Below, one piece after another: positions 1-64,000 of a stretch of 64,000 bases of DNA (the first letter of the stretch is position 1; each line of letters starts with the position of its first letter). The position numbers were made by a program, and so were the translations under genes. The stretch spans positions 806,001 through 870,000 of the forward strand of contig NZ_JAAOIR010000001.1 in assembly GCF_011440375.1 (NCBI RefSeq). Reading direction: 5' to 3'. The notes beneath the pieces are model-generated. The model worked only from the letters and a program-made list of their open reading frames with translations. It was not told where the DNA came from and searched no databases. This stretch comes from Halorubellus sp. JP-L1. GTDB taxonomy: Archaea; Halobacteriota; Halobacteria; Halobacteriales; Natrialbaceae.

Positions 1-573
1 GTCGTCACCGACCGCGCCTCGAGGGACATCGCCGAGTTCGGGTTCGACTACGCCGCCGAGAACGGCTACGACGACGTCACCGTCGCGCACAAGGCGAACG
101 TGATGCGCGAGACCGACGGCCGGTTCCTCGAGAACGTGCGCGCCGTCGCCGACGCACGCGACGCCGAGTTCGACGAGGCGCTCATGGACGCGCTCGCGAT
201 GCACCTCGTCCAGCGCCCCGAGAACTACGGCGTCGTCATCTGTCCGAACCTCGCCGGCGACGTCCTCTCTGACCTCGCAGCCGGCCTCGTCGGCGGCCTC
301 GGCCTCCTCCCGAGTGCGAACGTCGGCCACGCGAACGGCCTGTTCGAGCCCGTCCACGGCAGCGCGCCGGACATCGCCGGCGACGGCATCGCGAACCCGA
401 GCGCGACCGTGCTCTCGGCCGCGATGCTCCTCGAACACCTCGGATACGACCGGGAAGCAGCGAGCGTTAGGGACGCCGTCGAGGGCGTCCTCGCGGACGG
501 CCCGCGGACGCCCGACCTCGGCGGCGGCGCCAGTACGGAGGCCGTCGCCACGGCGATCCTCGACGAGCTCTAA
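1..573 (+). CDS. leuB: 3-isopropylmalate dehydrogenase, C-terminal part
   Basis: The reading frame is open from the first base and ends at TAA 571-573, so the N-terminus lies outside the window. About 190 residues are present. They carry [11 protein letters not shown] (substrate Lys/Asn region), the [12 protein letters not shown] segment with the metal-binding Asp, and the cofactor loop [11 protein letters not shown], all typical of the beta-decarboxylating dehydrogenase family. LeuB oxidatively decarboxylates 3-isopropylmalate in leucine synthesis. Homoisocitrate or isocitrate dehydrogenase are the alternatives. The missing N-terminal substrate loop would decide, but the short acidic form fits haloarchaeal LeuB. 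Confidence 0.8.
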
Positions 574-604
574 CGCCGGTCGCGTTTCGTCGCCGTCGAC
601 TCCC

Positions 605-1135
605 TCAGATCGAGTCTTCGTCAGCGTCGCCGTCGCCGCGCCCGCTCTCCGCGACGCCACCGGCTCCAGCGGCGGCGATCGCGCAGATCTCCTCCCAGCG
701 CCCCTTCGACTCCAGGTGCGACTGGAGTTCGCGCCCGTACTCGCCGGCGAGTTCGCGCGCGGTCTGGGCGCGCGCATCGTGGTCCGTCCCGCTCGAGCCA
801 CCGCCGCCAATCCCGAGGGCGCTCTTCACGCCGTCGAAGAGGCCTCCCTTCTGGCCGCCGACGTCGGACTGCCCGCCGCCCGCGCCGCCCAGGGCGTTCA
901 TCTGCTCCTGAATGTTCTCGAGTTCGGGCATGATCGCCTCGAGGTTCGTCGCCTCCCGGTCGACGACGATGCTCGCCGCCGCCGGATCAGACGGTTCGTC
1001 GATCGTGTACTCGGTCGCACTCATGATGAGACTCCACTCCTGGCTGGAGAACTCCGACGCGCGAACGCGGTCGTTGAACTCCTGGTCGACCGCCATCCGC
1101 TCGGCGACGACGCTGTTGGTCCACTCCTCGGTCAT
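605..1135 (-). CDS. Conserved haloarchaeal protein, DUF5799-like
   Basis: A 176-residue acidic protein. The ATG at 1135 begins MTEEWTNSVVAERM; a longer in-frame start at 1204 adds a non-acidic extension that does not look native. The N-terminal ~85 residues form a compact region (RMAVDQEFNDRV, SQEWSLIMSATEY) that I match from memory to the haloarchaeal DUF5799 family. A glycine-rich linker (~residues 95-120) and a helical C-terminus follow. No catalytic motif is visible and the function is unknown. It converges on leuB and lies downstream of the OsmC gene on the same strand. Confidence 0.65.
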   Translation of the reverse strand: MTEEWTNSVVAERMAVDQEFNDRVRASEFSSQEWSLIMSATEYTIDEPSDPAAASIVVDREATNLEAIMPELENIQEQMNALGGAGGGQSDVGGQKGGLFDGVKSALGIGGGGSSGTDHDARAQTARELAGEYGRELQSHLESKGRWEEICAIAAAGAGGVAESGRGDGDADEDSI

Positions 1136-1279
1136 GCGTCGAAGTACGCAGACGTCCCGTATCAGGGTTCCGCCCAGAGACTCCGCGAGAACTGAGAGCG
1201 GCAACCGAGAGAACGGATAGCGGCGACCGCGGTCGCGTTCGAACGCGTCGATGCGTGCGTCGACCAGGCGCGAACCGGT

Positions 1280-1672
1280 CTAGAACGCGTCGCCCTCGAG
1301 CGAAACGTCGGCGTAGAGGTCCGTCTTCAGAGCGTCGTGGACCTTGCACAGTTCCTCGGCGCGCGAGACGACGGCGTCGGCCTTGTCGCCGACGTCGCCC
1401 TCGACGGAGACGTCGAAGGAGACGGCGGCGAGCTTGTCGTCCTCGTTCAGGTCGCCCGTCACGTCGATCTCGATGTGGCCGAGTTCGCCGGCCTGGCGCT
1501 GCTCGGCGGCGACGCGCAGCGCCGGCACGAAGCACGCGGAGTACGCCGCGAGCAGGCTCTCGAGTGTGTCCGGGGCGTCCTCGCCCGTCGCGTCGATCGT
1601 CGTCTCGAAGTCGCGGATCTCGTTCGTGGTACTGAACCCTTCCTCGGAGACGGAGTGAACTTCCTTGGACAT
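1280..1672 (-). CDS. OsmC family peroxiredoxin-like protein
   Basis: 130 residues from ATG 1672, the usual length for the OsmC/Ohr fold. Two cysteines sit where the redox pair is expected: Cys47 in AAYSACFVPAL and Cys109 in AEELCKVHDAL. OsmC proteins reduce organic hydroperoxides in the cytoplasm using these thiols. A TATA-like element (GCTTACC on the minus strand, about 1699-1706) lies roughly 27 bases before the ATG, suggesting a leaderless transcript. The acidic surface is typical of haloarchaea. The hydroperoxidase role is inferred from the family; the substrate is not known. Confidence 0.85.
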   Translation of the reverse strand: MSKEVHSVSEEGFSTTNEIRDFETTIDATGEDAPDTLESLLAAYSACFVPALRVAAEQRQAGELGHIEIDVTGDLNEDDKLAAVSFDVSVEGDVGDKADAVVSRAEELCKVHDALKTDLYADVSLEGDAF

Positions 1673-1808
1673 GCACGCGCAACTACACTCGGACTCCGGG
1701 TAAGCGTTACCGTTGCGGAACGCTGTCACGCCGCAGGACGGGCCGAGAACTCGCACGCACCACGTTCGGCCGGTGGTGGCGAGCCGACAGGTCGCCGTCG
1801 AAAGGTAA

Positions 1809-1818
1809 CTGTTAAAAC
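1809..1818 (+). promoter_or_regulatory. TATA-like promoter element for rpl11
   Basis: CTGTTAAAAC is centred about 27 bases before the rpl11 ATG at 1841, the spacing expected for a leaderless haloarchaeal transcript. There is no Shine-Dalgarno sequence in front of the start. Confidence 0.55.
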
Positions 1819-1840
1819 TCGTGCGAGACTTCCTGCGAGT

Positions 1841-2326
1841 ATGGCTGGAACCATCGAAGTGCTCGTTCCGGGTGGACAGGCCAACCCTGGCCCGCCGCTC
1901 GGTCCCGAGCTTGGTCCGACACCCGTGGACGTGCAGGCTGTCGTCAGCGAGATCAACGAACAGACGGAGGCCTTCGACGGCACGGAAGTGCCGGTCACCG
2001 TCGACTACGACGACGACGGCTCGTTCAGTATCGAAGTCGGCGTCCCGCCGACCGCCGAACTCATCAAGGACGAAGCCGGGTTCGATACCGGTAGCGGCAA
2101 ACCCCAGGAGGAGTTCGTCGCCGACCTCACCGTCGAACAGGTCAAGCAGATCGCCGAGCAGAAGCTCACCGACCTGCTTTCCTACGACGCCAAACAGGCC
2201 GCGAAGGAGGTCGTCGGCACGTGCACGTCCCTCGGCGTGACCATCGAGGGCGAGAACCCCCGCGAGTTCAAGGAACGCATCGACGCGGGCGAGTACGACG
2301 ACACGTTCGTCGACGCCGAAGCCTGA
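1841..2326 (+). CDS. rpl11: Large ribosomal subunit protein uL11
   Basis: 161 residues, full length. The N-terminal L11 domain contains GGQANPGPPLGPELGP, the proline-rich loop next to the factor-binding centre, and the C-terminal RNA-binding domain contains KQIAEQKLTDLLSYD and KEVVGTCTSLGV. L11 binds the GTPase-associated region of 23S rRNA together with the L10/P1 stalk. As in other haloarchaea it is near but separate from the rpl1-rpl10-rpl12 operon, here divided from it by a kinase gene on the opposite strand. It appears to have its own promoter. Confidence 0.97.
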   Translation: MAGTIEVLVPGGQANPGPPLGPELGPTPVDVQAVVSEINEQTEAFDGTEVPVTVDYDDDGSFSIEVGVPPTAELIKDEAGFDTGSGKPQEEFVADLTVEQVKQIAEQKLTDLLSYDAKQAAKEVVGTCTSLGVTIEGENPREFKERIDAGEYDDTFVDAEA

Positions 2327-2397
2327 CGACCGCGGTCTCTCTGACTCCGCTCTTCGCACCCGCGAGTGACGACTTTCGTCGAGCCAGCGAGAGAGCC

Positions 2398-2445
2398 GCG
2401 CTCGCAGTCGATCACGCCCGCCGAGTCGCGCTCGCAGTCGATCAC
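2398..2445. repeat. Direct repeat after rpl11
   Basis: GCGCTCGCAGTCGATCAC occurs at 2398-2415 and again at 2428-2445, a 30-base period. The second copy overlaps the stop codon of the histidine kinase gene. This is a small local duplication between two convergent genes with no visible function. Confidence 0.7.
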
Positions 2446-4070
2446 TCGTCGACGTAGACGGTCAGGACGTCGACGTGGACGGTGGTGCCGGCGTCGGTGA
2501 CGTCGATGGAGAGGTCGCCGTCCGCGCGATCGACGAGCCAGCGCGCGATCCACAGGCCGAGGCCCTCGCCGTGGTCGACCGGCGACGCGTCGAGCTCGCC
2601 CGCGAGGAGTCGGCGCTCGATCGCGGGGAGGCCGGGGCCGTTGTCCGAGACGGACACGCGGACGCGACTGTCGTACGCCGACGCACGCACCGCGACGTCG
2701 CGCTCGGCCGGGGGATGGTCGCTGTGGATGCGCGCGTTCTCCACGATCTCCGCGAGCGCCGTCCGGATGGCGTCGCCGTCCGCCACGACGACGTCGTCGG
2801 GCACGTCGACGGCAACGTCGACGGTCGACGGGCCGTCCGCGAGCGCCATCGCCTCCGAGACGACCGTCGACAGCGCCGCCGGTTCGCGGCTCTCGGTCGC
2901 CTCCCGGATGCGGTCCTCGATCATCCGCGCCTTGTTGCTGATGTCGAGCGTCTCGCGAGCCGCGGACTCGATCGCTCGCGCGTGCGTCTCCGGGTCAGCT
3001 CCGTACTCCGTGATCGACTGACTGTGCCCGAGGACGACGTTCATCTCGTTCCGGAGGTTGTGTCGGAGGACGCGATTCAGGACGCGCAACTGGCTCTCGC
3101 GCTGCTCGAGGCGCGCACCGACGTGATCGAAGCGCTCGCCGATCTCGTCCCACTCCTCGGTCCCCGACAGTTCGACGCTGGCGTCGTAGTCCCCGGCCTC
3201 GAGCGCGGTCAGTCCCGCACGCAGCTCCCCGATCTGTTCGATGTTCGTTCGATACGTCCAGTACCCGACCGCGCCGACCGAACACAGGACGACCAGGAGC
3301 GCGCCCGCTTGCACGAGCGACACCGTCCGGATGCGGTCGGCGACTACCGTCCGGTCCTGCTCGACGGCGACCACCCAGTTCGTCTGCGCGACGCGATCCT
3401 GTCCGCGGAACGACCGCTCGGGAGCCGGCCCCGTCTCGAAGAGGGTCTCCCCGCCCGATCGGATCGCGATGGCCTGCCCGACGTCCCCGAGGTGCGAGAG
3501 GTCCGCGAACACCGACTGCTGGTCCTCGTCCGGCGCCCGCAGGTGGATTGCGGCGTTCAGCGTCCCGACGACCGCCGTCCCGTTCCGGACTGGCGCGCTC
3601 ACGACGACGACGAAGTTCCCGGACTCGGCCCGCATCGGGTCGCTCACGTACACGCGGCCGTCGAGCGCGCCCTGCACGTACGAGCGGTCGCTGAAGTTCG
3701 ACCCGAGGACGCGGTCGCGCTCCGTCGCGTTCGTTCGCTCCGCGTCGAACGCCATCACCGTCCCGTTCCTGGCGACGACCGACGCGCCGTCGAACGACGA
3801 CGTCGCCAGGAATCCGGCCAGCGCGGTCGACTGTCGATCCGAGCCGTGCGCCTCGAGGCGTTCGTCTTGCGCACCGATGCGGACCTCCTGTTCGCGCGCC
3901 TCCAGCTCCTCGTGGAGGTCGTGCGCGACCGTCGCCGCCGTCTCGTTCACGCTCGCGCGCTCGCTCGCGACGATGTCATCCTTGTGGAGTGCGAACCCCG
4001 CGTAGACCGTACTCCCGAGGACGAGCGAGAGTACGAGTAACAGCCCCAGGAGGGTCGTCCGGAGACGCAT
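2442..4070 (-). CDS. Membrane sensor histidine kinase (Cache-HAMP-HisKA-HATPase)
   Basis: 542 residues from ATG 4070; a GTG nine bases upstream is possible. Order of parts: transmembrane helix 1 (~1-25), an extracellular sensing region (~35-240) with FSDRSYVQGAL and VSDPM as in dCache domains, transmembrane helix 2 (~248-270), HAMP (~275-320), the dimerisation helix with the phospho-acceptor His in VLRHNLRNEM, and the ATPase domain with DNGPGLP and GEGLGLW boxes. It should autophosphorylate in response to an extracellular ligand. No response regulator is adjacent, so it is an orphan kinase here. It lies antisense between rpl11 and the rpl1 operon. Confidence 0.88.
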   Translation of the reverse strand: MRLRTTLLGLLLVLSLVLGSTVYAGFALHKDDIVASERASVNETAATVAHDLHEELEAREQEVRIGAQDERLEAHGSDRQSTALAGFLATSSFDGASVVARNGTVMAFDAERTNATERDRVLGSNFSDRSYVQGALDGRVYVSDPMRAESGNFVVVVSAPVRNGTAVVGTLNAAIHLRAPDEDQQSVFADLSHLGDVGQAIAIRSGGETLFETGPAPERSFRGQDRVAQTNWVVAVEQDRTVVADRIRTVSLVQAGALLVVLCSVGAVGYWTYRTNIEQIGELRAGLTALEAGDYDASVELSGTEEWDEIGERFDHVGARLEQRESQLRVLNRVLRHNLRNEMNVVLGHSQSITEYGADPETHARAIESAARETLDISNKARMIEDRIREATESREPAALSTVVSEAMALADGPSTVDVAVDVPDDVVVADGDAIRTALAEIVENARIHSDHPPAERDVAVRASAYDSRVRVSVSDNGPGLPAIERRLLAGELDASPVDHGEGLGLWIARWLVDRADGDLSIDVTDAGTTVHVDVLTVYVDE

Positions 4071-4194
4071 CTGCTCCACACCACGCGACAGGGGGTAAAG
4101 AACGCACTGGGCGTTCGAGTCGCCGAGACCGCCGTCGCCAACGAGAGGGGGCGTCCGGGCCCGTCACGTCCTCCCGTGGGTCCGGTACTTCGAC

Positions 4195-4203
4195 GGGTTT
4201 AAG
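4195..4203 (+). promoter_or_regulatory. TATA-like promoter element for rpl1 operon
   Basis: GGGTTTAAG, preceded by CGAC, is the only convincing TATA-like sequence before rpl1. A start about 25-30 bases downstream would fall near 4225-4230, leaving a leader of about 60 bases. This operon therefore does not appear to be leaderless, unlike most genes in the window. Confidence 0.45.
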
Positions 4204-4211
4204 ACTCCGTT

Positions 4212-4256
4212 GGGTCACGTTCCAAGCGAGACAGGCTTCGCCTGTTTCACTGACCC
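4212..4256 (+). promoter_or_regulatory. Structured leader of the rpl1 operon, candidate L1 autoregulatory site
   Basis: The inner stem pairs 4228-4236 (GAGACAGGC) with 4240-4248 (GCCTGTTTC) around a three-base TTC loop, nine base pairs with one G-U. The outer stem pairs 4212-4217 (GGGTCA) with 4251-4256 (TGACCC), leaving an asymmetric internal loop of ten bases on the 5' side and two on the 3' side. Archaeal L1 proteins are known to repress their own operon by binding a leader that mimics their 23S rRNA site, and a stem with an asymmetric internal loop upstream of rpl1 fits that. Whether the outer strand is transcribed depends on the exact start site. Confidence 0.55.
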
Positions 4257-4289
4257 GTAGGAGCACGACGCGTACTACGGAGGTGAACG

Positions 4290-4931
4290 ATGGCAGACCA
4301 GGACATAGAGAATGCAGTCTCTCGCGCACTCGAGGATTCGCCCGACCGGAACTTCCGGGAGACGGTGGACCTCGCGATTAACCTGCGCGACCTCGACCTC
4401 AACGACCCGTCGAAGCGTATCGACGAGTCAGTGGTATTGCCGGCCGGCACAGGTCAGGAGACCCGCATCGTCGTCATCGCAGACGGCGAAACGGGACTTC
4501 GAGCCGAAGACGTCGCCGACGACGTTCTCGACGGCGACGATCTGGCCGACCTCGGAGACGACGACGACGCGGCGAAGGACCTCGCCGGGAAGACCGACTT
4601 CTTCATCGCCGAAGAGGCGAAGATGCAGGACGTCGGTCGCTACCTCGGGACGATCCTCGGCCCGCGCGGGAAGATGCCGACCCCGCTCGGTCCGGACGAC
4701 GACGTCGTCGAAACCGTCGAACGAATGAAGAACACGGTCCAGCTCCGTTCCGGCGACCGCCGCACGTTCCACACGCGCGTCGGCGCCGAGGACATGCCGG
4801 ACGAGGACATCGGTGACAACATCGACGTCATCATCCGCCGTCTCGAGGCGAACCTCGAGAAGGGCCCGCTCAACATCGACTCCATCTACGTGAAGACGAC
4901 GATGGGACCGAGCGTGGAGGTGCCGGCATGA
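4290..4931 (+). CDS. rpl1: Large ribosomal subunit protein uL1
   Basis: 213 residues, full length. It contains [20 protein letters not shown], the conserved L1 signature, and the C-terminal [17 protein letters not shown] segment. L1 binds the mobile L1 stalk of 23S rRNA and helps release deacylated tRNA. GGAGGTGA lies about six bases before the ATG, so this leadered gene has a true ribosome binding site. It is first in the rpl1-rpl10-rpl12 operon, overlapping rpl10 by four bases (ATGA at 4928-4931), and probably represses the operon through the leader hairpin. Confidence 0.97.
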
Positions 4932-5989
4932 GCGCCGGCGCCGAAGCGGAGCGGAAGACGGAGAACCTCCCCGAGTGGAAGCGAGAGGAGGTCGCGGACC
5001 TCGTCGAGACCGTCGAGTCCTACGACTCGGTCGGTGTCGTCAACATCGCGGGCATCCCCAGCCGACAGCTCCAGGCGATGCGCGCGGACCTCTGGCCGGA
5101 CACGGAACTCCGCGTCAGCCGGAACACGCTCCTCGTGCGTGCGTTGGAGGAGGTCAACGAGGGCGTCGAGGAACTGACCGAGCACATCGCCGGACAGGTC
5201 GGCCTCATCGGGACGAACGACAACCCGTTCGCGCTCTACAAGACGCTGGAAGCGTCGAAGACGCCCGCACCGATCAACGCGGGCGAAGTGGCGCCGAACG
5301 ACGTCGTCATCCCCGAGGGCGACACCGGCGTCGACCCCGGTCCGTTCGTCGGCGAACTCCAGCAGGTCGGTGCGGCGGCACGCATCATGGAGGGCTCCAT
5401 CCAGGTCACGGAGGACTCGACGGTCCTCTCGGCCGGGGAGGAGGTCTCCGACGACCTGGCGAACGTCCTGAGCGAACTCGGCATCGAGCCCAAGGAAGTC
5501 GGGCTCGACCTGCGTGCCGTGTTCTCCGAGGGCGTCATGTTCGACCCCGAGGACCTGGACATCGACGTCGACGCGTACCGCGACGACGTCGCGACGGCCG
5601 CTGCGCGAGCACGGAACCTCTCCGTCAACGCCGTCTACCCGACGGCGCAGACGGCGTCGACCCTACTCGCGAAGGCGACGGGCGACGCGAAGTCCGTGGG
5701 CCTGCAGGCCGCGATCGAGAGCCCGGACCTCGCGGACGACCTCGTCGCGAAGGCGGACGCGCAGGTGCGTGCGCTCGCGGCGCAGGTCGACGACCCGGAG
5801 GCGCTGCCGGAGGACCTCCAGGACGTCGAGGCGCCCGCGGCCGACGCGGCCGCGGCGGACGAGCCAGCCGAGGATACCGAGGACGAATCGACTACTGAAG
5901 AAGACGACGCCGAGGCGGACGCCGAGGACTCCGACGACGACGACGAGGAGGACGGTGGCGCCGCGCTGGGCGACATGTTCGGAGACTAA
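4928..5989 (+). CDS. rpl10: Large ribosomal subunit protein uL10 (P0 stalk protein)
   Basis: 353 residues. The N-terminal L10 domain (~1-110) binds rRNA and the archaeal insertion (~110-200) follows. The C-terminal helical spine (~230-300) binds P1 dimers. A highly acidic hinge leads to [10 protein letters not shown], the conserved stalk tail that recruits translation factors. Its start overlaps the rpl1 stop by four bases, so translation is probably coupled. It is the base of the stalk whose mobile copies are encoded by the next gene. Confidence 0.96.
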
Positions 5990-5991
5990 CA

Positions 5992-6348
5992 ATGGAGTAC
6001 GTTTACGCAGCACTCATCCTGAACGAGACGGGCGAAGAGATCAACGAAGACAACATCACGGGCGTGCTCGAGGCCGCCGGCGTCGACGTGGAGGAATCCC
6101 GCGTCAAGGCGCTCGTCGCGGCGCTCGAGGACGTGGACGTCGACGAGGCCGTCGCCGAGGCGGCCGCAGTCCCCGCCGGTGGCGCCGCAGCGGGCGGCGC
6201 GGCCGCGGAGGGTGGCGACGAGTCCGCCGACGAGGGCGGCGACGACGAGGACGAGGACGTCGAGGAGACGTCGGACGTCCCGGACACGGCCGACGACGAC
6301 GAGGACGAGGAGGCCAGCGGCGAGGGCCTCGGCGACCTCTTCGGCTGA
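5992..6348 (+). CDS. rpl12: Large ribosomal subunit protein P1 (archaeal L12)
   Basis: 118 residues. [14 protein letters not shown] starts the helical dimerisation domain (~1-60). An Ala/Gly segment, an acidic hinge and the tail GLGDLFG follow, matching the C-terminus of L10. P1 dimers bind the L10 spine and recruit elongation factors. It starts two bases after the rpl10 stop as the last gene of the operon. The acidic hinge is long, as is usual in haloarchaea. Confidence 0.96.
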
Positions 6349-6373
6349 ACGCGCCGGTCACGACCAGATTCAG

Positions 6374-6383
6374 TTCTTTCTTT
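6374..6383 (+). terminator. T-rich terminator after rpl12
   Basis: TTCTTTCTTT about 25 bases after the rpl12 stop is the only pyrimidine run here. Archaeal termination relies on T-runs, so it is a plausible end for the operon transcript. Confidence 0.4.
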
Positions 6384-6503
6384 CGCGCGATACCGGGTAG
6401 CTACTGCGTTCGCACGATAGCGACGACACCGGTCGACCGGCGACGGTTCGCGTGAGCCGTGGGTGCGTGGGTTCTTGAGGGAGGGAGCGGCGAGTGCCGT
6501 GGA

Positions 6504-7706
6504 ATGGTGGGCGTGGACGTCGCCGTGGGTGTCGTGGTCGGGGTGAGTCTGGGGTCCGTGTCGGGGTTGACGCCGGGCGTGCACGCGAACGCGTTCGCGC
6601 TCGCGCTGGCGGGCGTGGCGCCGTCGGTGCCGGGGAGTTCGCTCGCGGTCGGCGTGGCGGTGCTCGCGGCTGGCGTGACGCACTCGTTCGTGGACGTGGT
6701 GCCGGCGGTGTCGCTCGGGGTGCCGGACGCGGCGATGGCGGCGACGGCGCTCCCCGGGCATCGGCTCGTTCTCGAGGGCCGCGGCCGCGAGGCGCTGCGG
6801 GTGTCGGCGCTCGGGAGCCTGGGCGCGTGCGCGCTCGCGCTCGTCGCGGCCTGGCCCGTGACCGAGGCGATGCGGACGCTCGTCCCAGTGCTGAACGCGC
6901 ACCTCTCGGTCGTGCTCTGCGTGGCGACGCTCGCGCTCGCGGCGACCGAACGCTCGTGGCCCCACCGCGCGGCCGCCGTGATGGTCGCGGCCGCGGCCGG
7001 GGGGTTCGGCGCGCTCGCGCTCGACCTCGACGTCGGTGGCGTCCTCGGCGAGAGCGTCCTCGCCGCACTCTTCGGTGGCCTGTTCGGCGCACCCGTCCTC
7101 CTCGACGCGCTCGCCGGCGACGGCGTCCCACCACAGGGCGACGCCGCCCTCCGGAGCTCGCCGCTCGCGCTCGCCGCCGCCGCACTCGCCGGCACCGCAG
7201 GCGGCGGCGCCGTCGGCTACCTCCCCGGCGTCTCCAGCGGCGTCGCCGCCGTCCTCGCCCTCGCACTCGCGCCCGGCAACGGCACCGACCGCGGCTACCT
7301 CGCCACCGTCTCCGGCGTCAACACCGCCAACGCCATCTTCGCCGTCTTCGCGCTCCTCGCGTTCGACACCCCACGCACCGGCGTCCTCGTCGCCTACGAG
7401 ACCATCGACGCCCCGCTCGTCCTCCCCGTCCTCCTCGGCGCCGTCCTCGTCGCCGGCGTCACCGGCGCCGTCGTCGTCGTCACCGTCGGCGACCGCTACC
7501 TCGCCGTCGTCGGCGACGCCGACCCCACTCGCGTCGTCGCGCTCGCACTCGTCGCACTCGTCCTCGCCGCCTACACCTTCGCCGGCGTCGTCGGCCTCTG
7601 TCTCTTCGCCACCGCCACCGCACTCGGCCTCCTCCCCACCCGCCTCGGCGTCAAACGCGTCCACCTCATGGCCGTCCTCACGCTCCCCATCGCGTTCGGA
7701 CCCTGA
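6504..7706 (+). CDS. TctA/DUF112 family membrane permease
   Basis: About 400 residues from ATG 6504; a GTG at 6459 would add 15 non-conserved residues. The protein is almost entirely hydrophobic with around ten membrane segments. Two internal Pro-Gly loops, GSVSGLTPGVHAN near residue 25 and GYLPGVSSG near 250, match the duplicated signature of the TctA permease family. Bacterial TctA works with a periplasmic TctC binder and a TctB subunit; neither is encoded nearby, as is usual for the shorter archaeal members. The substrate is unknown. Use of C-ending GCC and CTC codons is extreme in the second half. Confidence 0.75.
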   Translation: MVGVDVAVGVVVGVSLGSVSGLTPGVHANAFALALAGVAPSVPGSSLAVGVAVLAAGVTHSFVDVVPAVSLGVPDAAMAATALPGHRLVLEGRGREALRVSALGSLGACALALVAAWPVTEAMRTLVPVLNAHLSVVLCVATLALAATERSWPHRAAAVMVAAAAGGFGALALDLDVGGVLGESVLAALFGGLFGAPVLLDALAGDGVPPQGDAALRSSPLALAAAALAGTAGGGAVGYLPGVSSGVAAVLALALAPGNGTDRGYLATVSGVNTANAIFAVFALLAFDTPRTGVLVAYETIDAPLVLPVLLGAVLVAGVTGAVVVVTVGDRYLAVVGDADPTRVVALALVALVLAAYTFAGVVGLCLFATATALGLLPTRLGVKRVHLMAVLTLPIAFGP

Positions 7707-7730
7707 CCGCACCAGCGGGACTCGTCACCC

Positions 7731-7823
7731 GAACCGGCGACCTGGCGGTCGCCGGGTGCTAGAGGAGTCGATTCCGACCCGCGGAACCGGCGACCTGGCG
7801 GTCGCCGGATGCTGGAAGAGTCG
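7731..7823. repeat. Two direct copies of a 40-base element, each holding a perfect hairpin
   Basis: Bases 7731-7770 and 7784-7823 match at 37 of 40 positions with a 53-base period. Each copy contains CCGGCGACC, TGGC, GGTCGCCGG: a perfect nine-base-pair stem with a four-base loop. The elements lie between the permease stop (7706) and the promoter of the zinc-finger gene (about 7840). They could terminate the upstream transcript or bind a regulator. Confidence 0.75.
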
Positions 7824-7838
7824 GTGAGAAAGACAACC

Positions 7839-7846
7839 GTTATACC
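7839..7846 (+). promoter_or_regulatory. TATA-like element for zinc-finger/aEF-1beta operon
   Basis: GTTATACC lies about 27 bases before the ATG at 7869, consistent with a leaderless transcript. Confidence 0.55.
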
Positions 7847-7868
7847 CAAACGACTCGCAGGGTGTTGT

Positions 7869-8048
7869 ATGAGCGAGTCGCAATCAGCGGAGCAGCGCCG
7901 GTGCGTCTCCTGCGGCATCAACATCGCAGGCACGAACGCCGCGCGCTTCAAGTGTCCCGACTGCGGGCACCTGATCTTCCGATGCGCGAAGTGCCGGAAA
8001 CAGAGCAACCTCTACGAGTGCCCGGACTGCGGGTTCGAGGGCCCCTAA
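7869..8048 (+). CDS. Small four-CxxC zinc-finger protein (HVO_2753-like)
   Basis: 59 residues with four zinc knuckles: CVSCG, CPDCG, CAKC and CPDCG. This fits two zinc sites. The length, motif order and position directly before aEF-1beta match the haloarchaeal family typified by Haloferax HVO_2753, recalled from memory as a micro-protein linked to biofilm and swarming phenotypes. It ends two bases before the next ATG, so the two genes are probably cotranscribed with translation factor expression. The molecular function is not known. Confidence 0.85.
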
Positions 8049-8050
8049 CG

Positions 8051-8317
8051 ATGGGGAAGGTAGCCGCGAAGATCAAGGTCATGCCGCAGGACCCCGAGAT
8101 CGACCTGGACGACCTCCAGGAGCGTCTCGAGGACTCCCTCCCCGAGGGCGCGAAGATCAACGGCGTCGAGCGCGACGACGTCGCGTTCGGCCTGGTGGCG
8201 CTCCTCCCGACCGTCATCGTGCCCGACGACGCGGGTGGCACGGAGGCCGTCGAGGAGGGCTTCGAGAAGGTCGAGGGCGTCGAGTCCGTCAGCGTCGAGA
8301 ACGTCGGCCGCATCTAG
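8051..8317 (+). CDS. ef1B: Elongation factor 1-beta (aEF-1B)
   Basis: 88 residues, the normal archaeal length. [16 protein letters not shown] starts the fold, and the central [19 protein letters not shown] and the end [15 protein letters not shown] are characteristic. aEF-1beta exchanges GDP for GTP on aEF-1alpha in the cytoplasm. It follows the zinc-finger gene by two bases. Confidence 0.95.
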
Positions 8318-8384
8318 GCCGACTCCGCTTTTCGCGTTCGTTCACCCGAGTAGCGACCGCCATCCATCCCGCCCGGTTCCTTCG

Positions 8385-9062
8385 TCAGGTCGAGCCGGTG
8401 GCGATGGCGGCGATGCGGTCGGTGCCGTCGTCGACGAGGCCGCCGTGGTAGCACAGCGTCTGGTCGACGTCGAGGTCGGCGAGCGATGCGACGGACTCGC
8501 GGGCGCGTTCCCGGTCGGGCGTGAACTGGGGTTTCGGACCGTGGAGGCGGCCGTCGCCGTGGTCGGCGACGAGTGCGTCGCCCGCGAGGAGGAGTCCGGC
8601 CTCGGGGAGGTACAGCGAGCAGTGCCCGGGGCTGTGGCCGGGGGTCTCGACGACCCGCATCGGGCCGGCGGCGGTGTCGAACGTTTCGTCGCCGACGAGC
8701 TCCAGGTCGACCGAGACCGGCGGGTACCGGTCGTCGTCGGGGTCGGTCTTCACGGGGTGCTCGCGGCCGTCGACGTACGACGCCTCGTCCTGATGGGTGA
8801 CGACGAACGCGTCCGTCTCGGCCTCGAGGTCGTCGAGCGCGGCGGCGTGGTCGCCGTCGTGGTGCGTGAGGAAGACGGTCTCGACGTCCGAGAGCGCGAA
8901 CCCGTGCGCGTCCAGGGCCTCCCGGAGTCGGGGGACTGCACCGGGGAGGCCGACGTCGACGAGGACGAGGCCGTGATCGGTCTCCACGGCGACGGGATGG
9001 AGGTCGAGGTCGCGGTCGTCGTAGCGAACGGCGAGGTCGTGGACGCCTGCTGGCAGAGCCAT
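8385..9062 (-). CDS. MBL-fold metallo-hydrolase
   Basis: 225 residues from ATG 9062. The metallo-beta-lactamase metal motif is THHDGDHAAAL near residue 65 (HxHxDH type with the second His replaced by Asp), followed by ETPGHSPGHCSLYL, a GDAL Asp and a late His in CYHGG. Such enzymes hydrolyse thioesters, lactones or related substrates with two metals. Glyoxalase-II-like or lactonase activity is possible, but the substrate cannot be told. It stands alone, divergent from traB-like gene 9240. Confidence 0.8.
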   Translation of the reverse strand: MALPAGVHDLAVRYDDRDLDLHPVAVETDHGLVLVDVGLPGAVPRLREALDAHGFALSDVETVFLTHHDGDHAAALDDLEAETDAFVVTHQDEASYVDGREHPVKTDPDDDRYPPVSVDLELVGDETFDTAAGPMRVVETPGHSPGHCSLYLPEAGLLLAGDALVADHGDGRLHGPKPQFTPDRERARESVASLADLDVDQTLCYHGGLVDDGTDRIAAIATGST

Positions 9063-9239
9063 GCGGGCAGTTCGCACGCACGGGCCGTATCGGTTCGGGT
9101 CGTCGAACCCACGATCCGGTCGGTAGCCCGTCGACCGTTCGAGCGGTCGAGAGTATCCAGTCGGCGTGCGTTCGCCCGGAGAAGGCGGGCGAGGAACGGT
9201 CCGACACGTGTTTATGAGGTCACGCGGTAGCGTGGGGTG

Positions 9240-10946
9240 ATGACTGAAGCCGCGCCGCCGACGCCCGGGCCGACGGCCCCGGAACCCGACGACGGCGAGG
9301 GGAGCGTTCACGTCCTCGGGACGGCGCACGTCTCGCAAGCGTCCGTCGACGAGGTCGAGCGGACCATCGAGGACCGCCACCCGGACGTCGTCGCCGTCGA
9401 ACTCGACGAGGGCCGGTACCGGCAGTTGCGCGGAGAGACGCCCGACGACCTCGACCCGACGGACCTCCTCTCCGGGAACACCGTCTTCCAGTTCATCGCG
9501 TACTGGATGCTGAGTTACGTCCAGGCGCGACTCGGCGACCGCTTCGACGTGAACCCGGGTGCGGACATGCTCGCGGCCGTCGAGACCGCAGAGGCGAACG
9601 GACTCGGCGTGGCGCTCGTCGACCGCGACATCCAGACGACGATCCAGCGGTTCTGGAAGCGCATGACGGTCTTCGAGAAGATACAGACCGCGAGCGGGCT
9701 CGCGTTCGGCGCGGCCGACCCACGATTGGTCGGTATCACGGTCGGTCTCGTCCTCGGTGTGTTCCTCGCGCCGCTACTCGGGTTCGGGCTCCCGCTCGCG
9801 GGCGTCGTCACAGACGCCGGCCTGCTCTCGATCGCCTCCGGCGGTCTCGTCGCGGGCGTCGTCGGATACGCCGCACTCACCGTGACGGACGACCACTTCG
9901 ACGAGTGGACGAGCCTGCTCGCGGCGACGGCCGTCGGCGTCGGCGTGGGCGCAGCCGTCGCGGTGACGGGCGTCCTCGACCCGTATCTCGCGGGCGTGCT
10001 CGTCAGCCCGATACGGAACCTGCTCGCCGGCGGCTTCGTCGGCATCGGGCTCGGCGTCGCCGTCGGCGTCCTGCTCGGCGTCGCGTTCGACGCGTTCGGC
10101 GTCGGGAGCGACGAGGAGATGGAGGAGTTCGACATCGAGCAGATGACGGACTCAGACGTGGTGACGGTGATGATGGAGGAGTTCCGCCAGTTCAGCCCCG
10201 GCGGTGCGAGCGCGCTCATCGACGAGCGCGACGCGTACATCGCGCACAACCTCGTCGCGCTCCGCGACAAGGGGTACGACGTCGTCGCGGTCGTCGGCGC
10301 CGGCCACCGCGCGGGCATCCAGGCGTACCTCGACGACCCGGCGTCGCTCCCGCCGATGGACGACCTCGTCGGCACCGAGTCCGGGTCGCGGTTCTCGCTC
10401 GGGAAGCTGTTCGGGTACCTGCTCACGCTCGGGTTCGTCGCGTTCTTCGGCCTGCTCGTCCTCGGCGGCGCGAACGACGCCTTCCTCCTCAGGTTGTTCG
10501 CGGCGTGGTTCCTGTTCAACGGCGCGTTCGCGTTCGTCCTGACGAAGCTCGCCGGCGGACACTGGCGGAGCGCGGGCGTCGCGGGCGCGGTCGCGTGGAT
10601 GACGAGCCTCAACCCCCTGCTCGCGCCCGGCTGGTTCGCGGGGTACGTCGAACTGAAGCAGCAGCCAGTGAACGTCTCGGACATCGGGACGCTCAACGAG
10701 ATCCTGAACGACCACGAGTCGCCGCTACGCGACGTGATCGGGCGGATGTTCGACGTGCCGCTGTTCCGCCTGATCATGGTGGTCGCGGCGGCGAACGTCG
10801 GGAGTCTCGTCGCGAGCGTCCTCTTCCCGGTCGTCGTCCTTCCCGCGCTCGCTCCGGAGGTCGGCGGCGTTCAGGGCGTCCTCGACCTGCTCGTGCAGGG
10901 CGTCGAGAACGGTGTCCGCATCGTCCGCGGGGTGGTCGGCGTATGA
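9240..10946 (+). CDS. TraB/PrgY family membrane protein
   Basis: 568 residues from ATG 9240, with TTTATGAGG about 27 bases upstream as TATA element; the start is thus probably leaderless. The N-terminal TraB domain has GTAHVSQASVDEV and VVAVELDEGRY with the conserved His and Glu, and continues at EFRQFSPGG and VVGAGHRAGI after an inserted hydrophobic region (~residues 160-285, several helices). A further set of membrane helices forms the C-terminus. Bacterial relatives (PrgY, TraB) degrade or bind peptide pheromones; archaeal members are uncharacterised. The next gene, an M50-type protease, overlaps by four bases, so the two may act together on membrane peptides. Confidence 0.82.
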   Translation: MTEAAPPTPGPTAPEPDDGEGSVHVLGTAHVSQASVDEVERTIEDRHPDVVAVELDEGRYRQLRGETPDDLDPTDLLSGNTVFQFIAYWMLSYVQARLGDRFDVNPGADMLAAVETAEANGLGVALVDRDIQTTIQRFWKRMTVFEKIQTASGLAFGAADPRLVGITVGLVLGVFLAPLLGFGLPLAGVVTDAGLLSIASGGLVAGVVGYAALTVTDDHFDEWTSLLAATAVGVGVGAAVAVTGVLDPYLAGVLVSPIRNLLAGGFVGIGLGVAVGVLLGVAFDAFGVGSDEEMEEFDIEQMTDSDVVTVMMEEFRQFSPGGASALIDERDAYIAHNLVALRDKGYDVVAVVGAGHRAGIQAYLDDPASLPPMDDLVGTESGSRFSLGKLFGYLLTLGFVAFFGLLVLGGANDAFLLRLFAAWFLFNGAFAFVLTKLAGGHWRSAGVAGAVAWMTSLNPLLAPGWFAGYVELKQQPVNVSDIGTLNEILNDHESPLRDVIGRMFDVPLFRLIMVVAAANVGSLVASVLFPVVVLPALAPEVGGVQGVLDLLVQGVENGVRIVRGVVGV

Positions 10947-11557
10947 GGACGTCCTCGACGGAACTGCGGGACCTCGGCGCGGCGTGGGTCGCGCTCTCGG
11001 TCGCGTTCGTCATCTTCATCTTCGGCGGCGGGGTGTTCCTCGAGTCCCCGTCCGTCGTCGCGACGTTCCTCGGGATGTGCGCGCTGACCGCGGGCGTCGG
11101 GTTCCTCCTGCACGAGCTCGCGCACAAGGTCGTCGCGCAGCGTTTCGGGCAGGCGGCAGAGTTCCGCGCGGACTACAAGATGCTCGGCGCGGCGATCCTC
11201 TCGGCGATGCTCGGGTTCCTGTTCGCGGCACCGGGCGCGGTCTACCACCGCGGCCGGATCACGCCGAAGGAGAACGGTCTCATCGCTCTCGCGGGCCCCG
11301 TGACGAATCTCGTCCTCACTGGCGCGTTCTTCGCGCTGTTCCTCGTCGTCGGCACCGGCGGCGTCGCCGGGACGGTCGCGAGCCTCGGCGTCTGGATCAA
11401 CGCCTTCCTCGCCGGGTTCAACATGATTCCCTTCGGGCCGCTCGACGGGAAGACGGTGAAGGACTGGAACCTCGGCGTGTTCGCGGTCGCGTTCGCCGTG
11501 ATGGGCGGACTCGCCGCGCTCGTCATGTTCACGAACGTCGTCCCGATCGTGATCTGA
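10943..11557 (+). CDS. Site-2-protease-like M50 metalloprotease
   Basis: 204 residues and mostly membrane-embedded. The zinc-binding HELAHK lies in membrane helix 2 near residue 57, and FNMIPFGPLDG near residue 158 supplies the Asp ligand of the NPDG-type motif. Members cleave peptide bonds within the membrane. It lacks PDZ or CBS domains, so it is a minimal form. It overlaps the TraB-like gene by ATGA at 10943-10946, implying coupled translation. Confidence 0.85.
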   Translation: MRTSSTELRDLGAAWVALSVAFVIFIFGGGVFLESPSVVATFLGMCALTAGVGFLLHELAHKVVAQRFGQAAEFRADYKMLGAAILSAMLGFLFAAPGAVYHRGRITPKENGLIALAGPVTNLVLTGAFFALFLVVGTGGVAGTVASLGVWINAFLAGFNMIPFGPLDGKTVKDWNLGVFAVAFAVMGGLAALVMFTNVVPIVI

Positions 11558-11690
11558 GCGCAGCCCGGACTCGCGGCGATTGCGTCCGGGACGACCGCGG
11601 TTTCTGGAACGACGACGGCGCTCGGAGCGACAGCGACTGTCGTCGCCGACGGGGAGTGACGTAAACACGGCGGCACTCGAACGCTCAGGT

Positions 11691-12317
11691 ATGAGTCGTT
11701 CGAGTTTCGAGGCGTCGACCCTCGCTCGCGTGGCGAGCGCACTCGCCGTCCTGGCTGCGAGCGTCGCCGCGGTCGTCTTGCTCTGGAGTGGCCCGGTCGC
11801 GGACGCGTTCTTCGCGGCGTGGGTCGTGGGAAGCGTGATCGTCGCCGGCGTCGGCGCGGTGGGCGCGTGGACGAACCGACCGCCGCTCGCGTGGCTGGGG
11901 GCGCTCTCCCTGACCGCGATCGTCGTCGTCGGACTGTTGTCCATCGGCATCTTCGTCGCGCCTGCGGCACTGCTCTCGCTCGCGGCTGCCGTGGCCTCGC
12001 AGCGAGCGAGGTCGCGCGAGGCCGCCCGAGCGGCGGTTCTTGCCGACCCACCGACGGGGGCGGAGCTCGCGGCGAAGGCGGTCGCGGGCGTCGGGTCGGT
12101 CCTAGTCGGTGCGGTACTCGTCTACCTCGGCGCGTTCGTTCGGGAACTGTTCGCGCGCGGATGCCTCGCCGAGACGCTCGCGTGTGCGCTCGCGGTGACG
12201 AACTGGGATGCGGTCGCGTTCACGGGCCTCGGCGGTCTCGCGGTCGTCGCCGGCGCGTGGCTCGTCTGGCAGCAGGTGTTCGTCGCGTCGCTCCTCGCGT
12301 TCGCGCAGAACGGCTAG
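11691..12317 (+). CDS. Six-helix membrane protein of unknown function
   Basis: 208 residues from ATG 11691. About five to six hydrophobic segments alternate with short loops, including RSREAARAAVLADPPTG between the third and fourth. No family motif was recognised. It stands alone between the protease gene and the arsenic genes; no ribosome binding site is seen before the start. Confidence 0.6.
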   Translation: MSRSSFEASTLARVASALAVLAASVAAVVLLWSGPVADAFFAAWVVGSVIVAGVGAVGAWTNRPPLAWLGALSLTAIVVVGLLSIGIFVAPAALLSLAAAVASQRARSREAARAAVLADPPTGAELAAKAVAGVGSVLVGAVLVYLGAFVRELFARGCLAETLACALAVTNWDAVAFTGLGGLAVVAGAWLVWQQVFVASLLAFAQNG

Positions 12318-12388
12318 CGAGTCGCCGGGCCCGGTGACGCGCCAGCGACGCTCTTCGATTCGAGTCCTGACGCCGACCACCGGCGAAA

Positions 12389-12412
12389 CGTATTAGTGAT
12401 TGCTTGTATAAT
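12389..12412 (+). promoter_or_regulatory. AT-rich promoter region of arsR-arsM
   Basis: This 24-base AT-rich stretch contains GTATTAG and TTGTATAAT before the arsR ATG at 12424, standing out from the G+C-rich surroundings. GTATTAG is centred about 31 bases upstream and is the likelier TATA element. The region is a natural operator for the adjacent ArsR protein, but no clear dyad was found. Confidence 0.45.
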
Positions 12413-12423
12413 CTAGCGTTGAT

Positions 12424-12837
12424 ATGGTTCATGATGCAGCCGAACCCGCGACTGACGACGTCGAGTCGGACGATGCGGCGACGAACGATGGGACGATGGC
12501 CGGTCCATCGGACGAGACCGACGCCTGCTGCGTCCAGCCCGGCGACGTCGACCCGGCCGCGTTGGCGTCGGACCTCCAGGTGCTGTCCGCGATGGGGAAC
12601 GATACGCGGTACGAGCTCCTCCGGCGGATCGCGTCGGTCGAGGACGGCGTCTGCGTGTGCGACCTCGAGACGGCAGTGGGAGTCAGCCAGAGTGCCGTCA
12701 GTCAGGCGCTCTCCCGGCTCTACTCGGCGGGACTCGTCACCCGTCGGAAGGAGGGGTCGTGGCGGTACTACGAGCCGACCGAGACCGCCGACCGCCTACT
12801 GGACACGCTCGACGACCTCCGAGGGAGCGATGACTGA
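12424..12837 (+). CDS. arsR: ArsR family metalloregulator
   Basis: 137 residues. After an acidic ~30-residue extension with a Cys35-Cys36 pair comes a winged helix: GNDTRYELLRRIA, then Cys77-Val-Cys79-Asp-Leu, the ArsR arsenite-binding motif, then the recognition helix SQSAVSQALSRL and a wing with RKEGSWRYYEP. ArsR proteins repress ars genes and release DNA when the cysteines bind As(III). The extra N-terminal Cys pair could be a third ligand. It overlaps arsM by eight bases, forming a self-regulated pair. Confidence 0.88.
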   Translation: MVHDAAEPATDDVESDDAATNDGTMAGPSDETDACCVQPGDVDPAALASDLQVLSAMGNDTRYELLRRIASVEDGVCVCDLETAVGVSQSAVSQALSRLYSAGLVTRRKEGSWRYYEPTETADRLLDTLDDLRGSDD

Positions 12838-13705
12838 CGACGACGCGACGACGACGTCGGTCGCCGACCGCGACCCGGAGGCGGTACGCGAAATGGTGCG
12901 CGAGCGATACGAATCCATCGCTACCGACTCGGGAGACTGCCGTGGCGACGTCGGCGTCGAGCCTACCGGCGACGGCGGGTGCTGTAGCGGTGGCGACGCG
13001 GACGACTCGAGGACCGAGGCGGCGGGAGGCGACGCGACCGGGAGCGAACGCGTCGGGTACGACGCCGCGGACGTCGCGTCGGTCGCCGACGGCGCGGACC
13101 TCGGCCTCGGCTGCGGGAACCCGAAGGCGTTCGCCGCGATGTCCGCGGGCGAGACCGTGCTCGACCTCGGCTCGGGCGCTGGCTTCGACTGCTTCCTCGC
13201 GGCCGACGAGGTCGGCCCCGACGGACGGGTCGTCGGCGTCGACATGACGCCCGAGATGGTCTCGAAAGCCCGGGAGAACGTCGCGAAGAACGACGCCGAG
13301 AACGTCGAGTTCCGCCTCGGCGAGATCTCGCACCTCCCCATCGCGGACGCGGTCGTGGACGTCGTCATCTCGAACTGCGTCGTCAACCTCGCGCCCGAGA
13401 AGCAGCGCGTGTTCGACGACGCGTACCGCGTCCTCCGGCCCGGCGGTCGCGTCGCCATCTCGGACGTCGTCCAGACTGCGCCGTTCCCGGATGACGTCCG
13501 GATGGACCCGGACTCAGTGACCGGGTGCGTCGCCGGTGCGGCCACCGTCGGCGAACTCGAGGTGATGCTGGAGCGCGCCGGGTTCGAGGCCGTCGAGATC
13601 GCGCCGAAGGCCGAGAGCACCGAGTTCATCGACGAGTGGGACGCCGACCGCGACCTCGGCGAGTACCTGGTTTCCGCCACCATCGAGGCGCGCAAACCGG
13701 TCTGA
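12830..13705 (+). CDS. arsM: Arsenite S-adenosylmethionine methyltransferase
   Basis: 291 residues. The SAM-binding motif is VLDLGSGAGFDCF (~110-122). The three cysteines that ArsM enzymes use to bind trivalent arsenic are present: Cys95 in GLGCGNP, Cys183 in ISNCVVNL and Cys233 in TGCVAGA. Cys-rich segments near residues 37 and 51-52 precede the domain. The enzyme methylates As(III), giving volatile or effluxed products. It is translated from an ATG inside arsR (overlap 12830-12837), so expression should follow arsenite sensing. There is no arsB/acr3 efflux gene alongside. Confidence 0.9.
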   Translation: MTDDDATTTSVADRDPEAVREMVRERYESIATDSGDCRGDVGVEPTGDGGCCSGGDADDSRTEAAGGDATGSERVGYDAADVASVADGADLGLGCGNPKAFAAMSAGETVLDLGSGAGFDCFLAADEVGPDGRVVGVDMTPEMVSKARENVAKNDAENVEFRLGEISHLPIADAVVDVVISNCVVNLAPEKQRVFDDAYRVLRPGGRVAISDVVQTAPFPDDVRMDPDSVTGCVAGAATVGELEVMLERAGFEAVEIAPKAESTEFIDEWDADRDLGEYLVSATIEARKPV

Positions 13706-13762
13706 AGCGACCGAGGTCCGCACTCGACCGGAGGCGTTTTACGTGCACGTCGGTGAGTGGGA

Positions 13763-13845
13763 GGTAGACGGCACGGTCGGGGGGCTCCTTTCAGCCCGCG
13801 TGGTTCGCCACGCCGGGCCCGCTCGCCGACCTACACCGTCGCTCT
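13763..13845 (+). ncRNA. Candidate structured RNA between arsM and purM
   Basis: Nested helices can be drawn: 13767-13771 (GACGG) with 13836-13840 (CCGTC); 13775-13780 (GGTCGG) with 13826-13831 (CCGACC); and 13794-13803 with 13808-13818, a ten-base-pair stem with one bulge closed by a UUCG tetraloop. An alternative hairpin pairs 13782-13786 with 13793-13797. A TATA-like TTTTAC at 13737-13742 lies about 27 bases before the first helix, so a transcript could start exactly there. It is not a tRNA. It could instead be the arsM 3' end or the purM leader. Confidence 0.35.
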
Positions 13846-14022
13846 AACACCACGGAGCGACGGCCACCGCGTTCTCGTCATCTCGCGGCATCGAATGGGA
13901 CCGCGGTCTCTCGGCCGCTCGACGCGCGAGCGGCGTCGGGAGAGGGGAGAGGGAGTCGAGGGGGAGTCGAGGGAGTCGGGGATTCCGACGGACCTATGTG
14001 GCGGCCACGCGGCCGTTCAGGC

Positions 14023-15042
14023 ATGACCGAGGACGCCACGGAGCCAGGGGAGAGCGAAGAGAAATCGACTGGTGACGGCGAGGGGATGACGTACGCGGAC
14101 GCTGGCGTGGACGTCGAGGCGAGCGAGCAGGCGACCGCCGCCCTGCTCGACGCGGTCGGGAACGTCGTCGAGACCGAGTACGCCGGACTGCTGGACGTCG
14201 GCGACCAGTTCCTGTCGCTCGCGACCGACGGCGTCGGCACGAAGCTCCTCGTCGCGGAGGCGATGGCGGACTACTCGACGGTCGGGATCGACTGCATGGC
14301 GATGAACGTGAACGACCTCGTCGCGGCGGGCGTGACGCCGGTCGCGTTCGTGGACTACCTCGCGGTCGACGAACCCGACGAGGGGTTCGCCGAGCAGGTC
14401 GGCGAGGGATTGCGCGTCGCCGCGGAGCGCGCGGGCGTTTCGCTCCTGGGCGGGGAGACGGCGGTGATGCCGGAGGTCGTCTCCGGCCTGGACCTCGCCG
14501 GGACGGCCGCGGGGCTCGCGGAGAAAGAGGAGGTGTTCGACGGCGAGGCCGAGGTCGGCGACGCGCTCGTCGCGTGGCCGTCCTCGGGCATCCACTCGAA
14601 CGGTCTCACGCTCGCGCGGAAAGCCATCACGGCCGAGTACGAGTACGACGACCCGTTCCCCGCGGACCCCGACAAAACCGTCGGCGAAGTGCTCCTGGAG
14701 CCGACGCGGATCTACTCGGACCTCCTGGAGCCGATGCGCGAGCACGACGTTCGCGCGGCAGCGCACGTGACCGGCGGCGGGTGGCGGAACCTCTCGCGGA
14801 TGGGCGACCACCGCTACGAGATCGCGGACCCGTTCCCGGCGCAGGACGTATTCGCGGTCATCCAGGAACTCGGCGACGTCGCACCGCGGGAGATGTACGA
14901 GACGTTCAACATGGGGACGGGATTCGTCGCGGCGGTTCCCGCCGAGGAGGCGGACGCGCTCGCGGACGCGACCGAGGACGGGCGCGTGATCGGGGAGGTC
15001 GAGGAGGGCGACTGCGTCGCGGTCCGCGGGATGGAACTGTAG
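14023..15042 (+). CDS. purM: Phosphoribosylformylglycinamidine cyclo-ligase (AIR synthetase)
   Basis: 339 residues. Motifs of the PurM fold are in order: MTYADAGVDVEA at the start of the domain, SLATDGVGTKLLVA (ATP/substrate loop), GIDCMAMNVNDLVAAGVTP, LGGETAVMPE, and AHVTGGGWRNL near the C-terminus. PurM closes the imidazole ring in step five of purine synthesis. A ~22-residue acidic extension precedes the conserved part. The gene is not clustered with other pur genes. A candidate structured RNA lies in the 317-base gap upstream. Confidence 0.95.
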   Translation: MTEDATEPGESEEKSTGDGEGMTYADAGVDVEASEQATAALLDAVGNVVETEYAGLLDVGDQFLSLATDGVGTKLLVAEAMADYSTVGIDCMAMNVNDLVAAGVTPVAFVDYLAVDEPDEGFAEQVGEGLRVAAERAGVSLLGGETAVMPEVVSGLDLAGTAAGLAEKEEVFDGEAEVGDALVAWPSSGIHSNGLTLARKAITAEYEYDDPFPADPDKTVGEVLLEPTRIYSDLLEPMREHDVRAAAHVTGGGWRNLSRMGDHRYEIADPFPAQDVFAVIQELGDVAPREMYETFNMGTGFVAAVPAEEADALADATEDGRVIGEVEEGDCVAVRGMEL

Positions 15043-15063
15043 CTGCGGCGACGGCGCTGGCGG

Positions 15064-15276
15064 TCAGTTCGAGGTCGCGCCGTGGAGGTGGTGGAGGTAC
15101 CTGCGGACGACGCCGCCGCCGACGACGAGCGCCGCGCCGAGACCGAATAGCGGGAGCGTGCTGGCGACGAACGTCGGGGTGAGGTCGCCGGTCGCCGCGA
15201 GTGCGTAGAGGAGGACGAACGCGCCGACGATGATCGCGAGGCCGGCGGCGTTTCGAATCGTCGATTCGGACACCAT
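15064..15276 (-). CDS. Small two-helix membrane protein
   Basis: 70 residues from ATG 15276. Two hydrophobic helices (~8-28 and ~38-57) are separated by a short loop, with a basic and histidine-rich tail RRYLHHLHG. It converges on purM. No family was recognised; similar small membrane proteins are common in haloarchaea. Confidence 0.55.
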   Translation of the reverse strand: MVSESTIRNAAGLAIIVGAFVLLYALAATGDLTPTFVASTLPLFGLGAALVVGGGVVRRYLHHLHGATSN

Positions 15277-15330
15277 ACCGAGAGATTACCGTTGGTTACA
15301 CTTAGGCGGTGCGTTCGTTCGACGCCGCAG

Positions 15331-15398
15331 AGAGGACGACGATGCAGGGAGGACGACGCAGCAGGGAGGACGACGCAGCAAGGAGGACGGCGACGCAA
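15331..15398. repeat. Four tandem copies of a 17-base unit
   Basis: Units GGAGGACGACGCAGCAR and close variants run at 15331-15347, 15348-15364, 15365-15381 and 15382-15398. They lie between the small membrane protein start and the end of the CBS regulator. No reading frame or dyad is associated. Confidence 0.75.
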
Positions 15399-15449
15399 CG
15401 TTAGTCAGTCGACTCGCGCCGAGAACCGTCTCGGGGATCGCGGGTCGCC

Positions 15450-16001
15450 TCAGACCGAGAGGTGCGTGGCGATGTCGGCGTCGGTGACGATGCCGACGAG
15501 CGACCCGCCGTCCTTGACGATGACGGCGTCCTGGTGGTCGAGGTAGTTGTCGACCTCGTCGACGGTCGCCTCGGGCGCGACGGTCGCGAACCCCTCGTTC
15601 ATGACTTCGGCGACGGGGAGCTCCTCGACGTCGTGGTCCTGGCGGTGCGCGCGGATGTCGCTGTTCGAGAGGATGCCGACCGGCGTCCCGGTCTCGTCGA
15701 CGACTGGCAGTTGACTGAATCCTTCCTCGCCCATGATGTCGACGGCTCTGGCGATGCTGTCGTCCATGCGGACGACGACGACGTCCTCGTGCATGATGTC
15801 GCGAGCGCGCCGAATCTCGCCCTCGGCCGCGTCGAGTGCTTCGACGATGCGTCGCAGAGTCGAGAGTCGTGGGTCGACGTCGCCGCCCTCGATGCGAGCG
15901 ACGAGAGGCTGGGAGACGTCGGCGGCGTCGGCGAGTTCGCTCTGGGTGAGTTCGAGGTCCTCCCGGCGTTCGCGGAGTTCCTCGTCCGTCGGCAGTTCCA
16001 T
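15450..16001 (-). CDS. HTH-CBS transcriptional regulator
   Basis: 183 residues. The N-terminal XRE-type helix-turn-helix (~1-65, LTQSELADAADVSQPLVARI) is followed by two CBS domains: IMHEDVVVVRMDDSI to LSNSDIRAH and VMNEGFATVAPEATV to VTDADIATH. CBS pairs bind adenine nucleotides or SAM, so the protein probably couples an energy or metabolite signal to DNA binding. A perfect palindrome overlaps its own TATA box, suggesting autorepression. The target metabolite is not known. Confidence 0.85.
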   Translation of the reverse strand: MELPTDEELRERREDLELTQSELADAADVSQPLVARIEGGDVDPRLSTLRRIVEALDAAEGEIRRARDIMHEDVVVVRMDDSIARAVDIMGEEGFSQLPVVDETGTPVGILSNSDIRAHRQDHDVEELPVAEVMNEGFATVAPEATVDEVDNYLDHQDAVIVKDGGSLVGIVTDADIATHLSV

Positions 16002-16011
16002 ACCCCGACAG

Positions 16012-16028
16012 TATTACCCGAGGTAATA
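16012..16028 (-). promoter_or_regulatory. Palindromic operator over the TATA box of the HTH-CBS gene
   Basis: TATTACC, CGA, GGTAATA is a perfect seven-base inverted repeat with a three-base spacer. It overlaps the TATA-like TTTATTA (minus strand, about 16023-16031), which sits about 27 bases before the ATG at 16001. A dimeric regulator bound here would block TBP; the gene's own product is the natural candidate. Confidence 0.65.
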
Positions 16029-16062
16029 AAAGTGTTGTCGGTCGCGCTCGACCGAGGAGCGC

Positions 16063-16425
16063 TCAGTCCTCGTCCTCGTCTTCCTCGGTCAGCACCGTCT
16101 CCACGACCGACAGCGGGACGTCCCGGAGCGCACCCCCGACCTCGCTCTTCGCGATGCGCTTGGCGTGCTCCTCGCTGTCCGCGTTGAACACGTCCATCTC
16201 CAGTAGCAGGCCGACGAGCGCGGTATCGGCCGCGACGAACGCGCTGTCGAAGACCTCCGCGCACGCGGGGCACTGCGTCCCACCGACGTTGACCTCGACG
16301 TACTCCTTCCCGGAGTCGTTCAGTCGCTTCCCGGCTTCGCTGACCGCAACCCCGATGGCGTCCTCGACGTTGTCGACGTCACGAACCAACCACGCGGCTT
16401 CCATCGCAACGAGGTAATTGCTCAT
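16063..16425 (-). CDS. UPF0212 (DUF555) family protein
   Basis: 120 residues from ATG 16425. MSNYLVAMEAAWLVRDV and AVSEAGKRLN are the family hallmarks, followed by a CPAC knuckle in GGTQCPACAEVF. The C-terminus is acidic (EEDEDED). The family occurs across Euryarchaeota and has no established function; the CxxC suggests a bound metal. It lies upstream of the HTH-CBS gene on the same strand, 61 bases apart, but that gene has its own promoter. Confidence 0.85.
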   Translation of the reverse strand: MSNYLVAMEAAWLVRDVDNVEDAIGVAVSEAGKRLNDSGKEYVEVNVGGTQCPACAEVFDSAFVAADTALVGLLLEMDVFNADSEEHAKRIAKSEVGGALRDVPLSVVETVLTEEDEDED

Positions 16426-16805
16426 ACCAAAGCGTGTGGGTTCGAGCAAGGCTAGGTTTGCGGTTCGTCCGCCCCACGACCCGCGCTGGCGTGCCAGACA
16501 CCCTCCCGCGTCTAGCTTTCGCACGCGACGCACCCGCCCGCGAGCGACGCTGGCTCCCACGGTGGTCGCCGACGGTCGTGAGAACGTCGCGAGTCGCGTC
16601 GATACTCCTCGAGCATCATTGCGTAAGTTATGCGTTGGTTCCAGCGACGAGTGGTAAACGACCCGGGTTGGCACGAGGTTGGAGACCCGAAGTGACGGTC
16701 GGAGCCCCACTCAGGTCGCCCCGGAGACAACTCCAGTTGAATCGCCCGACTGCAACGCCCCGTGCCAGCCAAACACACGCAGTTCGACGCCCGCCTCGCC
16801 CGCCA
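16426..16805. other. Intergenic stretch without a supported gene
   Basis: About 380 bases between two divergently transcribed genes. Several short open frames exist but their products are arginine-rich, unlike the acidic proteome. No tRNA, strong dyad or repeat was seen. The two genes' promoters must lie at its ends. Confidence 0.6.
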
Positions 16806-16807
16806 AG

Positions 16808-16816
16808 CTTATATAC
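16808..16816 (+). promoter_or_regulatory. Strong TATA box
   Basis: CTTATATAC is a near-ideal archaeal TATA box, 30-38 bases before the ATG at 16846. The transcript would have a leader of only a few bases. Confidence 0.65.
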
Positions 16817-16845
16817 TGGTGCGGGTAGTGTCCGGTCGAAGTTCG

Positions 16846-17016
16846 ATGATAGAACGGGCACTCGCCGCCACGCTGTTCACGCTGTACCAGCTCACCATCG
16901 CGATGGGGATCGCGCTGCTCCCCGTCGCACTCGCGACCAGCCGGTTCGGGTTCACGCTCCCGATCCACCGCGTCGTCGACGCCACCGAGCACGCCTACGA
17001 GCAAACCGCGCCCTGA
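16846..17016 (+). CDS. Small membrane protein of unknown function
   Basis: 56 residues, MIERALAATLFTLYQLTIAM followed by a second hydrophobic segment (GIALLPVALATSRFGFTLP) and a short polar tail. One or two membrane helices are likely. The strong TATA box at 16808 and its placement decide this start. No family was recognised, but the promoter makes it a credible gene. Confidence 0.6.
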   Translation: MIERALAATLFTLYQLTIAMGIALLPVALATSRFGFTLPIHRVVDATEHAYEQTAP

Positions 17017-17101
17017 ACGGGAAAGCCGGACACACCGACGACCGACACGACTCGTTCTTCGACCACGCCACCACGACCAGCCCGCGGTTCGCTCGCCGCT
17101 G

Positions 17102-17647
17102 CTACTCGAGCGACCGCTTTTCCTTCTCGACGACCCGCACCTCGTTCGTCTCCGCGACCGGGTACTCGCCGTCGTCGTCCTTCTCCAGGGATTTCACCAT
17201 GTCGAAGACGACGTTCAGTCCCGTCGTGACGCCCTCGACGGCCTCCATCTCGCAGCCCGTCTTCCCCGTCGTCTCCACCGCCACCGAGAGCGCGACGGCG
17301 TCGTCCTCGAGTGTGAACTCGGTGTCGACGTTCGTGATCGGGATCTGATGACAGAGCGGAACGGTCTCCCACGTGTGCTTGACCGCCTGGATCGCGCCGA
17401 CGCGAGCGGTCGCCAGCACGTCGCCCTTCTCGACCTCGTCCGCGCGAACCGCCGCGACCGTCCCCGGACGTAGCGAGAGTCGGCCGCGGGCGACCGCTCG
17501 CCGCGCGGTATCGGGCTTGTCGCCGACGTCCACCATGCTCGCGGCTCCGTCCTCGACGTGCGTGAGCGCCTCGCGATTCCCGTCAGGCCCATCGGTCTCG
17601 ACCGATGCCTCGGGGTCCTCCCCGGCGCGGTCCGCGTCCTCAGGCAT
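17102..17647 (-). CDS. moaC: Cyclic pyranopterin monophosphate synthase
   Basis: 181 residues from ATG 17647; a GTG nine bases upstream is possible. After a ~30-residue acidic extension the MoaC domain shows MVDVGDKPDTARRAVA, KGDVLATARVGAIQAVK, the active-site PLCHQIPI and GCEMEAVEGVTTGLNVVFDM. MoaC forms cyclic pyranopterin in molybdenum/tungsten cofactor synthesis. It overlaps the end of the NAD(P)HX repair gene by eight bases. The pairing of these two genes looks like a shared operon rather than a pathway link. Confidence 0.95.
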   Translation of the reverse strand: MPEDADRAGEDPEASVETDGPDGNREALTHVEDGAASMVDVGDKPDTARRAVARGRLSLRPGTVAAVRADEVEKGDVLATARVGAIQAVKHTWETVPLCHQIPITNVDTEFTLEDDAVALSVAVETTGKTGCEMEAVEGVTTGLNVVFDMVKSLEKDDDGEYPVAETNEVRVVEKEKRSLE

Positions 17648-19079
17648 CGTCGTCACCCCACATCGCGGGCGGGACGGCCGAAAGCAGGTCGCTCGCGAGG
17701 AGCCCGTATCCCTGTTCGTCGACGACGGCGTCGCCGGCGCGACCGTTGACGTACGCGCCGATGGCGCCGGCGGTCGCGGCGTCGTGCGTCGAGAACAGCG
17801 CCCCGCAGATCCCCGCGAGCACGTCGCCGGTGCCGCCGACGGTCATCCCCGGGTTCCCCGTGCGGTTCACGCGCGTTCGCTCGCCGTCGGATATCACGTC
17901 GTGCGCGCCCTTCACGAGCAGCGTCTGCCCGAGCTCGGCCGCGAGGGCTTCGACGTTCTCGGCGCGCTCGCGCCAGTCGTCGGCCCGCTCGCCGCCCATC
18001 CCCGCGAACTCGCCCTGGTGAGGCGTACAGAGCAGGTCTGCGTCCGTGTCGACGTCGGGGACGACCTGGAGCGCGTCCGCGTCCACGACCGCGCGACCGT
18101 CGTAGAGTTCGAGGAACTCGCGGACGGCGTCGAGCGTGCCCTCCGACGCGCCCAGGCCGGGGCCGATGACGACGCAGTCCGCGTCGAGCGCCTCGTCGAG
18201 CAACTGGTCGACGTGCCGCGGGAGGACGAGGTCGCCCGCGAGTTCGCGGACGATCAGGCCTTCCTCGTAGCCCTGGACGGTGTCGGCGACGCGACCGGGC
18301 GTGGCGACGAACGAGAGGTCCGCGCCGGCGCGCATCGCCGCCTGCCCGCTGAGCGCCGGCGCGCCCGCGTACGGACCGCCGCCGACGACGAGGACGCGCC
18401 CGAACTCGCCCTTGTGCGCGTCCTCCGGCCGGGAGAGCGCCCGGAGGTCGCCGCGTTCGACGAACGTCTCCGCCGCCTCCGGGATCCCGATATCCGCGAC
18501 CGTCACCTCGGCGGCCACGGCCTCGAGGCCCGGCTTCTGGTCGTGGAACGTCACGACGTGGTCGGCCTCGACTGCCACCCCTTCGGCGTCGCCGGTGTCG
18601 GCGTCGACGCCGCTCGGGACGTCCACGGAGACGACCGTCGCGTCCGCGTCGTTGACGGCTTCGGCGGCGGTCGCCTCCGGTTCCCGGAGCGCGCCCGTGA
18701 CGCCCGTGCCGAGCATCGCGTCCACGACCACGTCGCACTCGGGGAGCGAGAACGTGGTCGAGTCCGCGACCGTCTTCGTGTCGTACTCCGCTCGCTGGAG
18801 CGCGTCCCAGTTCTCGCGAGCGATGGTGGTCCCGATCGCGTCCGCGCGACCGAGGAGGACGGTGGTGACGTGGTACTCGTCGAGGAATCGCGCGGCGACG
18901 AACGCGTCCCCGCCGTTGTTCCCGCGCCCCGCGACGACGACCACGCGGTCGCCGGCGTCGGCGTGCTCGCGGACGACGCGCGCGACGGCGTGCCCGGAGG
19001 ACTCCATGAGTTGCTTCCGGGGGACACCGAGCGCCGCCGCGTTCTCGTCGACGACGGCCATCCGGTCGCTTCCAATCAT
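17640..19079 (-). CDS. nnr: Bifunctional NAD(P)H-hydrate epimerase/dehydratase
   Basis: 479 residues. The N-terminal YjeF_N epimerase domain (~1-205) has VVVVAGRGNNGGDAFVAAR and SVDVPSGVDADTG. The C-terminal YjeF_C dehydratase (~215-475) has HKGEFGRVLVVGGG, VIGPGLG and NRTGNPGMTVGGTGDVLAG, the nucleotide-binding ribokinase-like signature. The enzyme repairs hydrated NADH and NADPH, using ADP or ATP. It is full length. It is upstream of moaC with an eight-base overlap. Confidence 0.95.
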   Translation of the reverse strand: MIGSDRMAVVDENAAALGVPRKQLMESSGHAVARVVREHADAGDRVVVVAGRGNNGGDAFVAARFLDEYHVTTVLLGRADAIGTTIARENWDALQRAEYDTKTVADSTTFSLPECDVVVDAMLGTGVTGALREPEATAAEAVNDADATVVSVDVPSGVDADTGDAEGVAVEADHVVTFHDQKPGLEAVAAEVTVADIGIPEAAETFVERGDLRALSRPEDAHKGEFGRVLVVGGGPYAGAPALSGQAAMRAGADLSFVATPGRVADTVQGYEEGLIVRELAGDLVLPRHVDQLLDEALDADCVVIGPGLGASEGTLDAVREFLELYDGRAVVDADALQVVPDVDTDADLLCTPHQGEFAGMGGERADDWRERAENVEALAAELGQTLLVKGAHDVISDGERTRVNRTGNPGMTVGGTGDVLAGICGALFSTHDAATAGAIGAYVNGRAGDAVVDEQGYGLLASDLLSAVPPAMWGDDDA

Positions 19080-19133
19080 GCGCGACGATTCGGCCGCCGT
19101 CGTGAAAAAGGAGTGGTCGGCACGCCCCAGGGG

Positions 19134-19412
19134 TCAGCGCCGTATCTCGAAGCCGTCCTCGCCCTCGGGGTCGCTCCACTCCACGTCGACTCCCGCGACG
19201 TTCGCCGCCGGCGATCCCTCGTGGCAGAACTCGACCATCGCCTCGACGTCGTCTCGGTCGCCCTCGAAGACGGCCTCGACGCGGCCGTCGTCGAGGTTCC
19301 GCACCCAGCCGTCGACGCCGTGCTCGCGGGCGGTATCGCGCGTCGTCGCCCGGAAGTACACGCCCTGGACGCGCCCGGAGACGTACACGTGCGCTCGCGT
19401 TCGGTCGGTCAT
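19134..19412 (-). CDS. acyP: Acylphosphatase
   Basis: 92 residues, the standard size. The catalytic Arg lies in VSGRVQGVYFRATTR and the Asn in DGWVRNLDDGRVEAVFEG. The enzyme hydrolyses acyl phosphates such as carbamoyl or acetyl phosphate. ATG 19412 begins MTDRTRAHVYVSG. It is 54 bases upstream of the nnr start on the same strand and may share its transcript. Confidence 0.93.
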   Translation of the reverse strand: MTDRTRAHVYVSGRVQGVYFRATTRDTAREHGVDGWVRNLDDGRVEAVFEGDRDDVEAMVEFCHEGSPAANVAGVDVEWSDPEGEDGFEIRR

Positions 19413-19522
19413 GGTCGAGGGTCCATCGTCCTCGGCCCTAAATCTTCGGCAGCCGGCGCCCGTCCCCACTCGCACGCGCCCACTTGGGAACCCTGAAGCC
19501 CCGCCCGGTCGAGGGTTCGGGC

Positions 19523-20659
19523 ATGAGCGAGCACTTCGACGAAGCCGTCTTCCGCGAGCGAACCGGGCGCGTCCAGGCCGCGATGAGCGACGCGGACGCC
19601 GACCTCGCGGTCCTGTTCCCGAGTTCGAACCTCCACTACCTCGCGGGCTTCGAGGAGGACCCTGCGGAACGCCACCTGTTCCTGTTCGTCCCCCGCGAGG
19701 GCGACCCCGCGTTCGTCGTCCCGACGCTGTACGAGACGCAGGTTCGCGCGGAGTCGTGGGTGGAGACGGTACGTGCGTACGGGGACGACGAGGACCCGCT
19801 TTCGGTCGTCGAGGACGTGCTCGACGACCTGCTCTGGGGCGTCGACGAGGTCCCGCGCGTGCTCGTCGACGACTCGATGTGGGCGACGTTCACGCAGGAC
19901 CTCCGCGGCGTCCTCCCGGACGCGAACTGGGGGCTCGCGAGCGAGGCCGTGGCGGACGTGCGGGTGCGGAAGGACGACGCGGAACTCGACGCGCTCCGCC
20001 GAGCGGGCAGGGTCGCGGACGACGTCAGCGAGTGGCTGCGTTCGCGCGGCGAGGACGTCGTCGGATCGACCGAAACCGAACTCGCTGACGAGATCGAGGA
20101 GGAGTTGCGAGCGCGCGGCGCGAGCGACGTCGCGTTCCCGGTCATCCTCGGTTCCGGGCCGAACGGCGCGATGCCCCACCACACGCACGGCGACCGCGAG
20201 ATCGGGCGCGGCGACCCGGTCGTGCTCGACTTCGGCGGAACCGTCGACGACTACCCCGGCGACCAGACGCGCACCGTCGTGTTCGCCGGCGACCCACCCG
20301 AGCGATTCCGCGAGGTCCACGACGTCGTCCGGGAGGCCCAGCAGGCTGCCGTCGACGCCGTCGAACCCGGCGTCGAAGCCCAGGCTGTCGACGCCGCGGC
20401 ACGCGAAGTCATCGAGGCCGCCGGCTACGGCGACGCGTTCTTCCACCGGACCGGCCACGGCGTCGGCCTCGACGTCCACGAGTCACCATACATCGTCGCC
20501 GGGAACGACCGCGTCCTCGAACCCGGGATGGTGTTCTCGATCGAACCAGGGATCTACCTCGACGGCGAGTTCGGCGTCCGCATCGAGGACCTCGTCGCCG
20601 TCACCGACGACGGCTGCGAGCGCCTCAACGACTCCCCGCGCGACTGGCGCTGCGGTTGA
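19523..20659 (+). CDS. pepQ: M24 family Xaa-Pro aminopeptidase/dipeptidase
   Basis: 378 residues. A creatinase-like N-terminal domain (~1-145) precedes the pita-bread fold. The dinuclear metal site is complete: Asp236 in VLDFGG, Asp247 in GDQTRT, His312 in RTGHGVGLDVHE, Glu in SIEPGIY and Glu in VRIEDLV. Such enzymes remove residues before proline from peptides. It is monocistronic, ending before a T-run terminator. A second, unusual M24 protein is encoded at 22310. Confidence 0.9.
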   Translation: MSEHFDEAVFRERTGRVQAAMSDADADLAVLFPSSNLHYLAGFEEDPAERHLFLFVPREGDPAFVVPTLYETQVRAESWVETVRAYGDDEDPLSVVEDVLDDLLWGVDEVPRVLVDDSMWATFTQDLRGVLPDANWGLASEAVADVRVRKDDAELDALRRAGRVADDVSEWLRSRGEDVVGSTETELADEIEEELRARGASDVAFPVILGSGPNGAMPHHTHGDREIGRGDPVVLDFGGTVDDYPGDQTRTVVFAGDPPERFREVHDVVREAQQAAVDAVEPGVEAQAVDAAAREVIEAAGYGDAFFHRTGHGVGLDVHESPYIVAGNDRVLEPGMVFSIEPGIYLDGEFGVRIEDLVAVTDDGCERLNDSPRDWRCG

Positions 20660-21005
20660 CGATACCCGCAGCGACGCGAGCACTCGACCACGTCGCTGGC
20701 GCGCGCTGGCGAGCCGGTGCTCGCACCGGCGAGCCGACACCGCGTGAGGGACGAGCACCGCGGCGAACGGAGTGAGCCGCGGCGCGCAGTCGGCTGGGGA
20801 GGGCGAGGCGCGGTTGCGGCGGCGGTGTGGTTGCGGCGGCGGTGCGGTTGCGGGATTCGTCCAGTGCACCCACCGTGAGCGCTCGGAGAGCGCGAGCGGC
20901 ATTTTTTCATCAACGTTTTTTCGACGAGTGGTGGCCCGCAGGGCCACCCGAGGAAGAAAAAAGGTTGTCGTAACACTTTGGACGCCGCCCGTCGAATGGT
21001 AACGT
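20660..21005. other. Gap with low-complexity repeats and terminator
   Basis: No gene is supported. It holds imperfect dyads (CCGCGGCGAACGGAGTGAGCCGCGG region at 20758-20782, CGAGCCGGTGCTCGCACCGGCGAG at 20709-20732), a tandem GGTTGCGGCGGCGGTG repeat near 20813-20850, two T6 runs (20902-20907 and 20916-20921), and an inverted GGTGGCCCGCAGGGCCACC at 20930-20948. The remaining ~50 bases before 21006 are presumably the next promoter. Confidence 0.6.
20902..20921 (+). terminator. Double T-run terminator after pepQ
   Basis: Two runs of six T separated by eight bases (20902-20907, 20916-20921) stand out in the G+C-rich sequence. T-runs are the main archaeal termination signal. Confidence 0.6.
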
Positions 21006-21545
21006 ATGACAGTACCCGTGCGTGCCAGGTATCGCGAAGCGACGCCTGACGACGTCGACGCCGTCAGGGACGTCGCACGGACGACCTGGGAACGCGACTA
21101 CCCGGACGTGGTGAACAGGGAAGCGGTGACCGACACCGTCGAGTCCTGGTACGGCCACGACCAGCTCGCCGCGGACGTCCGCCGCGGCGACGCACTCGTC
21201 CTCGTCGCCGAGACCGACGACGCGAACGCCGAATCGGACGCGGACGTCACCGGCGTCCGAATCCGCGGTTTCGTCCACGGCGTCGTCGACGGCGACTGCG
21301 GCACCATCCTCCGCGCGTACGTCCACCCCGACGCACGCGACGACGGACTCGGCCGCGGTCTCGTCGACGCCGCACTCGACGCCTTCCGCGACCGCGGCTG
21401 CGACCGCGCCGAAGCGATGGTGCTCGCACGGAACGCCCCAGGGAACGCGTTCTACGACGCCCTCGGATTCGAGCACGTCGCCACCGACACCACGCTCGTC
21501 GGCGGCGACGGCTACGACGAACACGTCTACCTCACGTACATCTAG
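21006..21545 (+). CDS. GNAT family N-acetyltransferase
   Basis: 179 residues. The GNAT core is visible: YREATPDDVDAVRDVARTTW at the start, the acetyl-CoA loop AYVHPDARDDGLGRGLVDAAL near residue 105 (R/Q-x-x-G-x-G/A type, here DDGLGRG), and NAPGNAFYDALGFEHV near the end. It transfers an acetyl group from acetyl-CoA to an unknown amine. It starts after the pepQ terminator and so is an independent unit. Confidence 0.85.
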   Translation: MTVPVRARYREATPDDVDAVRDVARTTWERDYPDVVNREAVTDTVESWYGHDQLAADVRRGDALVLVAETDDANAESDADVTGVRIRGFVHGVVDGDCGTILRAYVHPDARDDGLGRGLVDAALDAFRDRGCDRAEAMVLARNAPGNAFYDALGFEHVATDTTLVGGDGYDEHVYLTYI

Positions 21546-21687
21546 CACGCCCCCACCGCCACCGTCGTCGACACCCACGACACACCCCCCGACATTCACG
21601 ACCCAGTCGCGACATCCACCACCCACCCGGAACCAGCACCCAGCGTGGCGAACGCTCAAGTCCCGACCGCGCGAACGCACACCCAAC

Positions 21688-22236
21688 GTGACCGACTCAC
21701 GCCCGCGCTCGCTCGCCGACGTCTGCCCGCCAGACGACCCCGTCCAGGCCGCGTGGCCCGACAACACCTGCTACGGCTGCGGGCAAGCCAACCCGGACGG
21801 ATTCGGGCTCGAGAGCTACCCCGCACCCGACCGCGACGCCCTCCTCGCGACGTTCGACCCCGAGCCCACGCACGCCGCCGGCTACCCCGACTTCGCGTAC
21901 GGCGGCCTGCTCGCGAGCCTCGTCGACTGCCACGTCATCTGGACCGCCATCGCGGCCCGGTACGCCACCGAAGGCCGCCGACTGCTCGCCGACGACCCAC
22001 TACGCATGTACGTCACGGGCGAACTCACGACGCGCTACCTCGCGCCCACACCCCTCGACCGACCGATCGAACTCGAAGCCCGGATCGACGGCGACGTCGG
22101 CAGGAAGACCGACGTCGTCTGCGAGGTCCGCCCACGAGGCGGCGACCCGACCGTCGAAGCGCGCGCGACCGCCGTCGAGATGCGCGACCCGCCCGCGCTC
22201 GACGCCGCCAGCGACTGGCCGCACGCCAGCCACTGA
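21688..22236 (+). CDS. Hotdog-fold thioesterase, PaaI-like
   Basis: 182 residues from GTG 21688; no ATG fits the conserved N-terminus. NTCYGCGQANPDGFGLESY and the following AGYPDFAYGGLLASLVDCH match the hotdog thioesterase arrangement, with LTTRYLAPTPLDRPIELEA as the central strand-helix. Members hydrolyse acyl-CoA thioesters. A second hotdog gene lies at 23783 and an acyl-CoA ligase at 25921, so a shared CoA pathway is possible but unproved. Confidence 0.75.
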   Translation: MTDSRPRSLADVCPPDDPVQAAWPDNTCYGCGQANPDGFGLESYPAPDRDALLATFDPEPTHAAGYPDFAYGGLLASLVDCHVIWTAIAARYATEGRRLLADDPLRMYVTGELTTRYLAPTPLDRPIELEARIDGDVGRKTDVVCEVRPRGGDPTVEARATAVEMRDPPALDAASDWPHASH

Positions 22237-22267
22237 GAGTCGCACCGACCCGACCGCCTCCCCAGTT

Positions 22268-22314
22268 GCGTCTCGAACTGCCGTCAGTCAGTGGCGTCTC
22301 GAACTGCCGTCAGT
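22268..22314. repeat. Direct repeat at the end of the M24-like gene
   Basis: GCGTCTCGAACTGCCGTCAGT occurs at 22268-22288 and 22294-22314, period 26. The second copy includes the stop codon (22310-22312) of the minus-strand gene, so a duplication just past the gene end is likely. Confidence 0.75.
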
Positions 22315-23578
22315 GATCGATGCGCGTGATCTCCTCGACCGGCCACTCGCTGAGGATCTCCACGCCGTTCTCGCGGACGACCACCATCTCCTCGACCCGG
22401 ACGCCCTGACGCTCCGCGGGCTCCATCGTCTCCACCGCCATCGTCATCCCCTCCTCGATCTCGATCGGGTGCTCGGGGCTGAGACCACGCCAGATGAGCG
22501 GTTGCTCGTAGAGCTGGAGGCCGAGCCCGTGCGCCCAGTGATTCGTCGTCATCTGCCAGTGCTCGTCTGCGTCGTACCAGTCCGCGTGCTCGCCCTCCAT
22601 GTCCGGGAAGCCCTTGCAGATCTCGTCAGTGGTGGCGCCCGGCTCGATGCGCTCGAGGACGTCGTAGAGGTTGTCCCGCGCGATCTCGTACGCGTCCTTC
22701 TGTGCCTGCGTCGGCTCGCCCAGGGAGAACGTGCGGTAGTAGCACGACCGATAGCCGAGGTACCCGATGTTGTAGAAGTCCGCGTACACGATGTCGCCCG
22801 GCCGCATCTGGCGGTCGGTCGTGTTCGCCTGGTGCTTCGGCCACGTATTGGGCCCCGAAGTGACGTATCCACCCTGAGCCATCGCACCATGGCGCCAGAG
22901 CTCCTGCACCGCTTCGCCCCACACCTCCGACTCCCTCATCCCCGGCTTCGCCGTCTCCGTGATCCGCTGGAAGCCCGCCTCGCAGATCGCCGCGACCATC
23001 CGCAGGCACTCGACCTCGTCGCGCGTCTTCACCTTCCGCGCGTCGTGCATCAGGTCCACACACTCCTTCGTCCGCACGTCCACGCCGTTACGGTCGAACG
23101 CCTCCATGAGTCCCGCGTTCCCGACGTCCAGCCCCATCGGCGCATCGTCGACCCCGTACTCTGCCATCGCCTCCGTGACGAGGTCCGCCATCTTCTGCTT
23201 GAGGAAGTCCCGTGCGGAGTCACGACCCGACGCTCGCGGCACGTTCCCCAGCCCGGGCGCGGCGTACCGGACGTCCGTCAACCAGGGACAGTTGAACCGC
23301 TGGTTGCTCGCGTGATCCGCGGTGTCCCAGTGCACGACGTCGCCGTCCTCCGTCAGCAGCGTGTAATGGTCCGCGCCCGACCCACCAGTCATCGCGAGTC
23401 CCGTCACGTACCGGATGTTCGGGTCCGACACCAGGAGCATCGACCCAAGCGGCGAGTCCTGGAGTCGGTCGAGCGCCTTCTCGTAGCGCTCGGTCCGCAT
23501 GCGCTTGACGTCGATGCGTTCCTCCCAGTCCACGGCCTGCGTCCCACGGGTGCCCTCCATGAACGAGCGTTCGTACAT
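22310..23578 (-). CDS. M24-fold protein with altered metal site
   Basis: 422 residues from ATG 23578. An N-terminal creatinase-like domain (~1-170) is followed by a pita-bread domain. The first metal Asp is present (Asp267, VYADFY), but the second position reads GYRSCYYRTF, with Ser278/Cys279 instead of Asp. The His (HWAHGLGLQ) and two Glu positions (VETMEP, VRVEEMVVV) remain. It could be a hydrolase, lyase or creatinase-like enzyme that does not need two metals. It lies between two hotdog thioesterase genes. Annotating it as a plain Xaa-Pro peptidase would overstate the evidence. Confidence 0.75.
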   Translation of the reverse strand: MYERSFMEGTRGTQAVDWEERIDVKRMRTERYEKALDRLQDSPLGSMLLVSDPNIRYVTGLAMTGGSGADHYTLLTEDGDVVHWDTADHASNQRFNCPWLTDVRYAAPGLGNVPRASGRDSARDFLKQKMADLVTEAMAEYGVDDAPMGLDVGNAGLMEAFDRNGVDVRTKECVDLMHDARKVKTRDEVECLRMVAAICEAGFQRITETAKPGMRESEVWGEAVQELWRHGAMAQGGYVTSGPNTWPKHQANTTDRQMRPGDIVYADFYNIGYLGYRSCYYRTFSLGEPTQAQKDAYEIARDNLYDVLERIEPGATTDEICKGFPDMEGEHADWYDADEHWQMTTNHWAHGLGLQLYEQPLIWRGLSPEHPIEIEEGMTMAVETMEPAERQGVRVEEMVVVRENGVEILSEWPVEEITRIDH

Positions 23579-23611
23579 ACTCGAAACCCCGACCCACGAG
23601 CACATCAAAGT

Positions 23612-23683
23612 ACCTGACGCCATCGACGCGAACGCACCAAACGTCATGGACGCGAACGCACCTGACGCCATCGACGCGAACGC
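23612..23683. repeat. Three tandem 24-base units in a divergent promoter region
   Basis: ACCTGACGCCATCGACGCGA plus ACGC at 23612-23635 is repeated exactly at 23660-23683 and with four changes at 23636-23659. The units lie in the 204-base gap between two divergently transcribed genes (starts 23578 and 23783), so they could be regulatory repeats. Confidence 0.75.
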
Positions 23684-23782
23684 CCGAAATCGCACGAGAA
23701 CGACTCGCCCCACGGTCGAGGGAAAGCCGCAAGGACTGGTGGTGCCGTCACGGCTTTGGGGTCGCGCGTCGTCGAGCGAACC

Positions 23783-24220
23783 ATGGACGAACGCGCGAAC
23801 GACGACGACGCTTCCGAGCGCGACTTCGACGTCGACGCGGACGTCGCCGAGCGCATCGACGGGGACGCGTACTGCGAGACGCTCGGCATCGACCTCGCCG
23901 TCCTCGAACCCGGGCACGCGGTCACGGAACTCGTCGTCACCGAGGACCTCCTGAACTTCCACGGCACGCCCCACGGCGGCGCGGTGTACTCGGTCGCGGA
24001 CGCGGCGTTCGCGGCCGCGTCGAACTCCCGCGGCGACCCCGCGGTCGCACTCGAGACGAACATGTCGTACCTGGACGCGGTCGACGTCGGCGACACCCTG
24101 ACCGCCACGGCAGAAGAGACCCACGTCAGCGGTCGCACCGCCGAGTACGAGGTCGTCGTCACCGCGGACGACGAACGCGTTGCGACGTTCCGCGGCCGCG
24201 TCTACCGCATCGACGCCTGA
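23783..24220 (+). CDS. paaI: PaaI family hotdog thioesterase
   Basis: 145 residues from ATG 23783. The signature LLNFHGTPHGGAVYSVADAAF matches PaaI, with the HGG turn and the catalytic Asp in the central helix, and the C-terminal EYEVVVTADDERVATFRGRVY strands. PaaI hydrolyses hydroxyphenylacetyl-CoA or other acyl-CoAs, rescuing CoA in phenylacetate metabolism. A phenylacetate-CoA-ligase-like gene lies 1.7 kb away, which supports but does not prove that role. Confidence 0.8.
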   Translation: MDERANDDDASERDFDVDADVAERIDGDAYCETLGIDLAVLEPGHAVTELVVTEDLLNFHGTPHGGAVYSVADAAFAAASNSRGDPAVALETNMSYLDAVDVGDTLTATAEETHVSGRTAEYEVVVTADDERVATFRGRVYRIDA

Positions 24221-24269
24221 CTGTCGACACGCGGCGCGACACGCGAGGCGCACCGTTACGCGGCGGCGT

Positions 24270-24701
24270 CTACTCCATAGACTGTTGCCCGGCGACTTCG
24301 ACGACGCGACGCGTCGTCGCGTACGTCAACGCCAGCGCATACACGACCGCCACCGCGAGCGCGATCGGGCCGACGAACGTCGCCGCGAGGATGTCGAAGA
24401 ACACGTGCACCGCGAGGTACAACCACGTGATCGTCCACGCCCACGAGTGACCGATGGCGAGCGCGAACGCGGCGACGACCGCGAACGCGGCCAGCCCGCC
24501 GCTTGCCGCCTCGACCGCCACGCCGGCGTCGAACGCGAGCACGCCGTACGCGTCGACGACCGCGCCGACGAGACACAGCAGGAGTACCGGGACGAGGCCG
24601 ATCGGGCTCGCCGACGCCGGCCTGGCGTCGCCCACCGAGAACGCGCGTCGCCGCGCGGCGGCAGCGCGCTCCCCGGCCCGTCGCGTCCGCTCGTCCATCA
24701 T
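24270..24701 (-). CDS. Four-helix membrane protein of unknown function
   Basis: 143 residues. A basic N-terminus (ERTRRAGERAAAARRRAF) precedes about four hydrophobic helices (e.g. GLVPVLLLCLVGAVVDAYG; WTITWLYLAVHVFFDILAA). The TATA-like TCTTTATATC (minus strand, 24726-24735) puts transcription start at the ATG (24701 or 24698), so it is leaderless. No family was recognised. It converges on paaI. Confidence 0.65.
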   Translation of the reverse strand: MMDERTRRAGERAAAARRRAFSVGDARPASASPIGLVPVLLLCLVGAVVDAYGVLAFDAGVAVEAASGGLAAFAVVAAFALAIGHSWAWTITWLYLAVHVFFDILAATFVGPIALAVAVVYALALTYATTRRVVEVAGQQSME

Positions 24702-24791
24702 GCCGTAGATTCCAGCCCTCGACGATATAAAGATACGCCTTTGGAGTTCAGGAGGGAACAAAGACAGTCGCGTTGATACGCCACGGCGCGT

Positions 24792-25799
24792 TCAGAACGG
24801 GTCGCTACTCGGTGGACGGTGCTCGGCGCCGTTCCACGTCCGGTCGACGACGGCGACGTCGTCGTCGAGGACGATCCCGAGGCGGTCGTCGCCGCGCTCG
24901 AGAGCGAACGCGACCCGCCAGGGGTCGCGGTCGCGGACGTCGACGACGTCGTCGGTCATCGCGAACTCGAGCTCCCAGAGTCGCGTCGTCGTCACGTCCT
25001 CGCCGTGCGCGAAGCAGAACGCGACGACGGCGGGATCGCGGAGGAGCGTCTCGCCGACGGTGAGGTAGTCGAGGTGCCCGCAGTGACCGCAGCCGCGGTG
25101 AACGAGCACCTCTCGGTGGTCCGGGCGCGGATACGGGAGGGTCGCGGGGTCGACGAACGACGCGCTCGGCTCGCTCCCGCAGAGCGGGCAGACGCCGCGA
25201 GCGAACGCGAGCCGGTGCGCGCGATTGAACGCCGCGACCTGCGCGAGGACGGCGTCGGGGTCGTCGGCGAGGACGCCCGGTGGCGTGAAGTTGTGGTCGT
25301 AGACGTGCTCGCAGCCGTCGCACTGGACCTCCGCGATCCAGTGCTCGTACGTGACCGCGAGCGGTTCGTCGCAGAAGTAGCAGTCGACGCCGACGGGGAT
25401 GCCCTCGCGCGTGCCCTCACCGGTGAACGTGCCGGCGCGCACGAGCCGCGTCAGGAACGTTCCCTCCGAGCGGAGCGCGTACCCGGCGCCGCGGTCGGCG
25501 TGGAGCGTCGCCGCGTCGCCGCCGTCTCGACCACTGCCGTCGCGGTCTCCACCCACTCCCTCGCGGCGTTCGACGTACTGGCCGACGAGCTCCTGGAGGT
25601 GATAGTTGAACTGACTAGACGGCATCTCGGGCGCGACGCGGTCGCGGAGGTCGCTGAACGAGAGGACGGGCGGGTCGCCCTCGCTCCCGCGGGCCTCCGA
25701 GAGCGCCCAGAGCACGCCGGCGCGCGTGTCGTTCCCGACGAGCGAGAGCGCGGCAACCGGCGATAGGCCGCCGTACGTCGTCGGGTCGTCCTCGCTCAT
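24792..25799 (-). CDS. Winged-helix regulator with zinc-ribbon domain
   Basis: 335 residues. The N-terminal ArsR-like winged helix (~10-85) has NDTRAGVLWALSEARG and FNYHLQELVGQYVERR. The C-terminal region carries several Cys pairs: CYFCDEP, QCDGCEHVYDH, GVCPLCGSEP and HRGCGHCGHLDY, suggesting two zinc ribbons. This architecture is common in haloarchaea and annotated as HTH domain protein; targets and ligand are unknown. It sits next to the CoA-ligase gene on the same strand, 121 bases downstream of it. Confidence 0.75.
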   Translation of the reverse strand: MSEDDPTTYGGLSPVAALSLVGNDTRAGVLWALSEARGSEGDPPVLSFSDLRDRVAPEMPSSQFNYHLQELVGQYVERREGVGGDRDGSGRDGGDAATLHADRGAGYALRSEGTFLTRLVRAGTFTGEGTREGIPVGVDCYFCDEPLAVTYEHWIAEVQCDGCEHVYDHNFTPPGVLADDPDAVLAQVAAFNRAHRLAFARGVCPLCGSEPSASFVDPATLPYPRPDHREVLVHRGCGHCGHLDYLTVGETLLRDPAVVAFCFAHGEDVTTTRLWELEFAMTDDVVDVRDRDPWRVAFALERGDDRLGIVLDDDVAVVDRTWNGAEHRPPSSDPF

Positions 25800-25920
25800 G
25801 GTCGCGCTTCAACGCCGTCCCCCGAAGGCGTTACGGCGGGAGGGGACGACGGCACGGCGGTCGAAGAAAACGGTCGTCGTTCGTTCCGTGAACGTCAGCG
25901 AACGGGATTACGTGAAGACG

Positions 25921-27213
25921 CTAGTCTTCACGGTGGTCGTAGACGCGCTTGACTTTCCCGACCTCGGTGCGGTCGATGACGCCTGGGCCGACGACTTCGA
26001 TCTCGTCGGGTTTGACGTCGAGGACGTCGCGGAGGCGAGAGTCGATCTCGGCCTCGAGTTCCTCGTGGGTGCCGTCGTAGTCGTGGACGTGTTCGACGGT
26101 GAGTTCGAGCGTGTCGAGGTTCCCCTCGCGGTAGAGGTCGATGCGGTAGTGGGGGGCGACGGCGTCGATGTCGACCATCACTTCCTCGATCTGGCTCGGG
26201 TAGACGTTGACGCCGCGGACGATGATGAGGTCGTCGGCGCGACCGCTGACGTTGTCCATGCGGACGACGGTGCGACCGCACTCGCACTCGTCGTAGTTCA
26301 GGCTCGTCATGTCCCCGGTCCGGTAGCGGATCATCGGGAACGCTTGCTTGGTGAGGCTCGTGAGGACGAGTTCGCCCTCCTCGCCCTCGGGGAGCACCTC
26401 GCCCGTGTCGGGGTCGACGACCTCGGGATAGAAGTGGTCCTCCCAGACGTGCAGGCCGTTCTGGGCTTCCTCGCACTCGATGGAGACGCCGGGGCCGATG
26501 ATCTCGGAGAGGCCGTAGACGTCGATCGCGGTGACGCCGAGAGCGTCCTCGATCTCGTTCCGCATCGGGTCCGTGAACGGTTCCGCGCCGATGATCACGC
26601 GCTCCAGCGGGAGGTCCGCGAGGTCGAAGCCCATGTCGTCGGCGCGCTCGTCGAGGTACAGACAGTACGAGGGCGTACAGGAGAGGACGTCGGACTCCAT
26701 GTCCCGGAGCATGTCGATCTGGCGGCTCGTGTTCCCGCCACCCGTCGGGATGACGCACGCGCCGAGTTCTTCGACGCCGTCGTGGAACCCGAGGCCGCCC
26801 GTGAACAGGCCGTAGCCGTAGCCGTTCTGGACGACGTCGTCGGAGCGGACGCCCGCGGCGTACAGCGACCGCGCCATGACCTCGTGCCAGACGCCCAGGT
26901 CGTCCTCGGTGTACGCGACGATCTTCGGTTTCCCGGTCGTCCCCGAGGACGCGTGGATCCGCTGGAGGTCCTCGTGTGGGACCGCGAACAGACCGTCCGG
27001 GTAGTTGTCGCGGATGTCCTCCTTCGTCGTGAACGGGAGGTCGGAGACGTCGTCGATGGTGTCGACGTCTTCGGGTGCGATGCCTGCGTTCTCCAGGTGG
27101 TCGCGGTACCACGGGACGTTCTCGTAGACGCGCTCCACGGTCTCACGGAGACGATCGGTCTGGAGCTCCTCGAGCTCCGATCGGCTGGCCGTCTCCACGT
27201 CGTTGTAGACCAT
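25921..27213 (-). CDS. paaK: Phenylacetate-CoA ligase-like AMP-forming enzyme
   Basis: 430 residues, the usual PaaK length. HASSGTTGKPKIVAYTEDD is the AMP-binding P-loop, DVYGLSEIIGPG and RTGDMTSLNYDEC follow in the large domain, and GRADDLIIVRGVNVYPSQIEE starts the mobile C-terminal domain with EVGKVKRVYD at the end. It should activate an aromatic or similar acid to its CoA thioester with ATP. A TATA-like TTTTACTGG lies ~27 bases before the ATG. It is divergent from the liv transporter, 249 bases apart, suggesting joint use of one substrate. Confidence 0.88.
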   Translation of the reverse strand: MVYNDVETASRSELEELQTDRLRETVERVYENVPWYRDHLENAGIAPEDVDTIDDVSDLPFTTKEDIRDNYPDGLFAVPHEDLQRIHASSGTTGKPKIVAYTEDDLGVWHEVMARSLYAAGVRSDDVVQNGYGYGLFTGGLGFHDGVEELGACVIPTGGGNTSRQIDMLRDMESDVLSCTPSYCLYLDERADDMGFDLADLPLERVIIGAEPFTDPMRNEIEDALGVTAIDVYGLSEIIGPGVSIECEEAQNGLHVWEDHFYPEVVDPDTGEVLPEGEEGELVLTSLTKQAFPMIRYRTGDMTSLNYDECECGRTVVRMDNVSGRADDLIIVRGVNVYPSQIEEVMVDIDAVAPHYRIDLYREGNLDTLELTVEHVHDYDGTHEELEAEIDSRLRDVLDVKPDEIEVVGPGVIDRTEVGKVKRVYDHRED

Positions 27214-27462
27214 GTATGAACGGATTGCGTCCGCCAGTAAAAGGGTTGATGCCGCGGCAGGAACTCGACGGTTGGTCGCCCGACAGGAAATCGACGGCCG
27301 TCGACGGGCCTTCGTCGGGGGCGGGCGCACACTACGAGGTCTGGATGCCGGTCGGCGCTCGCGCAGGACTTGCCGGGAAATCACCAGCGGTGCCGGTTTT
27401 TCGAGTAAAAGTTCGTGAGAAAAAGGACTAGGCTTTAGCCGTCTCCCAACTGAGTGCATATC

Positions 27463-28737
27463 ATGCCAGCTGACAACAATCGGTCTGGTGGTGACATGGG
27501 AGCGGACGCGACCGGCGGGACCGTTCGCAGACGAGACGTCTTAGCCGCGGCCGGCGCCGCCGGCGTCGCCAGCGTCTCCGGCTGTCTCTCGAACATCGGC
27601 GGTGGCGCCAGCGGCACCGTCACCTACGGCGTCGTCAGCCCCATCTCGGGGAGTTACTCGTCGCTGGGGCCGTTCCAGCGACACGGCGCCGAACTCGCGA
27701 TCAGTCACCTCCAGGAGGACGACGATTTCGACTACGAGATCGAAGGCGTCTACGGCGACACCGAGACGGGGCCGTCCACGGCGACGCAGGCCGCGTCCCA
27801 GCTCGTCGAGCAAGACGGCGCGGACTTCATCATGGGCGCCATCTCGAGCCAGGTCGGGCTCGCCCTGAACTCGTTCGCCCAGGAGAACGAGGTCATCTAC
27901 AATCCGGGCGCGGCAGCGATCCCGATCACGGGCGAGAGCTGTAACGAGTACGTGTTCCGCTCGGAGACGAACACGGCACAGATCGCCGAGGGCTGTGCGA
28001 ACTGGACGCTCGAGAACCTCGGGTCGAACGTCTGGTTCCACATCGCTGACTACGCGTACGGGCAATCGGTCCTCCGCGAGTGGCGGTCGCGAATGGAGGC
28101 CTCGGACACCGAGTTCAACGAGGTCGGCGTCACGCGCGCCGAACTCGGCGCGCAGAACTACGAGTCCTACATCTCCCAGATCCAGAACTCGGACGCGGAC
28201 GTCCTCGTCGTCGGGTCGACGGGCGGCGACTTCGTTCGCTTCGGGAACCAGGCCGCGAGCGCCGGGCTCGGGGAGGACATCGACATCATCACGACGACCG
28301 CGTCGTTCCAGTCGCTGCGCGCCGGCCTCGGCACCGCCGGGTACGGCATCTACAGCGGCGTCCGGTACAACGCGAGTCTCTCGACGGGCTGGAACGAGCA
28401 GTTCGTCGACGCGTACACGAGCGAGTACCCGGACGACGGCGCCCCCGGGAACTTCGCGCGCGTCGGTTACGACTCCATCCGGATGACCGCAGAAGGCATC
28501 AAGGAAGCCGACTCGACGGACCCGACGGAAGTGAAGGACGCACTCGCCGGCCTGGACACGAACAGCGTCCTCGGCGACAACCGCTACCGCGAGTGCGACC
28601 AGCAAGCGATGAATCCGGTCTGGGTCGGCCAGAACGTCGAACCGGACTCCGGCGAGGTGGCCGACGTCGAACTCATCGAGAAGTTCTCCGGCGAGGACGC
28701 CATCCCGTCGTGTGACTCCACGAACTGCTCGCTATAA
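27463..28737 (+). CDS. livJ: LivJ-type ABC substrate-binding lipoprotein (Tat-exported)
   Basis: 424 residues from ATG 27463 (a GTG at 27454 is in frame). A Tat signal with Arg22-Arg23-Arg24-Asp and a lipobox ending VSGCLS (Cys41) predicts export in folded form and lipid anchoring outside the membrane. The mature part is a periplasmic-binding type I fold (TVTYGVVSPISGSYSSLG; GDTETGPSTATQAASQLV). Family members bind branched-chain amino acids, amides or aromatic acids. CTTTAGCC about 27 bases upstream is the likely TATA element. It overlaps the permease start by one base. Confidence 0.9.
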   Translation: MPADNNRSGGDMGADATGGTVRRRDVLAAAGAAGVASVSGCLSNIGGGASGTVTYGVVSPISGSYSSLGPFQRHGAELAISHLQEDDDFDYEIEGVYGDTETGPSTATQAASQLVEQDGADFIMGAISSQVGLALNSFAQENEVIYNPGAAAIPITGESCNEYVFRSETNTAQIAEGCANWTLENLGSNVWFHIADYAYGQSVLREWRSRMEASDTEFNEVGVTRAELGAQNYESYISQIQNSDADVLVVGSTGGDFVRFGNQAASAGLGEDIDIITTTASFQSLRAGLGTAGYGIYSGVRYNASLSTGWNEQFVDAYTSEYPDDGAPGNFARVGYDSIRMTAEGIKEADSTDPTEVKDALAGLDTNSVLGDNRYRECDQQAMNPVWVGQNVEPDSGEVADVELIEKFSGEDAIPSCDSTNCSL

Positions 28738-30740
28738 TGGTCTCAGGTGGTGCGCTCCTCACGCAGCTCCTGAACGGCCTGAGCGTCGGGATGGTGTACG
28801 TGCTGCTGGCCGCGGGACTGTCCATCATCTTCGGCGTGATGGACGTCATCAACTTCGCGCACGGCGAGTTCTACGCGCTCGGCGCGTACCTCGCGGTCGG
28901 AATCGTCGCGGCGCTCGCCGGCGTCACCGGCGGGTTCTGGATCGCGCTCGTCGTCGCGCCACTGATCGTCGGCGTCCTCGGCGGGCTCGTCGAGCGCGTC
29001 ACCATCCGACCGCTCTACGGCCGGAATCCACTCTACCACATCCTGTTGACGTTCGGGCTGGTGCTCGTCATCGCCGACGGCATCGAACTCATCTGGGGCA
29101 CCCAGCCCCAGACGTTCGCGAAGCCGGCGCTGCTCGCCGGCCCGATCACGATCGCGGGATTCCAGTACTCGCTGTACAACTACTTCGTCATTGTCGCCGG
29201 CGGCGTCCTCGCGCTCGCGACGTGGCTCGCGCTGACGGAGACGCGCGTCGGCATCATCATCCGCGGCGGGGCGCAGGACCGCGGGATGGTGCGCGCGCTC
29301 GGCATCGACATCGACCGATACTACACGCTCGTGTTCGCGTTCGGGTGCGTGCTCGCCGCAGTCGCGGGCATCATCCTCGGCGCGAAGCAGGAGGTCGCGC
29401 TCGGGATGGGGAACTCGATCATCATCCCGGCGTTCGTCGTCGTCGTCCTCGGCGGCCTCGGGAGCTTCCGGGGCGCGGTCGTCGGCGGCCTCACCATCGG
29501 GATCGTCCAGACGTTCACGCAGACGTACGTCAACGAACTCACGGGCGTCGTCGTCTACCTCCTCATGGTCGGCATCCTCCTCGCCAAACCCCAGGGGCTG
29601 TTCGGGAACCCCGAGTGGCAGAATCACGGCGGCGAGGAGGGCGACCTGCTGACCGGCGGCGGCGGTGGCATCCTCGACGACTCGACGCGGCGGTACCTCG
29701 CCATCGGGCTCGTGGGCGTGCTCGCGCTCGTCCCGCTCGGTATCGGCGTCGTCTACTCGAGTTACTTCGCGAACGCGCTCGTCATCAACATCCTCATCTG
29801 GGCGCTGTTCGCGCTCAGCCTCGACTTCGTCATGGGGTACGCGGGCCTCGTGTCGCTCGGGCACGTCCTGTTCTACGGCGTCGGCGCGTACGCGACCGTG
29901 ATGGTGACGCTGTACCTCACGCCCGTGTTCTGGGTGGGGCTGCTCGTCGGCATCGTGCTCGCGCTCGCCATCGCGTGGTTCGTCGGCTACCTCTCCATCA
30001 GGGTCTCCGGCGTCTACTTCGCGATGATCACGCTCGGGTTCGCGCAGCTCGCGTACAACGCCGTCACGAAGTTCGACGCCACGGGGGGGAGCGACGGTCT
30101 CTACACGGGCTACGACCCCACGTACGGCCTCGGCATCGGTCAGGTCGGTCGCGTCGACTTGCTCGGCGACATCCAGCTGTTCTACTACGTCGTGCTCGCA
30201 CTCGTCGTCGTCTCCTACCTGGTCGCGCGCCAGATGATGCGCGCGCCGTTCGGGAGCGTCCTGCAGGCGATCCGCGAATCCGAGGACCGAGCGGAGTTCC
30301 TCGGGTACGACACGGTCGCGTACAAGCGCCGCGCGTTCATGATCTCCGGCGGCCTCGCCGGGCTCGCGGGCGGCCTCGCGACGATCAACAGCTTCGGCGT
30401 CGGCCCGAGCTTCCTGTTCTGGCTGAAGTCCGGCGAAGTCATCGTGATGACGCTACTGGGCGGCATGGGGACGCTGTACGGGCCGATGGTCGGCGCCGGC
30501 GCGTTCCTCGGCCTGAAGGAGATACTGCTCACGCTCGGCGAGGGGACGCCCGGATTGCTCGGCGAGTTCCTCTCGCAGTGGCAGGGGATCCTCGGCCTCA
30601 TCTTCGTCGTGTTCGTCATCTACGTTCCGGAGGGCCTCGTGTCGCTGCCGGCGACGCTCCGCGCTCGCTTCGGCGCGGGCGGCGGTGGCAGCGGCGGAGA
30701 ACCCACCGCGGAGGCGACCGACACGGAGGTGAGCGACTGA
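28737..30740 (+). CDS. livHM: Fused LivH-LivM ABC permease
   Basis: 667 residues, the sum of two permeases. Residues ~1-285 are LivH-like (GLSVGMVYVLLAAGLSIIFG, NFAHGEFYALGAYLA). A Gly-rich linker follows (~290-315, EEGDLLTGGGGG). Residues ~320-650 are LivM-like (SLDFVMGYAGLVSLGHVLFY; ISGGLAGLAGGLATI). In most species these are separate genes, so one chain here provides both halves of the channel. The reading frame is open through the junction. It is followed by a mini-ORF and livG. Confidence 0.92.
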   Translation: MVSGGALLTQLLNGLSVGMVYVLLAAGLSIIFGVMDVINFAHGEFYALGAYLAVGIVAALAGVTGGFWIALVVAPLIVGVLGGLVERVTIRPLYGRNPLYHILLTFGLVLVIADGIELIWGTQPQTFAKPALLAGPITIAGFQYSLYNYFVIVAGGVLALATWLALTETRVGIIIRGGAQDRGMVRALGIDIDRYYTLVFAFGCVLAAVAGIILGAKQEVALGMGNSIIIPAFVVVVLGGLGSFRGAVVGGLTIGIVQTFTQTYVNELTGVVVYLLMVGILLAKPQGLFGNPEWQNHGGEEGDLLTGGGGGILDDSTRRYLAIGLVGVLALVPLGIGVVYSSYFANALVINILIWALFALSLDFVMGYAGLVSLGHVLFYGVGAYATVMVTLYLTPVFWVGLLVGIVLALAIAWFVGYLSIRVSGVYFAMITLGFAQLAYNAVTKFDATGGSDGLYTGYDPTYGLGIGQVGRVDLLGDIQLFYYVVLALVVVSYLVARQMMRAPFGSVLQAIRESEDRAEFLGYDTVAYKRRAFMISGGLAGLAGGLATINSFGVGPSFLFWLKSGEVIVMTLLGGMGTLYGPMVGAGAFLGLKEILLTLGEGTPGLLGEFLSQWQGILGLIFVVFVIYVPEGLVSLPATLRARFGAGGGGSGGEPTAEATDTEVSD

Positions 30741-30804
30741 TGCGCAACAGCGGACTCGCGCGACCGCTCGCCGCGGTCGCGCCACCGGAGGTGAGCGACT
30801 GATG
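30724..30804. repeat. Duplicated ribosome-binding/stop-start sequence before livG
   Basis: CGGAGGTGAGCGACTGATG occurs at 30724-30742 and 30786-30804, an exact 19-base match with period 62. Each copy carries GGAGGTGA, the codons for VSD, a stop and an overlapping ATG. The first ends livHM; the second leads into livG. Confidence 0.85.
30740..30802 (+). CDS. Bridging mini-ORF between livHM and livG
   Basis: A 20-codon frame (MRNSGLARPLAAVAPPEVSD) starts on an ATG overlapping the livHM stop and ends on a TGA overlapping the livG ATG, so ribosomes could pass from one gene to the next without release. GGAGGTGA sits 5-6 bases before its start and again before livG. Its end duplicates the last residues of LivHM. 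It may be a coupling device, or a by-product of a 62-base duplication; a peptide function is not supported. Confidence 0.35.
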   Translation: MRNSGLARPLAAVAPPEVSD

Positions 30805-31560
30805 GCGCTCCTCGAGACGCACGGACTGACGCGGCGGTTCGACGAACTGGTCGCGGTCGACCACGTCGACCTCGCGGTCGAGGCCGGCGAGTTCCGGAGC
30901 GTCATCGGCCCGAACGGCGCCGGGAAGACGACGCTGTTCAACTGCATCACGGGCGCGCTCCGCGCCTCGGAGGGCGAGGTCGTCTTCGACGGCGAGGACG
31001 TCACGGACCTCCCGAGCTACGAGCGCGTCCGCCGCGGCATCGGGCGGTCGTTCCAGATCACGAACGTCTTCGGCGGCCTCACGGCCCTGGAGAACGTCCG
31101 GTTGGCGGCGCAGTCGATCCCGAGCCGCGAGATGAGTCAGGGCGCGCAGCTGTTCCGCCCGAAGACCGAGTTCGACGACGTGAACGCGCACGCCCAGGAG
31201 GTCCTCGAACAGGTCGGGCTCGCGGACGTCGCCGAGGAGGAGGCGTCGACGCTCGCGTACGGCGACCAGCGTCGCCTCGAGATCGGGCTCGTGCTCGCGA
31301 CCGACCCGGAGGTGGTGCTGCTCGACGAGCCGACCGCGGGGATGGGTAGCGAGGAGACGGCGGCGACGATGGCGCTCGTCGACGACGTCCTCGCCGAACA
31401 GACCCTGTTGCTGATCGAGCACGACATCGACCTCGTGATGGACGTCTCCGACCGCATCACGGTCCTGAACCGCGGAAGCATCGTCAGGACGGGGACGCCC
31501 GAGGAGGTCGCGAACGACGAGGACGTGCAGGCCGCGTACCTCGGAGGGCACGGCCAATGA
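30802..31560 (+). CDS. livG: LivG-type ABC transporter ATPase
   Basis: 252 residues. Walker A GPNGAGKTTL, the LivG-type signature TLAYGDQRRLEIGL instead of the classic LSGGQ, Walker B VVLLDEPTAG, and the switch His in IEHDIDLVMD are all present. With LivF it powers the fused LivHM permease on the cytoplasmic face. Start ATG follows GGAGGTGA by five to six bases. Confidence 0.93.
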   Translation: MALLETHGLTRRFDELVAVDHVDLAVEAGEFRSVIGPNGAGKTTLFNCITGALRASEGEVVFDGEDVTDLPSYERVRRGIGRSFQITNVFGGLTALENVRLAAQSIPSREMSQGAQLFRPKTEFDDVNAHAQEVLEQVGLADVAEEEASTLAYGDQRRLEIGLVLATDPEVVLLDEPTAGMGSEETAATMALVDDVLAEQTLLLIEHDIDLVMDVSDRITVLNRGSIVRTGTPEEVANDEDVQAAYLGGHGQ

Positions 31561-31637
31561 CCGCGACCGCAGACGCAGATGCGACCGCAGACGCAGACGC
31601 GACCGCGACCGCGGCCATCGGAGGTGACCACTCGTGA
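31557..31637 (+). CDS. Bridging mini-ORF between livG and livF
   Basis: A 26-codon frame begins at an ATG overlapping the livG stop (ATGA) and ends at TGA overlapping the livF GTG (GTGA). The product is a repetitive Thr-Ala-Asp chain made from copies of GACCGCAGACGCAG. As in the previous liv gap, the frame exactly fills the space with overlaps at both ends. A role in translational coupling is inferred. Confidence 0.35.
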   Translation: MTATADADATADADATATAAIGGDHS

Positions 31638-32353
31638 GCATGCTCGAACTCGACGATCTCGTCTCGGGGTACGGCCAGACGCGCGTCCTCGACGGCATCG
31701 ACGCGCACGTCGACGAGGGCGAGATCGTCGCGCTCGTCGGCCGGAACGGCGTCGGGAAGACGACGACGCTCCGTACGATCCTCGGGTCGGTCGAACCCTG
31801 GAGCGGGAGCGTCCACTATCGCGGCGACGACGTCACCGGGATCGGTCCCGTGGAGACGACCCGGCGTGGCATCGGACTCGTCCCAGAGGAACGCCGCATC
31901 TTCCCGGGACTCACCGTCGAGGAGAACCTCGAACTCGCGAGCTACGGCGGCGCCGACACCGACAACCGCCGCGACCTCGAGTGGGTGTTCGACACGTTCG
32001 AGAACCTCGACGAACGGCGCCACAACCGCGGGAGCGACCTCTCGGGCGGCGAACAGCAGATGCTCGCGATCGCTCGCGCGCTCGTCGCCGGATCGGACCT
32101 CCTGATGCTCGACGAACCGACCGAGGGGCTCGCGCCGCTCATCGTCGACCGCGTCCAGGAAGTCGTCCGGGAGGTGAGCGACGCCGGCGTCACCGTCCTG
32201 CTCGTCGAGCAGAACGTCCGCGTCGCGCTCGACCTCGCCGACCGCGTGTACGTCCTCGCGCACGGCCAGATCGTCCACGAGGCCACGCCCGAGGACTTGC
32301 GTGCCGACACCGAGACCGTCGAACGCTACCTCGGCGTGTCGTTCGCGGACTGA
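31634..32353 (+). CDS. livF: LivF-type ABC transporter ATPase
   Basis: 239 residues from GTG 31634, chosen because GGAGGTGA ends six bases before it; an ATG two codons later is possible. Walker A GRNGVGKTTT, signature SDLSGGEQQMLAIARAL, Walker B LLMLDEPTEG and the switch His replaced in VEQNVRVAL, as usual for LivF. It is the second ATPase of the branched-chain/aromatic-type transporter and ends the operon. Confidence 0.93.
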   Translation: MSMLELDDLVSGYGQTRVLDGIDAHVDEGEIVALVGRNGVGKTTTLRTILGSVEPWSGSVHYRGDDVTGIGPVETTRRGIGLVPEERRIFPGLTVEENLELASYGGADTDNRRDLEWVFDTFENLDERRHNRGSDLSGGEQQMLAIARALVAGSDLLMLDEPTEGLAPLIVDRVQEVVREVSDAGVTVLLVEQNVRVALDLADRVYVLAHGQIVHEATPEDLRADTETVERYLGVSFAD

Positions 32354-32500
32354 CGCGATCGCGGTCGACGCGACCGCAACTCGACTCCGTCAATTCTACT
32401 TCGAGACAGCAAGGGCGTCCCGGCCGCAGTCGCTCTCGCGGCCGTCGTCGATCGCGCGGGCTCGCCCAGCGATCCGCTCGTTCGCGCCGCAATCGAAGCG

Positions 32501-32986
32501 TCAGTTCCGGTCGTCGAACGCGTTCGCGACGGCCATCCCGTTCACGTACGTGTCGGGGCTGTCGTACTTCTCTACGTACCCCTCGCGGTACCGCATCAAC
32601 TGGAATAGCGCGCCCGTCGGGTTCGCGGGCGAGACGAACGCCTCCTCGTAGGTCTCGTGCTGGGCGCGGTCGACGACGGTGACGTCCGCGGCCTCGAGCG
32701 CTGCGATCACGGCGTCCATGTTCTCGACCTCGAGCGTGACGTGGTGGAGGCCGGGGCCGTGGCGGTCGAGGAAATCGCGGATGAAGTTGTCGTCGCTGAG
32801 GGGCGTGACGAGTTCGAGCCGTGAGGCGTCCCCGAGCAGGTAGCCCGCCCACCGGAAGTCGTCGTTCGGGCCGGTGTCGTCGACGTACTGGCGGGCGCCG
32901 AGCGCGTGCAGGACGGCCTCTGCCTCCTCGAACTCTTCGACGGCGATGCCGACGTGCTCGACGCGAATCGGGGTGTCGTGGGTCAC
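32501..32986 (-). CDS. VOC (glyoxalase-like) family protein
   Basis: 161 residues from GTG 32986. Two betaalphabetabetabeta halves are seen: VEHVGIAVEEFEEAEAVL and RLELVTPL, then HGPGLHHVTLEVENMD and GALFQLMRY. The likely metal ligands are His, Glu, His and Gln. This resembles methylmalonyl-CoA epimerase (GPGLHH) but the last ligand is Gln rather than Glu, so the reaction is uncertain. It converges on livF and overlaps the upstream small gene by four bases. Confidence 0.75.
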   Translation of the reverse strand: MTHDTPIRVEHVGIAVEEFEEAEAVLHALGARQYVDDTGPNDDFRWAGYLLGDASRLELVTPLSDDNFIRDFLDRHGPGLHHVTLEVENMDAVIAALEAADVTVVDRAQHETYEEAFVSPANPTGALFQLMRYREGYVEKYDSPDTYVNGMAVANAFDDRN

Positions 32987-33195
32987 CGCTCGCCCTCCGA
33001 ACCAGCGGGATACGTCGGTTCGTTCCCGTCTACGACGGTCACGTCGTCGTGCAGGTCGGAGTCGAGTGCGCGTTCGTTCCGGTCGGCGTCCTGCACGAGC
33101 AGGTCCGCCAGCAGGCCCCCGAGGACCGCTGCGTCGGCGCGCTCACCGTCAGCGCTGGCACCCGGTTCGTCCGCCGTTGGTGGATCGGTCGACAT
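32983..33195 (-). CDS. Small acidic protein of unknown function
   Basis: 70 residues from ATG 33195, MSTDPPTADEPGASADGER followed by a helical LGGLLADLLVQDADRNERAL and a short strand region DDVTVVDGNEPTYP. No family was recognised. The four-base overlap with the VOC gene (GTGA at 32983-32986) indicates coupled translation and a shared function. Confidence 0.5.
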   Translation of the reverse strand: MSTDPPTADEPGASADGERADAAVLGGLLADLLVQDADRNERALDSDLHDDVTVVDGNEPTYPAGSEGER

Positions 33196-33410
33196 GCGAC
33201 GGCTTTCATCGTGGGAGCGGTTAACAGTTGGCGTCGACTGGGGCGACGCACGTGCGCTGGAGTCAGCCGGCGTCGCGCTCACCCTCGGACGTTCCCTCAT
33301 CGACCTCGAAACCGCCAGCCTGAACCGACCAAGGGCACCGATAGCGGCCCTCTCGCGGGGGTAGACGCCGAAATCGTGGTCGTTATCAATGCCTGTCCCT
33401 GAGAGGGGGT

Positions 33411-33584
33411 GTGAATACCCCTGAATCCGCTCCCGCCGAGTCGGGAGCATTGACGAGTCGTGGGTTCCACATCACCGTGGACGACGGACGGGATTCGTTC
33501 TACGCGATCTCCATCGAGGACCCCGAGAACGACGACGCCTGGCTGATGTCCGACACCGCGCACTCGCTCCCCGAGATGCGATAG
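33411..33584 (+). CDS. Small haloarchaeal protein, DUF7331-like
   Basis: 57 residues from GTG 33411. The middle reads GFHITVDDGRDSFYAISIED and then NDDAWLMSDTAHSLPEMR; the pattern of a short beta-rich chain ending in AWLxSD resembles small haloarchaeal DUF7331 proteins, from memory. GTTATCA about 27 bases upstream is a suitable TATA element for a leaderless GTG start. It is too short to be certain, but base composition and acidity match real genes here. Confidence 0.55.
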   Translation: MNTPESAPAESGALTSRGFHITVDDGRDSFYAISIEDPENDDAWLMSDTAHSLPEMR

Positions 33585-33657
33585 CTCCCGGCAGGAACCC
33601 GATAGCGACGACGCTTTCCCGGCATTTTATCGGGCCTCCGGGCGTCGACTCGAACGT

Positions 33658-34389
33658 ATGTATAAGCACGTCGCCTGTCTGGTTCGCAAGGACGACATGA
33701 CCCACGAGGAGTTCATGGACTACTGGCAGCACGAGCACAGTCCGCTCGCGAAGGACATCGAAGGCGTCGTCCGCTACCACACCGTCTACCCCACCGACCC
33801 GGAGAACGCCGAGTTCGACGGGCTCGCGGAACTTTACTTCGAGACGCTCGACGACCTCCACGAGGCCCTCGGCAGCGAGGGCAGTCGCGACTACGACCCC
33901 ACCCGCGAGGTCGCCGCGGCCGCGCGCGAGGACGTGAACAACTTCCTCGCCGTGAACGAGCGCCCGCGCTTCATCGGCGAGGAGAAGGTCTGGAAGGACG
34001 AAGTCGACGGCGACACCGACGGTCTCTACAAGCACTCCGCGTTCCTCGTCCGCAAGGAGGGAATGAGCCACGACGAGTTCCGCGAGTACTGGGAGGACAA
34101 CCACAGTCCGCTCGCGAAGGACATCGAGGGCGTCGTTCGCTACCAGACCGTCTACCCCACCGACCCGGAGAACGCCGAGTTCGACGGCGTCGCCGAGCTC
34201 TACTTCGAGACGCTCGACGACCTCCACGAGGCCCTCGGCAGCGAAGGCAGTCGCGACTACGACCCCACCCGCGAGGTCGCCGCGGCCGCGCGCGAGGACG
34301 TGAACAACTTCCTCGCCGTGAACGAGCGCCCGCGCTTCATCGGCGAGGAGGTCGTCCAGAAGGACGAGGTCGACGCCGAGGGGTACTGA
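33658..34389 (+). CDS. Tandem EthD-domain protein
   Basis: 243 residues made of two copies of a ~122-residue EthD/dimeric alpha-beta-barrel domain. Each copy has YKHxAxLVRKxxMxHxEFxxYW, HSPLAKDIEGVVRYxTVYPTDP and the tail NNFLAVNERPRFIGEE. EthD proteins are linked to ether and aromatic-compound degradation and usually form homodimers, so this chain may be a single-chain dimer. The copies are nearly identical in DNA. It overlaps the HD gene by one base. The substrate is unknown. Confidence 0.82.
   Translation: MYKHVACLVRKDDMTHEEFMDYWQHEHSPLAKDIEGVVRYHTVYPTDPENAEFDGLAELYFETLDDLHEALGSEGSRDYDPTREVAAAAREDVNNFLAVNERPRFIGEEKVWKDEVDGDTDGLYKHSAFLVRKEGMSHDEFREYWEDNHSPLAKDIEGVVRYQTVYPTDPENAEFDGVAELYFETLDDLHEALGSEGSRDYDPTREVAAAAREDVNNFLAVNERPRFIGEEVVQKDEVDAEGY
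33741..34350 (+). repeat. Near-identical duplicated domain DNA in the EthD gene
   Basis: Bases 33741-33984 match 34107-34350 with about nine differences by eye over 244 bases, period 366. The first ~80 bases of each copy are clearly more diverged. This is the mark of a recent duplication or of ongoing gene conversion. Confidence 0.9.
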
Positions 34390-35033
34390 TGGCCGACGAG
34401 GACGCCCCGGCGAGCGAGGCGGCGGCCGACGACGGCGGCACGCCGGACTACGACGCGCAGGTCCGCGAGGCGTTCCCGGAACTCGAGGAGATCGGCGACG
34501 ACGACCTCCGCGAGCGGGTCGTGGAGGCGTGGGTGCTCGCGCTGGAACGCGGCGGCTGGCAGGACGTCTACGACATCCCGTACGCGTGGAACATCCACGA
34601 CGTCACGAACGTCGAGCACGTCCGCGGCGTGACGAAGGTCGCGCTGGAGTCCGCGCGCGTCCAGCGCGAGTTCCACGGCGCGGACGTCGACGTGGACGTC
34701 GTCGTCGCCGCGTGCTTGCTCCACGACGTCGGGAAGTGCTACGAGTACGTCGAGCACGTCCCCGCGGAGACGCTCGTCGACCCGGACCGCGAGCGCTACG
34801 CGACCGACGAAATCCCGCACTCGCTCTCGGGGTACGCGCTCGCGCACGAGGTCGGTGTCCCCATCGGCGTCCAGCGCGCGATCCCGCACTTCCTCGGCGA
34901 GGTACCCCAGCGAACGCTCGAGGCGGAGCTCGTGAAGTCCGCGAACTCGGCGTCCTCGAACGCCATCACGGACGCCGCGATGGGCATCACGCTCAAGGAG
35001 TGGGTCGACGAGTACAGCCAGACCCAGAACTAG
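34389..35033 (+). CDS. HD-domain phosphohydrolase-like protein
   Basis: 214 residues. The HD metal site is spread over NIHDVTNVEHVRGVTKVAL, VVVAACLLHDVGKCYEY and SLSGYALAHEVG. An acidic ~30-residue N-terminus precedes it. HD enzymes cleave phosphate esters or act as metal hydrolases on small molecules. Its ATG overlaps the EthD stop (TGATG), so the two are cotranslated and likely act on the same metabolite. Confidence 0.8.
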   Translation: MADEDAPASEAAADDGGTPDYDAQVREAFPELEEIGDDDLRERVVEAWVLALERGGWQDVYDIPYAWNIHDVTNVEHVRGVTKVALESARVQREFHGADVDVDVVVAACLLHDVGKCYEYVEHVPAETLVDPDRERYATDEIPHSLSGYALAHEVGVPIGVQRAIPHFLGEVPQRTLEAELVKSANSASSNAITDAAMGITLKEWVDEYSQTQN

Positions 35034-35095
35034 CTCGCACGGAGTGCATCTCCACGCGGGGGGGAGTGCGTCGCTTTCGAACGGCGCGTGGCGTC

Positions 35096-35305
35096 TCAGA
35101 CCGGTAGTTGGGGCACGATCATCGCGGCGAACGCGACGTCGAGCAGCGCGAGCACGATGACGAGTATCGCTCCTGGTACGCCGAATATCGCACAGATGAG
35201 GAGGGTGATGAGCGAGATCTGGACGCCGAGACCGAGCACGTTCGCGAGGAAGAGGATGAGCAGGCCGACGATGGCGTTGACGACGAGTGCGCGTGCGGAG
35301 ACCAT
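35096..35305 (-). CDS. BofA family membrane protein
   Basis: 69 residues with two hydrophobic stretches: NAIVGLLILFLANVLGLGV and FGVPGAILVIVLALL. The pattern LILFLANVLGLGVQISLIT followed by GVPGAI matches the pro-sigmaK-processing-inhibitor BofA family. In Bacillus BofA restrains an M50 protease; archaeal copies lack sigmaK, so the target must differ. An M50 protease is encoded at 10943, though not nearby. Confidence 0.75.
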   Translation of the reverse strand: MVSARALVVNAIVGLLILFLANVLGLGVQISLITLLICAIFGVPGAILVIVLALLDVAFAAMIVPQLPV

Positions 35306-35515
35306 GTCCCGAGTTGGACCGCCCCACTCTTTGTTAGCCAGCCGTTGTCTTCGCGAGTCCTGACGCTATCGGCCTGCGACCGCAAGCGTTCGCCGAGCGT
35401 TCCGGTATCTCAGTGCTACCGCGCGGACCGTCCAGGGGGCCTCGTTATCGTTGGTGCCGTTTCGATGCTGGATACGAGGGCAACCCTTATCAGTAATAGA
35501 AACGATTGTTACCAT

Positions 35516-35632
35516 ATGACACAGGTGATGTCTCGGTACGAGTGCACAGCGTGCGGTCGCGAGACACAGAACGTCGAACGGACCTGCCGGAAGTGCGGCG
35601 GCGAGATGCACGACACCGCCGTCAAACGATAA
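35516..35632 (+). CDS. Rubrerythrin-like zinc-ribbon micro-protein
   Basis: 38 residues with two knuckles, YECTACG and TCRKCGGEM, forming one zinc ribbon. ATG 35516 is preferred: CTTATCA lies about 27 bases upstream; an ATG four codons later is possible. Such tiny zinc-ribbon proteins are abundant in haloarchaea. The function is unknown. Confidence 0.65.
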   Translation: MTQVMSRYECTACGRETQNVERTCRKCGGEMHDTAVKR

Positions 35633-35724
35633 CGAACGAACCCGCCCACGACTCAGATCGCCGTCCGTCGGCCACGCGTCCGCCCCGGGCCCGGTGTGGA
35701 CGACGGCCCCTGCTTCTTCACGCC

Positions 35725-38700
35725 CTAGCGTTCGCTCGCCCAGACGCCGACGAGTACGAGCGCGCCGACGACGAGCGACCCGGCCCCGACGAGCGTCGCG
35801 CCCGTCGCCATCCCGAGCGCGCCCGCGCCGACGCCCCCGCCGCCGACTGCGCTCGCGAGCGCCGCCCGGACGCCGACGCCGGACTCGCGCTCCTCCAGCG
35901 CCACCACTCGCTCGTCCAGTGCCGCCAGTTCGTCGCCGGCCGCCACCGACTCCGGCAAGTCCGCGACCGCGTCCAGCGCCGTCTCCGCGTCCGACGCCGC
36001 CGCAGCCGCGTCCGACGCCGCCGCATCCGCGTCCGACGCCGCCGCATCCGCGTCCGACGCCGCCGTCTCCGCCTCCGCTGCCGCCGCTTCTGCCGTCGAC
36101 AACGCAGTCTCCGCGTCCGCCGCAGCCGCGTCCACCTCGGAGGACGCCGCCTCCGCGGCTTCTCGCGCGTCGCTCGCCTCGGCCTCGACCGCGTCCAGTC
36201 GCTCGGTCGCGTCCGCGAGGTCCGACCGGAGCGTCGACAGCGACGCCCGGACGGTCTCGACGGCCTCCGCGTCCGCGGTCTCGCCGTCGTCGACCATCGA
36301 CGCGGACAGGTCCTCGACGCGCTCGCGCACCGACGCGACGTCCTCGCCGACCGCGTCCAGCGCCGCCTCCGTCGCGTGGTCGTCGGCCGCCGACTCCACC
36401 GCCGTCACCCGTTCGTCCACCGCCGCGACCGACTCCCGGATCGCCGCCACGTCCACCTCGAGGGATTCGGCGTCCGCCGCGACGTCGTCCACGCGCTCGT
36501 CGACCGCGTCCAGGCGCGAATCGACGTCGCCCACCGAGTCCTCGACCGCTCCAATCGAGTCCTCGTTCGCGTCGAGGCGGTCCTCGACAGCGTCCGTGCG
36601 GTCAGCGAGCGACGACACCGATTCCTCGAGGTCGTCCGCGCGGTCCGCGAACCGGTCCTCGAGTGCCACGACGTCGTCGGCGACGTCCTCGAGACGCGCG
36701 GGCACGGCTTCGAGGTCGTTCGTGCGCTCGGCGAGCGCCTCGGTTCGGTCGTCGATGCCGGCCACACGCTCGTCGACGTCGTCCACTCGGTCGCCCAGGC
36801 GATCGGTCGTCGACGCGAGTTCGCCCATGCGGTCGTCGACGCTCGCCACGTCGCCCGCCAGGTCGTCGAGCGCGACCTCCAGCTCGTCGAGCGCGCCCTC
36901 CAGCGCGTGCAGGTCGTCCGCGACCGCCTGCACGTCAGCGTCGACGGCATCTCGCGTCGCCTCCAGGTCCGCTTCGAGGTCGTCGACCGTCGCCGCCGTA
37001 GCCGTCCGCTCGTCGAGCGCCTCGACGGTCGACGCCGACGCCATCCGCGACTCCACGTCGTCGATCTCCGCCGCCAGGTCCGCCTCCACGTCGTCGAGCG
37101 CATCCCCCACGTCCGCCAGGCGATCGTCGAGCACCGACAGCTCTCCCCGCAAGTCCGTCACGCGCTCGCCGGTCTCGTCGACATCGGCTTCCACCGCGTC
37201 CACGTTCGCCTCCACCGCGTCGACGTCCGCTTCCACTTCGTCGACATTCGCTTCCACTTCGTCGACATTCGCTTCCACCGCGTCCACGTTCGCCTCCACC
37301 GCGTCGATGTCGGCGGCGACGGCGTCGACGTCCGATTCGACGGTCTCGACGCGGTCGGCGGTCGCCATCTCCGCGGAGACGGCCGCGAGCTGATCGGAGA
37401 CGTCCTCGAGTCGGTCACGTAGGTCGGAAATCTCGTCGTCGCGGTTCGCGAGGCGGTCGAAGAGCTTCGTGATGGCGGCGTCGTCGGTCGAATCGATTGA
37501 GTCAGTCGCGTCGGTCGAATCGGTCGCGTCGGTCGCGTCGGTCGCGGCGGTCGCGGCGGCCGCGAGCGTCGCCTGTTCGGGGCCGTCGGTCCCGCTACCG
37601 TCGCCTTCGTCTTCGTCGTCGGCATCGTCGCCGTCGTCGCCCGCGGCGGTCCCGGCGTCGGACGCGTCGATGTCGCCACGGCCACTGAAGCCGCCGTCGG
37701 CGCCCCACGTCACGTCCTCGAACGCGTCCACGCCGTCGGTCGCCGCCGCGTGCGCGCCGCGAGCGACGCTCACCGCCGGGTCGTCGACGAGCGTCGCCTC
37801 GGTCACGCGGAGGTCGAGCGCGCCCTCGTCGAACCGGCCCGCGGCGAGCACCTCCAATCCGGGGACGGCAGCCTCGCCACCGATGACCACCGGAACGCTC
37901 ACGCCCTCGCGGACGTCGCCCTCGGTCGCCTCCTCCACGGTCGCGTCGACGACGTCGCCGACGAGCGCGTCGTAGCCGCGAGCGAGCGCGCCCTCCACGC
38001 CGCCCTCGGCGCCCGGTTCGATCGTCGTCCGCGCCTGCACGCCCCGGACCTGGTCGACCGACTCCCCGGTGGCCGTCGCGGCCTGCTCGGCGACCCAGTC
38101 GCCACCCTTCGCGACCGAGAACGCGAGCACCGGCACGCCGTAGTAGACGAGCGCCACCGACGTCGACTCCGCCCCGACCGCGACGCCGACGCCCGTGAGG
38201 TTCGACCCCGCGAGCGCGTCGTACACCACCGCGAACCCGGACGTGATCGGCGTCGGCTCGTACCCCAGGCCGGCGAGCACCGACTGCACGGCCTCCCGGT
38301 GGGTCGCCGTCGGCACGGCCGCGTCCACGATCGTCCCCGGTACCGAGTACGCCAACCGCGACGCGTCATCGCTGTCGGCGTCATCGCCGTCGCCGCCGGT
38401 CGCGGCGCTCCGCGGGGGTTCGCCGAGGAACTCCGACGCGAGCGCGGCGAACACGTCCGCGACGTCCTCTCGGTCCGCGAGCACGCCGTGCTCGAGGAGG
38501 TGCTCCGGGTCCCGGTCGACGGCCGCCGCCGCTCGCGTCGCGTCCGGCCCGACGACGTACGTCGCGTCGTCGACGCGCACCGTCGAGAGCGCGGCCTTCG
38601 AGAGGTCCGTCTCCAGGAAGTCCGCGTCCGATACTCGCAGATACAGTGGTGACGTCTCCGAGACCGTCGGCGTCGCCGGGTCGCCGCGTGCCACCCTGAA

Positions 38701-38733
38701 CCCCCGCGTCCCGATGTCGAAACCCGTAGCCAT
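35725..38733 (-). CDS. Actin/Hsp70-fold-like coiled-coil membrane-anchored protein
   Basis: 1002 residues. The head (~1-345) looks like an ASKHA ATPase: Asp6-x-Gly8-Thr9 in GFDIGTRGFRVA (phosphate loop 1), GVAVGAESTSVALVYYGVPV near 183-202 (loop 2, with the usual Asp replaced by Ala), and VVIGGEAAVPGLE near 282-294 (adenosine loop). An acidic linker with repeated TDA/TDS follows (~350-415). A very long coiled coil (~420-950) is rich in heptads such as VDAVEAN. A hydrophobic helix (~968-998) ends the chain. Haloarchaea have actin-like filament proteins (salactin, volactin), but a coiled-coil and membrane fusion is unusual as far as I know. It is 43 bases downstream of a membrane-protein gene on the same strand. 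Confidence 0.7.
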   Translation of the reverse strand: MATGFDIGTRGFRVARGDPATPTVSETSPLYLRVSDADFLETDLSKAALSTVRVDDATYVVGPDATRAAAAVDRDPEHLLEHGVLADREDVADVFAALASEFLGEPPRSAATGGDGDDADSDDASRLAYSVPGTIVDAAVPTATHREAVQSVLAGLGYEPTPITSGFAVVYDALAGSNLTGVGVAVGAESTSVALVYYGVPVLAFSVAKGGDWVAEQAATATGESVDQVRGVQARTTIEPGAEGGVEGALARGYDALVGDVVDATVEEATEGDVREGVSVPVVIGGEAAVPGLEVLAAGRFDEGALDLRVTEATLVDDPAVSVARGAHAAATDGVDAFEDVTWGADGGFSGRGDIDASDAGTAAGDDGDDADDEDEGDGSGTDGPEQATLAAAATAATDATDATDSTDATDSIDSTDDAAITKLFDRLANRDDEISDLRDRLEDVSDQLAAVSAEMATADRVETVESDVDAVAADIDAVEANVDAVEANVDEVEANVDEVEADVDAVEANVDAVEADVDETGERVTDLRGELSVLDDRLADVGDALDDVEADLAAEIDDVESRMASASTVEALDERTATAATVDDLEADLEATRDAVDADVQAVADDLHALEGALDELEVALDDLAGDVASVDDRMGELASTTDRLGDRVDDVDERVAGIDDRTEALAERTNDLEAVPARLEDVADDVVALEDRFADRADDLEESVSSLADRTDAVEDRLDANEDSIGAVEDSVGDVDSRLDAVDERVDDVAADAESLEVDVAAIRESVAAVDERVTAVESAADDHATEAALDAVGEDVASVRERVEDLSASMVDDGETADAEAVETVRASLSTLRSDLADATERLDAVEAEASDAREAAEAASSEVDAAAADAETALSTAEAAAAEAETAASDADAAASDADAAASDAAAAASDAETALDAVADLPESVAAGDELAALDERVVALEERESGVGVRAALASAVGGGGVGAGALGMATGATLVGAGSLVVGALVLVGVWASER
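35991..36066 (-). repeat. 21-base repeats coding SDADAAA heptads
   Basis: CCGACGCCGCCGCAKCCGCGT repeats at 35991, 36012, 36033 and 36054. Encoded heptads are Ser-Asp-Ala-rich and lie near the C-terminal end of the coiled coil. Confidence 0.8.
37174..37338 (-). repeat. 21-base repeats coding VDAVEAN heptads
   Basis: About seven successive 21-base units encode heptads of the form V-D-x-V-E-A-N/D (residues ~466-520). The units differ mainly at synonymous or Ala/Glu positions. This indicates growth of the coiled coil by heptad duplication. Confidence 0.85.
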
Positions 38734-38776
38734 GCCCCCCGATTCAGAGGCGGCCGTCTAAGTCGTTACCCCTCTC

Positions 38777-39820
38777 TCAGGGCGTCCCCGGCGTGAACGA
38801 CTCGTCGACCCACGCCGCCGGGAGGACGCGCAGCAGTCCGTCGCGCTCGAGGTCCTCGGTCGTGACGAACAGGATGTCGTCGCCGCCGGCGACGGCGGTC
38901 CCGCCGCGGAGCACCTCGTCCCAGTGGTCGAGGACGGCGTCCGGGATCGGGAGTTCGCGGGCGTCGGCGCCGATCTCGCTGCTCGCGACGTACCGCACTC
39001 CCGAGCCGGCCTCGACCGCGTCGTAGTCCCCGGAGACCAGCACCGCGTCGTCGTCCGACCGGATCCCCCAGAACGCCTCGGCCGAATGCGACAGGAACCC
39101 CTGGTTGAACGCCCGCTGGGGCACCGGGACCTCTCGGCTCTGCCTGTCGAAGGCCGCCTCGCCAAGGCGGTCGGCGTCATCGGGAAGCGTCGTCTCGCCG
39201 ACCTCGCTCGCGTCACCCGCGTCGCCCGTCGTTCCCGACCGGCTCTCCTCGCTCACGTCGCCCGGTTCGCCCAGCTCGATCGATTCGCCCGACTCGTCCA
39301 TCTCGCCGATGTCGCTCGCCTCCCCCGACGCGTCCGCGCCGCTGGACTCGGTCTCGTCGTCGGTCTCGGATTCGAGTCCCGAACTCGCCGCCTCGATGTC
39401 CGGGCTCGTATCCGCGACCGCTTCGGCCGCGTCGCCGCCGACGTGTTCGTCCGCGCCGACGTCGCCGTCCTCGCTGGCGACCGCGTCGACATCGGGGGCC
39501 GTGTCGACCACGTCAGTCTGGTCGACGCCCGACCCCCCGCCATGGTCGCGCGACCGCCGCCCCTGGACGAACGCGACCCCGAGGAGAGCCGCTCCGAGGG
39601 CGAGGCTCCCGAGGCCGCGCCGGCGGTCGCCGCGCCGGAACGCCCGGAGACCGCGCAGGGCGCTCGTGCCGCCGACGACAGCTGCTACCGCGCCAGGGTC
39701 GACGCGTCGCCAAAGCGACCGCGGTAGCGTCGAGAGATAGCCCCCACCGCTGTCCGTCGCCCCCTCGCTGCCGACGTCCGATTCGGACTCCGCTCGCGTA
39801 CTCGATTCGGTCAGGTCCAT
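38777..39820 (-). CDS. Membrane protein paired with the actin-like coiled-coil protein
   Basis: 347 residues from ATG 39820. After a ~30-residue polar start come two hydrophobic stretches (PGAVAAVVGGTSALRGL; GLGSLALGAALLGVAFVQG) with basic residues between. A long Ser/Asp/Glu linker (~90-225) follows, then a ~115-residue C-terminal domain with PVPQRAFNQGFLSHSAEAFW, DDAVLVSGDYDAVEAG and DILFVTTEDLERDGLLRVLP. No family was recognised. It is first in a two-gene unit, so it may anchor or regulate the next product. TATA not identified with confidence. Confidence 0.6.
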   Translation of the reverse strand: MDLTESSTRAESESDVGSEGATDSGGGYLSTLPRSLWRRVDPGAVAAVVGGTSALRGLRAFRRGDRRRGLGSLALGAALLGVAFVQGRRSRDHGGGSGVDQTDVVDTAPDVDAVASEDGDVGADEHVGGDAAEAVADTSPDIEAASSGLESETDDETESSGADASGEASDIGEMDESGESIELGEPGDVSEESRSGTTGDAGDASEVGETTLPDDADRLGEAAFDRQSREVPVPQRAFNQGFLSHSAEAFWGIRSDDDAVLVSGDYDAVEAGSGVRYVASSEIGADARELPIPDAVLDHWDEVLRGGTAVAGGDDILFVTTEDLERDGLLRVLPAAWVDESFTPGTP

Positions 39821-39941
39821 GCCGATCGGTTCGGTCGCGACACGCAAACCAGTACGGCCGGCAGTGTTCGATACCGGCGCGCCGTCCCGCGCTATCGGGC
39901 GGCCCTACGCGGAACGCTAACCGGACAGAAAGAGACCCAGT

Positions 39942-40913
39942 TCAGACGGCGTCCAGGCCGTTCTCCTTCCGGAGCGTGTTGATGTAGCTCCGGAAGCCCT
40001 CCTCGAGCCCGTACTCGGGCTCGTACCCGAGGTCCTCCTGGGCTTTCGTCATGTCGAGGCGCTGCGTCCACGGGAGTTCGCCGTCGTCGTTCACCGTGAT
40101 GTCCGCGTCCGGCACGATGCGCTCGACGGTCTCGGCGGCCTCGCGGACGCTCGCGAGTTCGCCGCGGACGTTGTACACACGCTGCGTGAGGTCGTCCTCG
40201 TCCGCGAACGCCCCGAGCCTGAAGGCTTGCGCGATGTCGGCGACGTGCTGCCAGTCGATCTCCTCGGTGCCGTAGTCGACCTCGAACGGCTCGCCGAGCG
40301 CGGGCTTCTCGACGATGTTCGCGAGGAACGCCGACCCGCCCGTCTCGCGGTACGGGCCGTACGCGACCGTCGGCCGGAGCGCGACGTCGCTGACGCCGTA
40401 CTCCTCGCGGTAGACGCGAGCCTGGTGCTCGTTGTACTCCTTCGTCGCGCCGTAGAGCGTGTCCGGGTACGTGAGGTCCTCTTCAGTCACCCACCAGTCG
40501 CCGCCGTCGTCGTAGTGGTGTGGCGGCGCGTAGATCGCCGCGCTCGACGCCCACGCGACGCGCTCGACCTGGTCGTCGAGCGTCCGCGCGGCCTCGAAGA
40601 CGTTGCTCGTGCCCTCGACGTTCACCTCCATCGCCGCGCGCGGGTTCTCCTCGGCGGTGTTCGTCAGGAGCGCCGCGAGGTGCACGATGTGCGTCGTGCC
40701 GGTGTCCGCGACCGCGCTCACGACGTCCGTCGGGTCGGAGACGTCGCCGCGACGCGTCTCCACCTCGTCGGCGATCCCGACTTTTTCGAGTATGCGTTCG
40801 TCCGTCGAGAGGTCGTACGCGACCACGTCGTGTCCGTGCTCGACGAGGTCCTTCGCAACGTAGGACCCGATGAATCCCGTGCCACCGGTAACGAGGACAG
40901 TATTGTCGCTCAT
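39942..40913 (-). CDS. NAD-dependent epimerase/dehydratase (extended SDR)
   Basis: 323 residues. VLVTGGTGFIGSYVAKDL is the NAD-binding glycine loop, ASSAAIYAPP supplies the Ser, and DTLYGATKEYNE the catalytic Tyr-xxx-Lys. The C-terminal region EEIDWQHVADIAQAF binds the sugar-nucleotide or other substrate. It may be a UDP-sugar epimerase or dehydratase, but no glycan cluster is adjacent, so the substrate is open. Confidence 0.85.
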   Translation of the reverse strand: MSDNTVLVTGGTGFIGSYVAKDLVEHGHDVVAYDLSTDERILEKVGIADEVETRRGDVSDPTDVVSAVADTGTTHIVHLAALLTNTAEENPRAAMEVNVEGTSNVFEAARTLDDQVERVAWASSAAIYAPPHHYDDGGDWWVTEEDLTYPDTLYGATKEYNEHQARVYREEYGVSDVALRPTVAYGPYRETGGSAFLANIVEKPALGEPFEVDYGTEEIDWQHVADIAQAFRLGAFADEDDLTQRVYNVRGELASVREAAETVERIVPDADITVNDDGELPWTQRLDMTKAQEDLGYEPEYGLEEGFRSYINTLRKENGLDAV

Positions 40914-41048
40914 GGTCGTCGATTCACCCAGCGGCACGAAAAAGGTTGCACACTCGGCGAAACCGACGACGGGCCGGAACGACCTCGCCCCTGCCGTTTG
41001 CCGCTTCGACCGCCAACCATTATCTCGGTGACGCGAGAACGGCGACAC

Positions 41049-41339
41049 ATGGTCGACCCGAACGGCGTCGCCGTCGGCGACTTCGTCGAAGCGCCCGCGG
41101 ATGCGACCGTCCAGGCGGGCGTCTACCGCGTCGTCGGCACGCCCGGGGACGCGCTCGTCTGCCTCCGCGTCACCGACGAGAACGGTCGTCGCACGCATAC
41201 TGGCGATCTGGTCCGCGTCGGCGCCGACGCCGCCAGCGACCTCGTGCCAGCGAGCGCACCCCGCAGGACCGTCGTGGGGTTCCTCAAGAACCAGATCGAG
41301 GGACCGTACTGGATGGTGCGGTCGCTCCTTCCGTTCTAG
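41049..41339 (+). CDS. Conserved-looking 96-residue protein of unknown function
   Basis: ATG 41049 begins MVDPNGVAVGDFVEAPADA. The chain looks like a small beta-barrel (VYRVVGTPGDALVCLRVTDE; TGDLVRVGAD) with a distinctive C-terminus NQIEGPYWMVRSLLPF. No family was recognised. It is divergent from the epimerase gene, 135 bases apart. Confidence 0.6.
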   Translation: MVDPNGVAVGDFVEAPADATVQAGVYRVVGTPGDALVCLRVTDENGRRTHTGDLVRVGADAASDLVPASAPRRTVVGFLKNQIEGPYWMVRSLLPF

Positions 41340-41620
41340 ACCTCGAAGAGGAACGTCGATAATGCCCTCTTCGCGGGATGATTACGGCGATCTGCTCGGA
41401 GAACGAGCCGATAGGCAGCGTGCGTATCCATCGTTGGTCCTATCTGGGCGTCGAGTGGGTTGAGAAGGCAGTACCGGATACCGAGGGCCTATTCAGCACT
41501 ACTCCCTGGATTGAAAACGCTAGCAACTATCTCTATGTGGTTGGTTCTGCTCCGTGTATAGGTCGTTTGGGAGTGTCGGAGCGAGACAGTACTTTTTGGC
41601 TGAATTTTCGTAGGTGAGTT
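41340..41620. other. Lower-G+C gap before the YihY gene
   Basis: Visibly lower in G+C than its surroundings and without a supported gene. One 79-codon frame (41378-41617) exists but its product is neither acidic nor recognisable, and it is open only because of local composition. With the following gene it may be an inserted segment; no repeats or tRNA flank it. Confidence 0.5.
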
Positions 41621-42424
41621 ATGAGACGCGTGAGCCGCGCCTTCGAATTCGCGTTGACTGTAGGTCGGATGACTCACGAGCACCACGTCAAGTATCCGGC
41701 GGCCGCGCTCGCGTACTATGCGTTCGTATCCCAGATCCCACTCCTGATATTGGTGGTCGCTCTCATCGGCGACCAACTCGTCAGTGAGGTCCAGGGGATC
41801 ACGCCCGACTTTCTCACCCCCGATGCCCAGCAGCTACTCTCCGAGGCATTGGTTACCGCATCGGGGCGAGCCTGGGCGGCACTGTTCGCAGTCGGCGTGC
41901 TTGCCTGGAGCGGCGCAAACATCGTGATCGGCTTCCAGACGGTCGTTAACCGGGTCGAACGTGCTCCCCGAGAATCACTTCGCACGCAGCTTCACGATGC
42001 CAGTAGTATCCTGGGCTCCTTCGGCCTGGTCGTCGTCGCGATAATCCTCACGAACCTGATTTTTGCGCTCGTACCGATCGGCCGAGTTCTTTCTTCTAGC
42101 AAGCCGTTCGTTCAATTCGGCATGCTGACGATCGCGTTCCTCCCCCTCTATTATGCCCCATCGCGAGTGGTGACTTCACTTACAGAGGCGCTCCCAGGGG
42201 CTCTGACGGCCGCGACCGGGTGGACCGTCCTGCTGACAGCAATCAGCGCGTACGCCGCTAATGCCCCTCGATACGCGCTCTATGGCGTTCTCAGTGGGAT
42301 CATCATCATCCTCACGAGCTTCTATCTGGGCGCTATCGTGCTCATGATCGGAGCGATCGTGAACACTGTAATTGCCGATACGGACGACAGCGAGGGATCG
42401 TCGCGTAGGTCCCGAAGACAATAA
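41621..42424 (+). CDS. YihY/BrkB family membrane protein
   Basis: 267 residues. HEHHVKYPAAALAYYAFVSQIPLLI is the conserved opening of the YihY/UPF0761 family (quoted here as overlapping parts: HVKYPAAALAYYAF, SQIPLLILVV). About six membrane helices follow, with AWAALFAVGVLAWSGANIV and YALYGVLSGIIIILTSFYLG. The family is once misnamed ribonuclease BN and its role is unsettled. Codon choice is clearly less G+C-biased than neighbours, suggesting later acquisition. GGTGAG lies four bases before the ATG. Confidence 0.85.
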   Translation: MRRVSRAFEFALTVGRMTHEHHVKYPAAALAYYAFVSQIPLLILVVALIGDQLVSEVQGITPDFLTPDAQQLLSEALVTASGRAWAALFAVGVLAWSGANIVIGFQTVVNRVERAPRESLRTQLHDASSILGSFGLVVVAIILTNLIFALVPIGRVLSSSKPFVQFGMLTIAFLPLYYAPSRVVTSLTEALPGALTAATGWTVLLTAISAYAANAPRYALYGVLSGIIIILTSFYLGAIVLMIGAIVNTVIADTDDSEGSSRRSRRQ

Positions 42425-42534
42425 TCCCCAGGGAGAACGGCGGTCGTTGCGTCACCTCGATTCCCCGCATCGATCGAACCGGGGTTCCCGAGGGAACGTG
42501 CGAGAACCGCTACGGTGACGCTCGCGCGAGCGCC

Positions 42535-44235
42535 TTACTCGTGCAGCCCGCCGACTTCGTTGTAGAACGACGACGCGAGCTGTTCGGCCATGTCCTCGTC
42601 GCGGTCGATGCGGACGTCGACGACCGTCGGCTCGCTCGCGGCTTTCGCGTTCTCGAGCGCGGGCACGAGGTCGTCGGGTTCGGTGACGCGGACGCCGCGG
42701 CCGCCCATGCCTTCGGCCATCTTCACGAAGTCGGTGTCGTGGAACTCGACGCCCGCGATGTCCTCGTCCATCTGGCGGACCATCCCGAGGCTCGTGTCGT
42801 TCAGGACGACGAACGTCGGCGCGACGTCGTGGTCGACCGCGGTCTCGACGGCGGTCATCGTCATCGTGAACCCGCCGTCGCCCGCGACCGCGATCGCGTC
42901 GTGCCCGAGGAGCGCGGCGGTGACGGCGGCGGGCTGCGCCCACCCCATGCCGCCGACGCCCCCGGAGCCGTAGTACGACTGCGTCGAGTCCGTCTGGAGG
43001 TAGTTCAGGAGCCAGAAGCGGTTGTTCCCCGAGTCCGCCGTGACGACGGTGTCCTCGTCCACGACCTGCTCGATGGCCTTGCACGCCCGGTGGGGCTTGA
43101 TGGGGACGCTGTCGCTCTCGCACTTCTCGACCGCGAAGTCCTCGCGGGCTTCCTCCGCGCGGTCGAGCGCCCAGTCGCCGCCCTCGCCGCTCTCCCCGTC
43201 GCCGGTCGCGGCGAGCGCGCGCAGGCTCTCGGCGGCGTCGCCGATGAGACCGACGTCGGCGGGGTACACCCAGCCGGCGTTGCGCGTGTCGATGTCCGCG
43301 TGGATGATCGTCTGCTCGTCGGGGTCGATGAACGACGCCGCCTGCCAGTTCGTGTCCATCGGGTTCATCCGGCAGCCGACGACGAGGAGCGCGTCCGCCT
43401 CGCTCACGACCTGGTTCGCGCCCTCGTGGCCGAACGACCCGATGACGCCCGCCGCGCGCTCGTCGGTCTCCGCGATCGTCGACTTCCCGAGGTACGAGGT
43501 CGCGACGACTGCGTCGTACGCGTCCGCGACGGCCTTCAGTTCGTCGTACGCGTCCGCCGCGTGCACGCCGTTGCCCGCGATTATCACGGGCTTCTCCGCG
43601 GCCTCGAGGTGCTCGACGGCGGCGGCGACGTCGCGGTCAGTCGGCTGGCTCTGCCAGTTCTGCACCTGCCGTTCGTCGTCCCACACCGGCGGCACCGCGT
43701 CCTCGGGATAGTCGTCGCTGACTGCGTCCCCGTCGAGGATGACCGCGGTCGGGCCGGGCCGGCCCGCGGTCGCGTGCTTGAACGCGAGCTGTACTGACCG
43801 AACAGTTTCAGTCGACGACCGCGGGAACCACCACTCCTTCGTCACGCCGTCGAGGATCTTCGGCAGAGAGAGGCCGCCGTAGTCGCCGCGGGACTGCTGA
43901 TAGGGCGCGAGCGTCGAGTAGTCACCGCGCTCGCTCGCTTCCGTGAGCGTCACGAGCGGCGACGACGCGAGGCGCGCCTCCATCTGGCCCATGTTCCCGA
44001 GACTCCCGATCCACGGACCCTGGCCCGCGAGCACGGCGGGCGTGCTCGTCATTCGCCCGTACGCCTCCGCCATCTGGCTGGCCTCGCGCTCGTCGCGCGG
44101 CCGAACGACCTCCACGTCGCTGTCGCCGTGCGCGATCGTCTCGAACAGCTCGATGACGCGCCCGCCCGGATACCCGAACACGTACTCGGTGTCGAGCGCG
44201 TCGAGCGTCTCGACGACCCGTTCGGCGGTGTTCAT
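42535..44235 (-). CDS. Thiamine-diphosphate enzyme, acetolactate-synthase-like
   Basis: 566 residues with the three ThDP domains. The pyrimidine-binding part holds PRDEREASQMAEAYGR with the cofactor-activating Glu, the central domain is ~190-340, and the PP domain holds VAGDGGFTMTMTA to VVLNDTSLGM, the GDG-(x)n-N motif. Members decarboxylate 2-oxo acids and may ligate the product. No small regulatory subunit (ilvN) follows, so it is unlikely to be the main acetolactate synthase. It overlaps an EthD-domain gene by four bases, an uncommon partner. Confidence 0.85.
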   Translation of the reverse strand: MNTAERVVETLDALDTEYVFGYPGGRVIELFETIAHGDSDVEVVRPRDEREASQMAEAYGRMTSTPAVLAGQGPWIGSLGNMGQMEARLASSPLVTLTEASERGDYSTLAPYQQSRGDYGGLSLPKILDGVTKEWWFPRSSTETVRSVQLAFKHATAGRPGPTAVILDGDAVSDDYPEDAVPPVWDDERQVQNWQSQPTDRDVAAAVEHLEAAEKPVIIAGNGVHAADAYDELKAVADAYDAVVATSYLGKSTIAETDERAAGVIGSFGHEGANQVVSEADALLVVGCRMNPMDTNWQAASFIDPDEQTIIHADIDTRNAGWVYPADVGLIGDAAESLRALAATGDGESGEGGDWALDRAEEAREDFAVEKCESDSVPIKPHRACKAIEQVVDEDTVVTADSGNNRFWLLNYLQTDSTQSYYGSGGVGGMGWAQPAAVTAALLGHDAIAVAGDGGFTMTMTAVETAVDHDVAPTFVVLNDTSLGMVRQMDEDIAGVEFHDTDFVKMAEGMGGRGVRVTEPDDLVPALENAKAASEPTVVDVRIDRDEDMAEQLASSFYNEVGGLHE

Positions 44236-44564
44236 CGGTCCTCCGACTCGTCGTCGAACTGGACGGTCTCCTCGACGTACAGCGTCGCCCCCTCGTCGGG
44301 CTTCGCGAACTCCGCGAGGTCGGCCTGTACGGCCTCGCCGACGTCGGACTCGAACGCCGCCTGCAGGTCGCCCATGTCCTCGAAGTACAGTTCGACGACG
44401 CCGTCGTACTCGCTGCGGTCCGGGTCCGTCGGGACGCTCGTCGCGTACTTCTTCGCGTGGGGAAGTCCCTTCGCGAGCGGGACGTGCTCGTCGTACCAGT
44501 AGTCGACGAATTCCTCGTGGGTCAGGTCGTCCGCGCGGACGAGCATGTTCACAAGCTTAATCAT
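44232..44564 (-). CDS. Single EthD-domain protein
   Basis: 110 residues from ATG 44564. MIKLVNMLVRADDLTHEEFV, DYWYDEHVPLAKGLPHAKK and YDGVVELYFEDMGDLQAAF match the EthD domains seen at 33658. It forms a dimeric alpha-beta barrel in known relatives. Its stop overlaps the ATG of the ThDP enzyme (44232-44235), so the two products are made together and may act on one substrate. Confidence 0.8.
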   Translation of the reverse strand: MIKLVNMLVRADDLTHEEFVDYWYDEHVPLAKGLPHAKKYATSVPTDPDRSEYDGVVELYFEDMGDLQAAFESDVGEAVQADLAEFAKPDEGATLYVEETVQFDDESEDR

Positions 44565-44753
44565 GGACAGACCGACGCAGGGGCATGACTTACAGGTGAC
44601 GGTTCCCGGAGTCATCGACCGGTTCGAGGCACGCTTCGATACCACTTCGGGGTCGCTTCGAGACCGCTTCGAGGCCGCCCTGGGCCGCCAGGTGCGAGTA
44701 CGGGACGCCTGCATCGTTCGAAGCCATCGGTTACGGAGCGAGTACAAGCAGCA

Positions 44754-44763
44754 TGTTTATACG
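44754..44763 (+). promoter_or_regulatory. TATA box that decides the pckA start
   Basis: TGTTTATACG lies about 27-35 bases before ATG 44789. An earlier in-frame ATG at 44753 falls inside this element, so it cannot be translated from this promoter; 44789 is the leaderless start. Confidence 0.65.
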
Positions 44764-44788
44764 GCATTACGCAATCTACTCAATCACG

Positions 44789-46369
44789 ATGTCAGACATC
44801 GGGATGGAACGCCCGGCGACCTCGACACGACGGTCGGACTTCCCCGACCCGAAATCCACACCGAACGTGACCTACGCGCCAGCACTCGACGAACTCCGCT
44901 CCTTCTCCACGCACCTCGAAACCACGACCGAGTACGACTCGCCCAGTTACGTGAGCGAGTACCGGTCGCGGAGCGCCGACCGCACGAGGAACACGGTCGA
45001 CCACGAGTTCGACGAGGCCGACTACGGGCTCGTCGCGGACGCCGTGGACTGCATCGGCGACGGCGAGTGGGTGTGCCTCGACCGGCGGATGGGCCGGCAC
45101 GAGGACGTCGCCGCGGTCTGCCGGCTGTTCGTCCCGAAGGCGTACGGTCGAATCGCGCTCGCGTGGGCGAAGCTCTTCGAGCCCGTCGACGCCGACGAGC
45201 CCGTCGAACCGGACTACGTCACGGTCCAGGTCCCCGACGCCGACGAGACAGCAATTCGCGTGCTCGCCGAGGAGGGCGTGACCGCCGTCGTCGGGAGCGA
45301 CTACACGGGCGAGGCGAAGAAGTCGTTCCTCCGCCTGTTCATGTTCGACGCGAAGCGCCAGGGCGGCCTCGGGCTGCACGCCGGGTCGAAGCGCGTCACC
45401 GTCCGCCAGTCGCCCGACGACGCCGACGCGGACGACGCCGACGGCGAGGACGAGGGCGACTTGGCGACGGTCGGCCAGGTGTTCCTCGGGCTATCCGCGA
45501 CCGGGAAGTCGACGCTGACTGCGCACAGCTGCTGGCTCGACGAGGCCAACGGCGAGTCCGCGGCGATGCTCCAGGACGACGTCTGCGCGCTCACGCGCGA
45601 CGGCGAGGTCGCGGGCAGCGAGGGCAAGGGCCTGTTCATCAAGACCATCGGCCTCGACCGCGACGAGCAGGCGGCGCTGTACGACGCCGCGACCCACGAG
45701 TCCGCGGTCCTCGAGAACGTCGCCGTCGACGACGACGGCACCGTCCACTTCGACGAGGACCGGTACACGACGAACTCGCGCGCGGTCGTCCAGCGCGAGC
45801 ACCTCGACAGCGCCGACGAGGACGTCGACCTCGACGGCGTCGACCAGGTGTTCTTCATCACGCGCAACCCCCTGATGCCGCCGGTCGCGAAGCTCGACGA
45901 GACCGAGGCCGCGGTCGCGTTCATGCTCGGCGAGTCCATCCAGACGAGCGCGGGCGACCCGGACGCCGCGGGCGAAGCGATCCGCGTCGTCGGCACGAAC
46001 CCGTTCATCATGGGGAGCGAGGGCGAGGAAGGGAATCGCTTCCGCGATCTCGTCAGCGAACTCGGCGTCGAGTGCTACGTCCTCAACACGGGCTGCGTCG
46101 GCACCGGCGACGACGCGGTCGACGTCGGCGTCGAGGAGTCCGTCACCCTCCTCCGCGAGATCGCGCGCGACAGCGTCGACTGGACGCGCGACGATCGCAT
46201 GGGCCTCGAGATTCCGTCGTCGGTCCCGGGCATCGACGTCTCCGAGTTCTACGTCCCCGACCACGTCGATGACTACGAGCGCGCGGCCACCGAGCTGCGG
46301 CGGGAGCGCCTCCAGTACCTCGCGCAGTTCGACGCGCTCGACGACGACGTCGCCGACGGCGTCTACTGA
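44789..46369 (+). CDS. pckA: Phosphoenolpyruvate carboxykinase (ATP)
   Basis: 526 residues from ATG 44789. The P-loop kinase motif is FLGLSATGKSTLTAH and the metal/Asp motif LQDDVCAL, followed by GKGLFIKTIGLDRDEQ and SRAVVQREHL. The enzyme converts oxaloacetate and ATP to phosphoenolpyruvate for gluconeogenesis. An acidic insertion (~residues 215-230, DDADADDADGEDEGD) is a haloarchaeal adaptation. It is monocistronic. Confidence 0.92.
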   Translation: MSDIGMERPATSTRRSDFPDPKSTPNVTYAPALDELRSFSTHLETTTEYDSPSYVSEYRSRSADRTRNTVDHEFDEADYGLVADAVDCIGDGEWVCLDRRMGRHEDVAAVCRLFVPKAYGRIALAWAKLFEPVDADEPVEPDYVTVQVPDADETAIRVLAEEGVTAVVGSDYTGEAKKSFLRLFMFDAKRQGGLGLHAGSKRVTVRQSPDDADADDADGEDEGDLATVGQVFLGLSATGKSTLTAHSCWLDEANGESAAMLQDDVCALTRDGEVAGSEGKGLFIKTIGLDRDEQAALYDAATHESAVLENVAVDDDGTVHFDEDRYTTNSRAVVQREHLDSADEDVDLDGVDQVFFITRNPLMPPVAKLDETEAAVAFMLGESIQTSAGDPDAAGEAIRVVGTNPFIMGSEGEEGNRFRDLVSELGVECYVLNTGCVGTGDDAVDVGVEESVTLLREIARDSVDWTRDDRMGLEIPSSVPGIDVSEFYVPDHVDDYERAATELRRERLQYLAQFDALDDDVADGVY

Positions 46370-46446
46370 CTCACTCGCGGGGGTCGGTCGTCGCGAACCC
46401 CGCCGCACGGTCAAGCTTCAAGTTCTCGGACGATCGATTGTCGCAC

Positions 46447-46653
46447 ATGACCGAGTTACGCAAGCCGGAGGGACGCGAGTGCGAGCGCTGCGGACGACGG
46501 GAGGTCTGGGACGACCGCCACGACACGTGGCGCGTCGCGAGCGACGACCGAGACGATAATGGGGACGGCAATAGCGCCGACGCGGACGCGATCGGCGACG
46601 TCCACTGCGTGCACGAGTGGGACATCGACGGGTCGTTCCGCCCGATCGAGTGA
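46447..46653 (+). CDS. HEWD family small protein
   Basis: 68 residues. ELRKPEGRECERCGRREVWD gives a zinc knuckle, and the C-terminal HCVHEWDIDGSFRPIE is the motif the family is named for. An acidic DDNGDGNSADADA loop separates them. HEWD proteins are restricted to haloarchaea and uncharacterised. ATG 46447 is chosen over an upstream non-ATG codon. Confidence 0.75.
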   Translation: MTELRKPEGRECERCGRREVWDDRHDTWRVASDDRDDNGDGNSADADAIGDVHCVHEWDIDGSFRPIE

Positions 46654-46678
46654 CGATGTCCGGAGCGTCCGACTGACG

Positions 46679-47062
46679 ATGCCGACCGCGTACGTCACCG
46701 CGCCGCCCGAGGCCGCCGACGAGCTCGCGACCGCGCTCGTCGAGGAGCGCCTCGCCGCGTGCGTGAACCGGGTCGACTGTCGCTCTACGTACCGCTGGAC
46801 CGACGCCGACGGCGGCGACGCCACCGGCGAGGACGCCATCCTGCGCGACGACGAAGTGATCCTGCTCGCGAAGACAACGAGCGAGCGCTACGACGCACTC
46901 GAAGCGCGAATCGCGGAACTCCACCCCTACGACGTGCCCTGCATCGAGCGGTTCGACGAATCGGGGATGCTTCCCGCGTACGCGGACTGGGTCGCGGACG
47001 CGACCGAGTCCCAGAGCGTGGAGGACCGCGGAGAATCGAGCGAGCAGTCGGGACCCGACTAG
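46679..47062 (+). CDS. cutA: CutA1 divalent-cation tolerance protein
   Basis: 127 residues. TAYVTAPPEAADELATALVE, ACVNRVDCRSTYRW, EVILLAKTTSERYDALEARI and ELHPYDVPCIERF match CutA1, a very stable trimer related to PII fold. The last ~20 residues are an acidic tail. Copper tolerance was reported for the E. coli gene; the archaeal role is unclear. It starts 25 bases after the HEWD gene and its end overlaps the convergent HD gene by four bases. Confidence 0.9.
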   Translation: MPTAYVTAPPEAADELATALVEERLAACVNRVDCRSTYRWTDADGGDATGEDAILRDDEVILLAKTTSERYDALEARIAELHPYDVPCIERFDESGMLPAYADWVADATESQSVEDRGESSEQSGPD

Positions 47063-47646
47063 TTCGGGACGGTCGCGTTCGCGCGATCGGCGAGGTCCGC
47101 CACCATCACTTCGAAGCGTCGGGGGACGTCGAAGCGGGCGTCGGCGCGGAGGTCGTAGTCGAGATCGGGGCGTTCGCCCTCCCAGGTCTGCTGGGGGAAC
47201 AGCTCGGGGAGTTCGTACTGGCCGAGCGCGCGGTCGGCGCGCTTGACCGCGCGGTACTGCTCGTCGCTGGGCGGGGAGACGTCGAACGCCGCCCAGACGG
47301 CAGCCTGGATGTCGTCCTCGATCTCGCGGTACCCGGGGAGGTGACGCTTGAGGGGGCTGGGGACGTCCGTGACGTACGCCTCCGCCGCGTCGTGCAGGAG
47401 CCCGTAGAACTGCACGCGGTCGCTCTCGCCCGCGCTCGCGAGCTCCTCGGTCACGTGGATCGAGTGCAGCGCGACGCTGTAGAAGAACGCGGTCTGGCCC
47501 GCACCGCGACAGACGTTCGAGAGCCCGTGCGCGAGGTCAGCGAGCGCGATCTGCTCCGGTTCCGGGTCGAGCGGCCGGAACGACCGACCGCTGTGCGTAC
47601 TGATCGCCTCGTCCTCCGCCGCCGTATCGTCGACACGTAGCTCCAT
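47059..47646 (-). CDS. YfbR-like HD hydrolase
   Basis: 195 residues. The HD motif is FYGLLHDAAEAYVTDVPSPL, with the first His in FYSVALHSIHVTEEL and the last Asp in VKRADRALGQYE. This arrangement, with AAEAY-x-D-xPSPLK, matches YfbR-type 5'-deoxynucleotidases. It would remove phosphate from deoxynucleoside monophosphates in the cytoplasm. It converges on cutA. Confidence 0.8.
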   Translation of the reverse strand: MELRVDDTAAEDEAISTHSGRSFRPLDPEPEQIALADLAHGLSNVCRGAGQTAFFYSVALHSIHVTEELASAGESDRVQFYGLLHDAAEAYVTDVPSPLKRHLPGYREIEDDIQAAVWAAFDVSPPSDEQYRAVKRADRALGQYELPELFPQQTWEGERPDLDYDLRADARFDVPRRFEVMVADLADRANATVPN

Positions 47647-47805
47647 AGAGAATCACCGTTTCCACCGTCTCAATGGCCGTCGCTACTTAGGGGTTTCGTC
47701 GCCGGACCCCCTCGGCACACGCTCCCGTGCGAACTGACTCCCGTGGTGAGAGGGCGGGTCGCGAGGGCGAACGCGAGCGACCGGGAGAACGAGGTGGGTG
47801 GCCGC

Positions 47806-48543
47806 TCAGTCCATGAGGTTCTCGGTGACGTCGAAGGACTCGTCGCCGTCGAGCGCGACGACGTCGGCGTCGCTCCCGGTCGCCCTCACTTCCTTCGCGA
47901 AGGCCTCGGGGTCCTGCTCGATCGGCGGGAACGTGTCGTAGTGGATGGGGATGGCGGCGTCGACGTCGAGCCAGTCGACGGCGACCGCGGCCTGCATCGG
48001 CCCCATCGTGAAGTGGTCGCCGATCGGGAGCGCGGCGACGTCCGGCTCGAGGAACGGCCCGATGACGTCCCGCATCGACGTCATGAGGCTGGTGTCGCCG
48101 GCGTGGTAGAACGAGACGGAGTCCTCGTCCGCGACCTGCGTCGGCTTCGTGTCCGAGATCACGAACCCTGCGGGCATCCCGCCGGAGGCCTCGTAGCCCG
48201 TCTCCATGCCGTTCGTGTGGTCGCTGCGGTGCATCGTGACGTACGCGTCGCCGCACTCGACGGTCCCGCCGAGGTTCATTCCCATGCCGCCGACGGCGTC
48301 GAAGTCCCCGAACTCGTCCTGGCAGTACGCGACGACCTCGGGCGTCGCGACGAGCGTCGCGCCCTCGTACGCGTCGACGTCGCCGACGTGGTCCGCGTGC
48401 CCGTGCGTGAGGAGCACGTAGTCGGGGTCGAGCGCCCCGGGGTCGGTGTCCGTCTTCGGGTTGTCGAAGAACGGGTCGATGAGCAGGCTGGTGTCGCCGA
48501 GTTCGACGCCGAACGTGGAGTGACCGTACCAGGTGAGTTCCAT
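47806..48543 (-). CDS. UPF0173 family metal-dependent hydrolase
   Basis: 245 residues. [17 protein letters not shown] is the characteristic opening, and [10 protein letters not shown] is the metallo-beta-lactamase metal motif. [12 protein letters not shown] and [18 protein letters not shown] supply later ligands. The family is widespread and lacks an established substrate. It is a single gene divergent from the DHH-like gene at 48780. Confidence 0.88.
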
Positions 48544-48779
48544 AGTCGTACTGACCTACGCCTGCACGTCCCGTAAAAGTTCGCGAGGGGGGGACGCTAC
48601 TCGGCCACCCCCAACCCCCTCCTCGGCTCCCGCAGATCGGTCCCCGCAGGCACTTACGAGCGGTCGCGGGCGGGCCACCTGCCGCCCGCGCGCCAGCTAC
48701 GACCGGGGTTCGACGCGGACGAACGACGGCGAGCGAGTTTCGACAACAGTTTTAGGCCGGGTTTCCTCTACCAGAGCAA

Positions 48780-51098
48780 ATGGGTAACTGTATCATCTGC
48801 GGTACGCCCGTGGACGGGCACATCTGTTCGAGTCACGAGGAGGACGCCGTCTTCGAGTTCGAAGGCAACTCCCCCGAACAGTTGACGCCCGGACGCTACT
48901 ACGAAGGCACCGTCGACGGCTACGCGGAGTTCGGCGTGTTCGTGGACATCGGCGACCACGTCACCGGCCTCCTGCACCGGAGCGAACTGGACCGACGCCT
49001 GGACTCCCTCGACTGGGACGCGGGCGACACCGTCTACGTGCAGGTGACGGACGTGCGCGACAACGGGAACGTCGACCTCGGCTGGTCGATCCGCCAGCGC
49101 AAGCGCGAGTTCCGCGGCCACCTCGTCCAGACGCCCCAGGGCGACGAGCTCCCCGAAGGGGACGACGGGGACGACGACCACCCTTCTGACAGTACGTCGC
49201 GCTCGGGGAACACCGAGACGCGCACGCCCTCTTCGGAGGACGCCCAGCCGGAACCGACCGACGAAGACGACGCACCGAGTGCCGGCGAAGCCGAGAACAC
49301 CGACCAGACGACCACCGACGAAGCGACGTCCGAGGTCGCCACCGACGAAGCGAGTGCCGATACCTCTGCCGACGCACCGAGTGCCGACGCCGCAGCCGAC
49401 GAAGACGACGCACCGAGTGCCGGCGACGAAGCGACGTCCGACGTGACGGCGACGTCGGCCGTCGAGGACGCTGGCGCTTCCGAGTCCGGCGACGTCGCGA
49501 CGGACGACGAGTCGACCGACAGCGACGAGGACGACGCACCGGTGGGCGACGAGGCAGCGACAGCCGACGAGAGCGCGAGCGAGGGGCTGTCGCGGACGGC
49601 TCTCGGCGACGTCGCGGACGACGTCGGACAGGTCGTGCGCGTCGAGGGCGAAGTCGTGAGCATCCGGCAGACGTCCGGGCCGACCGTCTTCGAGGTCCGC
49701 GACGAGTCGGACGTCGTCGAGGCGGCGGCGTTCGAGTCCGCGGGCGTTCGCGCGTACCCCGACGTCGAGGTCGACGACGTGGTACGCATCGACGGCGAGG
49801 TCGAGCGCCACCACGACGACCTCCAGATCGAGACGGAAGTCCTCGACGTGCTCGAGGGCGAGGAAGCCGACGTGGTGCGAACGCGTCTCGCGGACGCGCT
49901 CGCCGCCGAAGCCGATCCCGGCGAAGTCGACCTGCTCGCGGACCACGACGCGGTCGCGGCGGTCGAGAGCGAGATCCGCGACGTGGCGTCGACCATCCGG
50001 CAGGCCGTCTTCACGGGCCGACCGGTCGTCGTTCGACACACGGCGACCGCGGACGGCTACGTCGCCGGGGCGGCCATCGAGCGCGCGGTCCTCCCGCTCG
50101 TTCGCGAGGAGCACGCGCGCGAGGACGCGGAGTACCACTTCTTCGAGCGCCGGCCGCTCGACGACCCGTTTTACGGGATGGACGCGGCGACCGACGACGT
50201 GACGGACATGCTCGGCGACCGCGAGCGACACGGCGAGCAGTTCCCGCTCGTCGTCCTCGCCGACGCCGGGTCGACCGCGGAGTCCGAGGAGGGCTACGAG
50301 TTCCTCGACGTGTACGGCGTCGAGCGCGTCGCGATCGACGCGACGTACCCCGACGACGCCGTCCTCGACGACCTCTCGGCGGTCGTGAACCCGCACGTCG
50401 CGGGCGTCGACGACGAGGTGTCCTCGACGGCGCTCGCGGCGAACGTCGCGGCGCACGTCAACGACGACGTTCGCGTGGACCTCTCGCACCTGCCCGCGGT
50501 GAGTTACTGGGAGGACACCCCGGAGGTGTACGTGGACCTGGCTCGCGACGCCGACTACGACGTCGACGACGTCACGGAGCTCCGGCAGGCGATGGCGCTG
50601 GAGGCGTTCTATCAGTCCTACAAGGACAAGCGAGAGCTCGTCGACGACCTCCTGTTCGGTCGCCGTGAAGGCCTCTCGGGGCACGTGAGCGATCAGTTCC
50701 GCGAGAAGATGCGCAAGGAAGTCGAGACGGCGCGCCGGAACCTCACCGAGCGCACGGCCGACGGCGTGACGTTCGCGGTCGTGGACACGGACGCGTTCAC
50801 GCACCGGTTCGACTTCCCGCCGGAGGCGTTGCTCGTGGACGAACTCCACCGGACGCTCCGCGAGGAGTACGACGAACCGGTCGTCACCATCGGGCTGGGT
50901 GGCGACGACATGCGTCTGCGGTCGGACGAAGACCTGGACGTGCGTCGCGTCGCCGAGCAGGCGGCGTCGACGGTTCCCGAGGCCGGGATCGAAGTGGTCG
51001 GTGGTCGCGAGGGCCACGTCGAGTACCTCGCTGGCGAGCGCGACGCGGTCCAGAACGCGGTCATCGCCGCGATCGCGAAGACGTTCAAGCCCGCCTGA
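48780..51098 (+). CDS. RecJ/DHH-like protein with zinc finger, S1 and OB domains, degenerate active site
   Basis: 772 residues. A zinc knuckle (Cys4, Cys7, Cys16, His19) and an S1 RNA-binding domain (~35-105, GRYYEGTVDGYAEFGVFVDI) start the chain. A long acidic linker (~125-270), an OB fold (~280-365, VVRVEGEVVSIRQTSGPTVF) and a DHH/DHHA1-type region (~400-770) follow. The DHH motifs are changed: VRHTATADGYVAG in place of H-x-D-x-DG, and AIDATYP where ID-HH-P is expected. Nuclease activity is therefore doubtful. Like Cdc45 it may be a structural RecJ relative. GTTTTAGG upstream supports a leaderless start. Confidence 0.8.
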   Translation: MGNCIICGTPVDGHICSSHEEDAVFEFEGNSPEQLTPGRYYEGTVDGYAEFGVFVDIGDHVTGLLHRSELDRRLDSLDWDAGDTVYVQVTDVRDNGNVDLGWSIRQRKREFRGHLVQTPQGDELPEGDDGDDDHPSDSTSRSGNTETRTPSSEDAQPEPTDEDDAPSAGEAENTDQTTTDEATSEVATDEASADTSADAPSADAAADEDDAPSAGDEATSDVTATSAVEDAGASESGDVATDDESTDSDEDDAPVGDEAATADESASEGLSRTALGDVADDVGQVVRVEGEVVSIRQTSGPTVFEVRDESDVVEAAAFESAGVRAYPDVEVDDVVRIDGEVERHHDDLQIETEVLDVLEGEEADVVRTRLADALAAEADPGEVDLLADHDAVAAVESEIRDVASTIRQAVFTGRPVVVRHTATADGYVAGAAIERAVLPLVREEHAREDAEYHFFERRPLDDPFYGMDAATDDVTDMLGDRERHGEQFPLVVLADAGSTAESEEGYEFLDVYGVERVAIDATYPDDAVLDDLSAVVNPHVAGVDDEVSSTALAANVAAHVNDDVRVDLSHLPAVSYWEDTPEVYVDLARDADYDVDDVTELRQAMALEAFYQSYKDKRELVDDLLFGRREGLSGHVSDQFREKMRKEVETARRNLTERTADGVTFAVVDTDAFTHRFDFPPEALLVDELHRTLREEYDEPVVTIGLGGDDMRLRSDEDLDVRRVAEQAASTVPEAGIEVVGGREGHVEYLAGERDAVQNAVIAAIAKTFKPA

Positions 51099-51197
51099 CG
51101 CGGAAGCGTCCGGATTGGGCGGGCGCGAGCGTCGTGGCGGAGTGGAACGGCGTGGCGAAACGGAGTCGTTTTTGCGTGCGGCCGTCTACGTGGTGGT

Positions 51198-51617
51198 ATG
51201 ACTTTTCGAGGCGACGTGGCGCCGTCGACGCTCGGCGTGGAGCTGAACGAGGACGGGGTCGTCGTGGAGTACCTGGACGGCCGGAACGTGTTCTATCACG
51301 GCCCGCCGGAGAAGGCCGAGGGGTCGGTGCGGGCGCCGCCGGGGAAGTTGACGCAAGTGCTCGTGACGGACCCGACGGAGACGGAGGGCGTGCTCGTGTA
51401 CGTGAACGACCACGACACGCACGACGACATCCTCGAGGACACCGGCGTCGGTCGCGTCCTCCTCGAGGGCGACGACGAGGAGGAGCTGTTCCCGGGGGTG
51501 ACGGTGCGGTCGGAGGCGTACGCGACCGTCGTCGAGGCGGACCCGGAGGTCGCTCGCGGTCGCGTGTTCGTGTTTGCGGAGGACGAGATCAGCGAGCACG
51601 CGTACGAGATCGTTTGA
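51198..51617 (+). CDS. DUF5796 family haloarchaeal protein
   Basis: 139 residues. DVAPSTLGVELNEDGVVVEY, VLVTDPTETEGVLVYVNDHD and DTGVGRVLLEGDDEEELFPG are strongly patterned and match DUF5796 as I recall it. It is mostly beta-strand. Function unknown. Its stop overlaps the next ATG (TGATG), linking it to the following small gene. Confidence 0.8.
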   Translation: MTFRGDVAPSTLGVELNEDGVVVEYLDGRNVFYHGPPEKAEGSVRAPPGKLTQVLVTDPTETEGVLVYVNDHDTHDDILEDTGVGRVLLEGDDEEELFPGVTVRSEAYATVVEADPEVARGRVFVFAEDEISEHAYEIV

Positions 51618-51868
51618 TGCCGCTAGCGAAGCAGTGGCGTTCGCTCGACCGGTCGACGGTCGCTGGGGCGCCGGACCGACTGGGCGTGTACGAGATCGGC
51701 GACGACGACGGGAACGTGCTCGAGGTCGACTGGGGCGTGCTCCCGGACGAACTGAAGGACGCGCTATCCTATGGGCCGCGTGGGGCGACCCAGGTGCGCT
51801 GGGAGGTGGCGCAGACGCGCGAGCAAGCGGAGTCGCTCGCGGCCGAGCACCGCGAGCGCTTGGACTGA
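51617..51868 (+). CDS. Small DUF7508/GIY-YIG-like protein
   Basis: 83 residues. WRSLDRSTVAGAPDRLGVYE followed by VLEVDWGVLPDELKDAL and VRWEVAQTREQAESLAAEHR resembles a short GIY-YIG-derived fold found in haloarchaea, named DUF7508 from memory. Endonuclease residues are not evident. It is coupled to the DUF5796 gene by a one-base overlap. Confidence 0.6.
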   Translation: MPLAKQWRSLDRSTVAGAPDRLGVYEIGDDDGNVLEVDWGVLPDELKDALSYGPRGATQVRWEVAQTREQAESLAAEHRERLD

Positions 51869-51913
51869 ACGGGCAGCTATCGGTCCCCGGAGTCGAGAGT
51901 GGCTGCGAGTCGC

Positions 51914-52048
51914 TTATTGGATGTAGGAGGGGTCTTCGGCGTCGCAGTTCGCTTCGTGTGCGTTCGCGTCGGACTGGTCGTCGAACATGAGTCCGCAGGC
52001 GTCGCACTCGTACCACGTCTCGCCGTCACGTTCAGTCTCGCTGACCAT
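51914..52048 (-). CDS. C2H2-type zinc-finger micro-protein
   Basis: 44 residues from ATG 52048. WYECDACGLMFDDQSDANAH then CD gives a C2H2/C-type finger (Cys-x2-Cys, His, Cys). The chain ends EDPSYIQ. Such single-finger proteins (DUF7128-like) are common in haloarchaea. It is divergent from the Cdc48 gene, 75 bases apart. Confidence 0.7.
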   Translation of the reverse strand: MVSETERDGETWYECDACGLMFDDQSDANAHEANCDAEDPSYIQ

Positions 52049-52123
52049 GCCTAGAGCGACGCCGGCCTCCGTGAAGTGGTTTGTCCCGAGCGATTCAAGG
52101 CAGTACGGCGAGAAAAAATAGGC

Positions 52124-54343
52124 ATGAGTACGGACGACGACGACGGCGTGACGTTGACGGTGCAGGCGGCGGAGAAGCGCGACGCCGGCCGCGGCGTCGC
52201 GCGCCTCTCGGAGGCTGCACGCCGAGAGCTCGGTATCCTGAGCGGCGACACGGTCGTCATCGAGGGGTCGCACGTGACGGCGGCGAAGTTCTGGCCGTCG
52301 GACCACGACCAGGACGCGGGCACCATTCGCATCGACGCGGACACGCGGACGAACGCGGGCGCGAAGGTCGGGGACCTCGTGACGGTGCGGGCGCGAGAGA
52401 TCAGCGACGCGACGGCGGTGACGCTCGCGCCGCCGGAGTCGATGGGGGCGGTGCCGTCGAGCGTCGTCGAGCGCGCGGTCCGGCGGGACCTCGACGGACG
52501 GCCGGTGTCCGTCGGCGAGCACGTCCGCCTGGAGCGCATCAGCCAGTCGCCGTTCCACGTCGTCGAGACGACGCCCGAGGGCCCGGTCCGCATCGAGAAT
52601 CACACGAGCGTCCAGGTCCGGAACGAGGCGTTCGACGCGACCACGGATCCGACGCCGGGCGCGAACGAGGCGAGCAGCGGTGGCGTCGAGGCCGAGTCGT
52701 CGGGGGGCTGGGAGTCACGCGACGAGGATGCGGACGAGGACGCCCAGTCGGGCGTGACCTACGAGGACATCGGTGGGCTGGAAGAGGAACTGGAGCGCGT
52801 CCGCGAGATGATCGAGCTTCCGCTCTCGGAGCCGGAGCTCTTCCAGAAGCTCAACATCGACCCGCCGCGGGGCGTGCTGCTGTACGGGCCGCCGGGGACG
52901 GGGAAGACCCTGATCGCGAAGGCGGTCGCGAACGAGGTGAGTGCGGCGTTCCACACGGTCTCGGGGCCGGAGATCATGTCGAAGTACAAGGGCGAGAGCG
53001 AGGAGCGCTTGCGGGAGGTGTTCGAGACGGCCCGCGAGACCGCGCCCTCGATCGTCTTCTTCGACGAGATCGATTCGGTCGCGGGGAAGCGCGACGACGA
53101 CGGCGACGTCGAGAACCGCGTGGTCGCGCAACTCCTGAGTCTGATGGACGGCCTCGAGTCTCGCGGTGACGTGGTCGTCATCGGCGCGACGAACCGCGTG
53201 GACGACATCGACCCGGCGCTCCGCCGCGGCGGCCGGTTCGACCGCGAAATCGAGATCGGCGTCCCCAGCGAGAGCGGCCGTCGGGAGATCCTCGACGTCC
53301 ACACGCGCGGGATGCCGATCTCCGACGACGTGGACCTGGATACCCTCGCTTCTCGCACGCACGGGTTCGTGGGCGCGGACCTGGACGTGCTCGTGAGCGA
53401 GGCGGCGATGCACGCGATCCGAAATCGACCGACGGAGGGGGAGGCCCGGAAGGCCTGGAGCGAGGACCCGAGCGTGGCGCGCGCGAACTTCGACGGCGCG
53501 ATGGCGGAGGTGGAGCCGTCGGCGATGCGCGAGTACGTCGCCGAGCAACCGAACGTCGACTTCTCGGACGTCGGCGGACTCGACCAGGCCAAGCAGACGC
53601 TGGAGGAGGCCGTGGAGTGGCCGCTCGCGTACGGGCCGCTGTTCGAGGCGGCGAACACGAGTCCGCCCTCGGGCGTGCTCCTGTACGGCCCACCGGGGAC
53701 GGGGAAGACCCTGCTCGCGAGGGCGCTCGCGGGCGAGAGCGGCGTGAACTTCATCGAGGTGAAGGGCCCCGAGTTGCTCGACCGGTACGTCGGCGAGAGC
53801 GAGAAGGCGGTCCGCGAGTTGTTCCATCGCGCGCGCCAGTCCGCGCCCTCCATCGTGTTCCTCGACGAGATCGACTCCGTCGCGAAGACCCGCGAGGGCG
53901 GCGGCGGTGGCGGTGGCGACGACGTCACGGACCGCGTCGTCTCCCAGCTCCTCACCGAGCTCGACGGGCTGGCCGACAACCCGAACCTCGTCGTGGTCGC
54001 GGCGACGAACCGGAAGGAGGCCATCGACCGCGCACTCCTGCGGCCGGGTCGCCTGGACACGCACATCGAGGTGCCGGAGCCGGACGAGGCCGGACGGCGC
54101 GCCATCCTCGACGTCGTCACGGAGGGTCGCCCGCTGGCGTCGGACGTCGACACGGACGCGATGGCGGCCGACCTCGAGGGGTTCTCGGGCGCGGAACTGG
54201 ACGCGCTCGTCCGCGACGCCTCGATGCGCGCCATCCGCGAACTCGCGGACGGGCGGTCGCCCGAGGAGGCGAACGCGATGACCGACGAACTCGAGATCAC
54301 GACGGCGCACTTCGAGGCCGCTCGCGCTCGACTGGACCGGTAG
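52124..54343 (+). CDS. cdc48: Cdc48/VAT-type AAA+ ATPase
   Basis: 739 residues. The N-domain (~1-175) begins VTLTVQAAEKRDAGRGVARL, as in VAT. An acidic linker leads to two AAA modules. D1 (~205-450) has GPPGTGKTLIAKAVANE, IVFFDEIDS and GATNRVDDIDPALRR; D2 (~480-735) has GPPGTGKTLLARALAG, IVFLDEIDS and a Gly-rich loop. It unfolds proteins for the proteasome and dismantles complexes. Haloarchaea carry several cdc48 paralogues; which one this is cannot be told. Confidence 0.93.
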   Translation: MSTDDDDGVTLTVQAAEKRDAGRGVARLSEAARRELGILSGDTVVIEGSHVTAAKFWPSDHDQDAGTIRIDADTRTNAGAKVGDLVTVRAREISDATAVTLAPPESMGAVPSSVVERAVRRDLDGRPVSVGEHVRLERISQSPFHVVETTPEGPVRIENHTSVQVRNEAFDATTDPTPGANEASSGGVEAESSGGWESRDEDADEDAQSGVTYEDIGGLEEELERVREMIELPLSEPELFQKLNIDPPRGVLLYGPPGTGKTLIAKAVANEVSAAFHTVSGPEIMSKYKGESEERLREVFETARETAPSIVFFDEIDSVAGKRDDDGDVENRVVAQLLSLMDGLESRGDVVVIGATNRVDDIDPALRRGGRFDREIEIGVPSESGRREILDVHTRGMPISDDVDLDTLASRTHGFVGADLDVLVSEAAMHAIRNRPTEGEARKAWSEDPSVARANFDGAMAEVEPSAMREYVAEQPNVDFSDVGGLDQAKQTLEEAVEWPLAYGPLFEAANTSPPSGVLLYGPPGTGKTLLARALAGESGVNFIEVKGPELLDRYVGESEKAVRELFHRARQSAPSIVFLDEIDSVAKTREGGGGGGGDDVTDRVVSQLLTELDGLADNPNLVVVAATNRKEAIDRALLRPGRLDTHIEVPEPDEAGRRAILDVVTEGRPLASDVDTDAMAADLEGFSGAELDALVRDASMRAIRELADGRSPEEANAMTDELEITTAHFEAARARLDR

Positions 54344-54600
54344 TCGACGTCGGTTCGCGGCCCCCGGTACGCTCGCGGTCTCCCGACTCGGCCCGTCGTG
54401 ACCCGGAGACCGGTGGTGTCTTGTACCGACGCCGCCGACGATGAGAGGACGGCACGGCCGGTCGGCGAACTGCCCGCGTGCATTTGACACGCAACGCTAC
54501 GAGACCCGGGCGGCCTACCCCGTCGATTCCACGTTCGCGAGCGGCGGCGCTCGACGGCTCTTCGATGTGGTGACTTCCAGGGGGAGCGATGCGTGCGGCG

Positions 54601-55269
54601 TCAGTCGTCGTCGCTGACGCGTGCGGCGGGGTCGGTTGCGAGAACGGTCCGGCCGGCGCGCGTCCCGTCGCCTTCCTCGACGAGGAGGTCCTCGGGACCG
54701 AATCGTGGCGGGAGGAGGACGTCGACGCGCGAGCTGAACGCGATGTGGCCGAACCGCTCGCCGCGCGCGAGCGCGTCCCCGGACTGGACGTAGCTGTGAC
54801 AGCGTCGCGCGACGGTGCCGGCGATCTGCGTGACGCGGTACGGCTCGGAGTCGGCGGGCGCGCTCTCGTCGACGAGGTCGACGTGCAGGCGCTCGTTTCG
54901 CTCTGCCTCCTTCGAGAACGCGGGCAGATGTCCGCCGGGGACGTGCTCGACGTCCGCGACGGTCCCGGGGAGCGGGACGCGGTTCACGTGCACGTCGGTG
55001 ACGTTCATGAACACGCCGACGCGGACGCGCTCACGGCCGTCGTCGTCCTCTTCGGTTCGAATCACGGAGACCGTGCCGTCCGCGGCCGCCAGCGCGGCGG
55101 ACCGCGCCGCGCCCTCGACGGGCACCCGCTCGGGGTCCCGGAAGAACAGGAGGACGAACCCGGCGAGCGCGAGCGCGACGAGGCTTGCCGGCGGGAACGC
55201 GACGAGTGCGACGAGCGCGAGCACCGCCGGAATCGCCGCGTAGTCGTAGGCACCGGGCGCGAGTCGCAT
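54601..55269 (-). CDS. asd: Archaetidylserine decarboxylase (short Psd type)
   Basis: 222 residues from ATG 55269. Two membrane helices (~10-42) are followed by FFRDPERVP, NVTDVHVNRVPLPGTV and GERFGHIAFSSRVDVLLP. The proenzyme normally cuts itself at a Gly-Ser bond to make a pyruvoyl group; here the pair is Ser179-Ser180. The enzyme would convert archaetidylserine to archaetidylethanolamine at the membrane. The changed residue before the cut Ser is unusual. Confidence 0.85.
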   Translation of the reverse strand: MRLAPGAYDYAAIPAVLALVALVAFPPASLVALALAGFVLLFFRDPERVPVEGAARSAALAAADGTVSVIRTEEDDDGRERVRVGVFMNVTDVHVNRVPLPGTVADVEHVPGGHLPAFSKEAERNERLHVDLVDESAPADSEPYRVTQIAGTVARRCHSYVQSGDALARGERFGHIAFSSRVDVLLPPRFGPEDLLVEEGDGTRAGRTVLATDPAARVSDDD

Positions 55270-55338
55270 ACCCGCAACCGGGAGCGGCACGCGGGAAGGC
55301 GTTTCGGTCGCGCGTGGTCAGTCGTCGGCCGCGCGCGA

Positions 55339-58224
55339 TCAGTCCCAGAACGACCGCGTCCTGGCGAACTGTTTCTCCTGGGCGAGGATGTCGCGGTAGA
55401 AGTCGGTCTCGTTCTCGCGGAGCTGACCGATGATGCGCGCGGCGTTGTGCGGGCCGACGCCGCGCGCGCTGAGCGCGACGACGGCCTGCTTGCCGTGGGA
55501 CTGCACGAGGTTCGCGCGCCGATGCGCTTTCTTCGTCAGTTCGTCCTGTTCGTCGTCCTTCTCGCTGGCGCGGACGGCGGGGACGGTCTCGTCGTCCCAC
55601 GGACTGAGGGCAGCGATGCGCGTGGACCCGCACTCCGCGCACTCGGGCTGGTCGCGGACGCGCCGGACCTTCGTTTTCTTCTTGTACTCGCCGCAGTGCA
55701 CGCACAGGAGCACCACCCTGTCGTCCTGGAGGCGGTCCTTGACGGTCTGGACGACGCTCGCGTCCGCGTTCTCTGGCGCGAGGAGTTCCTTGCCCGAGGA
55801 GTGGCCGGCGGTCCCGACGGGCGTGCGTTCGCCGACCGTCTCGATGGCGAGGTCGCCAGACTGAACGCGTTCGAGGACGCGCCCGGCGTGCTCGACCGCG
55901 AGGTCCTCGTGGAACACCTCCCGCACCGCCTCGTCGTACACCGGCGTGTCCTCGAGGGCGGCGACCAGGTACTGGGGGCTGACGTCGGTGGAGCCCTCCC
56001 ACGTGCGGAGCGCGCCGAACTTCGTGGCGACCTGGCTCAGCCGGAACTTCAGCGCGTCCGAGCGCTTCAGGGAGAGCTCGATGATGGCCTCGACGTGCTC
56101 GGGATCCGTCGACTCGAGTACCTCGATGACCTCCGGCGTGCCGAGGCCGCTCGGGAGTTCGAGTTCGATCCGGTACGGGTCGGTCTCGAGCGCGACCGAC
56201 GAACCGGTGCGCTGGCCGAGCAGCGAGGAGAGCACGCGCCCGAGCGTCGCGTTCGCCTTGTGCCCGAGACAGGCGTTGACGACCACGGTGCGGCCGTGCT
56301 GTTCGACTACTATGCAGTCATCCGTCGGCATCGGCGCGCCCGCGTCGGCGTGGCGTTCGAGCTGGTCGAGCGCGCTCGCGACCGTCCTCTCGTCGGTCGG
56401 ATAGCGGTTCGCGAACTCGGTCGCGACGGACTCGCGTGGTGCGCCGCGCTCGAACTGCGGCGCGGCGACGGCGCGCATCTCGCCGACCTCGCCGGCGACC
56501 CCTGGTGGAACGGGGATCTCCGAGCCCGTCCACGACGGCACCTCGCCAGCTGGGTCCTCGATCGGCGCGACGTTCACCTCGCCGTCGTCGTCGTCCACCT
56601 CGACGATCCGCCACATCTCGCCGCGCTGCACGAACACCTCGCCGGGCTGGGCGAAGTTCACGACGAACCGCTCGTCGAGCGTCCCCACCTGCCGACCGGA
56701 GGCGACGTCGTTGACGTCGTACGTCTCCTCGTCGGGGATCATCGAGAGGTTCTGGTAGACGTACTGGCGGGACCCGCCCGCGGTCTCGATGCGGTCCGCG
56801 GCCTCGTCGAGCCACGCGATCCGGTTCGAGTGCAGTTCCTCGACGACGTCGCGGAACGCGTCCTCGGAGAGGTCCGCGAACGGCTGGGCGCTCGCGACGA
56901 GTTCGTACGCCGCTCGGGCGGAGACGCCGTCGTGCTCGTCGCCGACCGTGCCGGGTCCGTGTATGGCGTCCGCGCCGCCGTCGGCGTGGTCGCCGTCCAT
57001 CGCCAGCGCCGGGATCTGGTTCGCGACGACGTCGAGGCTCCCCTCGTGGATGCCCGCCGGTTCGACCTCGCCGGTCTTCGCGCGGCGGGCGATGGCGGCG
57101 GCCTCGAACGTGTCGTCCTCGCGCGTCGTCACGATGGTGCCCCGCGAGACCTGGTCGCTGCGGTGGCCGGCGCGACCGACGCGCTGGAGCAACCTGGTCA
57201 CTTGCCGCGGGCTCTGGTACTGGACGACGTGGTCGACGCGCCCGACGTCGATCCCGAGTTCCATCGAGGACGTACAGAGCAGGCCGTCGAGGTCGCCGGC
57301 CTTGAACGCGTCCTCGACCTCGATGCGGGCGTCCTTCGAGAGGCTACCGTGGTGGACGCCGATGGGGAGGTCCAGCTCCGTGAACCGCGACCCGAGCGCC
57401 TCCGCGGTCTGGCGCGTGTTCACGAAGATCAATGTCGACTCGTTCTCGGCGACGAGGTCCCGTATCGCGCGGACGTGACTCGCGACGCGCTCGGTCGTCG
57501 CGAGCTTGCCCGCGAGCCTCGCGTCCTCCTCGTCGATCTCGGGTTCGTACACGCGGAGGTCGAGCTGGGAGCCGACGTCGACCTGCCGGACCGCACAGGG
57601 CCGGTTCCCGGTGAGGAACGCGGCGACGGTTTCGGGGTCGCCGACGGTCGCCGACAGGCCGATGCGCTGGAAGCCGCCGGCGAGCGCGCGCAGCCGCTCC
57701 ATGGCGATGGCGAGTTGCGCGCCGCGCTTGGAGGCCGCGAGCTCGTGGACCTCGTCCACGACGACGTGCTCGAGGTCGGCGAGCGCTTCCCGGAGCCGCG
57801 AACCCGTGAGCATCGCCTGCACGGTCTCGGGCGTCGTCACGAGGACGTCCGGCGGGTCCGTCGCCTGCTTCCGGCGCTGGTAGTCCGTGGTGTCGCCGTG
57901 ACGGACGTCGACGTCGAGGTCGAGGTACTCGCCCCACCACTCCAGGCGGTCTCGCATGTCGCGGTTGAGCGCTCGTAGCGGCGTGACGTAGAGCGCGCGA
58001 ATGCCGAACGCGTCCTCGGCTGTGATCGCGTCGAAGACGGGCAACATCGCGGTCTCGGTCTTCCCCGTCCCGGTCGGGGCGACGACGAGCGCGTGCTCGC
58101 CGGCAGCGATGGGCGGGACGGCCCGGCGCTGGGTGGCGGTCGGCTCGGTGAACCCGCGGTCGGCGAGCGCCTCGCTGACCGACTCGCCGAGCGCGTCGAA
58201 CGCCGACCCCGCGCGTGCTGTCAT
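55339..58224 (-). CDS. lhr: Lhr-type ATP-dependent helicase
   Basis: 961 residues. VVAPTGTGKTETAMLPVF (Walker A), VVVDEVHELAASKRG (DEVH), GLSATVGDPE (motif III), STLIFVNTRQTAEAL, HHGSLSKDAR and LLQRVGRAGHRSDQ (motif VI) are in order. The winged-helix and Lhr core region follow, with a Cys4 zinc knuckle near residue 880 (LCVHCGEYKK, ECAECGST). Archaeal Lhr proteins unwind DNA-RNA and branched DNA. It is the last gene before a strand switch. Confidence 0.92.
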   Translation of the reverse strand: MTARAGSAFDALGESVSEALADRGFTEPTATQRRAVPPIAAGEHALVVAPTGTGKTETAMLPVFDAITAEDAFGIRALYVTPLRALNRDMRDRLEWWGEYLDLDVDVRHGDTTDYQRRKQATDPPDVLVTTPETVQAMLTGSRLREALADLEHVVVDEVHELAASKRGAQLAIAMERLRALAGGFQRIGLSATVGDPETVAAFLTGNRPCAVRQVDVGSQLDLRVYEPEIDEEDARLAGKLATTERVASHVRAIRDLVAENESTLIFVNTRQTAEALGSRFTELDLPIGVHHGSLSKDARIEVEDAFKAGDLDGLLCTSSMELGIDVGRVDHVVQYQSPRQVTRLLQRVGRAGHRSDQVSRGTIVTTREDDTFEAAAIARRAKTGEVEPAGIHEGSLDVVANQIPALAMDGDHADGGADAIHGPGTVGDEHDGVSARAAYELVASAQPFADLSEDAFRDVVEELHSNRIAWLDEAADRIETAGGSRQYVYQNLSMIPDEETYDVNDVASGRQVGTLDERFVVNFAQPGEVFVQRGEMWRIVEVDDDDGEVNVAPIEDPAGEVPSWTGSEIPVPPGVAGEVGEMRAVAAPQFERGAPRESVATEFANRYPTDERTVASALDQLERHADAGAPMPTDDCIVVEQHGRTVVVNACLGHKANATLGRVLSSLLGQRTGSSVALETDPYRIELELPSGLGTPEVIEVLESTDPEHVEAIIELSLKRSDALKFRLSQVATKFGALRTWEGSTDVSPQYLVAALEDTPVYDEAVREVFHEDLAVEHAGRVLERVQSGDLAIETVGERTPVGTAGHSSGKELLAPENADASVVQTVKDRLQDDRVVLLCVHCGEYKKKTKVRRVRDQPECAECGSTRIAALSPWDDETVPAVRASEKDDEQDELTKKAHRRANLVQSHGKQAVVALSARGVGPHNAARIIGQLRENETDFYRDILAQEKQFARTRSFWD

Positions 58225-58502
58225 CGACGGGCCTAGCCACCACGCGAGCATAAGCGCCCCGCCCCGAGGTGCGTCGACGGCCCCTTCAGGCGAGACTTGA
58301 ACGGGCTCCGATCGTCGACGGGAGCGTTCAAGCGGAGCTTGCCGGACTCGCCGCTGGCGATTCCACTCGACCGGATACCGGCCAGATGCGGTCGGCTTGC
58401 CGACTCATGCTTTCGGCCTAACCCGATAACCATTGGTTTCAACCAGGGCTTGTATTCAACCGAACGGCAATCCTATACCACTGTATCTCCGATGGAGTAT
58501 TC

Positions 58503-60368
58503 ATGCACGCGTCAGCCGGCTGGTACGGCGACCACACGGTCGACGCCACCAGTGACGGGGTGACGGTCCGGAAGGGACTGGACCTGGACACCCTCGCACT
58601 CCCGGCACTGAAGTTCGAGATCCGGAGCGACCGCGACGACCCGGTCGGCGTCCGCGTCGTCGACCGACTGCCGACGAACGTCGACCCGAGCCGGGTCGGC
58701 GTGCACACCGACTTCGCCGCCGACCAGTGGACGGCGTTCGAGGACGGCCGCGTCACGTTCACCACGCGCCTCGACCCCGAACGACCCGTCGTCACCCTGT
58801 ACGGCATCTGGATCGACGACCCGAGTCGCGTCCACGAACTCCTCGGTCGACCGGACGTCGCGGTCACGGACGACCCGGACGCGCCGTCGCTCTCGCCCGT
58901 CGGCGACCAGGTGCGGCTGCCGACGGTCGACGACTCGCTCCGGAGCGTCGGCCCCGACGCGCTCGCCGACCTCCGCGCCGACGTCGAGCAGGCACTCACG
59001 GGTGCTCGCGCCGAACCGTCGGAGCCGGCCACCGCACTCCCCGCACCCGGCGTGGACGGCGACGACGGCGACGGCGGCGACGGGTTCGACGGCGGCGACG
59101 ATCCCGAACGTGCGGCGACGATGGGCGATCACGCGTGGACGTACCCAGTCGAGCGGCTCGGGACCGGCCGGGTCGCCGCACCGACGCACGCGGACCTCGA
59201 CGACCTCCTCGGCGAACCCGGCGCCGACGACGAGCGCGGTCGCGGTGCGGGCGACGTCGGCGAGGACCACGTCTACCTGCGCGCCGCGCTCGCGGACACC
59301 CACCACGGCGGCGGCGGCGCACTCCTCTTGCAGGAGCTCGCGAACGCGTTCGAGGTGCTCGCGCGCCGCGTCACCGGCGACGACGAGCGCGCGACCGTCG
59401 ACGCGGTCGTCGTCACGCCGCTGGGCACGGACGCGGTCCTCGGCGCGCTCGCGGACCGCGACCAGGTGACCGACGCCCTCGTGTCGCCGCTCGTCGGCGA
59501 CCGCGACGACGCGACCGGGATCGACGCCGAACCAGCGGGCGAGACGGCGGTCGCCGACCGCGACGGCACCGAAGAGGTCTCGATCGAGCCCGACAGCGAG
59601 GACGTCGAGGTCGTCCTGAACGCCGACGGCGAACGATTCTCCGAACTCAAGTCCGAGTTCGAGCACGAGACCGACACGGACGCGCTCGAGGACGAACTCG
59701 CGGACCTCGAGCTCCCGGGCGTGGACACGAGCGAGGAGCCGACGATCGACGAGCTCGTCGACGGCGACGAGTTCGACGGCGGCGACGGCGAGGACGGCGG
59801 GTTCGTGCCCGCGAGCGTCGAGAGCGCCGACGGCCTCTCCTTCGACGGCGAGGCGGCCGACGCGACCGAACTGGACTTCGCCGCCGACAGCGCGTTTGAC
59901 GGAGCCGACGAGGAAACTGTCGACGCAACCGATGACGACGACGACGCGTTCGACCTCTCTACCGACGACGCCGACTCCGAGGCGGCCGTCGACGATGCCC
60001 CGTTCGAGTTCGACGTCGAGACGGAAACGTTGGACGACGCCGCCACGGCCGAAGACGCAGGGGAAGACCATGGCGACGAGGTGCTCGATGGCGTCGACAC
60101 CGAGCCGGGAGCTGCTTTCGACGACGCCGAGGCGTGGCCGACCGACGGCGACGAGTCGGAGGACCGCCTCGTCGAGGTTCCGGCGTCGGAGCTCGCGGCG
60201 GTGCGCGCGGAGATGCGCGAACTACGGGATCGCGTCGCGGCGCTGGAATCCGATCTCGTGTCGGTCCGCCAGGAGCTCGCGCGAGAGCGCCGCCAGGAGT
60301 CCGCGACCGCGATGCCGGACCCGCCGGAGTCGGTCGAGGCGGTCGAGGGCGGCGACGACGTCGACTGA
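58503..60368 (+). CDS. Large acidic haloarchaeal protein of unknown function
   Basis: 621 residues. Residues ~1-130 form a beta-rich domain (TVRKGLDLDTLALPALKFEI; VVTLYGIWIDDPSRVHELLG). Residues ~255-330 form an alpha/beta segment (NAFEVLARRVTGDDERATVD; VVVTPLGTDAVLGALADRD). A very long Asp/Glu linker follows to ~570, and a short coiled coil (AAVRAEMRELRDRVAALESD) ends the chain. No family was recognised. CCTATACCA about 27 bases upstream supports the start. The overall plan of head, acidic linker and coil resembles the 35725 protein, but without an ATPase head or anchor. Confidence 0.65.
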   Translation: MHASAGWYGDHTVDATSDGVTVRKGLDLDTLALPALKFEIRSDRDDPVGVRVVDRLPTNVDPSRVGVHTDFAADQWTAFEDGRVTFTTRLDPERPVVTLYGIWIDDPSRVHELLGRPDVAVTDDPDAPSLSPVGDQVRLPTVDDSLRSVGPDALADLRADVEQALTGARAEPSEPATALPAPGVDGDDGDGGDGFDGGDDPERAATMGDHAWTYPVERLGTGRVAAPTHADLDDLLGEPGADDERGRGAGDVGEDHVYLRAALADTHHGGGGALLLQELANAFEVLARRVTGDDERATVDAVVVTPLGTDAVLGALADRDQVTDALVSPLVGDRDDATGIDAEPAGETAVADRDGTEEVSIEPDSEDVEVVLNADGERFSELKSEFEHETDTDALEDELADLELPGVDTSEEPTIDELVDGDEFDGGDGEDGGFVPASVESADGLSFDGEAADATELDFAADSAFDGADEETVDATDDDDDAFDLSTDDADSEAAVDDAPFEFDVETETLDDAATAEDAGEDHGDEVLDGVDTEPGAAFDDAEAWPTDGDESEDRLVEVPASELAAVRAEMRELRDRVAALESDLVSVRQELARERRQESATAMPDPPESVEAVEGGDDVD

Positions 60369-60388
60369 CCGATCGCGCCCCCCTCCTC

Positions 60389-61204
60389 TTAGACCCGTTC
60401 GTAGCGGCCGAGTCTGGTACCGTCCAGCAGGTACGCCTGGCCGTCGACGAGCGCGTCCGGGAGGAACGGCGACAGGAACCCGCGGCCGTCGACGTTCACC
60501 CACGTCCCGCCACAGCGGTCGTTGAACGCCGGGAACACGACGAGGTCGCCGTCGACGGAGCCCGGGGAGAGGCCCGCGTCGTCGTCGTACTGGCCGGCGA
60601 ACGCGCGGGCGTCGAGGCCGCCACGGAGCCACGCGCGCTCGACGCGCGACCCGCCGACCTCGTCCGTGAGCCGGACCTGCGGGTGCTCGTGGCCGACGCA
60701 GACGACGTCCGCCCGCAGGACCTCTGGGGCGGGCCACGTGTGGCCGTGCGCGAACCCGACGTCGCCGATGCGGACGCCGCCCGGGTCGGTGACGGCAACC
60801 TCGGCCCACTCGGCGAGGTCGCCGTCGTGGTTGCCCTTCACGACCGTCACGGGCACGCGCAGCGATTCGAGGAGCACCTCGATCTCGCCGCGTTCCGCGC
60901 CGCCGGGGCCGCCGATCGAGTGCATGAAGTCGCCGACGACGACGAGTTCGTCGACCGCGTGCTCGGCGACGAGCGACGTCACTTGCTCGCGACGCGCTTC
61001 GGCGCGCGAGTCGAGGTTGACGCCGCGCTCGTACCGGAGCGCCGTCTCGATGCCCGCGTGGAAGTCCGCGAGCGCCAGCATTCGGCGGCCGTCGGCCTGG
61101 ACGACCGCCGCCGGAGCGTCAGGAATCGGCTCGACCGCACCCTGGGCGTCCGCACCCGGGTCGACCGCCTCTGGACCGTCAGCGTCCGAATCGACCGGGG
61201 CCAT
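60389..61204 (-). CDS. rpe: RPA-associated calcineurin-like phosphoesterase
   Basis: 271 residues. Metal motifs LALADFHAG, VVVGDFMHSIGG, VKGNHDGDL and AHGHTWP with VCVGHEHPQ form a complete dinuclear phosphoesterase site. It starts four bases after the stop of the RPA-associated protein gene. In Haloferax the rpa1-rpap1-rpe genes form such an operon. The enzyme may be a nuclease or phosphatase acting with RPA on single-stranded DNA; its substrate is not established. Confidence 0.85.
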   Translation of the reverse strand: MAPVDSDADGPEAVDPGADAQGAVEPIPDAPAAVVQADGRRMLALADFHAGIETALRYERGVNLDSRAEARREQVTSLVAEHAVDELVVVGDFMHSIGGPGGAERGEIEVLLESLRVPVTVVKGNHDGDLAEWAEVAVTDPGGVRIGDVGFAHGHTWPAPEVLRADVVCVGHEHPQVRLTDEVGGSRVERAWLRGGLDARAFAGQYDDDAGLSPGSVDGDLVVFPAFNDRCGGTWVNVDGRGFLSPFLPDALVDGQAYLLDGTRLGRYERV

Positions 61205-61208
61205 CGCG

Positions 61209-62957
61209 TCAGATCGGTTTGAGGACGCCGTCGTCGGGCTCGTAGCACTGCCCACCCATCAGCGCGTCCTGGACTGCGTCGTCGACGTCGCCCTCGGACG
61301 CGCCCGTCTCAGCGACGACGTGCTCGACGAGCGCGCTCCGCTCGACGCCGTCGCCGTCCGCCAGGTCCCGCATCGCGTCCATCACGAACGCGTCCAGGTC
61401 CACGTCCTCGGCGTCCGCCGCGTCGTCGCCAGCCGTGTCGTCGCTGGCCGCGTCCTCGGCCGCCTCGTCGACGCTCTCGTCGTCGGTCTCGTCGACGGCA
61501 GACTCCTCCGCCGCCGCGTCCGCGACTTCGGTCTCGGCCGTGGTGTCGACCGCGTCCGAGTCGTCGCCCTCCTCCGCGTCGTCCGCGACGACGTCCTCCG
61601 GCTCGGGCGCGTCGAGATCGCTCTCCTCGGGCTCGGGCACGTCGTTCCCCGAGGAGAACTCCGTCCCGTACTCTTCCTCGATCTCCTCGCGCTCCTCCTC
61701 GTCGAATTCGTACATCTGGTCCGACGTCGCGTCCGCCTCGCCACCGAGATTCCCCGGCTCGAAGTCGCCGACGCCCGCCCCCTCGTCCGCATCGGCGTCG
61801 ACGTCCCCGTCGGCGTCCGAATCCGGATCCGCGGCTGCACCGGCGTCCGCGGCTGCACCGGTGTCCGGTTCCGCACCGGCGTCCGCGTCCGCACCAGTAT
61901 CCGGTTCCGCATCTACGTCTGCGTCCGCATCCGCGTCCGCTTCCGCAACCGCATCCGTTGCAGCCTCCGGTTCTGCGTCGGACTCTGACTCGGTATCCGC
62001 CGCGGCGTCCGCGTCGGCGGGGTCGGCCGCCGCCGGCTCCGCGTCGTTCTCGACGCTGGACGCCGTCTCGGACCCCTCGACCGTCGCGTCTGCGTCGGTC
62101 GAAACCGCGTCGGTCGAGTCCGCGTCGGTCGCTGCTGCACTCGACTCGTCGTCGGCGCTCGCAGCGGATTCGGGTGCGTCCGCCGTGACCGCGCCTTCGT
62201 CAGTCGTGGTCACGGCAGCGACGGCGTCGCCGAGGTCCGTGGCGATGTCGGCGTACGTGTGCGTGCCGTCGCCGGCGTCGCTCGGCGAGCGGTCGTACGC
62301 GTCGACCTCCTCGCGGTCGCCCGCGACGACTTCCGCGGCGTCCACCGCGAGATCGTACAGGCCCGCGAGGTACGCGGGCGTCGTCCCGTAGTGGTCGAGT
62401 GCGAGCGCCGAGCCGGACGCTGCCGCAGCGGGGACGTCGCGCGCGTCGAGCGCGGCCTCGAGGTCGTCGCCGGTCGCGTCCAGTTCGGCCGCGGCGGCGA
62501 GCGTCCCGACGCGGTCGACGGTGTGCTCTGCGGTCCGGACCACCCAGCGGTCGCGCGTGTCCGCGTCGACCGTGTTGATGCTCTCCGGGCGGATGCTCGT
62601 GAACACGCGGTCGGAGTCCTCCGGCGAGAACGTCCGCGCCTTGCCCGTCACCGCGACGAACGCCGGCGGGTCGAGGCGTTCGAGCGCCGCCATCTCGTCG
62701 GGCTGGTACTGGCCGGCGTACACGACGAACGCGCCCGTCGGGTCGACGATCCGCGCCCGCAGGACGTCGTCGTTCACGTCCTCGATCTCGGTGAGGACGC
62801 CGACGACGAACAGGCGGTTCGCGCGAGCGCCCGTCGGCGTAACGACGTAGTTCGGCGCGCGCTCCTCCTCGCCCTCCTGGTAGTCGAGGTTCGCGTCGTC
62901 GAACTCCGCCGCGAACACGCGGTACGCGGTCTCGCGGTTGCCGGGGAGCTCCGTCAT
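61209..62957 (-). CDS. rpap1: RPA-associated protein (COG3390-like)
   Basis: 582 residues from ATG 62957. Residues ~1-230 are folded, with NRETAYRVFAAEFDDANLDY, LFVVGVLTEIEDVNDDVLRA and GQYQPDEMAALERLDPPAFV, an OB-like fold. A long disordered part rich in Asp, Ala and Glu (~250-500) follows, and a helical tail (AFVMDAMRDLADGDGVERSA) contains a winged-helix-like end. Its ATG overlaps the RPA stop (62954-62957). By analogy with Haloferax it binds the RPA subunit and is needed for its function. Confidence 0.85.
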   Translation of the reverse strand: MTELPGNRETAYRVFAAEFDDANLDYQEGEEERAPNYVVTPTGARANRLFVVGVLTEIEDVNDDVLRARIVDPTGAFVVYAGQYQPDEMAALERLDPPAFVAVTGKARTFSPEDSDRVFTSIRPESINTVDADTRDRWVVRTAEHTVDRVGTLAAAAELDATGDDLEAALDARDVPAAAASGSALALDHYGTTPAYLAGLYDLAVDAAEVVAGDREEVDAYDRSPSDAGDGTHTYADIATDLGDAVAAVTTTDEGAVTADAPESAASADDESSAAATDADSTDAVSTDADATVEGSETASSVENDAEPAAADPADADAAADTESESDAEPEAATDAVAEADADADADVDAEPDTGADADAGAEPDTGAAADAGAAADPDSDADGDVDADADEGAGVGDFEPGNLGGEADATSDQMYEFDEEEREEIEEEYGTEFSSGNDVPEPEESDLDAPEPEDVVADDAEEGDDSDAVDTTAETEVADAAAEESAVDETDDESVDEAAEDAASDDTAGDDAADAEDVDLDAFVMDAMRDLADGDGVERSALVEHVVAETGASEGDVDDAVQDALMGGQCYEPDDGVLKPI

Positions 62958-64000
62958 GCTCTCACCTCCTCGAGGAAGGCACGGGCGCGTTCGGCGGGGT
63001 CGTCCTCCACGCGCTCGAACGTGCTCGCGTCCAGGTTCCCGCCGTACTCGTCGACCGACAGGTGCCCGCGCACGCGGAACTCGGGGCCGACGATCTCCTC
63101 GCGGATGTCGTCCGCGACGACCTCCTGGTCCATCGCCTCCCGCGCCTGCTCCTTCGCGTCCTCCAAGGTGCCGCCGTACACGCGCTCGCTGAGGTCGCGG
63201 TCGAGCACGACCGTCGTCGTCGCGGTGCCGTCGTCGAGGATCGCCTTCACGCGCATGTCGTCCTCCGCGTCGACCTCCCCGTGACTCCGGCACTGGCCGT
63301 TCTGGACGACGCGATTGCACTCCGGACAGCGCTGGATGAGCCCGGAGCCGTCCCGGACCTCGATCACGTTCCCGGAGACCTCGACGTCGTACACGCCACC
63401 GCCCGTGACGGCGTCGAAGATGCTGTCCGCGGCGACTGCGTCGCCGACCTCGATCTCACGGTCGAGTTCCGTGACCGTCGAGAACTCGCTCACGTTCAGT
63501 TCGGGGACGCCGCGATACTCGCGGACGTACCCGTTCTCGATGCGGACGTTCCCGCCGGCTTCGATGGCCGCGTTCGCCGTCCAGTCCGTGAACGGCAACC
63601 GTCCGGTCTCGTCGGCGAGCACGCCGCTGAGGATGTCCGTCTCGCCGTCCCGGCCGTCGATGGTTCGGCGCTCGACCTCCTCGATCGTCACCTCGACGTT
63701 CCGGCCGCGGTCGCCCGGCGACAGCTCGCGGACGGTGCGGTCCCCGCCGACGTCGTAGGGGACCTCGAGCGCGTCGTCGAGGACGCTGACGCTCGTCGAC
63801 TCCCCGAGGTTCAGTTCGGGTTCGCCCTCCCACTCGCGGACGCCCGCGTTCCCGACCTGGAGCGTCTGCCCGGTCTCCAGCCCGAAGTCGTTCCACGCCG
63901 TGAAGTCGATCGTCCCCGTCTCGTCGGCGAACTCGCCCTCGTAGATCGTCTGCGTGTCGCCCTGGTACTGGATGGAGCGCCGACCGACAACGAGCACGCG
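62954..64000 (-). CDS. rpa1: Replication protein A (ssDNA-binding), C-terminal part
   Basis: The frame runs off the right edge, so the N-terminus is missing; at least 348 residues are present. At least two OB folds are seen (TIYEGEFADETGTIDFTAWN; DILSGVLADETGRLPFTDW), followed by a zinc finger CPECNRVVQNGQCRSHG and a C-terminal domain ending VEDDPAERARAFLEEVRA. RPA coats single-stranded DNA in replication and repair. It is first in the visible operon and overlaps rpap1 by four bases. Confidence 0.92.
   Translation of the reverse strand, partial: RVLVVGRRSIQYQGDTQTIYEGEFADETGTIDFTAWNDFGLETGQTLQVGNAGVREWEGEPELNLGESTSVSVLDDALEVPYDVGGDRTVRELSPGDRGRNVEVTIEEVERRTIDGRDGETDILSGVLADETGRLPFTDWTANAAIEAGGNVRIENGYVREYRGVPELNVSEFSTVTELDREIEVGDAVAADSIFDAVTGGGVYDVEVSGNVIEVRDGSGLIQRCPECNRVVQNGQCRSHGEVDAEDDMRVKAILDDGTATTTVVLDRDLSERVYGGTLEDAKEQAREAMDQEVVADDIREEIVGPEFRVRGHLSVDEYGGNLDASTFERVEDDPAERARAFLEEVRA

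Follow-up and report, generated by a model that had tools for sequence, protein, structure and literature searches.

Short open frames that may relay ribosomes across two gaps of a Halorubellus liv operon

Introduction

In Haloferax volcanii and E. coli, overlapping gene pairs are known to be coupled by termination-reinitiation (TeRe; PMC6728339, PMC10666635), and in H. volcanii gaps of 22–23 nt abolish or nearly abolish the coupling (PMC10666635). For E. coli coupling, the last 15 nt of the upstream gene suffice. What happens when DNA is inserted at such a junction? The closest known kind to the frames described here is the MIRU ORFs of mycobacteria; MIRUs are repetitive and apparently mobile, and coupled upstream short ORFs (uORFs) are described as delivering ribosomes (both PMC12548453). 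Enterobacteriaceae offer another point of comparison: of their intergenic small ORFs that are co-directed with the downstream gene, ∼13% have their end no more than 10 nt from its start, and ∼37% of those ending near the downstream start overlap it by 1–4 nt; ∼13% of the intergenic small ORFs begin no more than 10 nt from the upstream stop (PMC11188072). Within the titles and abstract openings covered by our literature search, no bridging frames between archaeal operon genes were described.

A liv operon with two bridged gaps

The operon considered here lies on the + strand of a window of 64,000 nucleotides (the whole stretch of DNA that was analysed) from Halorubellus sp. JP-L1, and has the order substrate-binding protein (SBP), fused livHM, livG, livF. 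The SBP gene (27454..28737) has NCBIfam urea/branched-chain ABC substrate-binding matches that fall below cut-off, and its start is uncertain (GTG at 27454, or 27496); its TAA overlaps the ATG of livHM by one base (TAATG). The fused livH-livM permease gene (28737..30740, 667 aa) was assigned by NCBIfam, the UrtB/LivH match covering its N half and the UrtC/LivM match its C half, both under the curated cut-offs. The two ATPase genes are livG (30802..31560, 252 aa), assigned from its frame and NCBIfam matches, and livF (31634..32353, 239 aa), which has a GTG start assigned from its frame, NCBIfam and relatives. An in-frame ATG is present at 31640, just past this GTG. Scans of the operon gave 1 terminator site versus 1.5 expected and 0 promoters, the latter with a bacterial-type model applied to an archaeal host, and mRNA structure over the two gaps was nothing unusual (z −0.17 and −0.40). 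The best records in a plasmid search were from other haloarchaea.

The original prediction was that frames of 20 and 26 codons fill both liv gaps with overlaps at each end, and the coordinates bear this out. Mini-ORF 1 (30740..30802, + strand, 20 codons, MRNSGLARPLAAVAPPEVSD) overlaps the livHM stop and the livG start by one base each, with TGATG at the livHM stop and TGATG again at the livG ATG. Mini-ORF 2 (31557..31637, + strand, 26 codons, MTATADADATADADATATAAIGGDHS) overlaps the livG stop in ATGA and the livF start in GTGA. The ATGA-type (−4) start ascribed to both frames thus applies to mini-ORF 2, whereas mini-ORF 1 starts in a TGATG (−1) overlap. A motif had been noted before the next start in both gaps, and it is indeed there: the Shine–Dalgarno (SD) motif GGAGGTGA is found at 30787..30794 (+), 7 nt 5′ of the livG ATG, and at 31620..31627 (+), 6 nt 5′ of the livF GTG. 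The same 8-mer also stands at 30725, and it occurs 10 times in the window versus 2.4 expected from shuffles.

The two gaps differ in what they contain. The exact 19-base duplication of the coupling signal that had been reported at gap 1 is confirmed; this cassette (SD, EVSD codons, TGATG) occurs at the livHM end (30724..30742, +) and at the livG start (30786..30804, +), and two matches were found in 0 of 100 shuffles even with three mismatches allowed, for a pattern chosen from the sequence itself. Gap 2 is made of short repeats, as was also claimed: a repeat search found an 18-nt unit duplicated in tandem within mini-ORF 2 (31563..31598, +), and the two copies (31563–31580 and 31581–31598) are 17/18 identical.

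Comparison with the described systems

The operon shares several features with TeRe pairs as those texts describe them: the overlaps are −4 and −1, an SD lies near the overlap, the products are subunits of one complex, and the host is a haloarchaeon. A −4 or −1 stop/start overlap is seen at all four junctions (TGATG, TGATG, ATGA and GTGA), and the SD upstream of the re-initiation start, a frequent but not essential feature of TeRe pairs, is represented by GGAGGTGA at 30725, 30787 and 31620 and by GGAGGG before mini-ORF 2. Unlike the TeRe pairs described there, which are two adjacent genes, the genes here have a mini-frame interposed, giving two coupling steps per gap. Like MIRU ORFs, the mini-ORFs are insertions with respect to relatives and overlap the neighbours' stop and start, at both ends; unlike the MIRUs described, one junction here looks like a local duplication. 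A MIRU-like dispersed repeat was considered and rejected, as the genome has no other full-length copy of either insert among the first-look candidates scored (40 of 148 and 40 of 199), the next best matches in the same sets covering 27 bp (36.5 bits) and 43 bp (39.2 bits). The mini-ORFs would be like the reported uORFs in acting by being translated rather than by their product, but in this case each frame sits between two genes of an operon, and the ribosomes would come from the upstream gene. They share with the Enterobacteriaceae small ORFs an end that overlaps the downstream start and a start near the upstream stop; those ORFs are presented as candidate microproteins under selection, whereas these two mini-ORFs have no peptide conservation.

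The same junctions in relatives

In 74 of the 77 loci compared, livG has a start at −1, −4 or −8 of the livHM stop, and livF has one at the livG stop in 74 of 77 as well. These loci are what remained of 80 after removal of L002 (the same as L031) and of the near-duplicates L038 and L052, and they come from two genome collections, such that some may be one species. True gaps are confined to Halorubellus, namely to the window (both junctions) and the sister species (gap 1), and 3/3 of them are bridged. In the sister, a frame of 11 codons bridges gap 1 at the corresponding position (L031 8001–8036), and gap 2 is a direct ATGA overlap without a mini-frame. The insertions are lineage-specific, and the gap 1 bridge is present in both species with a mostly different peptide: the 20-aa and 11-aa peptides agree at 4 of 10 aligned residues, and the codon differences, read by eye, have no third-position concentration. 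In the operon genes, the two species differ at 23–28% of 4-fold sites. For a neutral bridge like that of gap 1, the chance of surviving 25% divergence is ∼0.3, or ∼0.09 counting one length change, and for this reason gap 1 alone is weak evidence. The original prediction called for comparison of the gaps in related liv operons, and the comparison gave one bridged counterpart, gap 1 of the sister, nearly all others examined being without a gap. Gaps without a conserved frame in relatives had been named as evidence against the prediction; so worded, this is inapplicable, because nearly all related operons examined are gapless.

A broader view comes from 29 distinct orthologous junctions of the two Halorubellus species (reduced from 42 pairs). 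The partner of a bridged gap is direct or itself bridged in 7/7 cases, all seven pairs having been chosen because bridged and five of these picked by the analyst out of 11; unbridged gaps have such a partner in 0/14, these 14 controls being ≤90 nt in both species in 2 cases and in at least one species in 9. Likewise, L178, a different liv operon in the genome, is bridged here and direct in the 11 other loci examined, sister included, and a further junction (L163) is bridged in both species (15 and 6 codons) and direct in another genus. Among 137 junction clusters across the family, 7 mix direct and bridged members and 8 mix direct and unbridged-gap members; coupled junctions do lose coupling, as these 8 of 137 indicate.

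A proposed relay

Judging from the sequence, we lean towards the reading that the mini-ORFs are relay frames that keep termination-reinitiation coupling after insertion. In the ancestral operon the genes would have overlapped directly, stop on start, at both junctions, where ribosomes finishing one subunit gene would have re-initiated on the next. DNA would then have been gained at livHM/livG in the Halorubellus lineage, probably by way of a duplicated SD-stop-start cassette; in the window's species, livG/livF would have gained DNA rich in repeats. Because each insert is 2 mod 3 in length and carries a frame open from the old stop to the new start, ribosomes could pass stepwise from the livHM stop to mini-ORF 1, livG, mini-ORF 2 and livF, re-initiating each time, and the identity of the mini-ORF peptides would be irrelevant. 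Such a bridge would have something to do, because a gap of 22–23 nt all but abolishes coupling in H. volcanii. Translation of the mini-ORFs, and selection that keeps the coupling, would both be part of this relay.

Alternative explanations

The alternative that survives best, which we consider possible although somewhat doubtful, is that the frames are neutral leftovers. On this view livG and livF, once insertions had split the genes apart, are each initiated de novo from their own SD, and the frames are a side effect of duplication and of a GC-rich sequence with frequent [A/G]TGA stops. The perfect GGAGGTGA before both livG and livF makes de novo starts possible, and duplication of a cassette with a unit of 2 mod 3 would presumably give a bridge at once. 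The geometry is also cheap. Bridged gaps make up 17 of 236 gapped same-strand pairs (13–300 nt, in a sampled 704 kb of the genome), and with ∼7% bridged, the geometry alone is not improbable and two per operon are less surprising. A stop on the downstream start costs little here, as every [A/G]TGA supplies a start, and the right-hand overlap is present in 38 of 163 frame-2 gaps without a left start.

Is there nevertheless an excess of bridges across the family? Tested for association, left starts and right stops gave p = 0.18 at first look (18/28/26/69) and p = 0.006 (28/38/38/125) after the analyst enlarged that sample. The association was absent from a second sample both for gaps of 13–90 nt (2/3/6/17, p = 0.6) and for gaps of 91–300 nt (1/11/3/28, p = 1); this sample was cut by similarity from 169 contig rows to 114, L031 being kept among them, and its left-start rate in gaps of 13–90 nt was 5/28 in frame 2 versus 8/41 in frame 1. 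Pooling the samples without the window and L190 gave borderline values for gaps of 13–90 nt (p = 0.041 and 0.064). In favour of the relay, the left and right junctions of bridged gaps are alike at a mean of 7.5 of 18 positions versus 5.6 in re-paired gaps, and likeness of at least 12 of 18 is found in 4 of 28 bridged gaps, two of these four being orthologs, versus 1.2% of re-paired ones.

The weight of the case is on the comparative evidence, not on the geometry. Against neutral leftovers stand the contrast of 7/7 with 0/14 and the persistence of bridges at gap 1 and L163 in both species despite the difference in length. The selection for unbroken ribosome passage that was originally suggested is accordingly upheld in part: the direct junctions of relatives, the bridging of both gaps and of the sister's gap 1, and the Halorubellus partners speak for it, and the background of bridged pairs, the unreplicated family-wide excess and the loss of coupling across genera, where 8 clusters have coupled junctions turned into unbridged gaps, speak against it.

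Two further explanations fare far worse. Gap 2 might be an assembly or base error, where one base more or less would make mini-ORF 2 part of the LivF frame, as a normal N-terminal extension; in-frame extensions of at least 24 nt do occur at the relatives' coupled starts (12/74 for livF and 59/74 for livG), and the stretch is repetitive and present in one genome only, but the end of mini-ORF 2 falls precisely on a GTG whose SD is well spaced, gap 1 is present in two assemblies and the sister livF has no extension, which together make an error very unlikely. Least probable of all, and barely credible, are functional small peptides, since the frames, although open, starting on the upstream stop and preceded by an SD-like motif, have no NCBIfam match, mini-ORF 2 consists of short repeats, and the peptide conservation expected of a conserved small-protein gene is absent, gap 1 being little alike between the species and the gap 2 frame missing in the sister.

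Wider implications

If the mini-ORFs are translated, intergenic gaps in operons can grow without loss of coupling, and a frame can be retained for passage rather than for its product. The claim that archaeal ribosomes do not scan after termination could then be tested on a natural case, and such frames should be annotated as small-protein genes only with caution. More tentatively, and in our opinion rather unlikely, relay mini-ORFs could be a route of repair that recurs under selection in Halorubellus, perhaps also in other haloarchaea such as Haloarchaeobius (L040/L043). Small local duplications or shortened upstream genes would keep opening coupled operon junctions, and where coupling matters, junctions bridged by translated, peptide-agnostic frames would persist. 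Such a route would imply dozens of double-overlap relays per genome, likely missed or mistaken for small-protein genes.

Origin of the inserted DNA

Full-unit tandem duplication was examined as a source of the inserts and rejected for gap 1, where past the 18-nt junction the insert core is unlike the preceding 150 nt (p 0.25 in each species), and likewise for gap 2 and L171, whose insert cores are unlike their upstream sequence (p 0.23 and 0.24). Compared with its downstream side, the gap 1 insert core gave p values of 0.03 and 0.05 in the two species. Unlike gap 1, gap 2 and L171, the insert of L179 resembles its own upstream side (p 0.002).

Operon anatomy and junctions in relatives

On the (+) strand of the window, the operon runs from a substrate-binding protein gene through a gene (28737-30740) in which LivH and LivM are fused in a single permease of 667 aa, and on to livG and livF, with an overlap at every step: TAATG (28735-28739) between the first two genes, TGATG into mini-ORF 1, TGATG again into livG, ATGA into mini-ORF 2, and GTGA into livF. 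Mini-ORF 1 (20 codons, 30740-30802) spans gap 1, between livHM and livG; mini-ORF 2 (26 codons, 31557-31637) spans gap 2, between livG and livF. The original prediction had this anatomy right overall, except that the first overlap is TGATG and not ATGA-type. Further along, the protein encoded at 33658-34389 consists of two near-identical halves (GSEGSRDYDPTREVAAAAREDVNNFLAVNERPRFIGEE is present twice), an internal tandem duplication, and its gene overlaps the next (34389) by one base.

Fused LivHM is matched at E 1e-150 or better in 52 of 125 family genomes, and the proteins of the window and of the sister, the other Halorubellus species compared, are 89-90% identical. Among loci with fused livHM (80 compared, 77 once duplicates were removed), the livG start codon lies at -1, -4 or -8 of the livHM stop in 74 of the 77, the exceptions being the window, the sister and locus L058, whose genes read as a long overlap, not a gap. 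For livG/livF, a coupling start is likewise found in 74/77; it is missing from the window, from L036 (+3) and from L044 (start at -14), which just before the conserved livF start has one base fewer than its near-duplicate L052. An in-frame stretch of at least 24 nt leads from the upstream stop to the conserved part at 59/74 coupled livG starts. Coupling is thus likely the ancestral state, and lineages normally lengthen junction space in frame. Out-of-frame gaps occur among these loci in Halorubellus only, with a bridging frame in every case: the window's gap 1 measures ~62 nt (61-62), the sister's 35 nt, and gap 2, present in the window alone, ~74 nt (73-74); 62, 35 and 74 are each 2 mod 3.

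As side observations, L044 and L052 are two near-identical operon copies on a Halorussus aquaticus plasmid, with the L052 livG match broken between residues 106 and 116. Haloferax massiliensis contig NZ_CSTE01000007.1 (L095, L096) carries two livHM-like matches of equal length, in inverted orientation, ~6 kb apart.

Bridged gaps elsewhere in Halorubellus and the family

Five further bridged gaps, our pick from 11 short ones (≤90 nt) outside the operon, were traced into the sister species. Four are direct, i.e. joined by a stop/start overlap, in the other species (L171, L178 and L223 of the window's genome, L179 of the sister's), and L163 is bridged in both (15 and 6 codons) and direct in another genus. 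L178, a further liv operon of the window's genome, has a 14-codon bridging frame (MTADASRISREVAA, L178 9498-9539); the junction is direct in 11/11 other loci examined, sister included, with four weaker matches left out. Bridged junctions, their flanks and chance overlap of the samples gave 29 distinct orthologous junctions. Of these, 13 have a gap in both species, 4 a direct overlap in both, 3 a short junction in both and 2 a bridge in both; the rest pair bridged with direct (5), far with gap (1) and direct with short (1). None of the 29 sets an unbridged gap opposite a direct overlap. A direct or bridged partner thus faces 7/7 bridged gaps, all of which entered because they were bridged, versus 0/14 unbridged gaps (≤90 nt in both species for 2 of these, in at least one for 9). 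Within this small, picked set, Halorubellus bridged gaps thus behave like coupled junctions, unlike the unbridged gaps.

Across the family, direct members stand alongside bridged ones in 7 of 137 orthologous junction clusters, and alongside unbridged gaps in 8. Among these 8 are L062-L064, L291 and L162 5738 (a 33 nt unbridged gap in a cluster that is 5/7 direct), as well as the substrate-binding gene/livHM junction itself, which is direct in 4/77 members (the window, L046, and the sister's operon, counted as both L031 and L190), with 44 short and 29 having a gap. Some junctions thus lose coupling without gaining a bridge, and a preference for bridges is seen inside Halorubellus only, in that small, picked set. 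Separately, in Haloarchaeobius, the gaps that separate livF from the following gene at L040 5971 and L043 9344 (61 and 64 nt) are bridged by frames with differing peptides; the 11 other members of their cluster have unbridged gaps.

A possible relay and its main rival

In a Haloferax volcanii reporter study, a gap of 13-14 nt roughly halved re-initiation and one of 22-23 nt abolished it or nearly so; for E. coli, an upstream gene's final 15 nt were enough for re-initiation (PMC10666635). On these results, gaps of 61 and 73 nt would uncouple livHM/livG and livG/livF, and a putatively translated frame of 11 to 26 codons would be long enough to recouple the neighbours. We propose that the mini-ORFs may form a lineage-specific relay between subunit genes, akin to known inserted ORFs. 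Their geometry resembles that of the MIRU ORFs of mycobacteria, as described in a review (PMC12548453); unlike for MIRU repeats, a genome search that scored 40 of 148 and 40 of 199 initial candidates found no other full-length copies of the two Halorubellus inserts.

The main rival is that the frames are idle, with livG and livF starting de novo from their own Shine-Dalgarno (SD) sequences. At gap 1, only the right-hand ~34 nt can be aligned between the species, the window having 27 nt extra; the peptides (AAVAPPEVSD versus TAIANSEVLN in the sister) share 4/10 aligned residues, and codon differences, judged by eye, are spread over all three positions, whereas those in livHM, livG and livF fall mostly at third positions (23-28% at 4-fold sites). 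Both species keep the SD, a start that falls on the livHM stop and a stop that falls on the livG start. By rough, after-the-fact estimates, such a bridge would survive neutrally at 25% divergence with a probability of ~0.3, or ~0.09 when a single length change, whatever its size, is included.

Could such frames be due to chance? Genes were called in stretches of the window's genome, the sister and other family members, taking same-strand pairs with gaps of 13-300 nt whose downstream gene lacks a start near the upstream stop; the association of left start with right stop was tested on gaps of length 2 mod 3, the sole class bridgeable by -4/-1 overlaps. Counts of both, left only, right only and neither were 18, 28, 26 and 69 initially (p 0.18) and 28, 38, 38 and 125 in an enlarged sample of 101 stretches (2.06 Mb including the window; p 0.006, or 0.019 minus the window and L190). 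A second sample, made of 20 new stretches and a deduplicated set of contigs, did not show the association, either for gaps of 13-90 nt (2, 3, 6, 17; p 0.6; left-start rate 5/28 in frame 2 versus 8/41 in frame 1) or for 91-300 nt (1, 11, 3, 28). In the enlarged first sample, 28/641 gaps in all frames are bridged (17/236 in the window's genome). Bridging frames are thus not rare, and geometry statistics by themselves prove little.

Origin of the bridges

In 4/28 bridged gaps, versus 1.2% of re-paired junctions, the 18-nt stretches preceding the left and the right stop match at ≥12 positions; the four are L171 (PGESA and AGESS tails), L179, and gap 1 of both the window and the sister. In L223, the start side is repeated too (MTTER and MTAER). 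At gap 1, the likeness is confined to a 19-nt exact repeat, holding the SD and stop-start, at the livHM end and livG start, and the insert core showed no resemblance to the upstream tail. If such a cassette were copied to a spacing of 2 mod 3, a bridge would result at once. Mini-ORF 2 contains 18-nt tandem units, and its two junctions agree at 10/18 positions, mostly SD; its source looks like repeat growth. A second route is suggested by L171, where a shortened upstream gene may have left the bridge, because the upstream gene in the sister extends to the overlap.
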